Shown in pieces: positions 1 to 64,000 of a DNA stretch of 64,000 nucleotides. The notes beneath the pieces were generated by a model. That model was not told the DNA's origin. It did not search any database and worked only from the letters and a program-made list of their open reading frames with translations. A program made the translations under genes and the position numbers. Position 1 is the first letter of the stretch; each line of letters opens with the position of its first letter. Source of the DNA: Clavelina lepadiformis (taxonomy: Eukaryota; Chordata; Ascidiacea; Aplousobranchia; Clavelinidae); the NCBI RefSeq assembly GCF_947623445.1, contig NC_135241.1, positions 7,194,501 to 7,258,500 of the forward strand, read 5' to 3'.

Positions 1-570
1 ATAATAAAAGAGAGAGAGTTTATTTCACCATTTAAATTTTAAAACAAACTAAAAAGTATCATAACATAATTCCAACATAATTGATTGGTGCGGGGCAGCG
101 AAAAGACCTCACGGTCATCCGCCCCAGATCTTATTGCAAAAAAAAACAATTAAAACGGGTAAAAAAAACTGAAACTCAATTAATTAAAACAGCACTGCAA
201 CACAGAACAGAGACACAATATAAAACCAACAGCAGAACAAAAAAAATCAACTGCAATATGATGCAAAAGAAATCAACAACTATACATCCATCGCCCTATT
301 CACAGTTATCTGAGCAGCACTTCCCTAGCACGAGTCCACTTTTCAATTGATATGAGAAATAACTATGAGACTTAAATTTTTTGAAATTGTTTGGTAATTT
401 ATTCCAAAAATTAGGTCCTCGAAATGTTAACTTCTTTTTACCTTTTACTGTTTTGGTTCGACGCAAGAATAAGTTGTCCTGTGATAATCTAGTATTGTAT
501 TTGTGTACTGTTTGTGTATGAACCTTGAGCTATATTACATGGTTACGCCTACTATTTTACTTTGTCAAAT
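1..570 (-). mobile_element. 3' end of a LINE (non-LTR retrotransposon), truncated
   Basis: Read on the minus strand, positions 529 to 296 form an open frame that ends at a TAG. It contains the tail typical of LINE reverse-transcriptase ORFs: a GPNFWNKLPNN block followed by a short basic and hydrophobic end. This tail is found at the C-terminus of ORF2 in Jockey/CR1/Rex-like elements (family knowledge). Downstream lies a non-coding 3' region with an AATAAA signal near position 19-24 and a CT-rich end that runs off the window. A stop codon at 530-532 interrupts the frame upstream, so only the last 78 or so codons are visible. This is a dead fragment or a 5'-truncated copy. The upstream border is approximate. 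Confidence 0.65.
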
Positions 571-2859
571 AATTAACAACGGATACTATTCGAGAAGTAT
601 GAAATAAGGAAACCAAACCGCCCATTTAATAAACTCAACGCAACAGAAGAAGTTCGCCCATGATGGGACATAGCACACGGTGGGACAGCGCGATAATTTA
701 TTCCAGCCACAAGGTAGCACCAAATTAAATTTTCTTTTGAGTCCATTACGTTGCCGTCTTCCTTTTAACACATTAACAAAATACCAGCTTAATTTGTGTT
801 TTGAGTTATTTTAATGGAAAGAAAAAAGAACCCAAATTTACTATTCTGCGAGGATATTGCTTCTCCATAATTAGGTTTTAGTTTGACGTTGCAGCTGATT
901 TTCTTTTGTTATACTAACAACTAAAATGAGTGAGTGAATATGTGATAACTAGAAATTGGCAAACTTAGTGGTTCATCATTCAAAAACAGTTTATTGACAG
1001 TGCAATAGCAGTGTAATATGGGACACATTGCTCCACTTTGGGACTAGCGTTATAGCTAAGGGTGATGAGACTGATTTCTTTATTTTTATAAGGTTCGACT
1101 TAGTTTGGAACAATGTGCTTTTAAGGGTACCAGATTTAATTAAAATTTATCAACATTTATTACAACACAAACGAAAAAAATACAAAACACGTAAGGTTAC
1201 ATAGAACGAACACGACGTTCTGTCTGTTGGAGAAAACATTACATGGGAGATTTGTTTTTCCACAAAATCTAACGCGCGTATCATATTTTAGAAATCATTT
1301 TATAAAGTGGAAAACGAAATCAATTTGAAAAGGACAGCATATACAACGCAGCCAAAAGGATTTGAAGCAAACAAAGTAGCCTACTTTGATGTTGTGACCT
1401 ATAACTTATATCAAGAAAAATTTAATAAAGCCTGTCTGCCACAATATGCCAAGGAAAACTAAATTTTTTTAGTTTAACAACGGTAAACGCTGGAAAGAGA
1501 TAGCCAGACAGATTTTTAGAAGACAATCGTTCGTTGTTTGTTTGATCAATCAACTTATTTGTCTGTTCTACAATTAAACGTTGTAAAAATCAATTCAGAC
1601 TTTGTTTTAAAGTTTAGGAAATTTGTTTTTAAGGCAAACTTTCTAAAATTACAGCTTAATTAAAGCAAGGTTTTACTAATAAAGATTAACGTGTTGTCCC
1701 GTCTTTCCCATCTTATCATGGTTATCCAAGCTGAGGGAAAAATTCATTTTTACTTTGTAAATCACTCAATAAATAACAAGAAAATTTATTAAAACTCTTG
1801 CGCTTAATTTGAATGCCATATTTTACATAGCTTATAGCCTATACCGAAAAAAGATAAGCCAAAGCATATCACGCTTTTTGCAAGAGAGCAGTTTACCTAA
1901 AAAAAGTCCCATCATGGGCGATTTTCTGTTATGTTACATTTTTTGTGAAGAAAACTAGGTAGGATGGAAAGCTTGCAGAAAAAAATCACTCTTACAGTGA
2001 TTCAAAGTCTAATAATCAATGTTGCAATCTCAGAATTTAGCTATGGATTCAAAACGACGCAAAAGTTTACCAGCCAGTTTGCTACGGCATGCGAAACGAT
2101 CATGGACGTTGAAAAACCTTACATGTTAACTGAAATAGGCTTATGTACATGAAATACTTTTAAATTCTTCGCATTGCAGCGATTTATAACTGTGACATTT
2201 AGGCTACTATGTGTGGTCAAATTCGATATCATCAATTTTGGCGTGGTGGTCGAAATGTCCACGAACGTTATATTCTCAAGATTTTGTGTAAGGTTAAATA
2301 CCTATAATACGTACTGAAGACTTGGTATCGAAATCTCTTGCTACAGAAGACATCACTTCTAAATCAGATGTGGTTACGAGAATTGCCTGACATGATATAA
2401 ACTTTGATTTTGGCCGTATCGCTAATTTTTGGAATTATCAAAACACTCTTATACAAGCTCCAAATTATTTTATTCTACAAGTTGCAAAAGAATTACAGGC
2501 GATAGTCGATGTGAGAAAATGAATTGTCTAATGAGATATGTATGGTGTTAGTGTGTGCGCATGTATCAATCAATATAGAATTGAATAAGTACGAAAATAC
2601 ACGTTTTTGTGATGTACGTTATGAAAAATTTGAAAACCCTCCAGGACGAAAATTAACTCAAACAAAGAATACAGGGATTGTTAAATGCTTATAATAGACT
2701 TCAAAAGAAGCCGATGTTTGTGGTTTGACAGTGGTGTAAAGGCAGGAAGTTATATACAAGCATAAAATCTAAAAATATTTCATATTTTCATGCAGTTTTT
2801 CGTCGTTACTCAAACACTCTTTGACAGCTAAGCTACACTTTTTGTTCTTTGCTCCATAC
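571..2859. other. unassigned intergenic DNA
   Basis: AT-rich sequence with only short chance frames. I see no coding exon, RNA gene or complete repeat here. Confidence 0.5.
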
Positions 2860-3561
2860 TTATTGCTCCTCTTCGCTTTCCTCTGATGAATTCGCTTGAT
2901 CCTGGCGATTCTGATCATTCACTAGCGGCTCATTGACGGGAACCTTTGGAGCTTTTCCGTTTTTTCCTCCTTGTAAAGGTGATGTTGGGTCTGGTTGATA
3001 GACGTTCGCAAGATGCGAGCTGTTTTTCGGATGACTAGTAGTACTATTCTTGCCTCTGGGATGACTGTTCAGGCCCGCTTGTTGTCGCATCGCAGTTAGT
3101 CTAGGGTAAAGTCGTTGCTGTGGTGCATTTGGAGGAGGGACTGCTACTCCGCCTTGCATAGGCAACTTTCGCGGATCGGCGGGATCGATGGGAACAACGG
3201 TGTAATAATTCCTGGCGTCGTTGTTTTTCGGAAGTCCTCTGTGCTGAGGATGCGATTTAGCTCTCGTGCGGAAGTCATCTTCGTTATCGATATCGCTATC
3301 ATCAGATAATAATGGCTGGCGTTTGACTTTGGATGAACCACCTCGACAGAAGCAGTAGAAGAGAAAGGTTAACAGGAAAAATCCTAGCACCGGTATGGTT
3401 AAATATACCCATCCATACTTATTCAAATCCAAGAAATTTTTTGGCGAAACTAAGACATCGTTGCAGCCTTCATTGACTTTACCGTCAACCAGATATCCCC
3501 GCCAGCAATAATACAATGGAGGCATTTTTTCTTCAAATTTGGGAGAATTATCGTTACCCAT
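2860..3561 (-). CDS. single-pass membrane protein of unknown family (233 aa)
   Basis: One uninterrupted frame on the minus strand. The protein has a short N-terminal part with two cysteines (C19, C33) in a CWRGYLVDG context. One strong hydrophobic segment follows at about 51-72, ending FYCFCRGG. The rest is a long polar tail rich in Ser, Pro, Asn and Gln, with an acidic patch after a PLLSDDSD motif and an acidic Ser/Glu C-terminus. There is no N-terminal signal peptide. The start was chosen as the only Met before the cysteine region, but an upstream exon with a signal sequence cannot be excluded. The basic residues after the membrane span suggest a cytoplasmic tail, and the PLL next to acidic residues resembles a dileucine sorting signal (inference). 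MGNDNS at the N-terminus could accept a myristate, which I treat as a weak hint. I do not recognise the family. The low-complexity tail could mean a lineage-restricted gene. Confidence 0.6.
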   Translation of the reverse strand: MGNDNSPKFEEKMPPLYYCWRGYLVDGKVNEGCNDVLVSPKNFLDLNKYGWVYLTIPVLGFFLLTFLFYCFCRGGSSKVKRQPLLSDDSDIDNEDDFRTRAKSHPQHRGLPKNNDARNYYTVVPIDPADPRKLPMQGGVAVPPPNAPQQRLYPRLTAMRQQAGLNSHPRGKNSTTSHPKNSSHLANVYQPDPTSPLQGGKNGKAPKVPVNEPLVNDQNRQDQANSSEESEEEQ

Positions 3562-4471
3562 GACTAAATTTCTTGTTAAAAATATTATAAAATACCTTAG
3601 GATTTTACATATGATCCCTTCAAAGAAAACTTAATTTTACTTTATTGTTTAATCTGTCCGTAAAGGATACAAGTTCACAAAGCTGACTCTCAGCTGATCT
3701 CAACGATTCTAACTGCAGTATTAAATTCGTTACAATTCCTCGAAGGACAGTACGTGAGTGAGAGCACTGGCTTAAAAAAGAAAACTTAATACGTTACCTA
3801 TTCGAAGTCAGAAGTTTAACAAAGCCCTACGCATAGGCTTTAGTAAATATTACCCCTCCCAACTACCTAGAAAAGTAAACTTAAGGATGACAAATGTTAT
3901 ATATCAAATGTATTATTTAATTCTCTTTTATTAACATGCTTTTCTCTTTTTCAATCTAACTCAAATTTCATGTGATACATCAATGTTGGTTCATATAACT
4001 GCTATACGACCTGTACATGAAATTTCCTTAGCGTCTACATGTGAAATCATATAACGGTTTATTTGTTCGCATTCTTGCTAGCGTGTTCAAACTGTTGACA
4101 CTGTGCTGAGCGTTTTGCTCTCTGTTAATCATTACAAAGAGCGTCTACCTTATGTTTAACTATAATAGATTCAAGCACGTAGGTCTAATATCAAGTGCAC
4201 TTGACGAACAGTTTTTGAATTAAACTTTGGCTCCCGGAAACGTATATATGGCCACATTTTACTAAACATTTCTATTGCACACTACAAACTTCTTTACAAG
4301 GAATATGGCAACTGTATTACAGCTTGCAATTAGCTGACTTGGTTGGTAACAAATTGCCCTATGCAAACTAAAATTATTGTCTTAAATTATTTATTTTAGA
4401 ATATTCAATTTGGCATTCGCTTGACAGAATACACTTTATAAAGTAAGAGATTAGAAACAGTTTGCTTAGAT
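3562..4471. other. unassigned intergenic DNA
   Basis: Upstream flank of the membrane-protein gene. I see no exon or recognisable repeat. Confidence 0.45.
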
Positions 4472-4816
4472 CAGGGTTTCTCAACCGGGAGCCACTGGAC
4501 CAATGAACCATTGGACCAATGGTCGACCAATGGACCAATGGACCATCGGAGCGTTCTCCGGGGGCCTCGAGCAGATGCATAGTGCTATAATGTAGTAGTA
4601 GAAGAATACAAGGCAAGTTGGGACAAAAGTTTCTCGCGTTTTTGTGCTTGTGTTTGCTGTGCAGAATTAATGGTGCGAAGACTACTGCACACGCAGTAGT
4701 GAAGTAGGAAGCGTTTTGCAATCAGCAATCTGCATTCTTCATTGATGAGCAGGGGTCCACGGATTTTGAGGGTCACTAAAAGGGGGACACGAACCATGAA
4801 AGATTGAGAACCGCTG
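4472..4816. mobile_element. hAT-like miniature element, perfect 8-bp TSD
   Basis: Inverted ends CAGGGTTTCTCAACC (left) and, as reverse complement, CAGCGGTTCTCAATC (right). A perfect 8-bp duplication, GCTTAGAT, lies at 464-471 of this kilobase and again at 4817-4824. Ends starting CAGNG with an 8-bp duplication are the hAT signature. At 345 bp there is no room for a transposase, so this is a non-autonomous copy. Near its left end (about 4493-4548) is a small tandem repeat of the unit GGACCAATG. Confidence 0.85.
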
Positions 4817-5845
4817 GCTTAGATAGTGACATCTGACAGAACCTCTGAAAAGGCATGGCTATAAGCAAATGTCATTATTATAGGCGAGGTGGAGGAAAAT
4901 GGTTAAAGAAGAGCCTATGTAACGATTATTATTAAATCAGCAGCTACAGTGCATTACAAAGATTGTAAGCAACGTTTTCAGAAAGTTGGTTCCTTACACT
5001 CCCATTCTACAGCTCTGACAACTTTGTGCCTTTCGTTAAGCGAATACGTTCTTCTCTTCTGTGATATTTTTTGAACTTTTTTGAAAATTCTCAGCCTGGG
5101 TTAGGAACTACAACATATACGTATGTAACCTACATATACCCGTGAGGGTAAACTCCATTAAACCAAGGGTACATATTATTAATTTAATAGTTACAAATAA
5201 CTTCTCCAATGACGAAACGGTTAAAAGCCCCTGCTTTTCAACAATTAACTTGACTTAGTCCTGTAAGGTCACAAAAACGCAACAGTTTTACCTTAGAACT
5301 AGCGTATAACAACTACGGAAACAATCAAATTACAATTGTATTACATCACATAAACAAAGCCTTCTCTATAAGCTTTGGCACCACCTTGCTTGCGCATAAA
5401 GTAAAATAGTAAAAATAAGCTACTCTCTCATTTTGCGTCACGTCAGTGCGCTTATCTTGTGAGGGTTTCTATTATGCATTTTTTGAGATCAAGAAATGGG
5501 GTGTCACGGTGTCACCGTAATCAAAGTGCTGTTATGCACAAATACATAATAGGCGAAGGAAGTCATTTCAATGTAAAACATTTTCATTGTGCAAATAGAA
5601 CGTTGCTATTGTCGTCATTATTCACAAAATTTCACTATTGCCACAGTTCTTTCTAATAGTGTATATTTGTAACTTATCCGGTAGATGGTGTTATTGGTTC
5701 AATACGCTCCACCGCATAATGAAAGTGACACAAAACAATTCCAAGGGTAACTGGCCTTTGTAATAGTCTTAGTTTTTATGCAGCAGTCAAGCAATACCGT
5801 GCAAAATTTTGCGTAGAAAGTATGAATAAACGTTATAATGTAGGG
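4817..5845. other. unassigned intergenic DNA
   Basis: No gene, RNA or complete repeat recognised. Confidence 0.45.
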
Positions 5846-6137
5846 CAGGGGTGTTCAAATGATTTCTGCCATGATCCACCATAGCCAAACCTGACAAAAT
5901 GATGATCCAATAAATACGAATAGTAAACATATTGGACATGCTTTAATTTTTATGGTTCTTTATTTATGTAAATATACCCTATACATTGTAGGGCCTACAA
6001 CATATTAATAACTTTGTAAAAGTCAAAAGTGAAGTGTGCTACAGCTGCAAGGTTGTTTCAAAAGTACATTGGAAGATCCACACAAAAAGTTGAAAAGATC
6101 CGGATCCGGATCGAGATCCGCCATTTGAACATCCCCG
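5846..6137. mobile_element. hAT-like miniature element, 8-bp TSD ATGTAGGG
   Basis: Left end CAGGGGTGTTCAAATG and right end (reverse complement) CGGGGATGTTCAAATGG. The flanking ATGTAGGG is duplicated at 5838-5845 and 6138-6145. The element is 292 bp and non-coding. Its right-hand duplication overlaps the first bases of the next inverted repeat, so it appears to have inserted into the edge of that older element. Confidence 0.8.
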
Positions 6138-6141
6138 ATGT

Positions 6142-6308
6142 AGGGCTTCTCAAACTGTGGTTCGCGACCCTGTTTGGGGTCGTGAAACAAATTCAATCTT
6201 TATAATGAATTGAATTGTTTTTTGTTAAGTTTTTATCCGCTTTTCTGTTTCCATTACGCGGTTCATTTATTACCGCAGGCTACAGAAGTAAAAAGTTTGA
6301 GAAGCCCT
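6142..6308. mobile_element. short inverted-repeat element
   Basis: The perfect inverted ends AGGGCTTCTCAAAC are 167 bp apart. The interior has the GTTCGCGACCC and GGGGTCGTG words also present in the element at 30332-30760. I see no clean target duplication, perhaps because the neighbour at 5846-6137 inserted into its left end. Confidence 0.6.
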
Positions 6309-6960
6309 CTAATGAACAAATTCAACCCACATATAAAGTTATTGTCTAACTCTAACGTATAACTGTGGTTTCAACATATCTAAGCTGACTATATTATGGA
6401 TAAATTTGTGGTGAAGTTTCGGTAAAATTGCTGAACAAGCTTCTGTGGTCAAAGTTGGGTTATAAGAGTTCTGCTGCGATTATTCCAATTATAAAGAGTC
6501 ATCCGCTTCAAACGCTCTATTTTATGGGCGAAAATACTACATTAAAGCAACAACTATACTTAACCGATAAATTATCTGGTAAACGTTGCTTGTGGAAAGG
6601 TGAGGATGACCACAAACTTTTTTTGTCCTAGGGCTCGAAGACTTTTTCCGTAAACTATCGCATGAAGCGATAGATTGTCGGAAATACAAACCAGCTGCAA
6701 AAGCCTAGCAGCTTAAAGTTTAGCAAAATCAAATTTAATAAGCTTTTTTTAAAGCGTGTTTGAAAGTTTAACATGTGCAGCATAAAGTTCATTAAAAGTT
6801 TAGTGAGGAAATAAAATGTAAACGAACGAGTTGCCAAAACATGTTATTTTTATATATAATCTATATTGTATACGAAATAGCTAAATTAACCGCCTATTGT
6901 GCTAACCAGACCTTAAGCTTTTTCTTTCCGCTCTGTCCTAAAGCTCGATTTTTTTGCAAA

Positions 6961-8280
6961 ATGACTGATCTATTACTTATATCAATCATTTTGATTGTTA
7001 GTGTCATATTATCCCAAAATGTGGGTTGTATGCCGCAAAGCGCCTTGGAAAATGAAGCAAATTTAGAAGATATGAGTCAGCTGTCAGAATTAAATAACTT
7101 TAACGACTACACCATGGATATTCAGCCTAACACCGGGCTGTACCCATCACTGTGTGGAGTTTTGTCTAATTCTACGCTATCTGGCAATGTGCTTTGTCCC
7201 AGAGGGTGGATAAGTTTGAAGAACGAGACGTTATGCAATCTACCAGACACGACAAATATACATCCATGCACTACCCAAGTTGACGAAAGACGTGTTCAGT
7301 TCCGTTCCTATGATGTGGAGTCTTTGCTTTGTCGTAATAAGAATTTGCACTGTCTTGGGAATGTTATTATACCAGGTAACGTACAGAGCTTGTCGCTGAA
7401 ATACAACAAACTGTCTGATGGGATTGAGTTAAAAGAGACATTAAGCCATCTGTCAGAATTAGTTGCCATTAGCTTGGCATCAAATAATTTCTTGCCTCTG
7501 ACGACGTCACTTTTCGAGTTTAATCTTGAGCTGCGAGAAGTTGACCTTAGTATGAACTTTATACTGGATTTACCTGAAAACTTGTTTTTCAACAACGCAA
7601 AATTAAAAACTGTATTCTTAGTGGGCAACCAAATCCAATATTTACCGTGGTATTTGTTTTCGCGAAATCGTCGTTTAGAAGTTGTCAGTTTTCAGCGCAA
7701 CAACATTAGTTATTTTCCAGTGGATTTGTTCTACGACAACCCACGGCTCCGGCTAATCAATTTTGCAAACAACAACATTGAAGATGTCCCACCCGAGAGC
7801 TTTGCGCGAAACGAAGATCTCCGTGAAATTAATATTTCCGGTAATAAGTTGAGAAAAATATTTCACAACTTTCTTTCAACATCTACCAACTTGGAAGTTC
7901 TTAGCATGTCGTACAACAATATATTTTCTATTCCGGAACTTTTTCTTGCCAATTGTATGAGTTTAGAGTACGTAAATCTTGCGTATAACAACCTGGTCAC
8001 ATTGCCTATCAGGTGGTTACACAACCACAGAAAACTGGAGACCATCGATTTGGCAGGAAACCATTTATTAAGCGTACCAGATGGAGCCTTCCAAAATAGC
8101 CCAAAAATGAATGTGAGGGGTATCGGGCAAGATCGTCATAACTTGAGGTATCGAATAAGAACTTGGTACCAATTACTAAACGGAGTTTCTCGTGAACAAT
8201 ACAACTCATCCTTGTTTCGTATGACCAATCACCGCAATTCTTTTAGGAAGTTTGCATCTGAAAACATGATATACTTGTGA
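6961..8280 (+). CDS. secreted leucine-rich-repeat protein (439 aa)
   Basis: A single-exon frame. I start it at 6961 rather than at the upstream in-frame ATG at 6841, because MTDLLLISIILIVSVILSQ is a clear signal peptide directly after this Met. After an N-terminal region with several cysteines (about 60-135), about ten tandem leucine-rich repeats run from about residue 140 to 385. They follow the typical extracellular 24-residue pattern (LxxLxLxxNxLxxLPxxLF). Examples are LREVDLSMNFILDLP and LETIDLAGNHLLSVP. There is no membrane segment or GPI-like tail at the C-terminus and no obvious cysteine-rich C-cap. The product is therefore expected to be secreted and to act in binding or recognition. 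The exact ligand or subfamily cannot be told from the sequence. An unspliced gene is unusual beside its multi-exon neighbours. Confidence 0.85.
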   Translation: MTDLLLISIILIVSVILSQNVGCMPQSALENEANLEDMSQLSELNNFNDYTMDIQPNTGLYPSLCGVLSNSTLSGNVLCPRGWISLKNETLCNLPDTTNIHPCTTQVDERRVQFRSYDVESLLCRNKNLHCLGNVIIPGNVQSLSLKYNKLSDGIELKETLSHLSELVAISLASNNFLPLTTSLFEFNLELREVDLSMNFILDLPENLFFNNAKLKTVFLVGNQIQYLPWYLFSRNRRLEVVSFQRNNISYFPVDLFYDNPRLRLINFANNNIEDVPPESFARNEDLREINISGNKLRKIFHNFLSTSTNLEVLSMSYNNIFSIPELFLANCMSLEYVNLAYNNLVTLPIRWLHNHRKLETIDLAGNHLLSVPDGAFQNSPKMNVRGIGQDRHNLRYRIRTWYQLLNGVSREQYNSSLFRMTNHRNSFRKFASENMIYL

Positions 8281-10032
8281 TAATTTTTATAACCCTAACG
8301 AAAAGCTCCAATATTTTGTGAAATTTAAAAAATGAAAGATAAACTTTTCACGTAATACATTGACTTTAATATTTTAAATTAATACTAGGTTATGTAAAAC
8401 ATAAATTGCTTTGTTGACTGAGACTTTTTAACAGATATACAGGCCTATACATATTCCTCGAGAGCAATTTTGAAACAGAACTTACACAATAAGTTATTCA
8501 GAATTGCAATTTTGTCCGAACCTATCTAATAGAGCGAATTGAAATTATATACCAAATTTGGTAATACAAGCACCAAAGAACATTGCTCAAAATATTATCA
8601 TTTCTCAAAAAAATTCACCATAGAAATATGGATTAATATTTTTTCGTTGAATTTACTTTGTAACAAAGTGCTTTGTGCTATACTGTTGAGCGGGAATGTG
8701 TAAATGGGTCTAAGGCGTAAATCTTGTTATAGTCCCCATAAGGATTGGAAAAATGCTTATCCACTTATAAATATAAGAGCGTTTAATGTTGTCGACACAG
8801 ATTGCATTATTTTGCACTGCGTTTGCTTTATATCGCTTTTCTGGCACACTGCTTTTATTTTTTTTTGTATCAATGTAAACACTTTGATACATAGTTGCAA
8901 AAGTTGCCAAATATGGACTGTTGGATTTACACAAACCATTTTATTGATTTAAATTTCTTTGCAATGCATGACAAATTTCTTCCTTATGTTAGTTATGTTG
9001 TTGAAATCACTAAAACTTTAGTAAAGGCGTTTTTCCGCCAGAAATAGTCATATTGGTAGTGTTATATGCACATGACGCAACAAGCTTAAATACGCAAAAG
9101 ATTTTGTAAATAATAAACGTTAACCTTTAAGTCTATTTTGGTGGTACATGCGGCTCTATACCATTAACAATTTTGATCATAACAAATGTTGCATTTCCTG
9201 AAACTTCAATAAAATATTTCATCAAAACATCATATACCTTCAACCATAAAATGTAGTTAGTTTCATTGTGGGTTTTTAAATAACTGATGTAAGCATCATG
9301 ATACTTTGAACGAATGCAGCTTTAATGTGATTTTTAATAGAAAAGTGCAAAACTTTTCTTGGCTGACTATAATTGCATGTTTTCCATCCAAAAACCTTAA
9401 ATGGTTCTTCATAGTGTTTATACCCGAAATAGTTCTCCAGTGAGTATAACCTAAAATTAAAACTCTAAAAGCATCCTGTCATGAGGTTATGAGATGTAAT
9501 AGGTGGCTGTCAAATAAAAATCTGGCCAAATAAGAAATTTGTATGTCACTATACGGCACTGGTGATATGTGTTTGATATCCAGCAACATACAAAGTGGCC
9601 GTAAATAACGTTCCGTAACTGTAATAACATGTTTAGAGCAGACACTTTTAAAAATAATTAAAATTGACACCAATAAGTATATCGAATTAATTATTTTATA
9701 TACGGCATGGATTCGTTGCGATTATGAAAAATATACAACAACACATAATTAAGTCACGTGGACATCGAGATTAAGAATTTTATTGCCGGTACATTTACCT
9801 CTTGTCTTTTCAACATCGATATTACCGGAGTTAGAATGAAACGTTAAAGTATCGCTGATTTTCCATAAAAAATATCAATTCCAATAAGGACGTTTAAAAT
9901 TGTAATACTCCCGTAATTAATAGGTTGGTTTAAGGCTTTCTGTTTGTTTGTGGAGGTGTTTGTTGAATTTTTACTTCGCTTTTCTTTGTAAATAATCTAC
10001 ACTATGAACGCATACAAGATCAAATATAACCT
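8281..10032. other. unassigned intergenic DNA
   Basis: AT-rich region downstream of the LRR gene. No exon or complete repeat recognised. Confidence 0.45.
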
Positions 10033-10040
10033 ATATTTAT

Positions 10041-10461
10041 TAGGGATGGGTCGATTCGAACCCAACCCCGAATAGATTCGCCGAATATCGCCTTTATGGA
10101 AGATTCAGGCGAATACGAATACCAACAATGGCGAACACGAATACAAAATTACTTCTAAATTTTCTGACTTTCGTAAAAAATGATGATCTAGTTTCCCGAC
10201 GACTGGAGTCAGCAGTACTTAATTATAATGAAAGTCGTTTTCCTAACGATTTTGCTTTTTCAATCGTTTTTTAAACACTATTTTTCGAAAGAAAGCGATT
10301 TGTTTATCGATTACATCATGTTACAAGCAACACTTGACAACTTTTGGATGAAATTTTATTGTTTGGTTCTAATACGAATAGATTCAGGATTCGTTCGTGT
10401 CGACCTTTATGATATTCGGGTTCGCACGAATCCGAATAATCTTCCTCGCGGCACATCCCTA
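10041..10461. mobile_element. hAT-like non-autonomous element, perfect 8-bp TSD
   Basis: Ends TAGGGATGGGTCG (left) and, as reverse complement, TAGGGATGTGCCG (right). A perfect 8-bp duplication, ATATTTAT, lies at 10033-10040 and 10462-10469. The interior carries subterminal inverted words (GATTCGAACCC and GGGTTCGCACGAAT; GAATAGATTCGCC and CGAATAGATTCAGG). No transposase is encoded: a 137-residue frame that crosses its right border is chance coding. Confidence 0.8.
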
Positions 10462-10469
10462 ATATTTAT

Positions 10470-13400
10470 GACTTACCTATTAAAAAAACTGGTATATTAT
10501 AATACAAAATCGAAGACATTTGTATTAAGCAAAGGTGCTGCCTGCATATGCCAAAGAAATAGTTACAAAATTAACTCGTATTTACGCAGCAAGAAAATAT
10601 TTTCTAGAGAAACCATAGAACTTGCCGACTTTCATCCGTGACTCATAAATTAGACCTATATTTACATCTTACAAAGTCGACAATCGAAAAATTAAAAATT
10701 AAGTTTAAAAATAATATTTGGTAAAACCGCTTTTTTAACTTCTACAAATTTTTGATAAAAAAAAATTTTGCAGATCGCTTTTCTTGATGTATAACTATAG
10801 ATTGTTTATGCATAATAACTGCCGACTACAACTGAAGCCATGCAGATTTCTTAAAACTTTATTTGCGGTCTAGAGTCTAGACCAATCTATAACCTTCTAT
10901 CAACTTAAGTCGTAAACACAAATAAAACGGAGGTACCTTGACTGCTTAATCTTAACCATAATTATAGTAGGCTAGATTTCAGATCGAATATTGTAGTCTA
11001 AATTTGCCAGATCTGCAAACTTTGCTATGATTGAACTTCCGTTAAAAGCAAACGTTTTACAAAAGCACAAATTTTGATGCACATAGACGGTGCCTATAGT
11101 TCATATGCATTGATATAGCTGCCATAAATGCTTCCAGTGTAAAATGGTCTTTAGTTTATGTACTTATAACCTATAAATTGTTTGTGATATTGATTTGATC
11201 TATAATATTTATGAGTATGACGCTGACGTGGCCTGATGTGATGCACAAATTTCGCCACAAGCCCACAACTCTGAGCAGTCTTCTGTAGCAGCGAAAAAAC
11301 CTTGTCTCCATAGACAGTAACCTTTCTCGCAAGTTCATTTAAATACTTTGCAAAATATCACGCCAAACTCTAATGCGAGTCTTTGGTAAATTAAAGAAGA
11401 GTCGGCAAAGTTTACCAGGCTATTTTGACTTTAGAATTTTAGAATACCGGTATCCTCCAGTATTGCTGTTTTTTTCATCTTCAGGAATTCCTACCATTGC
11501 AAATTTTATGTTCTGGAATAATAATAACATCTGAGCTATACACGAAAGTCACGCTAGGAGATAAATCTCATGGCGACTGATGAAGAGAGAATGTTGCGCT
11601 TTGCCTCTTTCTTACAATCAATTGCGCTTAACACGAGCTGCCCCGAGCGTAAAAGTTTGCTAAATCTAAGTTTTATTATACCGTGCTGCATTTCTACTCG
11701 CGATCAACACGCAAATATAAAAAGATAAACAAATACCGTGCAGATACTACCATATTGCTATCTAGTAATTACTAATTAGCAACACAACGTTTAAATTGAC
11801 AATTCCAAGCTGAGGTCACCACAAAGTCAACGCGTGGTGACGTCGTGGCCGCCACACGAATATGAAATCAGCATTCATTTATGATAAATAGTTGATTTTG
11901 TACAGGTGCATTTATTATACTACCGAAATAATTTTATAGCTAATTATTTTTCTTTCTGATCCACTATGCACTATCCTTGGCTTGGCCAGTAACGACGAAA
12001 GATCTGTGCACTCACAGACTTGCATTAGCAGCCTACGACAAAACGTTCGCAACTAAAGGCAAGCTTAGGAGAGCATGATATGGCCAAGTAAGAATGTTTG
12101 CGAAAATCACCTCGTTGTAATTGAGTTAATGGCAAAAATTTTTCAAACCAACCTTCACCTCCAACATGCAAGATAACCATTTCAAGAAAGCAGTGATTTG
12201 TAGCCCTTTTTATAGCAAGCTTTTTCTATACTGTTTTATAGCCTATGTACATTTAACCTACGTTTTTTTACTTTTCTTGTTTAAGATTTTAGAACGCTTT
12301 AATAGCGGGCTTTTATCTGGCGCCAAAGTAAGTCGTAAAATCATATTATAGCGTGGAAAATTTATTTGATTTCCTATAAGAAAACCACTTTCGACTTAAG
12401 TAATTCGTCCATAAGAAACATATTTTAATTATGTTAGGGAAATGTTTGCTTTGCCAAGCAATGATGGTTAATATCAACACTTGTAGACTATAAAGCAGTT
12501 TCCTTGCGTTTGCATCATGCACTTGAGGTAGATATATAGGCTAATAACCTTAAGGAAACCTATTTTTGACAGACGGTTCTGCTAATGAAATTGATCGACA
12601 TATAGCAAAACATGTGGTGTGTTTCACAGCTTTTATCAGTATTATCGATAATAATCCGAGCTTGGCTTTAGTACGCGGACAAGAAAAACACGCAACCGAA
12701 CTGCTAAACGTACTGATCATATCATTTGACATGTTCGTTTGAGGCATGTGGAGAAACCAACGTAAACTACATTATACGTATACTACACTTCCTATTCCGT
12801 AAAGTCCAAGAGGTCCATTGACTGGAAAAAATGAATGACACACGAAGTGTCTGAAAAGATGATTCAAGTAATTTTCATGTGTTTCGTCGTCTTCTGGTCT
12901 TGGTCAAAACCTGCTCCGCGTATATCCGCATATTTTCTGGGCGTCAGTCAAGGACGTCCGAGGGATAGAACAAAAATACAGACTCTTATGCAACATTCAA
13001 TATTTATTTACCGGCATGTTTTCGCAAAATAAGTAAAACAAATTTAATAGATGAGACATAAAAAGGCTTTTTACGTTAACAACAAGTGGATAAAATGCTA
13101 TAAAATATAAATAGATTTGGCTAGGCTGAGCTCAAACACACTCAGCAATCACAAAAGTACATTCAAATCCCAACAAAATGACGTGTTTCATTCCCAGATG
13201 CATCTTTAACTGGTATTTCAAAGTCAGTAAAAGACAATTAATTTGAAGACATTGGGAATGAATTTAAATGCACCAGCGCGCAGTCCAACATCATTGAGTT
13301 GTAATTATCTAATGCCACTGGTAATTACGACTTTAAACTCTTCGGCCATTCGAGTGGTTATTGGCTGTGAAACTTGCATCTCTTCCAGGTAGTGGAAAAA

Positions 13401-14781
13401 TCTAGTTAAAAAAGAGATAAAAGATGACAAACGTGGATCTGTAAATGCGTTACAGGACGTGCTGTTTTAACAAAGCGGGCAATTTTACTGATTAAAATGC
13501 AGTTTAAATGCACTTGAAACAATAGCACACTATTCTACAATACACTAAACGCGTAAGTTACATGCTTTGTCGATTTAGTCATAAAATCTGTTCCAGACAT
13601 TAAAGCAAACCAACCATTATCGTTCGCCAAGATTGGAGAAAACTAACATGTTAAAGTTATGGTTCAGCACAATGAATTGCGGTTTTACCCGAAAAAAAAA
13701 TTATTTACAATCAGTTCATCTATGGACAAGTACTTATGGGTTACGCAATCGGCTATGTTGTGTCTACAAAACCATCGTTTACGCAACACATAACATAATA
13801 TCTCTCTCGGAAAGTTAGTTGAAAAAAGAATAACAAAAAACCACTAAAACCGAAATCGTCATCAAAGTTACTTGAAAACGAATTTAAGTCAAAAAAATAT
13901 ATATGCAAAAAGAAGGAATATGTAACTTAGGTATAATGTAAGAACAGCAAAATACATAACGTTTATTTTTCTGTGTCAGTGGTATAAAATGTTATTAACC
14001 ATTTGCTTATGGGGCAACACATATTCGAATAGTGATTGCACTATAAAAACGGAAGGAACGCGCACAATGGTTACAAGAGCATCCAGTATACCGAGATATT
14101 TTAGTTTAATTATGACTCCACAATACATTTCATGTTAAGTTTAACTGCCATAGTACTACCCATTCACACGATGAAGGTGGCATCACGTTGAAAGCATGGA
14201 AAAGTTACGTAAAGTGCGTTACAAAACGGAAACTTGAAAAATTGGTTAAAAACTTTTTGTTAATCATGTAAGGAAAGCTTTGTGCTACTCGCTGGATTAA
14301 AATCTATGCATGCCTAGAAACAAATGTTTAAAATAATTATAATAAAAAGCATGCCGCATGCGAAAGAAACCACGAAGTGAAGAAAACCAAAATACAGCAG
14401 CTGCAATGGCAAGTTGCAACTTTTATACTAGGAAGAATTGAAAGTATTTGTGGAATAAAAGGAGGAACACTAAAAACCTTGTAAACCACCAAACCACGTT
14501 TGGTACATAGCATAGAACACAACAAATGTCTAGGATTTTAGCAACAGAAAAAAATCAGCGTGCATAATAATTATATGTAAATACCTTCGTGATGGCCGCG
14601 TTTGTTTTCTGTTGTTCTCAGCTCTACATATGCCTCTAAGTGAAGGGAGGTAATCGGTATAGAAAGCAAAAGACGAAATACTTGCACCATTACAACTCTC
14701 CAACGTACAAAATAACTTCTTTTTCCACCTACAGTAACACAAAAGGACAACAATTGGTATATGAATTTGAAACATAATTAT
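10470..14781. other. unassigned intergenic DNA (4.3 kb)
   Basis: No exon with splice sites and family motifs was found, only frames of up to about 65 codons. I looked for a continuation of the ATAD5 gene beyond its stop codon and saw none. Confidence 0.4.
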
Positions 14782-17700
14782 TTACAGAGTAAAAAGCCAG
14801 CTGTACTTTGCAGATCTTTTTTCATAGCTGCTATATTTAAAAGCTGTCTTTTGTTTCGACTCTTTTTCACGGAGGTCCTCTTGTACTTTTCTCAGGCCGT
14901 GCACCTGAAGAAATGCTTGGGTGTCACAAAACATTGTTTCTGTGTTAAAGCTGGGCTCGTTCATGCAACCTATATAAAAAAAACAGCATACAAAAGTTTG
15001 GATAGCATTTTCATATATCACTGGTCCTATGTCCTGACGTGCACATCTTTTGCATTTTAGCAACAAACATTGACCTATTTGGGAAATATCATCCCCAAAA
15101 TATGACATATTTTTACCATTTTCTGATAATGACATAAAAACTGTTTGTATGAGCAAACAATTCAATATCTTACCACCATTGTCAAGCACACCATCATGAA
15201 GTACAGCCATGTCCTCATGGGGGATTGCATTAAACATCGTTGCATAACTACATAGCAATTGATCACATTCGGATATGTTTTCAAAATATTCTGACAAAGC
15301 TTTCAGATCATGCAGACGTTGCCTGCTGTCAACCGGTTCATTGCAGTTATTGGTGTTACTAATATTGTGTATATTTGCATCGGAAATGCTATGTTGTTCT
15401 GAATTCAGAGGTAAAGTGTTAAAAGAAATTGTTTTTTGAGCACGAGACAATGACAATAAGCTGATCTCATCTTCACTATCTTCAGAAAATTTTGTTTCAG
15501 CAGTAAAGTCTAAAAAATCAAAAGTTAGCATTTAAAAATACTAAATTCATATAGTGGCTTAATATCTAATACAGATCTATTCTATTACACCCAAATTAAC
15601 CCTTACTGAGAAGATTTAAATACACATTCCTACAATTTTCTGGTAGTTCAGTAAATCAATTATACCTGATGCCACATGGATTTCCTGTGAAACTGGTGCT
15701 GCATTAAACAGAGGAAGCAATTCAATACGATTATTGAATAAGAATGGTGGAAAACGATGGTAATAAAAATCAGAAAACAAAGTTTCGATTGACTTCATTG
15801 GTGCACAGTCTACATTTGCTAAATTGTAAAAAACACCAGGAAAACTGGGAACATGTGCACCTCTATCGGAAATACTTTCTAAATGGCCACTGATGTTGCA
15901 AACTTTTGAAAATACATCACTTAGTTTTGTGGTCTGAGTTCTTGACGACTTTGATGCAATTTTTGCACCACATTTTCTTTCACTTTCTTCACCATTCAAA
16001 TGCAACTGTTTTTGAGAGGTTGCCCAGAACTCCAGTGTCATAATACCCTTTCTTATGTCACGACCACACAGAGAAACAAGAGAAGAACAGTCTGCTTTTT
16101 TCACAGACACATTTTCTTTAGAGGCCACTTCTTGCAAATACGATGACAGACTTTCCTAGAAAGGCATAAAAAACAAAATTATTTCCAATGATCTCATTTG
16201 TGAAAGTTTATGGTTAAGCAAAATTTTCTTTCAAGATTACTTAGGCATCATGCAGGTTGATTAACACCTAAAGGCTTCATATACTATTTCATCATTGGCT
16301 TACTTGGCTTGGTGATTTGAATTGTATCTTTTGATAACCTTTATGCAAGTGTCGAAGAGTGAAGTCAGTGTTGGAAGTGATTATGATGGGCCTTTTGCTA
16401 GAATGCATTAATGACTGCACTGCTGACCAAAAGTTTCTGTCAGCTTCCATAACTGCTTCTACCTTTTCTCAAAAAAAAAAAAAATTATTTTGCATATTTG
16501 TAACGAACAACACTAATTGCCAAGTACTAGGGATTTTCCAAATGAAATGTTTGTGACTATTTCATTGATCATAAAAAAAAATACTTAAAAGTGTCATCTT
16601 AATCTCATATATGCAAAATAGCACAAATTTTATCATTTATCCAATGAGTTGATAACTTTGAGTATAATTCACTCGCCTGAGGGAAATTTTAAGTGCAATG
16701 AGAAAAGTCAACATATTCAGATTCACAAGAATATCAAAATCTATTATTTATCTATGTTCTGAAAAGTTCAAATCGTTATTCATTTGACACATTTCTACAG
16801 ATCACATCCTATAAAATAACTTTTGCTACCTCGTCAAACAGAATCAGTGACATCTGATCACTTCTAGATGCTTCATCTTGCTTTGCATTGTCACTCAGTT
16901 TGTTCTTTTTACTTGAGATATTTGATAAGCTCTTAGGTGTGAACAATTTGGTGAAGGATGAACCAGATGGTCGCTTTACTGCAACAGCACTAACATCTGG
17001 AAATTTCAGTTAAGTGAATTGTTTGAATTCAATTCTCCTAATGTGTGCACTAAATATGTATATCGAATATCATCATTCATTTTGGGCTCACATCTGATAA
17101 CAGAAATGTTTGGAATTTTAACAAAAAGTTTGATGATTGCATGTATGAAATTTGCGGGGCTCAGTACTTTAAATAAGTTTAAGAATAACTGGTCAAAGGT
17201 TAATACCGGTATTGGTAATACGTAAAGATTTTATATAGATTTATCTATTCATAAGATTTGAGCCAAAAAAATTTATTGTGATAGATACATGAAATTTTTG
17301 TATATATATCTTTGCTACGGGGACAAATGATCGATGCTATGTATACACACCTTTCTGTTTACAAATGTTGGCTTGGGCTGTACAAGACAATATACAGCTT
17401 GAAGAACTGGCAACAAGATGAGACTGAGTAGCTTCTTGTACTCTTGACAAGACCGCTCTGTTATTTCTCAAGTTTGATGCATTAATTTCCAAAACCTTCC
17501 ATTATATATGTACTTTTAGGTAAATCATTAAAATTACCACTATAACAACAATAACATATATGGTATGTATGTGCATATTATACATCTAATCATCAATTGC
17601 TGAAAAAATTGTAAGAGCAATTTAGTATCTATACAAAAAAACAACAACTGTCTAGTAAAGGGGTGGCCAACCAGTCAGAGACTAAGACCCTTACTTCTTA

Positions 17701-20688
17701 CTCTGTTAACCGCAAAGAGCCACATCATAAACATTATGATTTATGACGCTGTTTCTTATTACGTCATAATACTGCATCAGATATTGTTTCAGTTTTATCA
17801 TCTTTATTCTGGGTCGAAATCTGATGTAATCATTCATTATTTCGCAAATATCAATTGAACATTAGCCAGTAGAGATTACTTTTCTGTATTATTTATCTGC
17901 CTAAAATGGGTAAAATGTGCTCTCTTTCGGAGGTTCAATATGAACGAAAGAGCCGCGGGTTGGCCAACCCTGGTCTAGTAAATCTGAAAACCTTTACTGA
18001 AATTTATTAAAAACAACCAAGTTTAAGTTATAATATTAATAGCTAACCTTAAGACCAACTTCTCTTGCCAATGCATAAACAGCAGCAGTTTTTCCACAAC
18101 CAACTGGTCCAGTGATAACAGCAGTGGTGCATAAGCTGGTGTCATCGTCATCATCATCATCTTTATAGTAGAGCTCTTTGGATGGAATAAAGTCATCATC
18201 ATTGTCATGGTCTTTTTTTCTAGATTCTGTAATAAACCAACAAAAAGTAACCAAAAACAGTATGAATTATCACCACAAATCATGGTTACTTAACTGGTAA
18301 GGTAGCGAACGTGGTTTGCAGGATTACTAAAAGGGCAGACATTCCAGGTAATGTGTGTGTTTTGTTTTAAACAAAAAAGTGCGATATTGGAGCCAATTTA
18401 TGTTGTTATACAAATGCACATTATTGCGTTATGAATCATTGAGCTTAAAATGTTCAGAAATGGAAAAGTTTGTCTAAACACTTAACTGTTTCCTTATTTT
18501 TCTTGTATGTATTTATTAGGGTTGGGAACTTAGCCAATTTTCTTTAGCTGTTAACCGGATGGCATTAGTTGTTAGCTGCCATAGTCATTACTTGTCAAGT
18601 CACATTGTTAATTGCAGACAAAACTGCTATCTATTCTTATGAAATGTGGTGAAAAGTATTGTATAAGCAATTTCTGCCATGCTAGACCAAAAAGCTTATC
18701 ACGAAAACTAAACATTCAAACATTACAATGATTAACATAGCTTAGCAATTTCACATGAATGAATGGATTACCAAAAATTTTGCTCCACATTGTTTTCTAC
18801 ATCTAGGTCTTATGCTATTGCTCTGAAGAGGGATCATGTTAGCCCAAAACTAATCAGAGCTTTGTATATACTTTCTGCATAAGGATTATAAATGACCTGT
18901 GAGCCATTCTGAATTACTTGTTTTATTAGCAGCTACTTGGTATTCAAAGTCAACTTCCTCTCTATCTTAACTACACTGAAAAAAACTAAAAAATGTCTTT
19001 TCTGAATCATTTTTTATGGTTCAGTAAACAAATTGGCCAAAACAGCGAATCATTGCTTTTTACATTTGATATGCCTAAATGCATACCTGATAAACTAACA
19101 TTTCGCAGCAGATAAAGTGCTACCTACACGTTAGTTGTAATGAATATGTCTGCATTTTATCAACTGTGAATGGCTATAAAAGTTAGGATGTCAAAAGAGC
19201 AATTTCATAACTTTAAAACTCTTCACGCATTGGTGATAGACGACGATTTAGCCATAACAAAACAAACCAAACCAAACCATTACACAAACTAAATATAGCA
19301 CGTGACAAACAAACAAACTAGAAGACATAAATTGACATTTTAGTGTTTTGGCCAATATAACATGACACTGATTACATATCAATTACGTTTTCTATTTTGT
19401 ATGTACATATGCATAGGCTTTGCCTGTTTTCATACTTAAATTAAATCCCTTGATAAAATGATAGCTGTGATAACAAAAGTTTTCAAACACTTCAATGTGC
19501 AATATTGTAAACAAAGTCTTTCTTTTAAGCTCACATGGTAAGCTGAATACACACATTGTGTGCTATACTGCCCGTACACACACGTTCATTTACTGGCATG
19601 TGGCATCGATTCATATTTTATATTCTTTGGACAAACTTATGCTGCTTGGACAATATCCATTAGTTTATCATTATTAATCCAGAAAACTGAGGGTTAATTT
19701 AATGTTTAGATTGTTAAGATTCTTTTCAGCAATTTTTTATCGAAAAACACAGGGCATAAAAAAATGTTCTCTGATAGTTTGTGTTAAATGGTTGGGTTTT
19801 TGTCTAGTGCAGTATATATTATATATATGCATTAAGTTGGTAAGTTAGTTTATGTTGTGCATCCCTACTAGAGAAACTTACTTTTAGCTTTATTATTTAC
19901 TTCTTGTTCCAAGGTCTGCTCATTTTCTACTTTCTTTTTCCATTGGTGCAACCATGAAACCAGTACTTTGGCCGTACCTTCATTTCCAAGTATTTCTGAA
20001 CATTTGCTTGGCTGATATTTCTCAATCCATAACGGTTCTAAAAGAAAAAAACAATTGCTAATTCCACATAAGCTAGTTGTGTAACAAAACAAATTGGACA
20101 AACAAAAAAGGTAAAGTACTAGCCTGATATTTTTGTTTCGTTACTGGGTAGATGCAATGAAGTTTGACCAGATAAATGTTCAGACAGCTTTTGTTTTTTA
20201 ATGGTGGTTGCAGAGTCAACTTTTGTGGAAGTTGGTTTACTTACAACTGCTTGAAGAACATCTAAACTTGAACCTCTTCGTTTTGAATGTTTTCTATTGG
20301 CAGATGTACTGGATTCATTTCTTATGTTTTTTTTACTCGCTGATTTTAAGTAACTTCCAAGACTAGCTTTTATTTTAACAGAATTTGGTGGAATGTCATC
20401 AGAAAGGCACACAACATCTAAACTCTTCACATTCGCACGATTCTTCGGCTTACGTAAATTATTGCCAAGGCATTGCGATATAGGCAGCTGTTTACTTTTT
20501 TTCTTTCTTGACGACAAATTCTCTTCAAATACCAAATCAATAACTTCAGGTTTGCATTTCGCAAATTTGTTCAAAGAATTTGATTTAGTTCTATCTTGTT
20601 GAAATAGAAAGTCCTCAAATGATACCACCGCAGGTGAACCTTGACCATCTTTGCCTACTGAACCCATATTAGCTGTATACAGATTCAT
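14782..20688 (-). CDS. ATAD5: ATAD5/Elg1-type PCNA-unloading AAA+ ATPase (862 aa, 8 exons)
   Basis: ATAD5 is the large subunit of an alternative clamp loader that removes PCNA from replicated DNA in the nucleus. Minus-strand exons are 20688-20124, 20037-19882, 18226-18048, 17495-17351, 16996-16830, 16462-16304, 16155-15666 and 15509-14782. They join in phase to 2,589 nt. In order: a basic, Ser/Lys-rich N-terminus (1-188); the family entry motif EPLWIEKYQP (from about residue 189); an acidic run of seven Asp (263-269); Walker A GPVGCGKT (280-287); EINASNLR and the ATQSH segment (from 303); Walker B-like LILFDE (399-404); sensor-1 region RPIIITSNTDF (428-438); and CGRDIRKG (487-494), the sensor-2 region. 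The rest is a clamp-loader-like C-terminus. Human ATAD5 is far longer (about 1,840 aa), mainly in its N-terminal half. Intron 1 reads GC-AG instead of GT-AG. A second Met at residue 8 is a possible alternative start. Confidence 0.93.
17658..17972. mobile_element. hAT-like miniature element inside an ATAD5 intron
   Basis: Ends AAGGGGTGGCCAACC (left) and, as reverse complement, CAGGGTTGGCCAACC (right). The duplication GTCTAGTA lies at 17650-17657 and 17973-17980. The element is 315 bp and non-coding. It lies in the intron between the Walker A exon and the EINASN exon and touches neither splice site. Confidence 0.8.
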
Positions 20689-21246
20689 AAGTTAATGAAA
20701 ATCTCTTTATGTTCAAACTTTATCTTACTCTAACCCTATAAACAGCAATCCATTTATATCTGGCAACTTTCAATCTGCCAATGAAAAATACATTTTAAGT
20801 TAGATATATATATATTCCAAAAAGGAGCGTGAAATTCAACTAAAGTCTACATATTGCACACTCACATAAGACTGAGTTTTATGTGTCTTTAATGTCTATA
20901 TGATACTTAGTCTATACAAGTAATAAGGCACTTATTGAAATAATTATTTATTCATATGTTCAGTGTTTTACGGGATCATTTTCAAGCAGTACAAATATTT
21001 GGACTGCTTTAAATGGTGAATGTTTAAATACAAGTTAACCCCAAAAAATGCCATGGTCCATGAAAATTTCAATAACCTTTTTACGGATCAAGATGAGCTT
21101 AGTTAGTGACAAACAAACTTTGTTCCATGTGACACATCCTGTTCCTGTCATTCCTTGCGATTACGGCAACAGATGTGAAAGTAAGCAGAAAAAACTCTAC
21201 ATTTCTGTTTCAAGTTTAAGAGGAATATATAGTCCATGCCATGACC
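20689..21246. other. upstream flank of the ATAD5-like gene
   Basis: Likely holds the 5' UTR and promoter of the minus-strand gene. No specific element can be pointed out. Confidence 0.4.
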
Positions 21247-21254
21247 ATTTAAAG

Positions 21255-21452
21255 CAGGGGTTCCCAACCTTTTTTGCTGCTCGTACCCCTTTGTCAGGTC
21301 AGAGCATTCTTCGTACACCCAAAAAAATTCTGATGGAATTTTTCATTTATATATTGCTAAATTAAATTGCTTTTATGGCTCAATTCGTATATAGCTCAAG
21401 GATCTTCGTACCCCTTGATGTTCAGTCTCGTACCCCCAGTTGGGAACCACTG
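21255..21452. mobile_element. hAT-like miniature element
   Basis: Ends CAGGGGTTCCCAACC (left) and, as reverse complement, CAGTGGTTCCCAACT (right). The flanks are ATTTAAAG (21247-21254) and ATTTAAAA (21453-21460), matching at 7 of 8 bases. CGTACCCC words are repeated in both orientations inside. The element is 198 bp and non-coding. Confidence 0.75.
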
Positions 21453-21460
21453 ATTTAAAA

Positions 21461-23215
21461 CATTGTATTAACAGTTAAACTACACAACGTTTTGGACAGT
21501 TGCAGAAAACCATGCTCTTTGAAATGAGTATTTCGAGACAAAATATATCGTTGTTGTGCAAGTTCGCATTAAAAAACAATTTCAATTTCGTTCTATCTAA
21601 AAAAGACTCATTTATAGGTACCATAAATTTATGAACTCAAGCACACAAAACAATGTTAAATGCTAAAGGCAACCATAGCCAGTGATCCACAGGGAATATA
21701 AAATTATTCTATGGGGTCCCTCTATTTTATGCATGTGCAGCTACACACAGCTTTGTATAGACTGTTCTCTATTCGCAAGCCAGATTAAAGATAGAAGCCG
21801 ATTTCCTAATGGTAATACTCTGCTGTATTATCTGGCAACACATTGTACTTTGTACGATTACTAGCTACTGATAGTTTAATCAATCAATCAATGATTTTTA
21901 GAAAAAACAATCCAATTACCTCAAGCCAGAGGAAATTGTAGTCCAGTTTAAACATTCCGCAACGTTTACACATAAATTACTCAAAACTGATAAGACCGTA
22001 TGGTGGTTTATCAGAAGAAAAAAATAGCCTACAAGCAAAGACAGGAAGTTCGGCTTAAAAGCAGATTTCTGTGGGTTCGGCATATGCAAAGCAGAATAAT
22101 TAAACATTCTAGAATAATTTTTTTTCAAATCCAGAATTTCGAATCCTATTTTTTAATAGTTATAAACTTATAATATTTATTATATTGTTTTTTTACAAAT
22201 ATCTAGTATGAGAGACTATGAGAGGTTCTTTCATGAAATTCATGCAAAGTTGTCCATTTTGTTAATAGAGAATAGTTAATTTGGGCATTTTTCAAGAAAT
22301 TTACACCGTGATCAAAGTAAATTTATCTAAATAAAATATTTTAGGATGAATTCCAAAAGAGATTTTTGACTAAAAGATTTTACGTAACTTGTTAACTTAA
22401 ACAGTATTCTCCCTCGCCAACTTAACTAAATCAAGTAAACAAAACAAGCCCCCAAGCGAAATCTCTGTGGTCCATAGTACAAAGTCGCCGTTGAAATGCT
22501 CATTTTTCTTTTTACTTTAGTTACTTGGCTTTGCTTGCAATAAACGACATGAACCTACGACTTCAAATTACACGGGATATTTTAAAACTTGACGCAATCT
22601 TTAACAATAAATTAATTATATAAAAAGCAAGAAATCGTGAGTATAAATGTTGTAGACTTAATCTTTATTTGCAACGTCTGGTCAACATCGTATACATTGT
22701 TGCTTTAACTCATACATCTTTGTCTGCAATCTTGTTACCAGTAAGGTCAGTTTCTAATATCGTAATTGCATTCCAACATCACCCGATGTGATACAAAGAA
22801 GGCTTTGTAGTATTGGCGAATTGTTTTGTTTTGTCTGCTAAAATGGAACTTCTTACAAGTTCATGATATTAATTTGAATAGTTTCATAACTGAAAGTTGA
22901 GCTACATGGACTTGAATTCTTTTTTTTTATCTTAACATTGCAGTTAATCGTGCATCACCATACAAATGTGAATAAACCTAACGTAACAACAAAGTCATGA
23001 ATGCAAGGTGTGATTGAAAACCAACTTTCACACCAATCTATGCAAGTGTGTTTTTAAAAATAAATCGTTTAGAGGTGTTCAAATCTTCCTTGAATACCAC
23101 AAACTTATTTATATACACGCGCCATTGCACATACACTTGACGCCTTTTTTCTTTGACTGCGATTCGATGCATTAATCACCGTCAGGATTAAATACTTCTA
23201 AATTAATAGATTATA
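21461..23215. other. unassigned intergenic DNA
   Basis: No gene or complete repeat recognised. Confidence 0.45.
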
Positions 23216-23217
23216 TA

Positions 23218-25559
23218 GGGTAGGGTAGCCAATTTGCGAATAACTTCATATAACGCAAAGTAAAACGTAAATAAAACAAGTTCTACTGATCACACAGCCA
23301 TAATTTTTATATCATTAGAAGCGTATTTTCATTCCTTACATTATACTTTAAAACCGTAAATTTTTAATAAATATCTTTCAGGTGGTAGCAAAAGTTGCAA
23401 CAGCAATTTTTGCGCCAGTGTGCGAAAATTGCGCCAGTTTGCGAATGGAAAAAACATGAATTTCACACTTATTCGAGCTAGTTTACTGTATTCTGATTGG
23501 TTAATTTTAATTAAATAGACATCAAATATTCATTCTAGCTTAAAACCCTGACGATTATTTGCCATAAAAATGGCATTTTTCGAAAATAAACCTATAGTAA
23601 GTTACATATGTTTCGAACAGAAACCATAACCTTTATTCTTTTTTACATTTGTACCCCGATTCTAATCAAATGCGTTTTCTAATCGTATCGTTAATTTTTG
23701 ACATTGACTGTAGGGTTGGAAAATAAAGGTGCTATTCTTGTTAAACTCTTAGACCGTGCCCAAACATGTACCGATAAATATTTAAAACATAGGACTATAC
23801 GGTATACCGCATACACCAAAGTATTAAGACCAGTTTAAAATAAAAAGAACCAAATACCAAGAAATCGGAGAAATCAGAAGTAGAGAATCGTTTTATTTAC
23901 GGCTAACGAACATCGGAAACTTAAGATAAAGAAACATAGCAATCCACAACCGTCTTTCAATGTTTAACATCCACGTGCAATCAGAGGCATTGTATTTGTA
24001 TAAAATGTGTTTTTTTTTTTAAAACTTCAACGAAAATAGGAAAATCCTTTGCAACGAATGATTTTAAATATCACGCTTGAACGGAATAACAATATGGAAA
24101 GCAAACAACTTCAAAATAACAACAGTAAGAATGGCAACCAGAGTTAAAATTCAAATTGTCATCTGAAACTAGCATTCAGATATGCCTTCACTCACAGTTA
24201 TGACAGAGGTAAGTGAGCTGTTCGACGTCATGTTGGGTGAGATTGGCATCAAAGTGGGTGCATTTAACATGATACCAGCGATCGCAATTATCGCAATTAT
24301 CGCATTATACCCACCTGGGTTCGTCTTTTCCCCCTGAAAACTACACACAACATTCTGTACAAATATCCTCGGAGATAGTCATCGATCTTTCGTTCGGAGA
24401 TTGCTTCTTACCTATTCTCTTTTTGTTCTTTTTCTGTGTCTTGGAAAGTTTTAAGATCTTTCTTTCATCCTTTTTTTCTGTTTTTCACGAATATTTGCCT
24501 CCTTTTTTTGACGTAATTGGAGCACTTGGGGAAGACGTCAACACATCATTGCAAATGTTGGAGGAGAAAGCCGCCTCCGATCGGTCATTGGAAGTAGCGC
24601 GTTGCGTGTGTTTGTCACTAAAAATAACTGGCTGTACATTGTCATCTGGAGTTGATGTCTGAATTGCAGTGATAGAAGTTATTGGGTCCTCAGACCCTGA
24701 AGAAAATCCTTGTGAAGGAATCGTCTGGGAGTAATCAACAGCATTTTCGTCTATCGGCCATATACCACAAGCTTTGAAAGATTGTTTGATTTTCGCGGGC
24801 TGTGAACTTTTTTGCAACGCTGTGGTAAGTACTTTACCAAAAGTGAATTTTGTCACAGGTGCTTTCGTGTTCCTCACAAAAGTTGAGCAAGCTGATCTCC
24901 ATTTGGCTTTTAGAGGGCCAATACGTGAGACGTATGTGGGGGCAAGCTAAAAAGTACAAGTTTGTGATCTCTGCAGAGGACGATAGTTCTAAAATTTTCA
25001 AGTACCTTAGAAGAACGTTTATTGAAAAATGTCAAAGCAAAAATTTACAGAGCAATGTGACGCACCTACAGTCCTACACCCATTCACTGAAACTAACCAC
25101 ATGTGACTCAAACGATTTTACAGTTCTGTGAAATTACATTCGCATATTGGCTACTGCATCAAAGTTGGACCAACGTATAAAAAGTGATTAAAAAAGAAAC
25201 TTAAAGATGAAAGAGCTCCACGAAAATTTAAAGAGACTTAGAAGAGGAACTGTTGCGCAAGTGTGCGAAAAAAGAGCTCTCTAGCTCCTATTATTCGCGA
25301 AAAATTAAAAGATTTGTACAGGGAGCAATTTCTTGCCTCAGCAAGAAATTTAGCTTTTTTTGAGTACGGTGTGTTTCTCTATATAAAAAACAAGGATAAT
25401 TTGTAGGTAGAAACTTGAAAATTTGTATGTTAACAGAGAAGGGCGTTAAAATGTTGCACACGAAATTTTAGTCCAAAATGTACAAAACTTAAAATTTGAT
25501 TAGCGATTTTTGGCAAAATTTCGCTTACTGGCTACTTTCGCATATTGGCTAGCCTACCC
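23218..25559 (-). mobile_element. pogo-like DNA transposon with decayed transposase
   Basis: Inverted ends GGGTAGGGTAGCCAATTTGC (left) and GGGTAGGCTAGCCAATATGC (right, reverse complement) are flanked by TA on both sides (23216-23217, 25560-25561). This fits the Tc1/mariner-pogo superfamily. On the minus strand, about 24950 to 24485 encodes the C-terminal part of a pogo/Jerky-type transposase: a GPLKAKWRSA block, then the characteristic IKQSFKACGIWPIDE. A stop codon sits just upstream of the GPLK block and no catalytic DDE region is readable, so the copy is inactive. At 2.34 kb it is near full length for this group. Confidence 0.8.
24485..24949 (-). pseudogene. pogo/Tigger-type transposase, C-terminal remnant
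   Basis: Contains the conserved motif FKACGIWPIDENAV near the end of the DDE transposase region, then a Ser/Thr-rich tail that ends at a stop near 24485. An in-frame stop lies just before the readable part. The N-terminal DNA-binding domain and catalytic triad are not found in frame within the element. Confidence 0.65.
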
Positions 25560-25561
25560 TA

Positions 25562-26295
25562 GCTATTTTATAAGCATTTGTGTAGATAGTAACTATTGCG
25601 TTGAGTGAAACTGTCTATAATACTCGCCTTTGAAAAGATTATATGAGGTAAATCAAAACTTCTGTGAGCAATTATTGCAATCAGAATAATTTTGGTTTCA
25701 AAAGTATGAAACGAATAATTTTTGATTCGGTTCCCAAGGATTTTATATTGTAAAAAGCACGTCTTTATCTGTGGCCTAATGAGGGCACGATATTGAAGCC
25801 CACGAGTACACTAAAAGGCAGTACAGGAATAATCAGATATTCAGTATAGCAAGATAATAGCCAATAGGAAACCATGCCTCTATCTTTAATATGTCCAATC
25901 TGGTTCGCAAGTAAAGCACGGTCTACATAAGGCTACACATACTGACATAAGCTACTGGTAGGTTTAGGCTACAGTATAGGCCTAGATTGCTATGTTATAA
26001 TATTCAACTTATTCAAGTTAGGTTAACAAAACTGCGAATATAACTTCTAACGTATAATGTTTTCGGCAAAATAGGCCAGTAATAACCAACATACAAAAAC
26101 ACTTCGCGCTTCTTTCGAAATAGCATTCCAGCAACTTTAACCTAGTGGCCTAGCCTATTAGGCTATTCTTTCTATTAAGGTAGCTATACTAACCAACGTC
26201 TGCAAGTACTGTACTTCTCTTGAAAAATCCGTTTGGCGCGCACCGATGTACTAGGGGAATACCCGAAATCAAAATTTTAGTTAGTAACAATGGGG
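25562..26295. other. unassigned DNA between transposons
   Basis: No gene or complete repeat recognised. Confidence 0.45.
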
Positions 26296-26304
26296 CTTTT
26301 TATC

Positions 26305-28025
26305 CGTGACGCGACAGTGCGACACCTTATCGAAAGACACTTTATCGAAAGACACTTAATCGAACGACAGTTGATCGAACGACACTTTATCGAACCGAAA
26401 GTTGATCAAAACGACAGTTGATCGAACGACACTTTATCGAACCGACAGTTAATCAAAACGACAGTTGATCGAACGACACTTTATCGAACCGACAGTTCAA
26501 GCAAGATTTTTGCGTGTTTCTCAAACATTGAAACAATGGGTCATTGTGATGTTCAGCTATCTGTCCATGTTTGTTTGATAAAGTTGGATTTTGTAATTTT
26601 TGAGATATTGTGATATTTATATAATTTTTCTCTCTCTCCGCATTGAAACGTATTACTCATTTACGCACCAATAACTTGACTAACTATTCTTTTTCGTTCT
26701 CTTTTCACAGCGGGGGCGCGGCGTAACAAGAAGAATTTATAGAAATGTGTCACTTTTAGAAATACCTAATTTACACTAAATTCACTTTCTTTAGTTTTAC
26801 AATTATGATGTATACAGGAAGCCAGATGATGTTTCTACTAACCTGTAATAATCTCATCAGTCTACGACGCATAGGTTTCTAGTAATTAACGATTGCAAAT
26901 GTGTGTGCGGGGTTGGCCACACCTAGTTTTTTTAGTAAACTCGCGAGCCTGGTTAGGATAGGGTTAAAAGATCCACAATTTATTGAAACAACTGACGATA
27001 TGCACTGTTAAAAGCACGACAACTGACGAAGTGCACATTTCAATCGCATTCATTTAATTACAAGTTGTGTGCAATTGCTCGAAGATAACTTTTTATGTCC
27101 ATATTTGTTGAGTCATAATTTTCAACTATGCTCTTCAGCCGTTGGTTGACAGCGTCGTAGCGCTTCTTCCGTGGTGGGCCATCGATTCCAGCACTCAATT
27201 GTTCAATTAACATTTCGTTGGAACCTTGTTCCTGCTTAATTTTTTTGACGAGTCTGTGAAGCGTCGGATGGGATATTGAGACACGCTTGCTGAACGCATT
27301 GTGCCATCCTTCAATGCTATTATTCGTTCGTGGAAGGTCATCTTGAACCCGGTGGAAGACATTCACATGTGTACGTGCTACCAAGCATCGAAGCCATTTA
27401 TTTTGCGCTGTCGGTCAAGCTGGGATAAAGACCACTTTCAAGAAGCTACTTTGTGTAAAAGTCAGACAGCGACATGCCCCTTGCTATTAAATTTTGCCTT
27501 CAATTCCTTACTCTTTGTATCTATAATGACTAGTCTAGTCTACTGTACAGACAATCTCGTACTTAGTAATTCTCGTGCGTATTCTTGTGATATCTTATTA
27601 ATATGTGGGCGGGCCGGCCGCCATGCGCAATCAAATACTTTATGATACAAATATAAAATATAGATATAAAATATAAATCGTCAACTTTATGATATATACA
27701 TCACATTCATTCATTAATGCACACCATTACAAAGACTGCACATCACAATGGCTCATTGTTTCAATGTTTGAGAAACACGCAAAAATCTTGCTTGAACTGT
27801 CGGTTCGATAAAGTGTCGTTCGATCAACTGTCGTTTTGATTAACTGTCGGTTCGATAAAGTGTCGTTCGATCAGCTGTCGTTTCGATAAAGTGTCGTTCG
27901 ATCAGGTGTCGGCTCGATTAACTGTCGTTCGATAAAGTGTCTTTCGATCAGCTGTCGTTTCGATCAGGTGTCGTTCGATAAAGTGTCGTTCGATAAAGTG
28001 TCTTTCGATAAGGTGTCGTAGTACC
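26305..28025 (-). mobile_element. Mutator-like element with iterated 47-bp subterminal repeats
   Basis: The ends form a long inverted repeat (about 26305-26550 and 27740-28025) built from iterated words such as CGATAAAGTGTCGTTCGATC. On the left a 47-bp unit recurs about three times (26370-26500). The inner end of the repeat (GCAAGATTTTTGCGTGTTTC) is present at both sides. A 9-bp match, CTTTTTATC, flanks the element at 26296-26304 and 28026-28034, the size expected for Mutator-like elements. The outermost bases differ between the two ends, so exact borders are less sure. Inside, on the minus strand, lies the C-terminal part of a MULE-type transposase. Confidence 0.75.
27058..27448 (-). pseudogene. 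MULE-type transposase, C-terminal fragment
   Basis: The frame carries DLPRTNNSIEGWHNAF, the conserved block at the end of the Mutator-like (MULE/FLYWCH-associated) transposase domain. It is followed by a basic helical tail (HPTLHRLVKKIKQEQ) and a stop at 27058. The frame can be read upstream through AQNKWLRCLVARTHVN but no start, zinc finger or DDE core is visible. The element is too short (1.7 kb with long inverted repeats) to hold a complete transposase, so this is an internally deleted copy. Confidence 0.7.
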
Positions 28026-28034
28026 CTTTTTATC

Positions 28035-29734
28035 AGACCCGCCGTTTGTCAGCAGCGAGCAAATTTCAGTTGAGGAAGGCCGAAATGAAATATATCAACG
28101 ACCTAACTGGATTAACACTTCACAAAACCATAAATGTAAAAATAACGTTATTTTGAATCTAATTTAATGTAAGCTACAAATTTCCTGTCAAGTGTCACGA
28201 AGTAAGGAGAGGTTAACATTCCTGTGTAAATTTGAAAAATAGGCTTTTCCATACAGGAGAGAAGGGTGGGAATAATGAGCCGGATTTTATAAATGCCATA
28301 ATTATTTATTCCTAAGCTAAGTTTTGCAAATTTCAATATGATTTGAATCTTTGCCTGAAATACTATCTATGTTCAAGTTATTGCAGGTTTATATGAATTT
28401 TAAGCTGTTTTTTTTTACATTTTTTGACTCGTAGGTTCCACCCCTCCGGGGCCAATGAGCCAGAGGTATGGGAACGGTGATCTCTTTCATGTTTTATCTA
28501 GTTAAACACTAACACCAATAGTCTTAGGACAAAACAATGTTTATCAACGGAAAACTATACAGATATCACAAACAAAAAACGTCAACTTTTGTACTATTTA
28601 CAGGTTATTCTACGTGTGAAAAGTCCACAGTAAACCTTAAGTAACTCTGACAGAGTTAAAATCTTAAGGTTTCATGTTTTGCGACACTCTTAATGTCTTC
28701 ATCGATAGGAGATAATAAGAGCAAGATGTCTAGAAATACATATTAAGGTTAGAGTACGATATAGGGGACTCACGAACCACCGTTGGTCAAAGGCGGCCAT
28801 TTTTCGTCTAAGCCCTCTGCTGCTGGTGATCTAACAAGAAGCTAATCACAACTTGTCCTATTCTCTATTTTACTCCGTAGCTGCTGTGCTTATTTGCTGC
28901 AAAATGTTATTACTTTAAAATTACCTTCATTGATCGAAATTAAAATTCTTTTGCTTTCTAAAAAACTTACCTTTGCCAGTATTTTCAAGAAATTGCCACT
29001 ACTTTCTAAGCGAAGTCATTAACACACTTCAATGTAGTGTAGCAGAAGGCTTAGCCTTATAACATGTCGTTTTCAAACCGAAAACAAGTGACGTAGAATC
29101 ACCAGGTGGTGAAATATGGTTCAGTCCCATTACCTTCCCGGCCTTGGCCACCTTTCCCCAGTACTAAAAATATGATGTAAGTAGACCTACACAGAAAACA
29201 AACCAGAAACGTCCAGCACGAAAAAACAAACTGCATAGGAATTTTTCACACCATAGTCAATACCGATATGTATTGACTACACAAATGCATGGTACACATA
29301 CATATAATGTATTATAAATATACAGCACACAAATGAACTATGGTCAAACCAGATAAATTCAAAGAAGAAATTATGAAGGTCGAAGAGTGCTGAAACAGGA
29401 ATTAAACCAAAGTGAATTTTCTAAATAGGAAACTATCTAAATTTGGTGATTTCTTGCAAAAAAATAAAGCTTACTATAAATTCTAAGCGGAGCGGTTAGA
29501 ATGCTTGGCTAGTAAAAACGCAAATTAACTTTCTTTCCCAGTTGCGCTGACCGTTGTAATACCTTTGAGCAAGGTATGAACAACGCTTGTTCCTCACAAA
29601 AACAACTAAAGCTGAGTGTCAATCGGAACTTGCACAACAGACCATCATCAAGTTCAAGTCGTGCAAAGATTTTCTTCAGTCCGAGGATAAAGATTGTGTT
29701 TATATGGAATGTATGAACCACATGAAGAGTGAGA
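28035..29734. other. unassigned intergenic DNA
   Basis: No gene recognised. A weak tRNA-like A-box phrase (AGCGGTTAGAATGCTTGG) occurs near 29490 but without a convincing B box. Confidence 0.4.
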
Positions 29735-29736
29735 TA

Positions 29737-31089
29737 CAGTGAGACCTCGTTAATCCGGACCACTTCGTTTCGTCAAAAAATATCGGTTTAGCGGGGTATC
29801 CGGATTACCGGAAAGTAAAAAATCAATCAATCTTGCAAATGCAGCACCGTGTACAAAACGCAGTATGCACCTTACTCCAATTCTAAGTACCGACTTTCTG
29901 GCTGGACAGCAACTAAAATAAAATTATATTTTTTGTATGATCCGACCCAGTGTCGAACCCCAGAACCACCGTATTAAAGACGAATGCTCTCCAAGTGACG
30001 AACATTCGGCCGCAAATCGGTTTGACAACCGCTCTTGCATGGCGAAGCATTCCGGCGGGACCAGCAGTCTGAACTTTCTTTGACCTGTTTCCAATCTTTG
30101 CGCAATGCGATATCAAAAGCTGATAGCACGATTGAGTTGCAGTAGTATGTCTTCAATAGATTGCCGCACTCAACCGATGTAATGTACGTATTTTTTTGCG
30201 ACCGCGGAAGCGTTGTTTGTTACTGTTGATGAACAATTTATTTTTTCGTTTCTAAAATACTGTACAGTATTTCATAGTATGACTAAAAAGCTGTGCGGCT
30301 AAAATTTTTTACAAAGCGCAATGCTGTACAGCAGGGCTTCCCAAACTGGGGGTCGCGTAACGAACTTCAGGGGTCGCAGAGCGTAGCCTATACCAATTTT
30401 ACACGAAGTACAAAATACAATCAAAACAAAATATACTTCCAGCCTAATAAACATAGAAACCGCCTTGAGACCAGCATTAACAGATATTGAGCCACGGCTG
30501 GACTTGCTTTGTAGCAGAAAGCAGTCGGACCAATCACACTGAATAAATGTGTGTGCTTTTTTGTTTGCAGTAGCCTACATATGTGTAAAGTAGTAAGTAG
30601 GCTTTGAGTACTGGTTGCTTGAATTCAGTCTTTGCATCTCAATAAATGTCACTAATGACTAATGTGTATTTCGCACTGCTTATCAATTTAAACGTGAAGG
30701 GTCGCGGAAAACTTCAGAAGTTTGAAAGGGATCGCGAGCAAAAAAGTTTGGGAAGCCCTGCTGTACAGTACTGTACTTTTGAATCAATAAAGACCGCAAC
30801 GTTATTATGAGTAGATAATCGGCTATTGTTTCGTCAACTAACTACCCAGTGTACATAGTGTATTAGGACAATCGTGAATCATTTTCGCTTAACTGTTAAT
30901 AATCCGGTTTATCGAATTTTATTGCTATTGATTTAGCACATTTGTTCCAAAACTTTTGTGTCGGAGTCGGACAGCGGGGTTTCCGGATTAAAGGGGTAAA
31001 ATGCATAGGAAGAAATCCGTTCCCGGCAGTTTTGTGTCGGATAGCGGGGATTCCGGTTGTTCGGGGTCCGGATTAACGAGGTCCCACTG
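29737..31089. mobile_element. Tigger-like (pogo) element carrying a nested hAT
   Basis: Inverted ends CAGTGAGACCTCGTTAATCC (left) and CAGTGGGACCTCGTTAATCC (right, reverse complement) are flanked by TA (29735-29736 and 31090-31091). On the minus strand around 30120-29990 a damaged frame reads like the end of a Tigger DDE transposase (FDIALRKDWKQVKESSDCW, compare the family's AWxxVxxxTIxNCW). Subterminal words (CCGGATTA, TAGCGGGG) repeat near both ends. The element is interrupted by another transposon at 30332-30760. Confidence 0.8.
30332..30760. mobile_element. hAT-like element nested in the Tigger-like element
   Basis: Ends CAGGGCTTCCCAAACT (left) and, as reverse complement, CAGGGCTTCCCAAACT (right). 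A perfect 8-bp duplication, CTGTACAG, lies at 30324-30331 and 30761-30768. Length is 429 bp. GGGGTCGCG and GGGTCGCGG words lie inside near each end. No transposase frame. Confidence 0.88.
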
Positions 31090-31091
31090 TA

Positions 31092-32036
31092 TACGTCATT
31101 TCGGGTATCTTCATCACGCAACAACGCTAAGGGCCGTACGCACATAGGTTACAATGACGAAAATTACATGATACCACACTACATCCTTGCATTAAAACTT
31201 TACGCTGAATATTGACTGAAATTTCACGAATAAAACCATCAGTGGCTGTACGGCTCCTTCATCTGCTTGTTGGTTTCTATCTAAATAAACGCTGTTTTAC
31301 ATTTAGACTATTTTCTTTTGAGTTTGAACTGCATTTTATGTGAACCACAGTGACAATGATGCAAAACATGACAAAATAAAAAGCAACAATAACCACGGAA
31401 ACAAAATATCGTCATTTGAAAAATACACAATGCGTACCATGTTAACAGAAGTATAGGCCTTTATGATAGTGTTCAATACTTTATTAGTATGATTTTTACA
31501 TACTAACACTTTCGTAATTCTAAAAAATTTTAGGCAATCAAAAAGGCAAGGGTTAAAATTACTCCAAAATTAAAAAGCAAAGCACTTTAAAACATAAGAA
31601 ATAAAACTGCATATTCGAAGCAAATAAAAGAAAAAAGTTGTTTTGTTGTGAAAAACAAAAATGTACTTGGTAGTTGAAAGAGTGACCTTGACACATAGTA
31701 AAACGCTTCTTTAATATTCATCGAAATTCAATAATGAGGAAATACATTTAATGCCTATAGAACTGTTAAAAAACATATAAGTTACTAAATATTAACTATC
31801 AAGCAAACAACAACAGAGATTTAGGGCAGTTTGTCATATTTCTACTGTAAATCTAACTGGGAAAATTATAAAGCTAAACATGCCGAACAGTTTTTGAAAC
31901 GTACACTTCAACATTTCCTCATAAACATTTACAGTATTCAATATTGGATTATCGCTATGATAAAATCAATAATTTTAGTACCTGATTTAGTTACAGGCAG
32001 ATATTATAAGATACCAATAGCGTTTTAGCACTGCCA
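31092..32036. other. 3' flank of the LRRC8-like gene
   Basis: AT-rich; would include the 3' UTR of the minus-strand gene. No unambiguous polyadenylation signal could be assigned and no other gene is seen. Confidence 0.4.
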
Positions 32037-35000
32037 TTACGTTGTAGATTGCGGTTCCACTTCCGAATCAGTTGACGATTGCTGATCATTCACAAGAATC
32101 TCTATCTCACTCGTCTGAAAAACCTCTGACTGGGATTTTGCAGACTTTTTCAGTGCTGGCTTTCTGTATGTTCTGGGTACAGCAACTGATTGCAATGCTG
32201 ACAAAATCGAAATTAGTGATATTGTTGTAAAAGCTGGCAATAAAAAAATGAACTAATGCAATAATAAAACAGTGTGGTTCTCATAAACACTTGTTACATA
32301 TAATGAAACGTACTTGTGCTGCTGGGCTCTAAAAACTTCTCCTTCCACTCTTTGCAAAGAAATAATGTGAAATACGGAACTTTGTTACGATTTGATGATG
32401 AAACCAAGTGCAGCAGTAATGCCATGTCATTGCGTAAGGCTCTTTGGCCATGACCAATACTGTATAAAAGATAAATTCCTTCAAAAAACATCATTTAATA
32501 TGCTAATAAATTGCATAATTTTGGATGAATTGTCAAGCTTCCAAATATTTACTTTCCAGCGACATCACATTCACATTTGTATATTGGATATGCTGTTAGA
32601 GTTACAGCTTATATTACCTGAAAGGTATACACTTGAAATCTTTTGGCATTTGTTTAGATCCTTCAGGGTTATCAGGTGCATCAGGATGCCAACTACAACC
32701 ACAAACAAACTTCAGCATAGAACTGCAATACAAAGTTATGTTTTGCACCTGACTTCTAGATAAATACTACAGAACAGGCTTTAATACTAAGCTAAAAATA
32801 TCCAAGAATGAGCAGCTTTAGCATTTTTGCAGCAAAGCATGAAAATAGTAAGATTGTACAGGATTTTTCAAATTTCTGACTAATAAACCACTTTTCGTGG
32901 TAAGATTTTCTTTGAAAACCTGGAAACGGCTGTCAACAATTTTTCCTCAGACTGGAAGCCAACATATCCAGAAAAATATTAAATTTAATTAATTTCTCAT
33001 TTATGAGTTATCATTTTACCACATAGTTGTAGCAGAGTGAGACTTTTCATTTATCCATTTCAGTGTTGCACAGTTAAACATCCCATACATAAGAACCAAA
33101 ACTTGTGCCATAAACCAGATAATCCTAAAAAAGAAATTTTTTAGGTTATATATACCTGTCATAAAAACAATAATTTGCAAACCTAAATTAAGACAAATTA
33201 TAAATAATCGTTACCGGTAAATGTAACACACAACTGACTAACCTTAGAAAGGTATCATGACTACAAAATGTTGCAGTGGACTCGCAACCAATGTAAAATT
33301 CAAATTGGACAAACAAGATCATATTTATCGTAAACATGATTATCCAAAATATAAACTGCACCATGGACTTTCTGATGTAAAACTTCCATAAACTTTGTGA
33401 GTTTTCATTTTCAAAGCAAAATTTCTAAGATTTATATTTTAATTTTAAATAATTTATATTTATATTATTTATTCATATTTTTTTTTATTACAGTTGCTGA
33501 TTTTAAATTTACAAATTAAATATCTAAGTAAATGTTGCAAATAAATTACGATACGCTATACCTAACCTGAATTTTTTCGTAAATATTTCTTGCTTGAGAT
33601 TTGTCCGAGTATTTTGTCTCTGACTGAAACAAACCTTCAAGCAGCACATGCACTTGTGATGTAAACTATTATGGAAACATGTATCATCATGTAACCTAAG
33701 TTATGTAGATATTTGTAACTTTTAGTTATAAAACATAAAATAGCAAGGAGGGCTTAAAACAACTTGATCTTTCTAACCTATACAAAACAATATTTCAAAA
33801 TCTTAGTTTATAAGCCTGTCAATGAATCAATAATGAAACTTAACAGAGCAGAGAAAAGCATAAATTGAACGACTAAGCATACAAGATATAAACACAAATT
33901 TTTCTTGGCCTATACTCCTACAACTTTCAAATAAATCATATTTAGATTTTTAGAGATTTTCTTACCAGCATCCGTGCCTTAGTCTAGCTAAGTTGATAAA
34001 AAGCTATATAGTTCAACAAACAGATGCAAAATCTGTGATTTAAAAATGAGTTTGGAATTTCTTTGGATATTTGAAATTTTATGCTTAAATATATACCTAA
34101 GTTTCAGGAATATATATAGTCAATGTGACAGATCAATACAATACAATGTTAATGATAAATAGTATGTACCCTATGTTTTTTTCAACTTTTAATGCCAAGC
34201 CAAGGTTGAGTGTTAACTACAATAGGGTTGCCATAAGTCCTTCTTTTGGAGGATTTGTCCTCTTTTTTTATGACAATTGGATTATCCGAAGATGCGCTAA
34301 AGTCCCAAAACTTCACCTTTTTTGGCAATAATATTTTTATACTGGTCGTTTTAATTTGACCTTATCGGCTGTCATATGGGAATTAATCTACTAAGCAATT
34401 AAGCGGCGTTTTAAAATCGTTGTATATGGCATTTCAAAATTGTACACCATTATTGTCGTTGAAATAAGAAAATACAACTCATTTTGATGCAACAAATTTA
34501 TGCGCTCCATGGCATTTCGGTGAGATGCAGGTAATTTTGGTATTGTGTTATAAATCATTTGTTTCTCTATCCTCAACGCTATCCTAAATACGCCACTGAC
34601 CACCGTGCAGGCGTTTGATCGTGGCATTACGTGTCCTCCTTTTGGGTGATGAAAATATGGTAACCCTAAGCAACCTATTTCTTAGTGATGAAAGGGAAGA
34701 TGCTTAAATTGCTAATGATGTAGTGATTGTACTCAAGAGGGATGTTAAATGTATAAGATCTGTTGGTGCTTTCAACATGAAGTTATTTTTAAATGACACC
34801 TGGTTTATAGGTCTAAAGGTTACCCACTTCGACCGAACAAAAGTCCAAAACGAGACTAGAAAACAACTTTGTTTCAAAATTACGAATAAATAATGGGACG
34901 TCTAACTAATTGCATGGTGTCAAATGCTATTTAAAGAGAGTGTATACCTAATGGAAAAATAGACAAAATCAAAAAATGAACAAGATTTTAGATAAATATA

Positions 35001-38000
35001 TTATGTTTTAAACAATCTTTGCCACAGGGTAAAATCATAGTACTTGACACTAACAAATGCCTCACCACAAACATTTTAATAGAATCCACAAAGTAAATTT
35101 TACACAGAAAACAGAAATAAACATGTGAAAACCAATTACTTACCTCAATAGACTCTTGCCGAAACATTGTTGGCAATGAATAAGTAAAACCTGATGATAT
35201 CGTAGATTCTGAAGTAATTGGTATATTCTTACTCCAACTTGCTTTGCGACTTTCATTCAGCAAAGCACTAAACTGGTGCACCAGTGACTGTACACTTGGC
35301 ATCTACACAGGGTACCTTTTATATGTTACATATATATATACTATGTTCACATTTACACGAACAAGAGTTTAAATAAATAAAATAAATACATAGTGTGGAT
35401 ATCCACAGTTATCTGCACACGGTATCTGTGTAATTGCATATAAATATAATTACACAAGCACCATGCATATACAAAACCTCATTTGACAACTTTAAACTGA
35501 GTTAAACATCTGGCAAGTATAGTCATAAGTGCCGACACCATAATGCAGTCAGCTGGGATAAAAAAGTGGTTAAGTGGTTAAGGGTATTCTCTATGTTCTT
35601 CAAAATAAGGGACGGCAAATACCTACTGGGGAGACCCGCAAAAAAGAATCCTACAGTCTCATAATCGAAGCATTTTGTATATAAAATTAGCATGGCTAAC
35701 TGAAGGTAAATGAAAACTGATATAAGCTATCAGGACACAACACAGGAAAAATTATTCTGATTACTGTAGATAGGAATATTGTGTTGCGCAGGTAGGCATG
35801 AATAAATACCAAATACCCAAATGTATTTGGTATTTATAACACACACTATCATTTATAAAATTTAGAAATAACACACTAGCTAAACCAGGGATGACCAACC
35901 TGCGGGACACAGTGCGGCTCGCCTGAGATTTTTGTGCGGCCCGCTAGTCAATTTCACTTCAAAAGTAGTATAGAAAAGTATGCTAAGTTACGTGAAGATT
36001 TGCTTGAAGAATTTACAGTCAGATTTTCTGACTTCAGAAAGATTAAAATTGAATTTAAATTATTAAGTCATTTAAGTGACCCATTTTCATTTCAGTGTGA
36101 TAAAGCGCCACCCGAATTCCAACTTGAACTGATTGAACTGCTAAGTCGAGAAAGTTTGAAAACTTTCCACAGAGAACACACTCTTCCTTTATTTTATAAA
36201 GATTTACATTCATAAATTTAATAAATTAGTTAATTTGTCCAGAAAACTATTGTGCATATTGCACATATTGCACGAGCAGCACATATTGCTGCAAGTTATT
36301 TTCATCAACGAAAAACATCAAAACTGCAGAAAGAAACAGACTGACCAACAAACACTTAGCAAATATCGTAAAAATCAAGACAACGTCCTTTAATGCAAAT
36401 GTTGATAACATCTTAGCTGGAAAACAATGTCAAAAATCTCATTGACTTTTTATGGTAGTAATAAACTTTTGTTTCTTTCTACGTGTGTGTTATTTTTTCC
36501 TATTTTTAAACATGAAATTAATGGTTTTTAATTGGTTCTTTATGTACCCATTTTTCTTGAAATCTAATAGGTTCTGCAGCCCATTAAATTGTATAAGTGA
36601 CAATGCGGCCCACTATAACAAAAGATCGGACATCCCTGATCTAAACAATTTATTTTGTTTGAAAGCCTTGACAAAATTGGCATTTTACTGCAATTAAACT
36701 ATCAATTCTTGTGAATCGTTGCAAAGATGTGTGAGAAAGTTGGTAGATCAAATAGAGAAATTAATAATACTAAGTTTCAGTAGATATGGCAATGGTATTA
36801 TAGTCCATATACGTTTACGCAAGCGTTTAAGGTTACTTATTGAGACTTGGGCAATATTGTAAGGTATTAAAAATAATACAAGTTGGAAGATGTCCTTGTT
36901 TACTATCTCCCCTTAAATGCCAACAGCCTAAAAAAAGACAAAAAAAACAAAACTTAGCCGCAGTTTACTATTTGAAAAAATGCGGTAATTAATTTGGGAT
37001 TAAGAACCTCGACATTGGTGTAGTTAGCAGTTGAAGCATTCCTAGGCTGTATAAAACCAAACTAAACGGCTCCATTGAGGTCGAGAGAACAGTCAGTCAT
37101 AGACAAAGTAAAAAGTGGGGACAATTTATAGCCAATCACGGAAAAGTATTCATGTTATTTTAATGAGGAATACCCGGGCAAAATATTAGGATAACATATT
37201 GAGAAAAAGACAACAGCTGCTCCATCTTGCATGGAACATTAAAACTTTTAACAATAAATATATTTTTGTTGGTGTCTTTGGGGAAAAGCATATAAAATCA
37301 AAAGTGGTTCCATAGCTTTAGTAGCACAGAAAAAATTATTGATTTACTGGTATCTCAAAAACTAAACAAGGTGGCTAAACCTTACACAAATTTTACCCCA
37401 CTTGTCTACACTTCATTTTATGACATACAACCTGCAATTCAATTTTGACAATGACATCTTTCTAAAACTAAACAAAAATCTGGAAAATTCAGTCATCAAT
37501 ATTAAGCTAAGTAAGTTTCAAAAGAAAGCACTGTAAGCATAAGAAATAGTATTTATTATATACAATTTAGCAAACCTCAGCTTCAGAAAAAATATAAGCT
37601 GACAAATTTTGGAATTATTTTTTACGTTATGGGTATGCACAAACACAAAATCTTTAACCTTTACAAATTTCACTTACTTTCACCCATAAAATTCCAGTAA
37701 ACAATAAGATAATGGATTCTACGAGAAGAATGTATGGAAAATAAGCCTGGTAATGTTTTGAGCAATATGGATATGTAATCTGCACAACATTCCTTTGTTC
37801 TGCTCCCTCATACAATTTTGGATCCAAAGCTTTAGAAGATTCATTATGTGGTTCTTGTTCTTCTGATTTATTTGGCTGGAAATTGTTTGATGCAGTAATA
37901 AAATTTTCAGTATCAACATTGCTGGCTGAGCCTGAATGTCTTACATTACTTTTTTCATTTAGTTTAAGTGTCCAGTTTAAACTTGAGTTTGATGTGTTTC

Positions 38001-38166
38001 GACCGAGAGAAGAACAGCTATTCTTAATATCTTCACTTCCAATCCAGACGCGGGCAATCCCAACTACAGAAATTATAATTAAAATATATGCACAGTAATC
38101 CAGCAATGTTTCTCGAGTTGGTTTAATTAATGATGCTGTAATCTTAAATGCCCAAGAAGACCCCAT
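32037..38166 (-). CDS. LRRC8-like four-pass channel protein lacking the LRR domain (479 aa, 8 exons)
   Basis: LRRC8 proteins form volume-regulated anion channels in the plasma membrane. Minus-strand exons are 38166-37678, 35302-35144, 33623-33567, 33424-33243, 33124-33020, 32722-32618, 32459-32314 and 32233-32037. They join in phase to 1,440 nt. Order: LIKPTRETLLDY leading into TM1 (about 21-41); a long extracellular loop with C51, sequons at N57, N60 and N64, and C135; YFPYILLV opening TM2 (142-162); VHQFSALLNESRKASW; the ARNIYEKIQKF helix; TM3 (257-275); a second loop with C282 and C289; TM4 (297-316); then NDMALLLHLVS (from 376), the block that in LRRC8 links to the leucine-rich repeats. 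These landmarks align in order with LRRC8 (family knowledge). In place of the repeats, the protein ends in a polar 65-residue tail. Pannexin/innexin kinship is the alternative, but the linker blocks favour LRRC8. Two transposon copies sit in introns 1 and 2. Confidence 0.85.
34223..34668. mobile_element. hAT-like non-autonomous element in intron 2 of the LRRC8-like gene
   Basis: Inverted ends TAGGGTTGCCATA (left) and TAGGGTTACCATA (right, reverse complement). Subterminal inverted words are CTTTTGGAGGA (left) and GTCCTCCTTTTGG (right). About 446 bp, no transposase. I found no matching 8-bp flank, so the superfamily call rests on the ends alone. Confidence 0.6.
35886..36638 (+). mobile_element. 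deleted hAT element with transposase remnant, intron 1 of the LRRC8-like gene
   Basis: Ends CAGGGATGACCAACC (left) and CAGGGATGTCCGATC (right, reverse complement) are flanked by AGCTAAAC (35878-35885) and ATCTAAAC (36639-36646), 7 of 8 bases alike. Inside, 35934-36215 on the plus strand keeps about 90 codons of a hAT transposase of the GTF2IRD2/ZBED5-like kind: FSDFRKIKIEFKLLSHLSDPF then PPEFQLELIELLSRESLK. Those blocks lie just before the dimerisation domain in the family. The N-terminal zinc finger and most of the catalytic core are missing, so this is an internal-deletion derivative. Confidence 0.78.
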
Positions 38167-38525
38167 GTTTTATGGCAAAACAGTAAATAAAAATATGTTA
38201 CCTGAAAAACAGATAAAGTTGAGTAATTAACTAATATTTGATTCAAAGACTCATATATAAATATGTATGATAGAGAAAAAATAGAAGGGAACAATCCATC
38301 AAGTCTATAGAAGCTGGATAATGCTTTATATTCTTGGTAAATGGTAATATGTAATAGTGTATGCACAATGGGGAAAAGTAGCGGTTATAATGCATATTGT
38401 CAAAAGCATTAATCCACATACAACAAACTTTTTTGTACCAGTTCAAATTATTTGGATTGAGCCAGCGATGGATTGTTTAAAAGGTATTTTTATTATTTAT
38501 CTCTGAGGTTGGGATGAAGTATAGT

Positions 38526-38684
38526 AGGGGTAGGCAACCTCTGGCACGAGATGATTTGACGCGCACATTATATCACCAAAGAAAATGTAAAAAATGCCTT
38601 ACAAAAATGTTGGGCACGCGAGTTGTTGATATTTTCACATTATTCATAAACTGGCACACTGCATGCGAAAGGTTGCCGACCCCT
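38526..38684. mobile_element. miniature inverted-repeat element
   Basis: Inverted ends AGGGGTAGGCAACCT (left) and AGGGGTCGGCAACCT (right, reverse complement), with inner CTGGCACG/CTGGCACAC words. 159 bp. Ends resemble the hAT copies elsewhere in the window, but no convincing target duplication is visible. Confidence 0.6.
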
Positions 38685-38699
38685 AAAGTAAAGTAATGT

Positions 38700-40125
38700 C
38701 AAAGAAAAGTAGTAACCTACACTACAGCATGGCTTTTATAATTTAGAATGTCAAGTTTACCACAAAGAAATACAAAAATATGATGTGTTTAGAAGTCTTA
38801 TTTAACTTTTGATTTAAAGATGGTTTACCATCCAATCAATTTGAAATTTGACAAATGTCAGTGCACAATTAAACTGACATATGCATAAACCAGGGGCGAA
38901 TATAGCCAGGTCGTTGAAACGTTGCAACACCACCTGCAGTCAGTTACAATAATTTTGGTGCATACTACTAACAGTTTATTTTGCTGTTTTAAAAATGTTT
39001 CAAATACAAAAGGCAAGTATTTTTATTTTCTACTCCATTTCTCGCCTTCCTCTCTGCCCATTGCCCAATTTTTTTCTTTTACTCTCTTTGAAATACTCCT
39101 ATCTGGTTTGAGCAGAGTCCAGCGGATATTGAAACTGCATAACAATGCCTTGGTGGGAATGCAATTAAAAGCGTCTCACACAGGGCGTGTCAGTGGCTCA
39201 TGTTGGCTTCTATATGTTGCATTGTCATTTCGCTTTAGGAAATATTTTTCAGGAAAAACAATAAACACTGTACAGATGGATGCACAGCAGTACTGGAAGG
39301 CTCTACACTTTTGCAACATGGGCATCTATCACACTTGGGCGACAACACTATGCTGCATGAAGATTTGCAACTGAGCTAAATTACCATGTCATCAAAAGCG
39401 AAAGAAAACAAATGAAACAGAAACGGATGCATGCGATAGGTCACAATTTACCATACAATGGTATGGTAATGAAAACTTTAGACATTTTAGTCTTTCCAGA
39501 GCATACATTTCAAATACAGAAATACTTCGTTTTGTTCCAGCTGTCTAAAACGTAATTAGTCAACCAATACAAATGCTGAAGCAAAATTTGTGATTTGTGT
39601 GCAATTCATGGTATTATTTGGATTTCAATTATAGGAGTTTGGTGCAAAAAGTATCTGTCAAAATTTCACAAATATAGTAATAAACCTTTATTTACATTTT
39701 AGCATTTATCTCATGAAAAATTTTTTTGCCTTTTTGAGATATGATTGGTTAAAATTACGTACCCCAGACATTTCTAATAATAAATTTCAGTCGTTTTCTC
39801 CATTTTGTCCCAAAAAAAACTTGTTTTTTAAAATCTTTCCCTAAAGAACTATGGGAATACATATTTTGTTTATTTGCATACTTTCAAAAATATAAGTTTT
39901 AAGCAGTTTTTCTAATACGTTTTACAAGAACAGCGCCTCTACTGGATAAATTATAGGTAGCGATATATCGAAAGCTAGTTGAAGAATTTCGATGGAACGA
40001 AAGCCCATCTTCATCACATACCTATGGCTCTCACATACTAAAACATAAAAAAATTCCCGGAGTCCAGAGGGTGGGTTACAAAATCAAAAAATATTGACTG
40101 TATTATAATAGAATGACCCTATGAC
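38700..40125. other. unassigned intergenic DNA
   Basis: A 150-codon open frame at 38922-39374 has no family motif, signal or splice context and is not called as a gene. A phrase at 38892 (CAGGGGCGAATATAGCC) resembles a hAT end but I could not pair it. Confidence 0.4.
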
Positions 40126-40127
40126 TT

Positions 40128-40275
40128 AACCAAAGCTGACGAACATGCGGCTCGAAAATCGATTTGACAATCGCTCTTGGATGGCTAAGCATTCTGGCGA
40201 GACCAGCAGTCTTGAACTTTCTTTGACTTGTTTCTAATCTTTGCGCAATGCGATACCAAAAGTAACTTTTGCAGC
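40128..40275 (-). repeat. fragment of the Tigger-like element
   Basis: This stretch is closely similar, in the same orientation, to about 29997-30120 inside the Tigger-like element. Shared words include GACCAGCAGTCT, GAACTTTCTTTGAC and AATCTTTGCGCAATGCGAT. On the minus strand it gives the same transposase-like ALRKD...KQVKESS reading with additional stops. It is an old solitary fragment without visible ends. Confidence 0.75.
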
Positions 40276-40835
40276 CGCGGGAGCAGCTGAAAACCTGCTA
40301 ATGAAGCGTTTGCGCATGAATGCTAATTATTCTGCGTATTATAAAAAGTTGTGCGAACAGCTTACTCAGCTGTAGCTGACAAAGTTGCCAGCGACAGCGA
40401 ATAGGTTCGTCACCCCCTGGAATAACCTATACACACACTATGGATGGAGATATGAAAGCAAGGAAACTGACCAGAAAATAAACTGGGCAAAATTCTTATC
40501 TCTTGGGGAATCCCCATTTTCATAACTTGTGATGAATGGAACTCTCCTCTCAAAAGTTTTCTAGATCCACCCTTGGCAAAACAATTAACTGCCGGTATTC
40601 GTTTCTTTCCGATATTCTAGACATAGAAAATGGATATTGACAGTAAATAAGGTTTCCATTAAAAATCCACTGAAGGTAAAAACTGTCACTTATCGCTGCC
40701 TTTTTCAATTTTTAATACGAAGTGACTATTTTCCCGGCGTCCGTTCACCAAAATTGCAAAATCACAAAACGGTGACTGGCAGATTTTAGATTACAGATTT
40801 ATAACTCTTGTTTACTAAGGAGGGAACTAGGCATT

Positions 40836-40915
40836 GCGGTGGCGTAGTGGCTAACGTTCAGATTTGTACGGTACAGGTATCGATTTCGTTACTTGCCGGT
40901 ATTCTATTTTTTTTG
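40836..40915 (+). repeat. possible tRNA-derived SINE head
   Basis: GGTGGCGTAGTGGCTAACG resembles a Pol III A box and GGTATCGATTTCG about 30 bases later resembles a B box. The spacing is tRNA-like. No good acceptor stem can be drawn, so a functional tRNA is unlikely. The 3' limit of the repeat is unknown. Confidence 0.35.
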
Positions 40916-42690
40916 TTTTGTTTAAATTTATAATTTAATTTAGTCTTGCGAGTTTTAGTCGTAGAACATTTGTTTTAAATTGTTTTAGACTTTTGAAAAC
41001 ATTGTAATTTTATTTGGAAAATAGCGTTTATTTCAATTCGCAGACCAGCTAGTAATTTAGTTGAGAAAAGTGAAAGTTTGGGTTTGGGAGATTAGTTTTA
41101 GGTTAATTCACACTTTGGAAATATTACTACGTGGTTTTAAGTTGAAATTAGCATACATTTCAATTTACTGACTAGTGTAATTGCCGTTCTTCGTTTTCTT
41201 ATTTTCCTTTTTTGGTAAAGGGCGCCAGTAAAATAAGTGTTTACTTCATCGGCCGCCGTTTACCGAAGTAACAATATACCAATTACGCAACTGCCTAGCC
41301 GTTTACCGAACTAATTTTTCCAAATTCGGCAAACGGCTGTGGGTGAAATAGACACTGTCTTTTTGATAAACCAAAAGGAAAATGTGTAGAGGACAAAAAG
41401 CAAACCCTGACCCTGACCCTTTTTTATGATTACAATATTATTTTATAGAGAAACCGGCAAAAGGGCAGATACACGCATACATGATATATCTGCAACACAA
41501 AATGTCATCAAAATTGTCAAAATCATGTCAAAAATTTTTTCTTCATAGGAACATGTGAATGAGGCGGCAGGCTTAATCATAATGGATATTACATATTTAA
41601 CATGGAAAAATATTTCCCTTTCGCAAAGTCAATTCGATTTTGTGCTACCAACAGAAACAAGAAAAAACTGAAATATTTTGGTGTAGCATCTATTGATTAC
41701 AGATATGTCACAGAATAAGTCGCAGATCATATAACTATGGTGTTTGGGTATAAGGCAGCTCAGCAAACCAAAAATTCCAAAATAAATCATTTTCGGGCAA
41801 ATCCCTATCTGAATCACTATTTATTTTCCGTTTTATTTTGATTGTTTGGAAATCATTTTTAACACGCTATAATTAGGATGCCTGGTAATTTAGTAGATGT
41901 TTGTTAACCAATATCGTATCGTACTACTGTGGGAACGAAAATATATGATGCTCAAGATATCTTTTTAGGTGCTATGTGCCCTAACCCTTTTGTAGAATGC
42001 TAAAACAAGAAATTCAAAGTTGAAGGGGATGGGGGCAGCTGTGTATTGGACGGGATCGTCGTCCCCGCAGTTTTTTCTTGCCTTGTGTCTTTTTATCCCC
42101 ATTTTATATACATTTAGATATAATGATATATTTGTTTGACAGCGAACCTCCACTTCTTTTTGAGGAATACACCACTGGGGGGGATTGGGATGGGATCCAT
42201 GGCCCCCCTTACAAACGCAACCTTTTTTAGGATATAGGCCTAATTCAACAAAGAGGACATGGCAAACAAAAATTCTTGTTTATTTTAAACTGTAAATGGC
42301 GTTACGAAGTATAGCCCAAGTACCACACTGTAGGCTACAGCGATATACTGGAAAAGTAAAAAATTTCAAAACAAAAGGCTTTTGTTGTTTACCACCCTCG
42401 CTTTCGTTCACTGCCTTTATAACCAAATTACCGCCTTCAAATAATGAAGAACATATATACGGAATAATAATGTTTTCAATGAACCAATGCCACAGACAGT
42501 TGACAAATTGTCTAAACTGACAGTTGACTAAACTTTATAAGTTTATCATATAGGGCATAGGCATTGGTATTCCATGTTTTTTCACTGAACTTGTGCTTGC
42601 GATTTGCCACATATTGCGTAAACTTAAGGGGAATCTGAAAGGGACTTCCCCATGGGGAATCTAAGAAAGAAATGACCACTGACCAGTTCC
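40916..42690. other. unassigned intergenic DNA
   Basis: Contains a few simple-sequence spots, for example CCCTGACCCTGACCC near 41407, and G-runs near 42178. No gene is recognised. Confidence 0.4.
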
Positions 42691-42696
42691 CCATCG

Positions 42697-43351
42697 TACG
42701 GTAGCCTGTAAAGGCCACAACAATTATAATTTGGGTTCCACAAAATATTTATGATCGCCACAAAAATATTTCACGTTAGCGCAAAATATTTATGATCAAC
42801 ACAAAATATATTACGGTAGCCTGTAAAGGCCACAACAATTATAATTTGGGTTCCACAAAATATTTATGATCGCCACAAAAATATTTCACGTTAGCGCAAA
42901 ATATTTATGATCACCACAAAATATATATTTTTCTCAGCAAAATATTTTAGAAATTCACAATATATATTTTGTCTCCCTCTAAAATTATTTTGTGCTTTCA
43001 AATTATTTTGTGCGTTGAAAAAATATTGCGACTTCGAAATATTTTGCGAAGTCGAAATATATTTCGCTGTGAAACTTCCACTACCGCAACAAATATAAAT
43101 TCGCCGCACAATATTTTAGAATCGCCGCACAATATTTTAGAATCGCCGCACAATATTTTAGAATTCGATCGCAACATTTCACAATGTGTGCTTACTGCAT
43201 GGTAGGCGTAGTTGATGAGGTCTTCGGGAAAGGAATAAGGTTACCGGTCACAGCCACAAATAGTGAGAGATAGTAAGCTTTTGCAAGCCTTAACAAGCTT
43301 AGGTGCAGACTACATTGTAAGGTCTTTTGCAAGTTCAGTATGCAAACAAAC
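42697..43351 (+). repeat. left terminal inverted repeat with internal duplications
   Basis: It is longer than its partner because its first 115 bp occur twice in tandem (42697-42811 and from 42812, each starting TACGGTAGCC). It also has three copies of a 21-bp unit (CGCCGCACAATATTTTAGAAT, about 43092-43160) where the right end has two. A short extra copy of the word AATTATTTTGTG lies near 43003. The whole repeat is dense in variants of CAAAATATTT, a near-palindrome that could be a binding-site array. Confidence 0.88.
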
Positions 43352-43579
43352 TTTCTAGGCCTAGGGCTTGGCTGTATAGGTTAGGCCTACCGAATGTAAG
43401 GTATAGGGCTATAGGCTATGTTTTTCTTTTGTCGCGAAAACATTACAATAATTTTTTCTTGTTTACTATAGGACAGGCCAAAGCTGTTCATAACAGCATA
43501 AATTTTAACTGACTTTTTCAGAAATTTGTTTTATAAAATGAAGTGTACCTTCTTAGTGTGAAAACTGATCTTCATTGCA

Positions 43580-45022
43580 ATGAATTGTGTTGAGTGCCAT
43601 AATGAAATACCTGACATTTTTGTGATATGTTCACACTGTGGTCACGGTGAGTAGCGTACCTTTCAAGTGAAGATATAAATATTTTAATGAAAATTTGGCT
43701 GTAGACTAACATATTTTTTGTTTTCTTTTTTACACCGACAAGAAATGTTTTACCTAAATCGAATGTGTGTCTGTGTATTATTATTAATAACGAATTATTA
43801 TTTAGTAAAAAATATATCATACAACGTGCCAAGTCATGTGTCAAAAGTCCACCTGTTGTTTTTATGTTTTGCAGCTACTACTTTGGATCAAGATCAAATA
43901 ATATCTGAATATTTCCATTCAGGATATGAGTATGGAGAAATTTTACAATTGCTACACAGTCGTCATAACTACGCAATCAGTATGAGAACTTTAAAGAGAC
44001 GATTGCACAAAATTGGACTGCGAAGAAAATGTGGCTGGAAAAAAGACATCACCGTTTTATTTCAGGCAGAAAAACGTATCGAGGAGTTGTTAGATGGACC
44101 CTCTTCTTTTGGTGGATATCGGTCAGTTTGGCACACATTACAAATGGAAGGTTTAAGAGTACCAAGGTTGTATGTAGCTGATGTACTACGTAATATTGAT
44201 CCGAAAGGGTGTGAGGCTCGAAGAGCTCACCGTTTAAGGCGAAGAGAGTATCACAACCCTGGGCCAAATTATGCATGGCACACAGATGGTTACGACAAGC
44301 TGAAACCATTCGGATTTTCTATACATGGTGCAATTGATGGATTTAGTCGAAAAGTGCTGTGGCTTAATGTTACACGATCAAACAAATGTCCACATATTGT
44401 CGCTAATATGTATATTAAAGCTGTCACTCACTTCCAAGGCTGTCCGATTGAAGTAGTATCAGATTTGGGTACAGAAAATGGACTGTTGGCAGCAGCGCAG
44501 TGCTTTTTTCGAGATAACATTAACTCGCATCGTTATGTACCATCACCCCGAAATCAGCGGATAGAAAGCTGGTGGTCAATATTCTCCAGATTTCGTGCCT
44601 GTTGGTGGCGCAACTTTTTTAGTGACCTTGAGTTTCGAGGTATTGTGGATTTCTCCCAAACACTCAGCAAAGAATGCTTGTGGTATTGCTTTTCATGTTT
44701 AATTCAAAATGACTTAGATTTTTTCAAGGACCACTGGAATACTCACCGAATAAGAAAATCTCGACATAATGTAATTGCAGGACGGCCAGATTTACTATAT
44801 TCCATGCCAGAAAGATATGGAGGAATTTCTGGCTTATTAAAAAACGTTGCACCACACAACATTAGTTTGGTATTGGCTGAAATATCACAACCAACTGAAA
44901 CTGAAGACTATCAAGAATATTTTGATTATGCTACATCTGAACTTGGACAAGGAGTGCCATCTTGTTGCACTGAAGCCTTAGATCTGTATAAAATGCTTAT
45001 GAATGTAGCCAGAGACCGATAA
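43580..45022 (+). CDS. integrase/transposase with N-terminal zinc ribbon (404 aa, 2 exons)
   Basis: The predicted enzyme catalyses DNA strand transfer for the surrounding element and would act in the nucleus. Exons are 43580-43646 and 43875-45022, a phase-1 join totalling 1,215 nt. Exon 1 encodes a compact zinc ribbon with C3, C6, C17 and C20 (C-x2-C-x10-C-x2-C). Residues about 26-75 look like a helix-turn-helix (IISEYFHSGYEYGEIL, MRTLKRRLHKIGLRRK). The retroviral-type catalytic core follows: D160 in WHTDGYDKLKP, D219 in VVSDLGTENG and E253 in NQRIESWWS, with 33 residues between the second Asp and the Glu. IHGAIDGFSRKVLWL is a further core hallmark. This group matches the 'integrase core domain' proteins scattered in animal and fungal genomes (family knowledge). 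The gene converges on the HECT gene, with 414 bp between the stop codons. All catalytic residues are present, so activity is plausible. Confidence 0.9.
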
Positions 45023-45436
45023 ACGGAACTATTTATTTCTGTGTGAGCAAGTAATGTAAAGTTTATTGCCTATCATTTTAAGTCTATCAACATAAATGTC
45101 GTGTTTTGTATTACTTTTGTATTGCATTCATCATAAGCACGATTCTATTACACTGAAAAACTATGTATCGAAATTTTAGCAGATACACTTGAAGAAATAC
45201 AACTGTAGCTCACAGAAACATTACACTTGAAAAGAATACTGAAAATCTCACAGAAATATATCTACTGTACCACAACAAGCATGCAACATAAATACTGCTA
45301 AACACACAAAAAAATTACTAATTACAGGAAAAACTCAGTTTGGCAAGCTTTGTTTATAAACATTAAACAGTGGTCATTACACATTGAAGGCAAGTGAAAT
45401 AGGTTCAACAACTAAACTAATGTAAAATATAAAATT

Positions 45437-48400
45437 TTAATGCAGTCCAAATGCTTGAGCATTACATATTGCCGTTAAAAAGATAGACCTAAAATCGTTT
45501 TCTTTCTCCATGTGCTTTGTTGGTAGTGTAACAACCCTACCGCATGCTCCAACTACAGGGTAGCAAATACTGTGTTTTGGATTATTTTCCAAACAGTTGT
45601 GATCGAACTGCACCGAAATTTGAAGGTCGTTCCCAAATATAGGCCTGTGTTTCTGGCCTGTTAGCCAACCCAACACACCTGCAGGTGTCAAGTCAGGAGG
45701 AGTACATGAAATTAAATGACAATCATTCTCGTCGTTAGCCAAGATTTCATGTCCAGTTACATTTAACTTATTGTCCTCTAAATGCATTAAAAAATCCACA
45801 AAGTTATCCATTATTTTTTCTTCCACAATTCTTTTCGAGGAATTTTCATCAGAGTGATTGGGAATTAACAGACTTGCAACATAATTTGCATCAACAGCAC
45901 GCTCAGACGATGTGATAAAAAGAGGTTCAAAAAGCAATGGATTCCTTTGTAATGCTTCAAATATTCCAAACAATTCCAATCCAGATAAAAATTCTTTAAG
46001 ATAACACAACCGCCTGTTAGTGATGCTGACCATGAGTGTGCGAGTTATGTCAGTAGTATGATCAGCAGACACTAAACCAGTGTACCCATGTTCTAGAATA
46101 GTGTCACTATAAGATGGATTTGACGGATCATCTGAAATACGTTGTATAAGTTGCTTTTCGGATTCTGTGAAGTGAATGTGAAGATCAAGCTTTCTAATGT
46201 CAATAGAGTTTATTGCTGTTAACATTTTGAACACGTTGGAGGGAAAACAAAATGGAGCGGGCCCACCTTGCACTAAACTTGCAGCAATTATTTCACCGCA
46301 TGTTTTAAAATAACCATTCTGCACATAAAGCATGGAATCAACTGGACTACCATCAGGACAAAAATGTTCACGAATTAAGCGAACTACAATGGCGAAGAAT
46401 TCTTTTGCCATTGCACCTGAATCGATACCATTTTCACCTTGAAATTTTACAACCACTCTTTTATTTGCCGAACCTTTAGTGTTCACCTCCCTTTGCCAAA
46501 GGGCAAGGTATCTCGCAACAGGTGCACTTCTTCTCACAATAATGTACAGTTGTTCTGCATCATCAATGTTTTTGTTCAAATCAGACAGGACTTCACATAT
46601 GTTTTCATATTTTTTAATTTGAGACTCATTCTTTTGTGAACTGTCACATTCTTTATTAGCAGTCTTTTGAAGTTCATCGATGCTAAAGCAATCAATAAAA
46701 TTATGTGGGTCACTAAAAAGTGTGGTCAAGGGAAAATCGGGAAGCAAGTCATCTTCCTGATGTTCTGCTGCATCTTCTTTTTCTTCTTTAACAAGATACA
46801 GGAAAATTCTACTGTAATCTTTTCCAATGTTTTCTTTGTACTTAATTATGGTAAATGGTTCATCAGTTCCCGGCAATAGATCAATAATACGACCATCTCT
46901 GAATGCAAGATAATAACTTGCCCCATCATCATGACTTTTTGGATAAAATTGTAAGTATTTTTTAACTGCTTTTTCCAAAATTGAGTCAACAGATTCTGTT
47001 TTGCCAATGTTTAGTAAAATTGTTTGGTTTCTAATAGGCTTTAATTCAAAATCTTTTCCACCTCTTTCCAGCATTCCTATTTGAACTCCTACTTCATTTG
47101 GTTTTGACTTTTTCGTTACCCTTTCTTTCCATTGAGATCCCTTCACAGCTTTGTATTGTCCGAATGACATGACATCACTTTTTCGCTTCAAAGAATGTGT
47201 ATCTGTCAATATAAATTAGTATTTATTACTATCATGCCCTGCCTCTGCAGCATAAAATCTTCATCGTGCCTTATTGAATAAACATGGTCTGATCGGTTAA
47301 GGCGCTGTTATGCTATAATTTCATGAAAATGTGGGACTTTCAACGTAATGGTTAAAAAAGTGTGTTAGACCAATCAGATACCAACATGGCTGGTGTTGTT
47401 TTTCAGTGTAGGGATTACCCTAGCAAATGGCGTGTTAAAAACTTGCAGAGCGCATGATTAGGTTGGCCAAAATTGTATGTGGAAATTGATATTTCACTTT
47501 TATGGCTCAAAATTGCAGTCTTGGCTTCAACATTCTATTGCAAGAGTTAGAGACAAGTGTTTTTATTAGGTGTTTATGAAGTAACAGCCTAAGGCATACT
47601 AAATTGACATATAAAATTTCAGGGGGCCCCCATACGGAACTTTGATTTGTTGCATTTTAGTAATTTGGCTTTATAACAAAATAAACAAAGAAATTCAGCC
47701 TTTTTCCAAGCATAAATGGCGCCTTAAAACACATGCTTAACAATTTTGTATATTTTGCTGTGCAAAGTTTTTTTTTAATAAACCCTTCAGTTATATATTG
47801 CATCAATTAGCATTATGACCAGATAAACAATTTCTCATTGTCCCAAAAAGATGCTGCATATGTAAGTTATTTCAAATAGCAATAGACAAAACTGCAAAAA
47901 AGAAAAAAACTTGCACTGGTAAGCACTGTAACAAAACATATGTAAAGGGCTACATTTTCTTGAAGATGAAGTGCTTTTAAACTCTAACAAATCGTTGCAA
48001 TACCACTATAGCAGTGGTTCCCAAACTATGGTACACGTACCACTTGTGGTACGCCAGCAACTTATCAAGTTTACACCAAATGATCTTTTATTATGGTCGG
48101 CATTATTTTAATTCACATAAATTAGGTAGAGTATGAGCAAATTTCATGCATTATTCCCTACTGAATACTAATTCCTTAGGGTATTGACACATTGGATCGT
48201 GAAACAAGCGTTTCTTTGTGACGAAATAGAACGTCATTTATTACTAGGTAATAAATCCTTGAAGTCAGTTTTTATAGTCCTACAATGTAGGTGGTACAAG
48301 AACGCTGCATAAACCAAAAAAATGGTAGGCGAGTAGATAAAGTTTGGGAACCACTGCACTATACACTGTCTGTAACTTCCACCCGATTTCGCTATCAACT

Positions 48401-49674
48401 TATACCCAATTAGAAATCTAATGTAAAATAATTACACACAATTAAATAACTTTAAACTTTCAAACCATTTGAGTTGTTCTCCATCAAGTTGTCATGGCAG
48501 TTACTTCTGTTTTCCTTTGAACTAGTCTCATCACAGAAGTTCTGTGTCTCAATACTGGAATGAGGTTTCTCTAAAAAAAGCCATAACTGAAACAAAAACC
48601 AGAAACATGCATAGCAACATTTTTCAGTTCTAAACTTTGCAACAGGGCTAATCAATATCGTATCTTAAACTGGTAGATTGCAAATGTTCTGCGCAAGTAA
48701 ATCCCACATTATTCAAAAATTGGTAAGGTGTTTATCTTTAGCGCTTCTCAAATTAACAAAATGTAAATTAAATTAAGTAAATTTCCCCAGCATTTGTTCA
48801 AACCTGCCAAAAACCTTGCCTGTCAAAAATGTCACTAATTTATTAGCTTTGAATCATTACCAGATGACTGATGTTAAAATAAAGCATTATGTCACGGGAT
48901 TATTTTTATGCACCTGTTTTGTAGAGACCACATTATACACCGTCTTTTCTTTGCATTGTGTTGTTTTTATGCATGTTCACTGTCTGCAGTATTTTACTTG
49001 TTTATGTTCTTTTACTTGTTCTTGTACACCTATTTTTATCAAATTTCTTGTGACGTCTGACGTACTTACCCCAAAGGCCTAATTAGTATCGTGTTTTACG
49101 TTCCACGTTGATTCCTTCATTGCGTGGAATTTGTTTGGTGTAGTACTGTGCTCGGCTGGGCGACGGTTGTCGGTAGTTACGTTTTGGTTTTAGAGTAAGG
49201 TTGATGTTTTTATGAAAGAAAATGCCATTAAACGTTAACAAGGCAAAACCGGCTGAGTGACTAGCCGTTAAGGCGGGAAGATTCCTGGCTAGGGAAAATT
49301 TTGGTTACAATTATACCCTTAGTTTCCAATTATCTGAACGAGCCAATTTGACTGGCATCTTTTACTTTAATAGTGACAATCACACATGCGTTCAGAAACC
49401 TTTTTATGGTAATATGATTCACAGCTTACAGTTTAATTGAATCATCCAATCAATCAATAATTCTGTTTATCATAAGTAATATGTTACAAAAAACTTTATA
49501 CTTATTCCATGTATTGCATAGACCTGTCACATGGTATAATGTATTTAAGATTAAACTGAACTTACCTTGCCCACAAAAGCCGCAAAATAAATGTGTTGAA
49601 GAGAGTACTTTTCCACAGTTTGTGCAATACATTGTGCAGATCATTAAATATTCTAATGTACTGGAATCTGACAA
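45437..49674 (-). CDS. transposon-borne HECT-type E3 ubiquitin ligase with zinc ribbon (624 aa, 2 exons)
   Basis: HECT ligases pass ubiquitin through a catalytic cysteine to a substrate. Exons are 49674-49566 and 47202-45437 (phase-1 join, 1,875 nt). Exon 1 encodes MSDSSTLEYL and then a zinc ribbon with C17, C20, C31 and C34. Residues about 37-150 form a basic region and a possible ubiquitin-like fold (FELKPIRNQTILLNI, then SYYLAFRDGRIIDLL). An acidic linker follows. The HECT N-lobe begins near 275 with VVVKFQGENGIDSG; the C-lobe ends GACGRVVTLPTKH with candidate catalytic Cys590, and the chain closes 34 residues later with the family-like AICNAQAFGLH. The intron (47203-49565, 2.4 kb) contains a hAT-like element. 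HECT proteins of this sort are often found in transposon contexts in aquatic animals (recollection, not checked). Its role for the element, perhaps degrading a host factor, is inference. Confidence 0.88.
48012..48356. mobile_element. hAT-like miniature element in the HECT gene intron
   Basis: Ends CAGTGGTTCCCAAACT (left) and CAGTGGTTCCCAAACT (right, reverse complement). The flanks CACTATAG (48004-48011) and CACTATAC (48357-48364) match at 7 of 8 bases. GGTACACGTACC and GTGGTACAAG words are inside. Non-coding, 345 bp. Confidence 0.78.
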
Positions 49675-50107
49675 TTTGTCAACAAGTGAAACTGACTATG
49701 AGCACTTTTTTATATAAGTAAACTGACGATTATAGTGTAACTATAGTTAAATAATGAACAAACGGGTAACGTCACTAAATACACAAACAAACATCTACTT
49801 CATCATAATTATTGTGATGTATCATTGTAATTACTGCTGTGTAGCAGCTGGACTTATCGCTACAATTGCATTGTTTATTTTTCGCCAATAGTTGTGCTGT
49901 GCCATAGTTACGATGCTAACTATTACAGTTATAGCACAATAAAACACAATGCTCACTAACATTTAATGAGCAGGAAAAAGTGTCAAACTTTGAGAGCTTA
50001 AAACATGCATGATAGCAATAATAGTATTTGTGCAATAACGTGGAAGGTTAACATAGTTCTTCATATTTAGGTCATCTTTAAATAGTTCAAATTAAAAATA
50101 CGAAATT

Positions 50108-50391
50108 AGGGGTTCTTAAACTCTTAGAAATGGTGCCAAAAAACTTGTGTCTCTATCCCATTGCAAAATAAAACAAAACAACAAGTTATGTGCGTGTAAC
50201 TTTCATCATTGGACTGCAATTTGGAAAACAAACCATTGCCAACCGACAGCAATTGAACTTGGTTGTGAAATAATCAACCCAGTAGCGAAACCATCCAGTG
50301 AAAAAAATCCAGCTGTCGTTGTCATAGCTCAAAGAGAATTTTTCGTGCCACCTTAAGAACCTTACGTGCACTCCAATTTCATAACCACTGG
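50108..50391. mobile_element. possible hAT-like miniature element
   Basis: Starts AGGGGTTCTTAAACTC and ends, as reverse complement, CCAGTGGTTATGAAATTGG. The flanks ACGAAATT (50100-50107) and ACTAAATT (50392-50399) match at 7 of 8 bases. The inverted ends are poor, so this is tentative. Confidence 0.4.
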
Positions 50392-50494
50392 ACTAAATTA
50401 CTTATACTGGCTACAAATTATACGCAAGTACAATCCTGCTTTATAACTAAGTAACATAGAACATAGTAGTCCCAGCTCTAGTGAAGCTTGTGGC

Positions 50495-50914
50495 TAGGGG
50501 TGGTGATGGCAAGACTACTTCCATGGCAGACGAGTTTAGCCTGGTGTTGGAGGAGAGTGGTACTCACAAATCCTTCTCGCTCTATAAAGACCGCAGATTC
50601 AAAAGATTGGGTCACACTGCTGGTACGTTGGTTGATTGTTGTAGAGCGTTGCCAGCAATCCGACTTCGTCCGGATCCTTCCTAAACTACACAAAGATCTT
50701 GAGAGGGCTAATCTGGAAACCCTGTCTGAGTTCCATGTTCCCTGGAAGCATGTGAATGCTGAATCACACAGCCCCACAACAGACCTCGACCATTACTTAG
50801 TTACTGCTATGGCCAAGCAGAGTGCACTTGGCCTCAAGATGCAATGTGGAAAAGAGTACTGGGAAGACGAGACAGAGAATAGTGAGAGGAGTACAAGGAA
50901 TCCATCCGGAATTT
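50495..50914 (+). pseudogene. frameshifted protein fragment inside the transposon
   Basis: The reading starts in one frame (LVARGGDGKTTSMADEFSLV, then THKSFSLYKDRRFKRLGH). It continues after a frame change as FVRILPKLHKDLERANLETL, then HVPWKHVNAESHSP and DHYLVTAMAKQSALGLKMQ. Base composition is less AT-rich than the surroundings and both parts look like genuine protein sequence with balanced helices. I do not recognise a named family. It may be the remains of a third element-encoded protein, or a captured piece of host coding sequence, with an internal deletion around the frame change. Confidence 0.45.
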
Positions 50915-51486
50915 GAACAAAATCAAAAAAATTTTTTTGCACGTTCCTAGGTATGTCCATAGGCACCTTTTAAACTCCAGTTCTGTTGTGTTACTTGAAA
51001 AAAGTCAAAATCACCCCAGTATAGCCCACTGCTATTTTAAGGATGTTTGCTGATGTCACATTTGCAAGAATATTTAACAAAACATGTTCCAAAAACTTGA
51101 TAAAAATACCCAATCGTGTCGAAGAGTTATAAGAAGAAGCCGGGAAAGGGAAGCTGAGCACACAGCTATTTTGGAGAATTGGTGACAGAAATTACACAAC
51201 TGCACTTAAAAAAAGTGACAATCATATATTATGTGGGTTTAGTATATATGTGCACAGCCACATGATGCCTTTGTAAAATGAAACCCAACTACTCAAACTA
51301 TGTCGTCAACTGCAAGGTTGTATACTACACCCTTATTAATTTGGGAAGGCTACAATATCTTTAACTTTTGGTTGAAACGTGTCTATAGCGTTTGGTCCTG
51401 TTCCAGGTAACTTTTTATAATGTTCCACCCAGCTTAGGCCTATATACCTAATAGTAATCAAGACAAAAGCCTTCAACATTTTCTTT

Positions 51487-51999
51487 GCAAGTTTGTTAGC
51501 ATACTGAACTTGCAAAAGACCTTACAATGTTTAACGTGTAGCCTACACCTAAGCTTGTTAAGGCTTGCAAAAGCTTACTATCTCTCACTATTTGTGGCTG
51601 TGACCGGTAACCTTATTCCTTTCCCGAAGACCTCATCACTACGCCTACCATGCGGTAAGCACACATTGTGAAATGTTGCGATCGAATTCTAAAATATTGT
51701 GCGGCGATTCTAAAATATTGTGCGGCGAATTTATATTTGTTGCGGTAGTGGAAGTTTCACAGCGAAATATATTTCGACTTCGCAAAATATTTCGAAGTCG
51801 CAATATTTTTTCAACGCACAAAATAATTTTAGAGGGAGACAAAATATATATTGTGAATTTCTAAAATATTTTGCTGAGAAAAATATATATTTTGTGGTGA
51901 TCATAAATATTTTGCGCTAACGTGAAATATTTTTGTGGTGATCATAAATATTTTATGGAACCCAAATTATAATTGTTGTGGCCTTTACAGGCTACCGTA
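51487..51999 (-). repeat. right terminal inverted repeat
   Basis: Reverse-complement partner of 42697-43351, matching from the terminal TACGGTAGCC inward to the word GTTCAGTATGC(A/T)AACAAACTT. It carries a single terminal copy and two 21-bp units. Confidence 0.88.
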
Positions 52000-52005
52000 C
52001 CATCG

Positions 52006-53324
52006 CTATTCACTAGTAAAATATCCTTTCAATAAAACAATATAAAAATAACCAATTTTTTACCTTAGTTTGGATTTCGTAGATTTTTGTTTGTTGTGTA
52101 ATTCCGTTTACACTTATTTCATGTGTCTTTGAAAGACATTAAAATTAACCTAAGTTCAGTTTTGAGGATATTCGTTGCCGTTACTTTAGGTTAGGCGAGG
52201 CTATAAGTTATAACTTTAATATGGACAGTTGGTGAGCACTTGATACTTATATACGCCTTATGTTACGTCTTATATCAATATGCTATATTTGGCTGTAGTT
52301 GTAAACTTTAATTTTTCCGGTTTCAGTGTGAAATAATTGCTTGATAGCCTACTACCATTAGTCTAGTAGTTGTGAAATAGTGACATACACCCCGTTTAAT
52401 TGTTGCCTGACTGCATGATAAAACTAAAACCTTGCTTTCATGAGCTTGTCCGATTTATTACGTATGTGAAGTCAGTCGAATTTTGTTCAATGGAGAAGGG
52501 CGATAATCTTTGTGCCGTTTGGATGAATTATTTTATGCGAAAGAAACAATTATTGGAAGTACTTTATTGGTGAACCTCTGAAGAACTGTGGCTGTATTGA
52601 TTGGCCGTTAAAACAGTACATGAAAACTGGTAACCTGAGGCAGGCAGATAAATTCTGTTGCAAAGTTACAACGTAACAGAACTATGAGTACTCAGAAATA
52701 ATAGGACTGGAGAAAGCCACGGAGCCCTAATGGCTTAAAACATGTGAGATTCTAACTATTATGGAACATGATTGTAGAATGGCAATAGCATAGCAAGGTT
52801 AGCATGGCCTCCATATTCAGAATACCTTTATGTTGACAGAAAATAAATCTTAACTAATTAATGCTCATCAACAACAACATGCAGATTTTGGTGTGATGAC
52901 ATGCACAGAAGCCTCAATTCTTTGTTTATTTATTATAAATTGGCGTTAAAACAACCGGCCTTTCTTTATTTGTTTATTATAAATCAGCGATAACAAATTT
53001 GGTGTGCATGTTGATAAATTTTGTGCATGCAGCTGCCACACTTTCCACCATTGCACTTTGTTAAAGACGAGTGGTTAGCTTAGATGAGTAGGTACGCAAA
53101 AAATTGATTTATGCTGTTTAGAGTTTAATTGAAGTTAGAGTTAGATTAAAAGGATGATTTAAATTTTGGTTAGAAGGATGATTTAGATTAGGTTTAGCGT
53201 AATATGTGATGAATCTTAGGTAGGTCAGCAAAAAACTTTGTAAAATAGTCCTGAACGTACAATTTTTTGGCAGGGAAATAGTGACAGCCATCAATTTAAA
53301 GTAATTGTGTTGTGAATTTTAGAC
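52006..53324. other. upstream flank of the MPPED-like gene
   Basis: Probably contains its promoter. A phrase including TTTGTTTATTATAAAT is repeated near 52930 and 52970. No other feature is seen. Confidence 0.4.
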
Positions 53325-56300
53325 ATGCAAGCTATTCGTAAATTGCTAAAGATGGATCATACTACAAAATTTAAAAAGGTTGATACAATTTCTGTTGATC
53401 CATTGAGTGAAGATCCAGATGAATTTATTGATCAATTGGTGAAATCTACACAAACCCGTCATCGACACCAAGTGAAACAGTGAGTTTAAGAAGTTCAACA
53501 ACATTGCTAGTTGCCATAACTTTGTGCATTACATAGGTGCTGAATTATTATGTTACGAGGCGACCATGCCAAATGCCATCTCATGACTGTTATTACAAGG
53601 TGGTGGCAATCCTGTTGCTAACAATAGTAAAAATGCTTTTTTCATTAATCTGCATTGGTTATTATCAAAGAATTGGAATTTTAACAAACGTTTTAGGTTT
53701 GCTTGGGGCAGTGGTTTGTCCACAAGACAACATTAGCCAGGTGGTGCATCAGTTTAGCCTAGAACTGATTGTTTTGTTATAAATATGATTTTTCCTGGCA
53801 TGGGCAAACTGTCTTTGCTTAAAGATTACTGAAGTGCACTCGTTGTTGGTGTCAAGCAGACGATATTGCCAAATTTTTACTGTTCCTTGAAACCACCAAT
53901 TAACACATACATACTAATTGCTTTTTTGATACCATTTTTTCGTATTGACGCCCAACAATCGATAAAGAAATTCTTAGGGCTCAATTTTATTTTTTACACT
54001 ACGAAATAAACAACACCAATGCCTGTCAAATGCAAAAAAGCAAATGGAAAAGTTATACTATTAATTTCTAAAGGAATGGTCTCTAAAACTTCTGCAAAAT
54101 TTCTAACCGCAGTGTACAAGAAATCCTCTGAAATGACATCACGTGCGAACTTGAATTGGAGTAACCTAAATCTGGTTACATTACATGCTGAACAGTCTGG
54201 AAACATTAAGAGAGAATTTTACATTGAAAATCTATTGCCTAGTCTACATTAAGCATTCAGTTAGGCCACGGTGGGATAATTTTTACAATCTGCCATTATG
54301 CCATAACATGCACGATGCACATCCCTTCTTTTCAAAGCAAAATTATCGGGCCAAAAACCAGAGGTGGCTTATAAACCTAAAGTCCGTTCAAAAAATATTT
54401 TATGTTGTGAACATCAAATTCATACATCTATAGACCACCATGTACATTGCTGAAAGTATACATCTGTATATACAGTAGAAACCACTTAATATAAAGTATC
54501 CTTGGGAATGGCAAAACCTACTTTTATAATGATTTTTCTATTATGTCATGAGAGCTGCTTTCGCTATGAAAACAGGTGTGTAAAAGCTAGTTTCGACAGC
54601 AGGGATTCCTCTTGGTGCAAGAATTTTTAAAAAATGCAAAACGAAAAGATAAGGTTAAGACCTGGATTCAGTTTTTACGCACACTTTTGAATTAAAATGG
54701 AAGGAAAATGACTATGGTACTGTGCAAAAATAAGTATTGAGTTTATAGGAAGAAAGTCATCATTCACTCCGCTTCAACAAAAACTGTTCTATTAAGCATG
54801 TTTTACTCTATGTATATATGTGCAGTGCGTTGTACATATGGCACATTTATGTTAAAAACTATGCAACTTGGTGTGGCATATTTTTTATAACTTTTAAAGA
54901 GCCAAGGTTGTTGCTTTATTGAACTAATTTACATTTGAAACTTTTATAACAGAATATCTCCATTACCCTTGGATACTCCAATGAAGGAAGGTCATACGAG
55001 GTTTGTTTGCATATCTGATACGCATGGTGAGCATAGAAAACTTGAAAGCCTGCCAAAAGGTAAATTTAAAGTTTAATGAAGAGTTTTTTAATATACCGAA
55101 TATCATTTATGCATGGATGTGTGAGCAATGTTGAAGCACTCAGCACGGTTGAATTTTTTCTATAAAATTGTTATAAACTGTAAAGCTTTTTAGCCTTATT
55201 TAAGGTATGTCGCAAATGAGAATAATAATATGCTTAAACTTTTTAAAGTCATCATACTTGTATGTTACTACTAAATTAACTAGAAGAAACCATGTCTCAG
55301 GTGATGTGTTGTTGCACTGTGGCGATTTCACTGATCTGGGCAAACAAAAACAAGTGGAAGATTTCAATGAGTGGATTGGATCTTTTAAAGACTTCAAGCA
55401 CAAAATCATCATCGGCGGAAATCATGAACTTTCATTTGATCCAAAAATAGTGGCAGAAGTGAGGAGACGTGCATTGGATCGAACTTTTTGTTGGTTAGTT
55501 GCCTTTTAAAATGGTTTCAAAGAGATAATTGCTGCTTAATTATATTCTCTGACTATCTTTATTGGACTTTAACCAATGTATTCAAAATTTTATCCTATTA
55601 GTCGCAGTAGTACTAATTCTATGTTAATGCATAATTTCTTATTTATATTTAGGTACGAATACATCAATAAAATTCCTCCAGCAATTACTGATGATTGGCC
55701 AAAAGTCTTAAGCAATTGTGTTTACCTTCAAGATGCGGAGGTTTCAGTAAATGGAATTCGGATTTATGGATGCCCATGGTTTGTTTAAAACACTTACACA
55801 TTTGAACCAAGTACAATGTAGTACTGAAGCGGTAATGTGATATTTTGTATCATTTTTCAATGCATGCTTATAGGAATCCAGAATTCGGTGGCTGGGGATT
55901 TAATACCAAAAGAGGGGAAGACTTGTTATCGAAATGGAACAAAATACCAGGAGATGGTATTGATATTCTGATGACTCACTGTCCACCTGCTGGTAATACA
56001 GTTTCCAAGCTGTTTTGGAAACTTTGCCTTTTCAATTTATCTTGTGCTTAGGTTTCTGCGATCAAGTGGAGCACTATCAGTGGGAAGAAAGGGTTGGTTG
56101 TGTTGATCTCATGAATACAGTGCAGTTGCGAGTTCAACCAAAATATCATCTCTTTGGGCATATTCATGAAGGTAAGTTTGCTGGTGTAAACAAAAGGCTA
56201 ATAATTGTGTAGTGCTGGCTTTTGCACTTCCACATTGGATCAGTTGTATTTGAAAGTTATTGTTTAGGTTTTGATTGCATTAAATTCATTTAGAATGTTT

Positions 56301-56461
56301 TCATTTTTGTAGCATATGGATATGTGACTGATGGTCAGACGAACTATATTAACTGCAGCTATGTGGATAGGAAGCGTAGACCTTGCAACTTGCCAGTTAT
56401 TTTTGACTTTCCAAATCCACCTGATGCACCCGAAGGATTAAGCGAACTGATACAGTATTAA
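53325..56461 (+). CDS. MPPED-family metallophosphoesterase (322 aa, 7 exons)
   Basis: A metal-dependent phosphodiesterase of the MPPED1/MPPED2 (UPF0046) family, probably cytoplasmic as no signal or membrane segment is present. Exons are 53325-53479, 54953-55059, 55301-55493, 55653-55778, 55874-55992, 56052-56171 and 56313-56461. They join in phase to 969 nt. Metal-binding motifs appear in order: D74-T-H76, G95-D96 in LLHCGDFTDLG, G126-N-H-E129, H229 in MTHCPPAG, and G269-H270-I-H272 near the C-terminus. FGGWGFNT is a family block. Vertebrate MPPED1/2 carry Gly in place of the first His of the last motif (Gly252 in rat MPPED2), which lowers activity. Here the His is kept, so this protein should be a fully active enzyme (inference). 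The length is close to the roughly 295-330 aa of relatives. AATAAA at 56748-56753 is a possible polyadenylation signal. Confidence 0.93.
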
Positions 56462-59400
56462 TCTCAGTCACTTTATTAGAATACTGTAATAAGTGTGCTG
56501 ATGTATGTGGCTTACTTCATTAATGTCGTCAACATGTCTTCAACTTTCTTCAATTTTGCTATTTTGGCTGATGGTAATTTTTTACCAAGTTGTCTTTCGT
56601 AGCCAATCAGTAGCAGCAAAACACATGCTATACGCAATTATTTTTTTAGATAGTTAGTATAAATTAAGGCACATGCGGAGAATGTTATTAATTAGGAGAG
56701 TTCATAATTATATTTTGAAAATATCTCTTATGAATATAATAACACAAAATAAATTTTGGTGTTGTTCAAATTGTGTTCAGAAAAGAATCTCAGGTTTGTA
56801 TTTTATAGCCAGTACTGTACATTTTGATACTTCAAAAAGTTGGTTGCTTTGTAAAATGTTTGTTATGTTTTTGGTTGTGTTTTCAATTTACTTGCTAATA
56901 AGTGTGATTTTTATCTGTAATTTATTTGGTATCCTGCAATGTTTCTGCTGTTAATCTTTTCTGCACTTTAGGTCCCTATTTTTAACTTTTGTGTTAATCA
57001 CGTTAACAAAGGTTTATTTGCTGTCGTTGTGTTATCATTTATTTGGTTCAGATCTCGTTCGAAATTTTTACGTTTTCATATTCTGGGGTAGTCTTTTACG
57101 CAGAACTGTGCTTTCAATTAATTCCTACATATAAGATAATGCAATAATTTGCAAATGAGCGTGCCGAAATAGTTAAAAATCTTCCCTTTTATGGAGTTAA
57201 TGTGTAGCCTCAATGTACAAAGCACTTAACGATGAATAGAGTATCTAACAAATGAGCGACAAGGGCTTATATGGTTACGTTGTTATCCGTGAATTATGTT
57301 AAATTTTTTTTATTGTTTAGGTTATTAAATAAACCAGTTTTTGATTGCGCTACCTTGGGTGCCCATAAAAAAGTTATTATAAAAATTACTTATAAATTTC
57401 TGTTTCCCCTAATCAAAATTTAGTACCCGAAAAAGCACTGCCAAAGCTCGTGAACGCTACCTAGGTTTACAACAATCCAATCTTTTACAAGTCTTTTACA
57501 GACTTTACACCACATGGAAATTTATTTAGGAAAATTCCAGGTGGAGCCGGTATGCACCATGGATATAGAGTTACGGGCAGGGCTGAAGGCAAGTTTACAA
57601 CTGTAGGAAAATATAAATCTAAAGCTAACATGCTTTTGTTTTTCACCTGAGCGTATGTGCAAAGAGATACAAGAAGAAACAGATTTTGAACTGCCTGTAG
57701 ACAAGGCTCCGTTCAGAAGTAGTTGCAAACGTTTAAGTTCATGGTGTAAATAAATAAGCTAACACTGGTTTCGTAAAGCTACGTAATTAGTAAGATGCAA
57801 AGATATGGCACGCGTAGGTGTAAAATAAACGACACAATTTATCATAAAGATGATTCGAAACGAGGTACAACGTAAAAGATATGGGTCTCAAAATAATACA
57901 GGTATACATCGTGCACCCAAACTCAGCCTCAAAAACAGTCAAAGTTTTTTTAGCATATTTTCTTTATAAAACACCACAATCAATATCTAAAAATAACCTA
58001 TGACTGTAGGATTTAGTCATATAGTTATTATCCTGATACCCTGAGATTCTGCTACATTTTACGGCCCGGGTTAGACGTGTTTATGCTTTTCAAATCAGCA
58101 AGATGTAGCCTAATTGCTCATCAAGGCCATCGAATTCTAACCTCGAGACTATATAGTTTTCACTTTCTTGCACAACGCATGAACGACACTTGGCCCTGTC
58201 ATGTAGTCCGTTAAACGGTACCAAATTGATGTATATAGGTATATACTGTATAGTATAGAGATAGGCTATACTTGTATAATGTATATGTGATATACCAAAT
58301 CGGTAAAATTATTGTTCTAAGCGGGACTAATCACTAAAGTATTGCAAAATATCGCTCAGACGAGGTGAAACTTTGTCCGAAAACTATATGGTATTTTATT
58401 CTCTTTTTGCGTCATTCGCTTCTGTTTGTATTGTCTGTGCCGAGCGTTCCTAGCTTTATTTATCGGAAATCTTGAATTTAAAGATGGAAGCTTTCATGTT
58501 TATACTGTAGGCTTCATTTATTTACAGTGAACAATGCTACTTGTAACGAGCTTGCAAAAACCTGTAATCTTGAAATTTGCTACAAAATAAGATAGAAAAG
58601 TTTATTAAGTTATGCATGCATTTGTACGAAACGTTTTTTCGATTTACATATTAATACACGTAGTTTTTGGTAATTTGCAATTTTGCAGTTTCTTTGTGTT
58701 TCTGTTTCAAGCAATTTGTTGTTCTTGCGCGTTAATCCGCATGGAAGGGTTTCACAATTTTAATCGCTTTTATTGGAGACCATTGTTCGGTTTCTTAGCT
58801 GAAAACATCACATTGTTAAGCAGAAATACTGGTCAACTGTGCAGGGCCCGGACACAATAACATAGATGGTTCTCAATAACTTTATTGATTAAGTTAACCC
58901 ACCGTGCATAGAATGTTCAGAACAAAGATGTAAGCAGCGTCTGATGAAGCTCTAAAGATGTGGGCTGTTAATTAAAGAAAATCACAAAAAAAGGATACAT
59001 GTATTACGAAATACAGTTTGCGCGGTTAATAACACGTAAGAAAGTACTGCTTCAAGTATTTTGACCTCTCTCATACGCCTTCAGGGCAAACACGGAAACG
59101 TTTTCAGTTACAAACAGGTTAAACATCAAAATTGGTGATCACTTAGCAAAGCGAAGTAAGTTTTATCTTGTAGGCTATACTAAACTGATTACAACATCAG
59201 CGAGTTTTCAGCGAAAAAATCTCCACATCAGAAAGGATTTATTCTGATCATATTTCAATTTTTTAATAAGTTTAGTTATATTTTAATATTGTTTTTATTC
59301 AAATACATGCAGTTTGTAGTTCTACTATTTTAAAAACGTTAAATTATTTAGAAGGAAATAAACATCACAAAAGGTTTGGACGTAGCTCTTAAGACATGAC

Positions 59401-59724
59401 ATTGAAAGGTGTGGCAGTTTTTATAATTTGCTGTTACATGATTGAGAAGTTTAGCAGTTGCTTAATACGTTTTGAGTAAAGGATTAAAAAATTAATTGAT
59501 TTTGAGTTATATCAAGGTTTAGATTCTTCATTTTTAAAATACTGCAGACGAAATAAAATATGCTATGAAAGTAAACAGAGATTTCATGTACCGGTAGTGG
59601 TAATTATTTTGCCTTGTTCCCGATCGGTTTCACCATTCGAAAATTTGAGTTTACCTTTACTTCATAAAACTTCTGCCATTGATTTTATAAGAGAAGTTAC
59701 AAGACAGTTCTTCAATGACAAAAT
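56462..59724. other. intergenic DNA between the MPPED-like and galactosyltransferase genes
   Basis: No gene called. A small reading around 57496-57660 after a fair acceptor site (KIPGGAGMHHGYRVTGRAEG) has no recognised family. An 82-codon hydrophobic frame at 58612-58860 also lacks support. The region before 59725 should hold the promoter of the next gene. Confidence 0.4.
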
Positions 59725-62700
59725 ATGGTGCACTTTTTGCAAAGTATTGCAAGGAATCTGTTCCGTCTCCTGTTACCAACAAGATGCATAAGACGAGTTG
59801 GACAACGACGAAATACCAAAGTGTTCATCTTCAGTCTTACTTTGTTTTCTCTTGCTTTGGTTATGACTCGACGCAACGAAAGGTAATGGGCTGTTGTTTT
59901 ATACTGATTGTATTATAATGAAAATATGTGATTGAGAGGATAAGCACATTTCGGGTAGCGCTAAAATATTGCTGTATGCCATAACTATGCAAGAACTGGT
60001 TGATAAAACATCAGCAGAATTATACTTTGCATGGACAACTTTAGAGACTACTACAGAGAAAGTTTGTTGACCTAAACATGCTTATTAGCTTGCTCTAGGG
60101 CTAATAAGACTGTATAGGCCGCAATAAATGTGCTATCGCTTCATTGTAAATTAGTCCGCCTTGTTTATTATTTTATGATTTCTTATAGTCTATAAAGTTA
60201 TTTTTAGTATTTGCATACATGTTGTTTTTATGCAGTTTACTTACAAAGGATATTGTCAAAAGTAACGTTAAAGAAGTTCTTTTCACCGAAAAGACAGAAG
60301 AAATTATTCCCAAAGCCTTGCGAGAAGTTGAAGAATATGATGTAAAGGACGACCCACCAGCTAGACATTTGATGGGTTTGAAAAATTGCTCCGAATATCC
60401 AAGCAAGCTAGGTTTGCTCCTAGATAAATACCTTGGTCAAATAGACTAAACGTATTTTCAATTCACATTCAAATGCAGGTATTTTTTTAATTATTTTTGA
60501 TATTAACCCAGTGGGCGCATTAAATATCAATCCCAACATAACTCCAAGTTTTGACGAAGTCGAGCGAGTTTCAGGAACACAATTTTTGAAAGGAGGTTGC
60601 TATACACCAGCCAATTGCAAACCGCTGTATGAAATGCGTGTGACTTCAACTTTATGTATACTGTGCATATATAACCGTACACGTATGAAAATGCTTGTGT
60701 TGTTAGTTTTAAATACTGCAAATAATTACAATATCCTATAGGCCAATATAGAGATATAAGCTTACGCTTTATCATATACGTCTACAGATGCTAACGTATA
60801 GACGTGTACTTTAGGTTTCATGTACAGTATAGTCAACATACCTGCAGTTTTAATTTGCAGTCAAACAATAACACACAGCGTTTTATTCAAATGCAGGCAA
60901 AAGGTGGCCATCATAATACCGTTTAAAGATCGGGAAGCTCATTTGAAAACTTTGTTGTTTTATCTCCATCCAATGCTGCAAAAGCAAATGATTCAATATT
61001 GTGTTTACGTGGCTGAACAGGTAAAAACCAAGTAATTAATAAAGCAGTGAATGTTTTATTCATGATAGCCTATATTTTTCGCTTGCTTTTCGTAAGAAAT
61101 AAAGAATTTAAAACTTATAGCAGACTATTTGTCGAACAAATCGAACAAAAGATATAATCTCCATTAAGAAATCATATGGTTTTATCTGTGCCTGAGTTTT
61201 GTAGAATTTCCGTCCGAAATCTAATGTCTTCAATATGACTAGATTTTTATGTTTAGCTTGATGAAGGCCAGTTTAACAAAGCGATGCTGATGAACGCTGC
61301 TTTCCAAGAAGTGATGAAGCGGGATTTTTACGACTGTATCATCTTTCATGACGTTGATATGATCCCAGAAAACGACAAAAATTTATACATGTGCGGAGAA
61401 CAACCGCGTCATTTATCGCCAGGTAAATTTGAAACAACAAAATATTTTAGGATAAAATAATGTTTTATTGCACATTGTTGTGCGATGAAAGCTCAAGTAA
61501 GGTGTATCAACATCTGCAATCTCAGAAAATGTTTTATCTCTCAACTTAATTTCCAGACGTCGTAATTTAGATTCTTGTACTTTGAAACTAAACAATAAGT
61601 GTCGTTATAACGATTTATATACACAGCCATCGACAAGTTTGAGTACAAACCCCATTACGGCACCGATTTTGGTGGCGTGACGGGCATTACACCAGTGCAG
61701 TACAGAAAAGCAAACGGGCACTCCAATCAGTTCTGGGGATGGGGTGGGGAAGATAACGACATGGAGTTTCGCATCCGTTACAAGTAAATATGTAGGTTAT
61801 CACATTGGCAATATGTCAAGTTAGGCTAAAATTTTGTTATCTGTTGAAGTTGTAATTGGAAAACTATAGGGTCTACTTTTTATGCCGGTAAGTCAGCAAA
61901 TCATGATAATATCTAACCCATGCAGCAAAATGAAAATCATACCTTCGGATCTCAATATTGGTCGCTATAAAATGATTGTTCACAAGCATCCTTGGAAGTT
62001 TCACCCAAGCGAATTTCCGTAAGTTACATGCAAATATAAAAATTAAATTTAGATTTTCTACATTGCAATCTATCTACAGTTTAAAGTTAGTTTAATTAAT
62101 TTTTTAGAACTTGTACTAGGGCATTTACTTCAATTACCAACATATAACTTACATTTCAAGCAAATAATTAAAGCTCTAAGTGTTTCCAGAGAGAAAGTGC
62201 CGATTTTGATACATTTCAACTGTTATGGTATTCGTTAGTTACATGAAGTTGGATTTGAGCGTCCAAAGCTACTTTATTTTAGTTGGCAATTCCGAAAATT
62301 CGATTTGCCAAAGCCTTTAAACTTGACGACAAAAGAAAAGCTCATATATAGCCCTCGAACTAAGACAGCGTATACCATGCACCCACTCTTGACAACAAAA
62401 TGCTGTCGGACGTTTTTCCATTGGAGTATCGCGAACATATAAGTTAGCTATGACTAGTAACAGTAAAATAACTCATTTTCTCAATACATTTATGTATTCA
62501 TATTTTATTTTACCTTTACCGCTATTGTGTCCCACTTTTAATCTACCAAAAATTTTAAGGTTCCTAAAGTCGTTTAACTATTTCCCATCATGGCTTTTTA
62601 TACAGTACATCAAAGTGAAAGTTAGAATCTCTAGTTGATACATTTATTCAAAAGTTGAATATGCAATTGCTGCAGTGCGTCCCTGCGGCTTGGTATTACG

Positions 62701-63788
62701 TGAGCACTGGCTAACATTTCGTCTTTGGACTCATACTACCATAGCTTGGACAATACGGTGTTATTACAATACTTTCTGTAACTTGGTAGCGTTGGTTAAA
62801 CTTTAAAAATTGTTGGTCGGCATGAAAACGTTCACATTCTTCACACATAATAATCATTATATTCCAGGAAGTCATTCATGCATTAAAATTGTCGAAACAC
62901 TTAAAGTAATCGCTTATTTAGTGATCTCAAGAAGATATAAATTGATATTTACTGTATAAGCATAGATATGATGTATGTACATATTTATCTTCAGTGTGTG
63001 CATGGTACGCAATCCTAACTCCAGGACTACAATATTTATAATATTTAGCAATAGTAGGACTTATACACAATATTTTTGTTTATTACTTTGTACATAATTT
63101 TCACACTTTGATGGTGTTAACAGACATCGCCTGAACGACACACGAGTCGCAAGAGCGAAGTCAGATGGACTCAAAGACTTGCATTACCGTCTAGTAAACG
63201 TGGATAGTCATCCAACGTACACTAAGTTGTTTATTGATATTCGTCGGATTGAAGTTAAACGAATTATTTTGTATATCGACGGAAAACCAGCCATGGATTT
63301 TGACATAAAACCAGGTATCTTTTCTTTATCTATCTCCATTATCTCGGTTATCACATTATCTTCAGTTCTATAACAGATGTTGCTTAACTTTACAAAATAC
63401 CAGAAAGCGTTAATGGGCTACTACTTGAACAGTAATCCACACTAACTTTATGGAATATTAACGCTGATATTCTTCAGTTTAGTTAATGACAGTGATATTT
63501 CCTAAAGTTGTTTAATGTGTACTTGGTTAGGCCTATATGCTTTATGGAGAAATGAATCGTCACAAAGCCGAAGTGTGACTATGCAAAACATAAGATTTAT
63601 TTATGTGTTCGTCGTTCTTGATTACCATCGGTAGTCAGTCAACTTTCTATAGGGCGGTCTGCCTAAAAAGTTATGTAGTTAGTTTACTTCATCAATAGAT
63701 TAAGCTGAATAACAAAACGTTAAAGTTTTAATAAAAGGTTTCAGATCTGGCTTTGCTAATTCCGCCGTTTACGACTATCAAATTATAG
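59725..63788 (+). CDS. beta-1,4-galactosyltransferase family glycosyltransferase (407 aa, 9 exons)
   Basis: A Golgi type II membrane enzyme that transfers a hexose (Gal or GalNAc) from UDP-sugar in beta-1,4 linkage. Exons are 59725-59882, 60236-60411, 60512-60626, 60897-61020, 61257-61422, 61627-61783, 61926-62018, 63124-63314 and 63745-63788. They join in phase to 1,224 nt. An Arg-rich cytoplasmic end precedes a short anchor at about 33-47 and a stem region. Catalytic landmarks: KVAIIIPFKDREAHL (from 152), FHDVDMIP with the metal-binding DVD at 223-225, FGGVTG (261-266), WGWGGEDND (283-291), and M315/H318 as the M-x2-H metal pair. The residue before FGG is Asp260, where family members usually have Tyr, Phe, Ile or Leu that sets donor choice. 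The sugar donor is therefore uncertain. The C-terminus extends about 30 residues past the usual family end, with an RIILYIDGKPAMDF segment. Confidence 0.92.
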
Positions 63789-64000
63789 TTACACGCCATT
63801 CCACTATCTATTCTATACAAATTGATTAATTTTTCCCAACATATCCCGATACCCGATGTCTTGCAATTCCAGGGCGTAAATGACGCCTTTTCCGGACAGC
63901 GCACGTTTTGTATGCAGCTTTATGCGCAATCTTGTTCATAATGCAGTCGTTTCATACTGCAAAACAGTTGCTTATAATTTAACTTACGACCCCACTGGTT
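63789..64000. other. 3' flank of the galactosyltransferase gene
   Basis: Short stretch to the window end; nothing recognised. Confidence 0.4.

Follow-up and report, generated by a model that had tools for sequence, protein, structure and literature searches.

A two-gene DNA transposon of the IS3EU/GingerRoot type with a putative HECT ubiquitin ligase in the sea squirt Clavelina lepadiformis

The window analysed here is a stretch of 64,000 nucleotides from Clavelina lepadiformis (contig NC_135241.1, positions 7,194,501 to 7,258,500 of the forward strand), and its positions 42697-51999 are occupied by a complete DNA transposon with the termini TACGG...CCGTA. The element is bounded by two identical hexamers, i.e., a CCATCG target-site duplication (TSD) at 42691..42696 on the left and 52000..52005 on the right. 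Inside these lie the terminal inverted repeats (TIRs), the left one on the forward strand at 42697..43353 (TACGGTAGCC...) and the right one on the reverse strand at 51489..51999 (...GGCTACCGTA). They are about 0.5 kb long and 98.8% identical, with 496 of 502 aligned bases matching when 42812-43353 is compared with the right arm; the outermost part, 42697-42811, repeats in tandem, as an extra copy with 99% identity, the terminal 115 bp at 42812-42926. Between the TIRs are two convergent genes, one for a transposase and one for a HECT-type protein, and the first-pass annotation had placed the ends, the TIRs, the duplication, and both genes at these same positions. An insert at 50464-50905 is seen in the window copy only and resembles plain cargo.

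The transposase gene lies on the forward strand and encodes 404 amino acids in two exons, with two residues differing from a Clavelina lepadiformis protein. Exon 1 (43580..43646) carries the start codon and a C4 zinc ribbon, CxxC-x10-CxxC, matched by Zn_Ribbon_1 at E 0.0011, below the Pfam cut-off, and ends in phase 1. Exon 2 (43875..45022) encodes a helix-turn-helix-like region, with weak Pfam matches, and a DDE core recognised by rva_4 (4e-30) and by rve (4e-4, under its own cut-off), for which an integrase fold is predicted. The catalytic triad D160, D219, and E253, which had been reported as intact, is indeed present in the window and invariant across 30 aligned relatives out of at least 120. 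Regarding the N-terminus, IS3EU/GingerRoot transposases lack an HHCC motif ahead of the core; for the window protein Pfam gave a weak C4 ribbon and no integrase HHCC domain, an absence that, in a list of this kind, counts for little.

The HECT gene lies on the reverse strand and has three exons, the ends of the first two being read off the sequence. Exon 1 (49566..49644) again comprises a start codon and a C4 zinc ribbon, CxxC-x10-CxxC, with a phase 1 end; exon 2 (48466..48570) has 35 codons and is present in the NCBI protein P0121; exon 3 (45437..47202) encodes an upstream region for which strands and helices are predicted, the HECT N-lobe, and the C-lobe. The product is a protein of 649 amino acids. 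Of the earlier proposal of two correctly spliced convergent genes, the genes and their orientation hold; a two-exon HECT reading misses the middle exon found both in P0121 and in the window. The catalytic residue also changes: not Cys590, as first proposed, but probably C615 (C580 if the middle exon is omitted), which falls on the host HECT cysteine when the C-lobes are aligned. This cysteine is kept in all 20 relatives that reach the C-terminus, among 43 family members. The C-terminus of one protein, P0125 (638 aa), is abnormal.

By standard profiles the protein is distant from HECT ligases. Against PF00632, whose cut-off is 23.9 bits, the window protein scores 18.9-19.1, P0121 16.7, and P0126 14.3, all below it, and within the family a Pfam HECT match is obtained for one of 22 members at E 0.01 and for one of five at E 0.1. 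The structure model is middling (mean pLDDT 73, pTM 0.47); Foldseek matched it to HECT domains with low query-normalised TM-scores (0.22-0.32 among the 50 matches listed), and superpositions gave rmsd values of 5-14. A search of the PDB with the C-lobe profile A3 returned no matches. Since the whole-profile comparison with two host HECT genes by hhalign is weak overall (probability 0.3 on a scale of 100, E 0.24), the cysteine assignment rests on the C-lobe alignment. The models and this alignment point to a very divergent protein of the HECT fold with its catalytic cysteine retained, a putative E3 ligase. It resembles HUWE1, SMURF, NEDD4, and E6AP in predicted fold and in the position of the catalytic cysteine, and it is unlike them in falling below the Pfam HECT cut-off and in its N-terminal C4 ribbon.

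Other copies with the same ends, anticipated in the first-pass annotation, are present in the genome: there are 17 loci with both ends, and 13 of them have perfect, mutually different 6-bp duplications. When flanks were cross-paired as a chance control none of 182 pairings matched, so the duplications exceed chance. At the remaining four loci with both ends (L025, L029, L036, L037) a TSD was looked for and not found. TA stands at both termini in 13 of the 15 extracted copies; one end of L025 reads AACGG, and the right end of L029 is interrupted by a nested copy and then resumes as CCGTA. A genome search for the empty site of the window copy returned only its own two flanks.

A tag of joint movement of the two genes is a hAT-like MITE inside HECT intron 2 (48012..48356), flanked by CACTATAG/CACTATAC and common to seven copies of the element. 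Because these copies share one MITE within a HECT intron, both genes moved as a unit; the transposase and HECT genes have thus travelled together in the Clavelina genome, as had been proposed against independent movement, and chance neighbourhood between a pair of TIRs is ruled out. In three of the 15 extracted copies, both genes have open main exons. Three copies (L028, L030, L034) have lost HECT through one shared deletion while the transposase is open, and have three different TSDs; a second HECT-deleted group comprises L024 and L031, with TSDs, and L029, without one. As these deleted copies transposed, HECT is unneeded in cis and may be dispensable for transposition. Within the genome, selection on HECT is not significant (4 of 10 changes synonymous, P 0.14; 5 of 11, P 0.06). 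The genome was also searched for a long copy of the element HECT outside the elements, and none was found; what occurs there are three broken pieces, at C1:3521779, C4:21790864, and C4:24870695, along with several isolated matches to the ribbon exon. The genome has 68 matches to the Pfam HECT family, all of them positioned outside the extracted copies. That a sea-squirt HECT gene was captured recently is therefore unsupported, as no long outside copy is among the search results and the Pfam HECT matches are at other positions.

For the transposase 1674 homologues are reported and for the HECT protein at least 29 or at least 41, the searches for the latter covering about 8000 candidates at most, and with so many fewer HECT homologues the partnership may be restricted. 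There are coral relatives, and for two related transposase-HECT pairs the partners are reported on equally long contigs. Relatives of the two proteins thus seem to occur together elsewhere, including in other animals, and the HECT enzyme looks like a regular component of the transposon and not like a gene picked up by accident. Relatives of P0121 or P0008 were sought in viral contigs and none was confirmed. The scan of genome contigs confirmed one of 27 pattern matches, L059 from a sponge-symbiont MAG, a contig with a broken 40% relative and with HECT matches no better than E 0.68, which is probably sponge DNA.

Both proteins open with a separate C4 zinc-ribbon exon closed by a phase-1 intron, and the matching exons suggest a common targeting module. 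Among the matches listed, the ribbon is absent from most homologues (116 of 120 for the transposase, 38 of 43 for HECT), which we assume reflects gene calls blind to introns. The ribbon segments are poorly modelled (block pLDDT 60-71 and 31-39). A DNA comparison around both first exons gave a best match of E 0.001 over 39 bp that does not join the exons, and exon duplication as the origin of the ribbons is therefore unsupported.

Regarding classification, Polinton/Maverick elements carry genes for a protein-primed DNA polymerase and capsid proteins, which the window element appears to lack: among the frames listed inside it, the longest one besides both genes runs to 143 aa from stop to stop. 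A 6-bp TSD would also suit Polinton/Maverick elements according to the available part of one account (PMC10045372), which gives Ginger1/Ginger2 TSDs of 4 bp, or 4 or 5 bp; the 6-bp TSD of the window element does not fit the latter. In the available parts of two accounts (PMC10045372, PMC12730594), IS3EU/GingerRoot elements have TA..TA ends, usually 6-bp TSDs, and an integrase-like DDE transposase, rust-fungus families end in TAYGG..CCRTA, and TET-bearing fungal families carry an alpha-kinase gene oriented opposite to the transposase. The window element is alike in its ends, its TSD, and its rve-type DDE transposase, as well as in a second enzyme gene opposite to the transposase, and its sequence fits membership of this known superfamily. 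The same likeness counts against the undescribed superfamily suggested in the first-pass annotation, and we regard a superfamily separate from IS3EU as very improbable, although those parts of the two accounts mention neither a HECT gene nor a C4 ribbon starting both proteins; the placement is one by ends, TSD, and core. Literature searches joining IS3EU with HECT found no paper; Repbase, outside their scope, could hold HECT-bearing IS3EU elements.

The reading that we consider probable is a two-gene IS3EU transposon whose HECT protein would act in trans as an E3 ligase guided by the ribbon that it shares with the transposase. From what is known of the family, the transposase would bind repeated AT-rich sites in the TIRs, release the element's 3' ends, and join these to the target DNA at positions 6 bp apart. 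The role of the HECT protein as a trans-acting E3 would be a weaker step. As the first exon of each protein encodes a ribbon of one kind, the ribbon would most likely bring the ligase to where the transposase is, whether the element ends, the transpososome, or one chromatin partner, and there the ligase would ubiquitinate a protein of that complex. The substrate could about equally well be a host factor by which the element is repressed or resolved, or the transposase itself.

These two substrates correspond to different roles. It is rather unlikely that HECT is a weapon against the host, marking a silencing, restriction, or repair factor for degradation, even though available accounts describe genes interpreted as counter-silencing or protective in other transposons (TET/JBP in fungal IS3EU, PMC12730594; deubiquitinases in Helitrons, PMC9741609). 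The lower conservation of HECT (32-44% identity to P0121 in alignment A1, against 48-58% to P0001 in transposase alignment A2) is what an arms race would give, but it would also be expected of an accessory protein, and A1 and A2 comprise different sets of sequences; moreover, the HECT-deleted copies have spread all the same. Self-regulation, in which the ligase marks the transposase and so limits its dose or, once insertion is complete, helps to take the strand-transfer complex apart, we hold to be unlikely. The ribbon exon and phase-1 intron opening both proteins fit recruitment to one complex, and, as far as the available text goes, the RING finger of RAG1, of the Transib lineage, with its reported ubiquitin ligase activity, is a precedent (PMC4411706); against this, C4 ribbons are short and common, and the likeness of the two may be convergent.

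That the HECT gene was captured and contributes nothing to transposition is quite improbable. The transposition of HECT-deleted derivatives, the non-significant selection test, and the cargo-like insert confined to the window copy speak for it, but related transposases elsewhere seem to have HECT relatives at their side, the catalytic cysteine persists in every relative reaching the C-terminus, and the search for a long copy of the element HECT outside the elements found none, the Pfam HECT matches likewise lying away from the extracted copies. Only tentatively would we go further and propose a two-component system, in which transposase and HECT share the ribbon module, ubiquitination is aimed at the transpososome or at end-bound host proteins and is required for efficient movement, and the arrangement has been kept in cnidarians and tunicates.

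Ubiquitin enzymes are known from other transposons, as far as the available parts of the literature go. The RAG/Transib/Chapaev lineage also pairs a DNA transposon with a ubiquitin-ligase domain (PMC4411706), but there a RING is fused to a transposase of another family, whereas in the window element the HECT domain has a gene of its own. A ubiquitin enzyme is likewise encoded by Helitrons that carry VTD or OTU deubiquitinase domains, proposed by the authors to protect proteins needed in transposition, but these are rolling-circle elements and their enzyme removes ubiquitin rather than adding it (PMC9741609).

An apparent HECT-type E3 ligase thus joins the known toolkit of DNA transposons. In the available accounts, the TET-bearing fungal IS3EU families have in its place an alpha-kinase together with a TET/JBP enzyme, which by analogy suggests that keeping an enzyme that modifies proteins or DNA alongside the transposase is a recurrent feature of IS3EU elements. 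If the two-component system is true, it would be, to our knowledge, the first case of HECT-dependent transposition, and with open-frame copies and near-identical TIRs in an animal genome of 209 Mb the role of the ligase is directly testable.

The element at 42697–51999, bounded by its terminal inverted repeats (TIRs) and target-site duplication (TSD), is a real, complete, and recently moved transposon in a genome of 209 Mb. The perfect CCATCG duplication claimed in the first-pass annotation is seen on both sides of it, and its TIR arms are identical at 496 of 502 aligned positions (left 42812–43353 against right 51489–51999). At the outermost left, 42697–42811 repeats the terminal 115 bp in tandem, and the TSD abuts the outer copy. 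The superfamily, which the first reading suggested could be undescribed or poorly described, is already known: IS3EU has been in Repbase since 2013 and is described with TA..TA ends, usually 6-bp TSDs, and a grouping with GingerRoot (PMC10045372), and the rust-fungus families are reported to have TAYGG..CCRTA ends and 6-bp TSDs (PMC12730594). Elsewhere in the window, an open frame of 494 codons (6796–8280) resembles, by eye, a leucine-rich-repeat protein.

The transposase gene (43580–43646 and 43875–45022, + strand) encodes 404 aa that align from end to end, with 2 differences, to a protein of Clavelina lepadiformis, very probably the host, and scores 4e-30 against Pfam rva_4. Residues D160, D219, and E253 are unchanged in all 30 aligned relatives, picked from the best 120 of 1674. 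The predicted structure (mean pLDDT 84, pTM 0.83) matches the cores of IstA, TnsB, and retroviral integrases, and the transposition chemistry would be that of the integrase family. In the left TIR, 10 sites of the AAATATTT type are observed where 0.27 are expected under a first-order Markov model; these are candidate binding sites. A broken transposase relative (40%) was also met at L059, on a contig filed as a sponge's Cycloclasticus symbiont, which is perhaps sponge host DNA.

A search of the genome with the TIR returned at least 41 matches (40 of 68 candidates scored), and 20 further regions were retrieved. Both ends are recognised at 17 loci, window copy included, with the overlapping regions L032 and L033 taken as a single locus; L035, L039, and L041, with one recognised end each, stand outside this count. 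Perfect 6-bp duplications, each a different sequence, flank 13 of the 17 and are absent at L025, L029, L036, and L037. The right end of L029 is split by L030, which sits in that TIR with CTTACA duplicated and so provides an internal empty-site comparison. Of the copies and empty sites that the first reading proposed to look for, the copies were thus found, and the assembly holds no empty site of the window copy. The two TIR arms of a copy share 98.5–100% identity in every extracted copy but one (14 of 15; L038 has 93.5%), a similarity that points to recent movement. Many TIR matches cluster on contig C1 of G000 at ∼1.46–3.65 Mb, the region of L036 and L037, in pairs ∼2 kb apart; L037 lies in a palindrome, its flanks being inverted rather than direct copies of each other.

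The HECT gene (49566–49644, 48466–48570, and 45437–47202, − strand) travels with the transposase. Among the 15 extracted copies, from which L036 and L037 (∼2 kb each) were left out, the window copy is one of three, with L025 and L027, in which transposase exon 2 and HECT exon 3 are both open. L032 has a truncated transposase and most of HECT exon 3; in L028, L030, and L034 the transposase is open but HECT carries the same large deletion; L024, L029, and L031 share a different HECT deletion, with a damaged transposase; L042 and L043 retain the HECT C-terminus; and L026, L038, and L040 have no HECT match. HECT intron 2 contains a MITE at 48012–48356 (CAGTGGTTCCC...GGGAACCACTG), which from its ends we take to be hAT-like, with a near-8-bp duplication (CACTATAG/CACTATAC). 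It has many relatives elsewhere in the genome; the same MITE with the same flanks occurs in this intron in seven copies (window, L025, L027, L028, L030, L032, and L034), all matching at full length with 93–100% identity, against at most 88% for other long matches, so the whole unit multiplied after the MITE inserted. A genome search with P0121, an NCBI HECT protein, returned 49 matches at exon level. Four are long and fall within the window copy, L025, L027, and L032; the others are pieces, many within listed elements. Independent movement of the two genes, raised at first as the observation that would speak against a single element, is therefore not seen in this genome, given the MITE tag and the placement of all long P0121 matches in elements. 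The window copy also has ∼395 bp (47237–47631) missing from L025 and L027, and, alone among the copies, a piece of another repeat or gene family (50464–50905), the two blocks of which recur at 6 other genomic places, there separated from each other by ∼150 bp, a spacing that indicates an intron-like piece or a deletion between them.

Beyond this genome, HECT relatives with a species name come from four corals: Dendronephthya, Oculina, Xenia, and Stylophora. Transposase P0008 and HECT P0131 have equal longest-contig values (6344), as do P0019 and P0143 (35566), and the relatedness matches (P0008 and P0019 91% identical, P0131 and P0143 84%), from which we infer two co-located pairs. The homologue counts, 1674 for the transposase against at least 29 (single query) or at least 41 (profile) for HECT, speak against universal pairing, tempered by the lower conservation of the HECT protein and by searches that scored the best ∼8000 candidates.

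Each gene opens with a short exon encoding a CxxC-x10-CxxC ribbon, followed by a phase-1 intron. N-terminal ribbons with 9–12 residues between pairs occur in 4 of 120 transposases among the matches listed (P0001, P0090, P0096, and P0120) and in 5 of 43 HECT proteins (P0121, P0126, P0130, P0134, and P0144); beyond residue 80 the pattern is found in none of these 163. Among proteins with species names, the ribbon is present in HECT proteins of Clavelina, Dendronephthya (two), Oculina, and Stylophora and absent from that of Xenia, and present in transposases of Clavelina and Dendronephthya and absent from that of Paramuricea. For most of the other homologues, we assume that the gene calls of the source data may have missed a separate exon. 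C4 ribbons are common, the Pfam ribbon score exceeds its cut-off in P0130 alone among scanned proteins, and the DNA around the two first exons gave no convincing match, which does not support common descent of the ribbons. Their presence on both proteins suggests that the ribbon targets the putative ligase to wherever the transposase itself acts.

Within this genome, selection on HECT gave no significant signal in either comparison of the window copy, with L025 (4 synonymous and 6 nonsynonymous changes, P 0.14) or with L027 (5 and 6, P 0.06). Because HECT-deleted copies moved, the gene is not needed in cis, and such copies were presumably served by complete ones. Its apparent retention beside the transposase across distant animals, with the catalytic Cys kept, makes the evidence lean toward an integral, trans-acting accessory protein, whose substrate may be either the transposase or a host protein. 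Partner genes are described in TET-bearing IS3EU elements, where a TET/JBP gene lies between the transposase and an oppositely oriented alpha-kinase gene (PMC12730594), and transposon ubiquitin enzymes have precedents in the RING fingers of Chapaev/RAG1 (PMC4411706) and the deubiquitinase domains of Helitrons (PMC9741609). For the HECT partner gene, no description together with IS3EU turned up in the literature searched.
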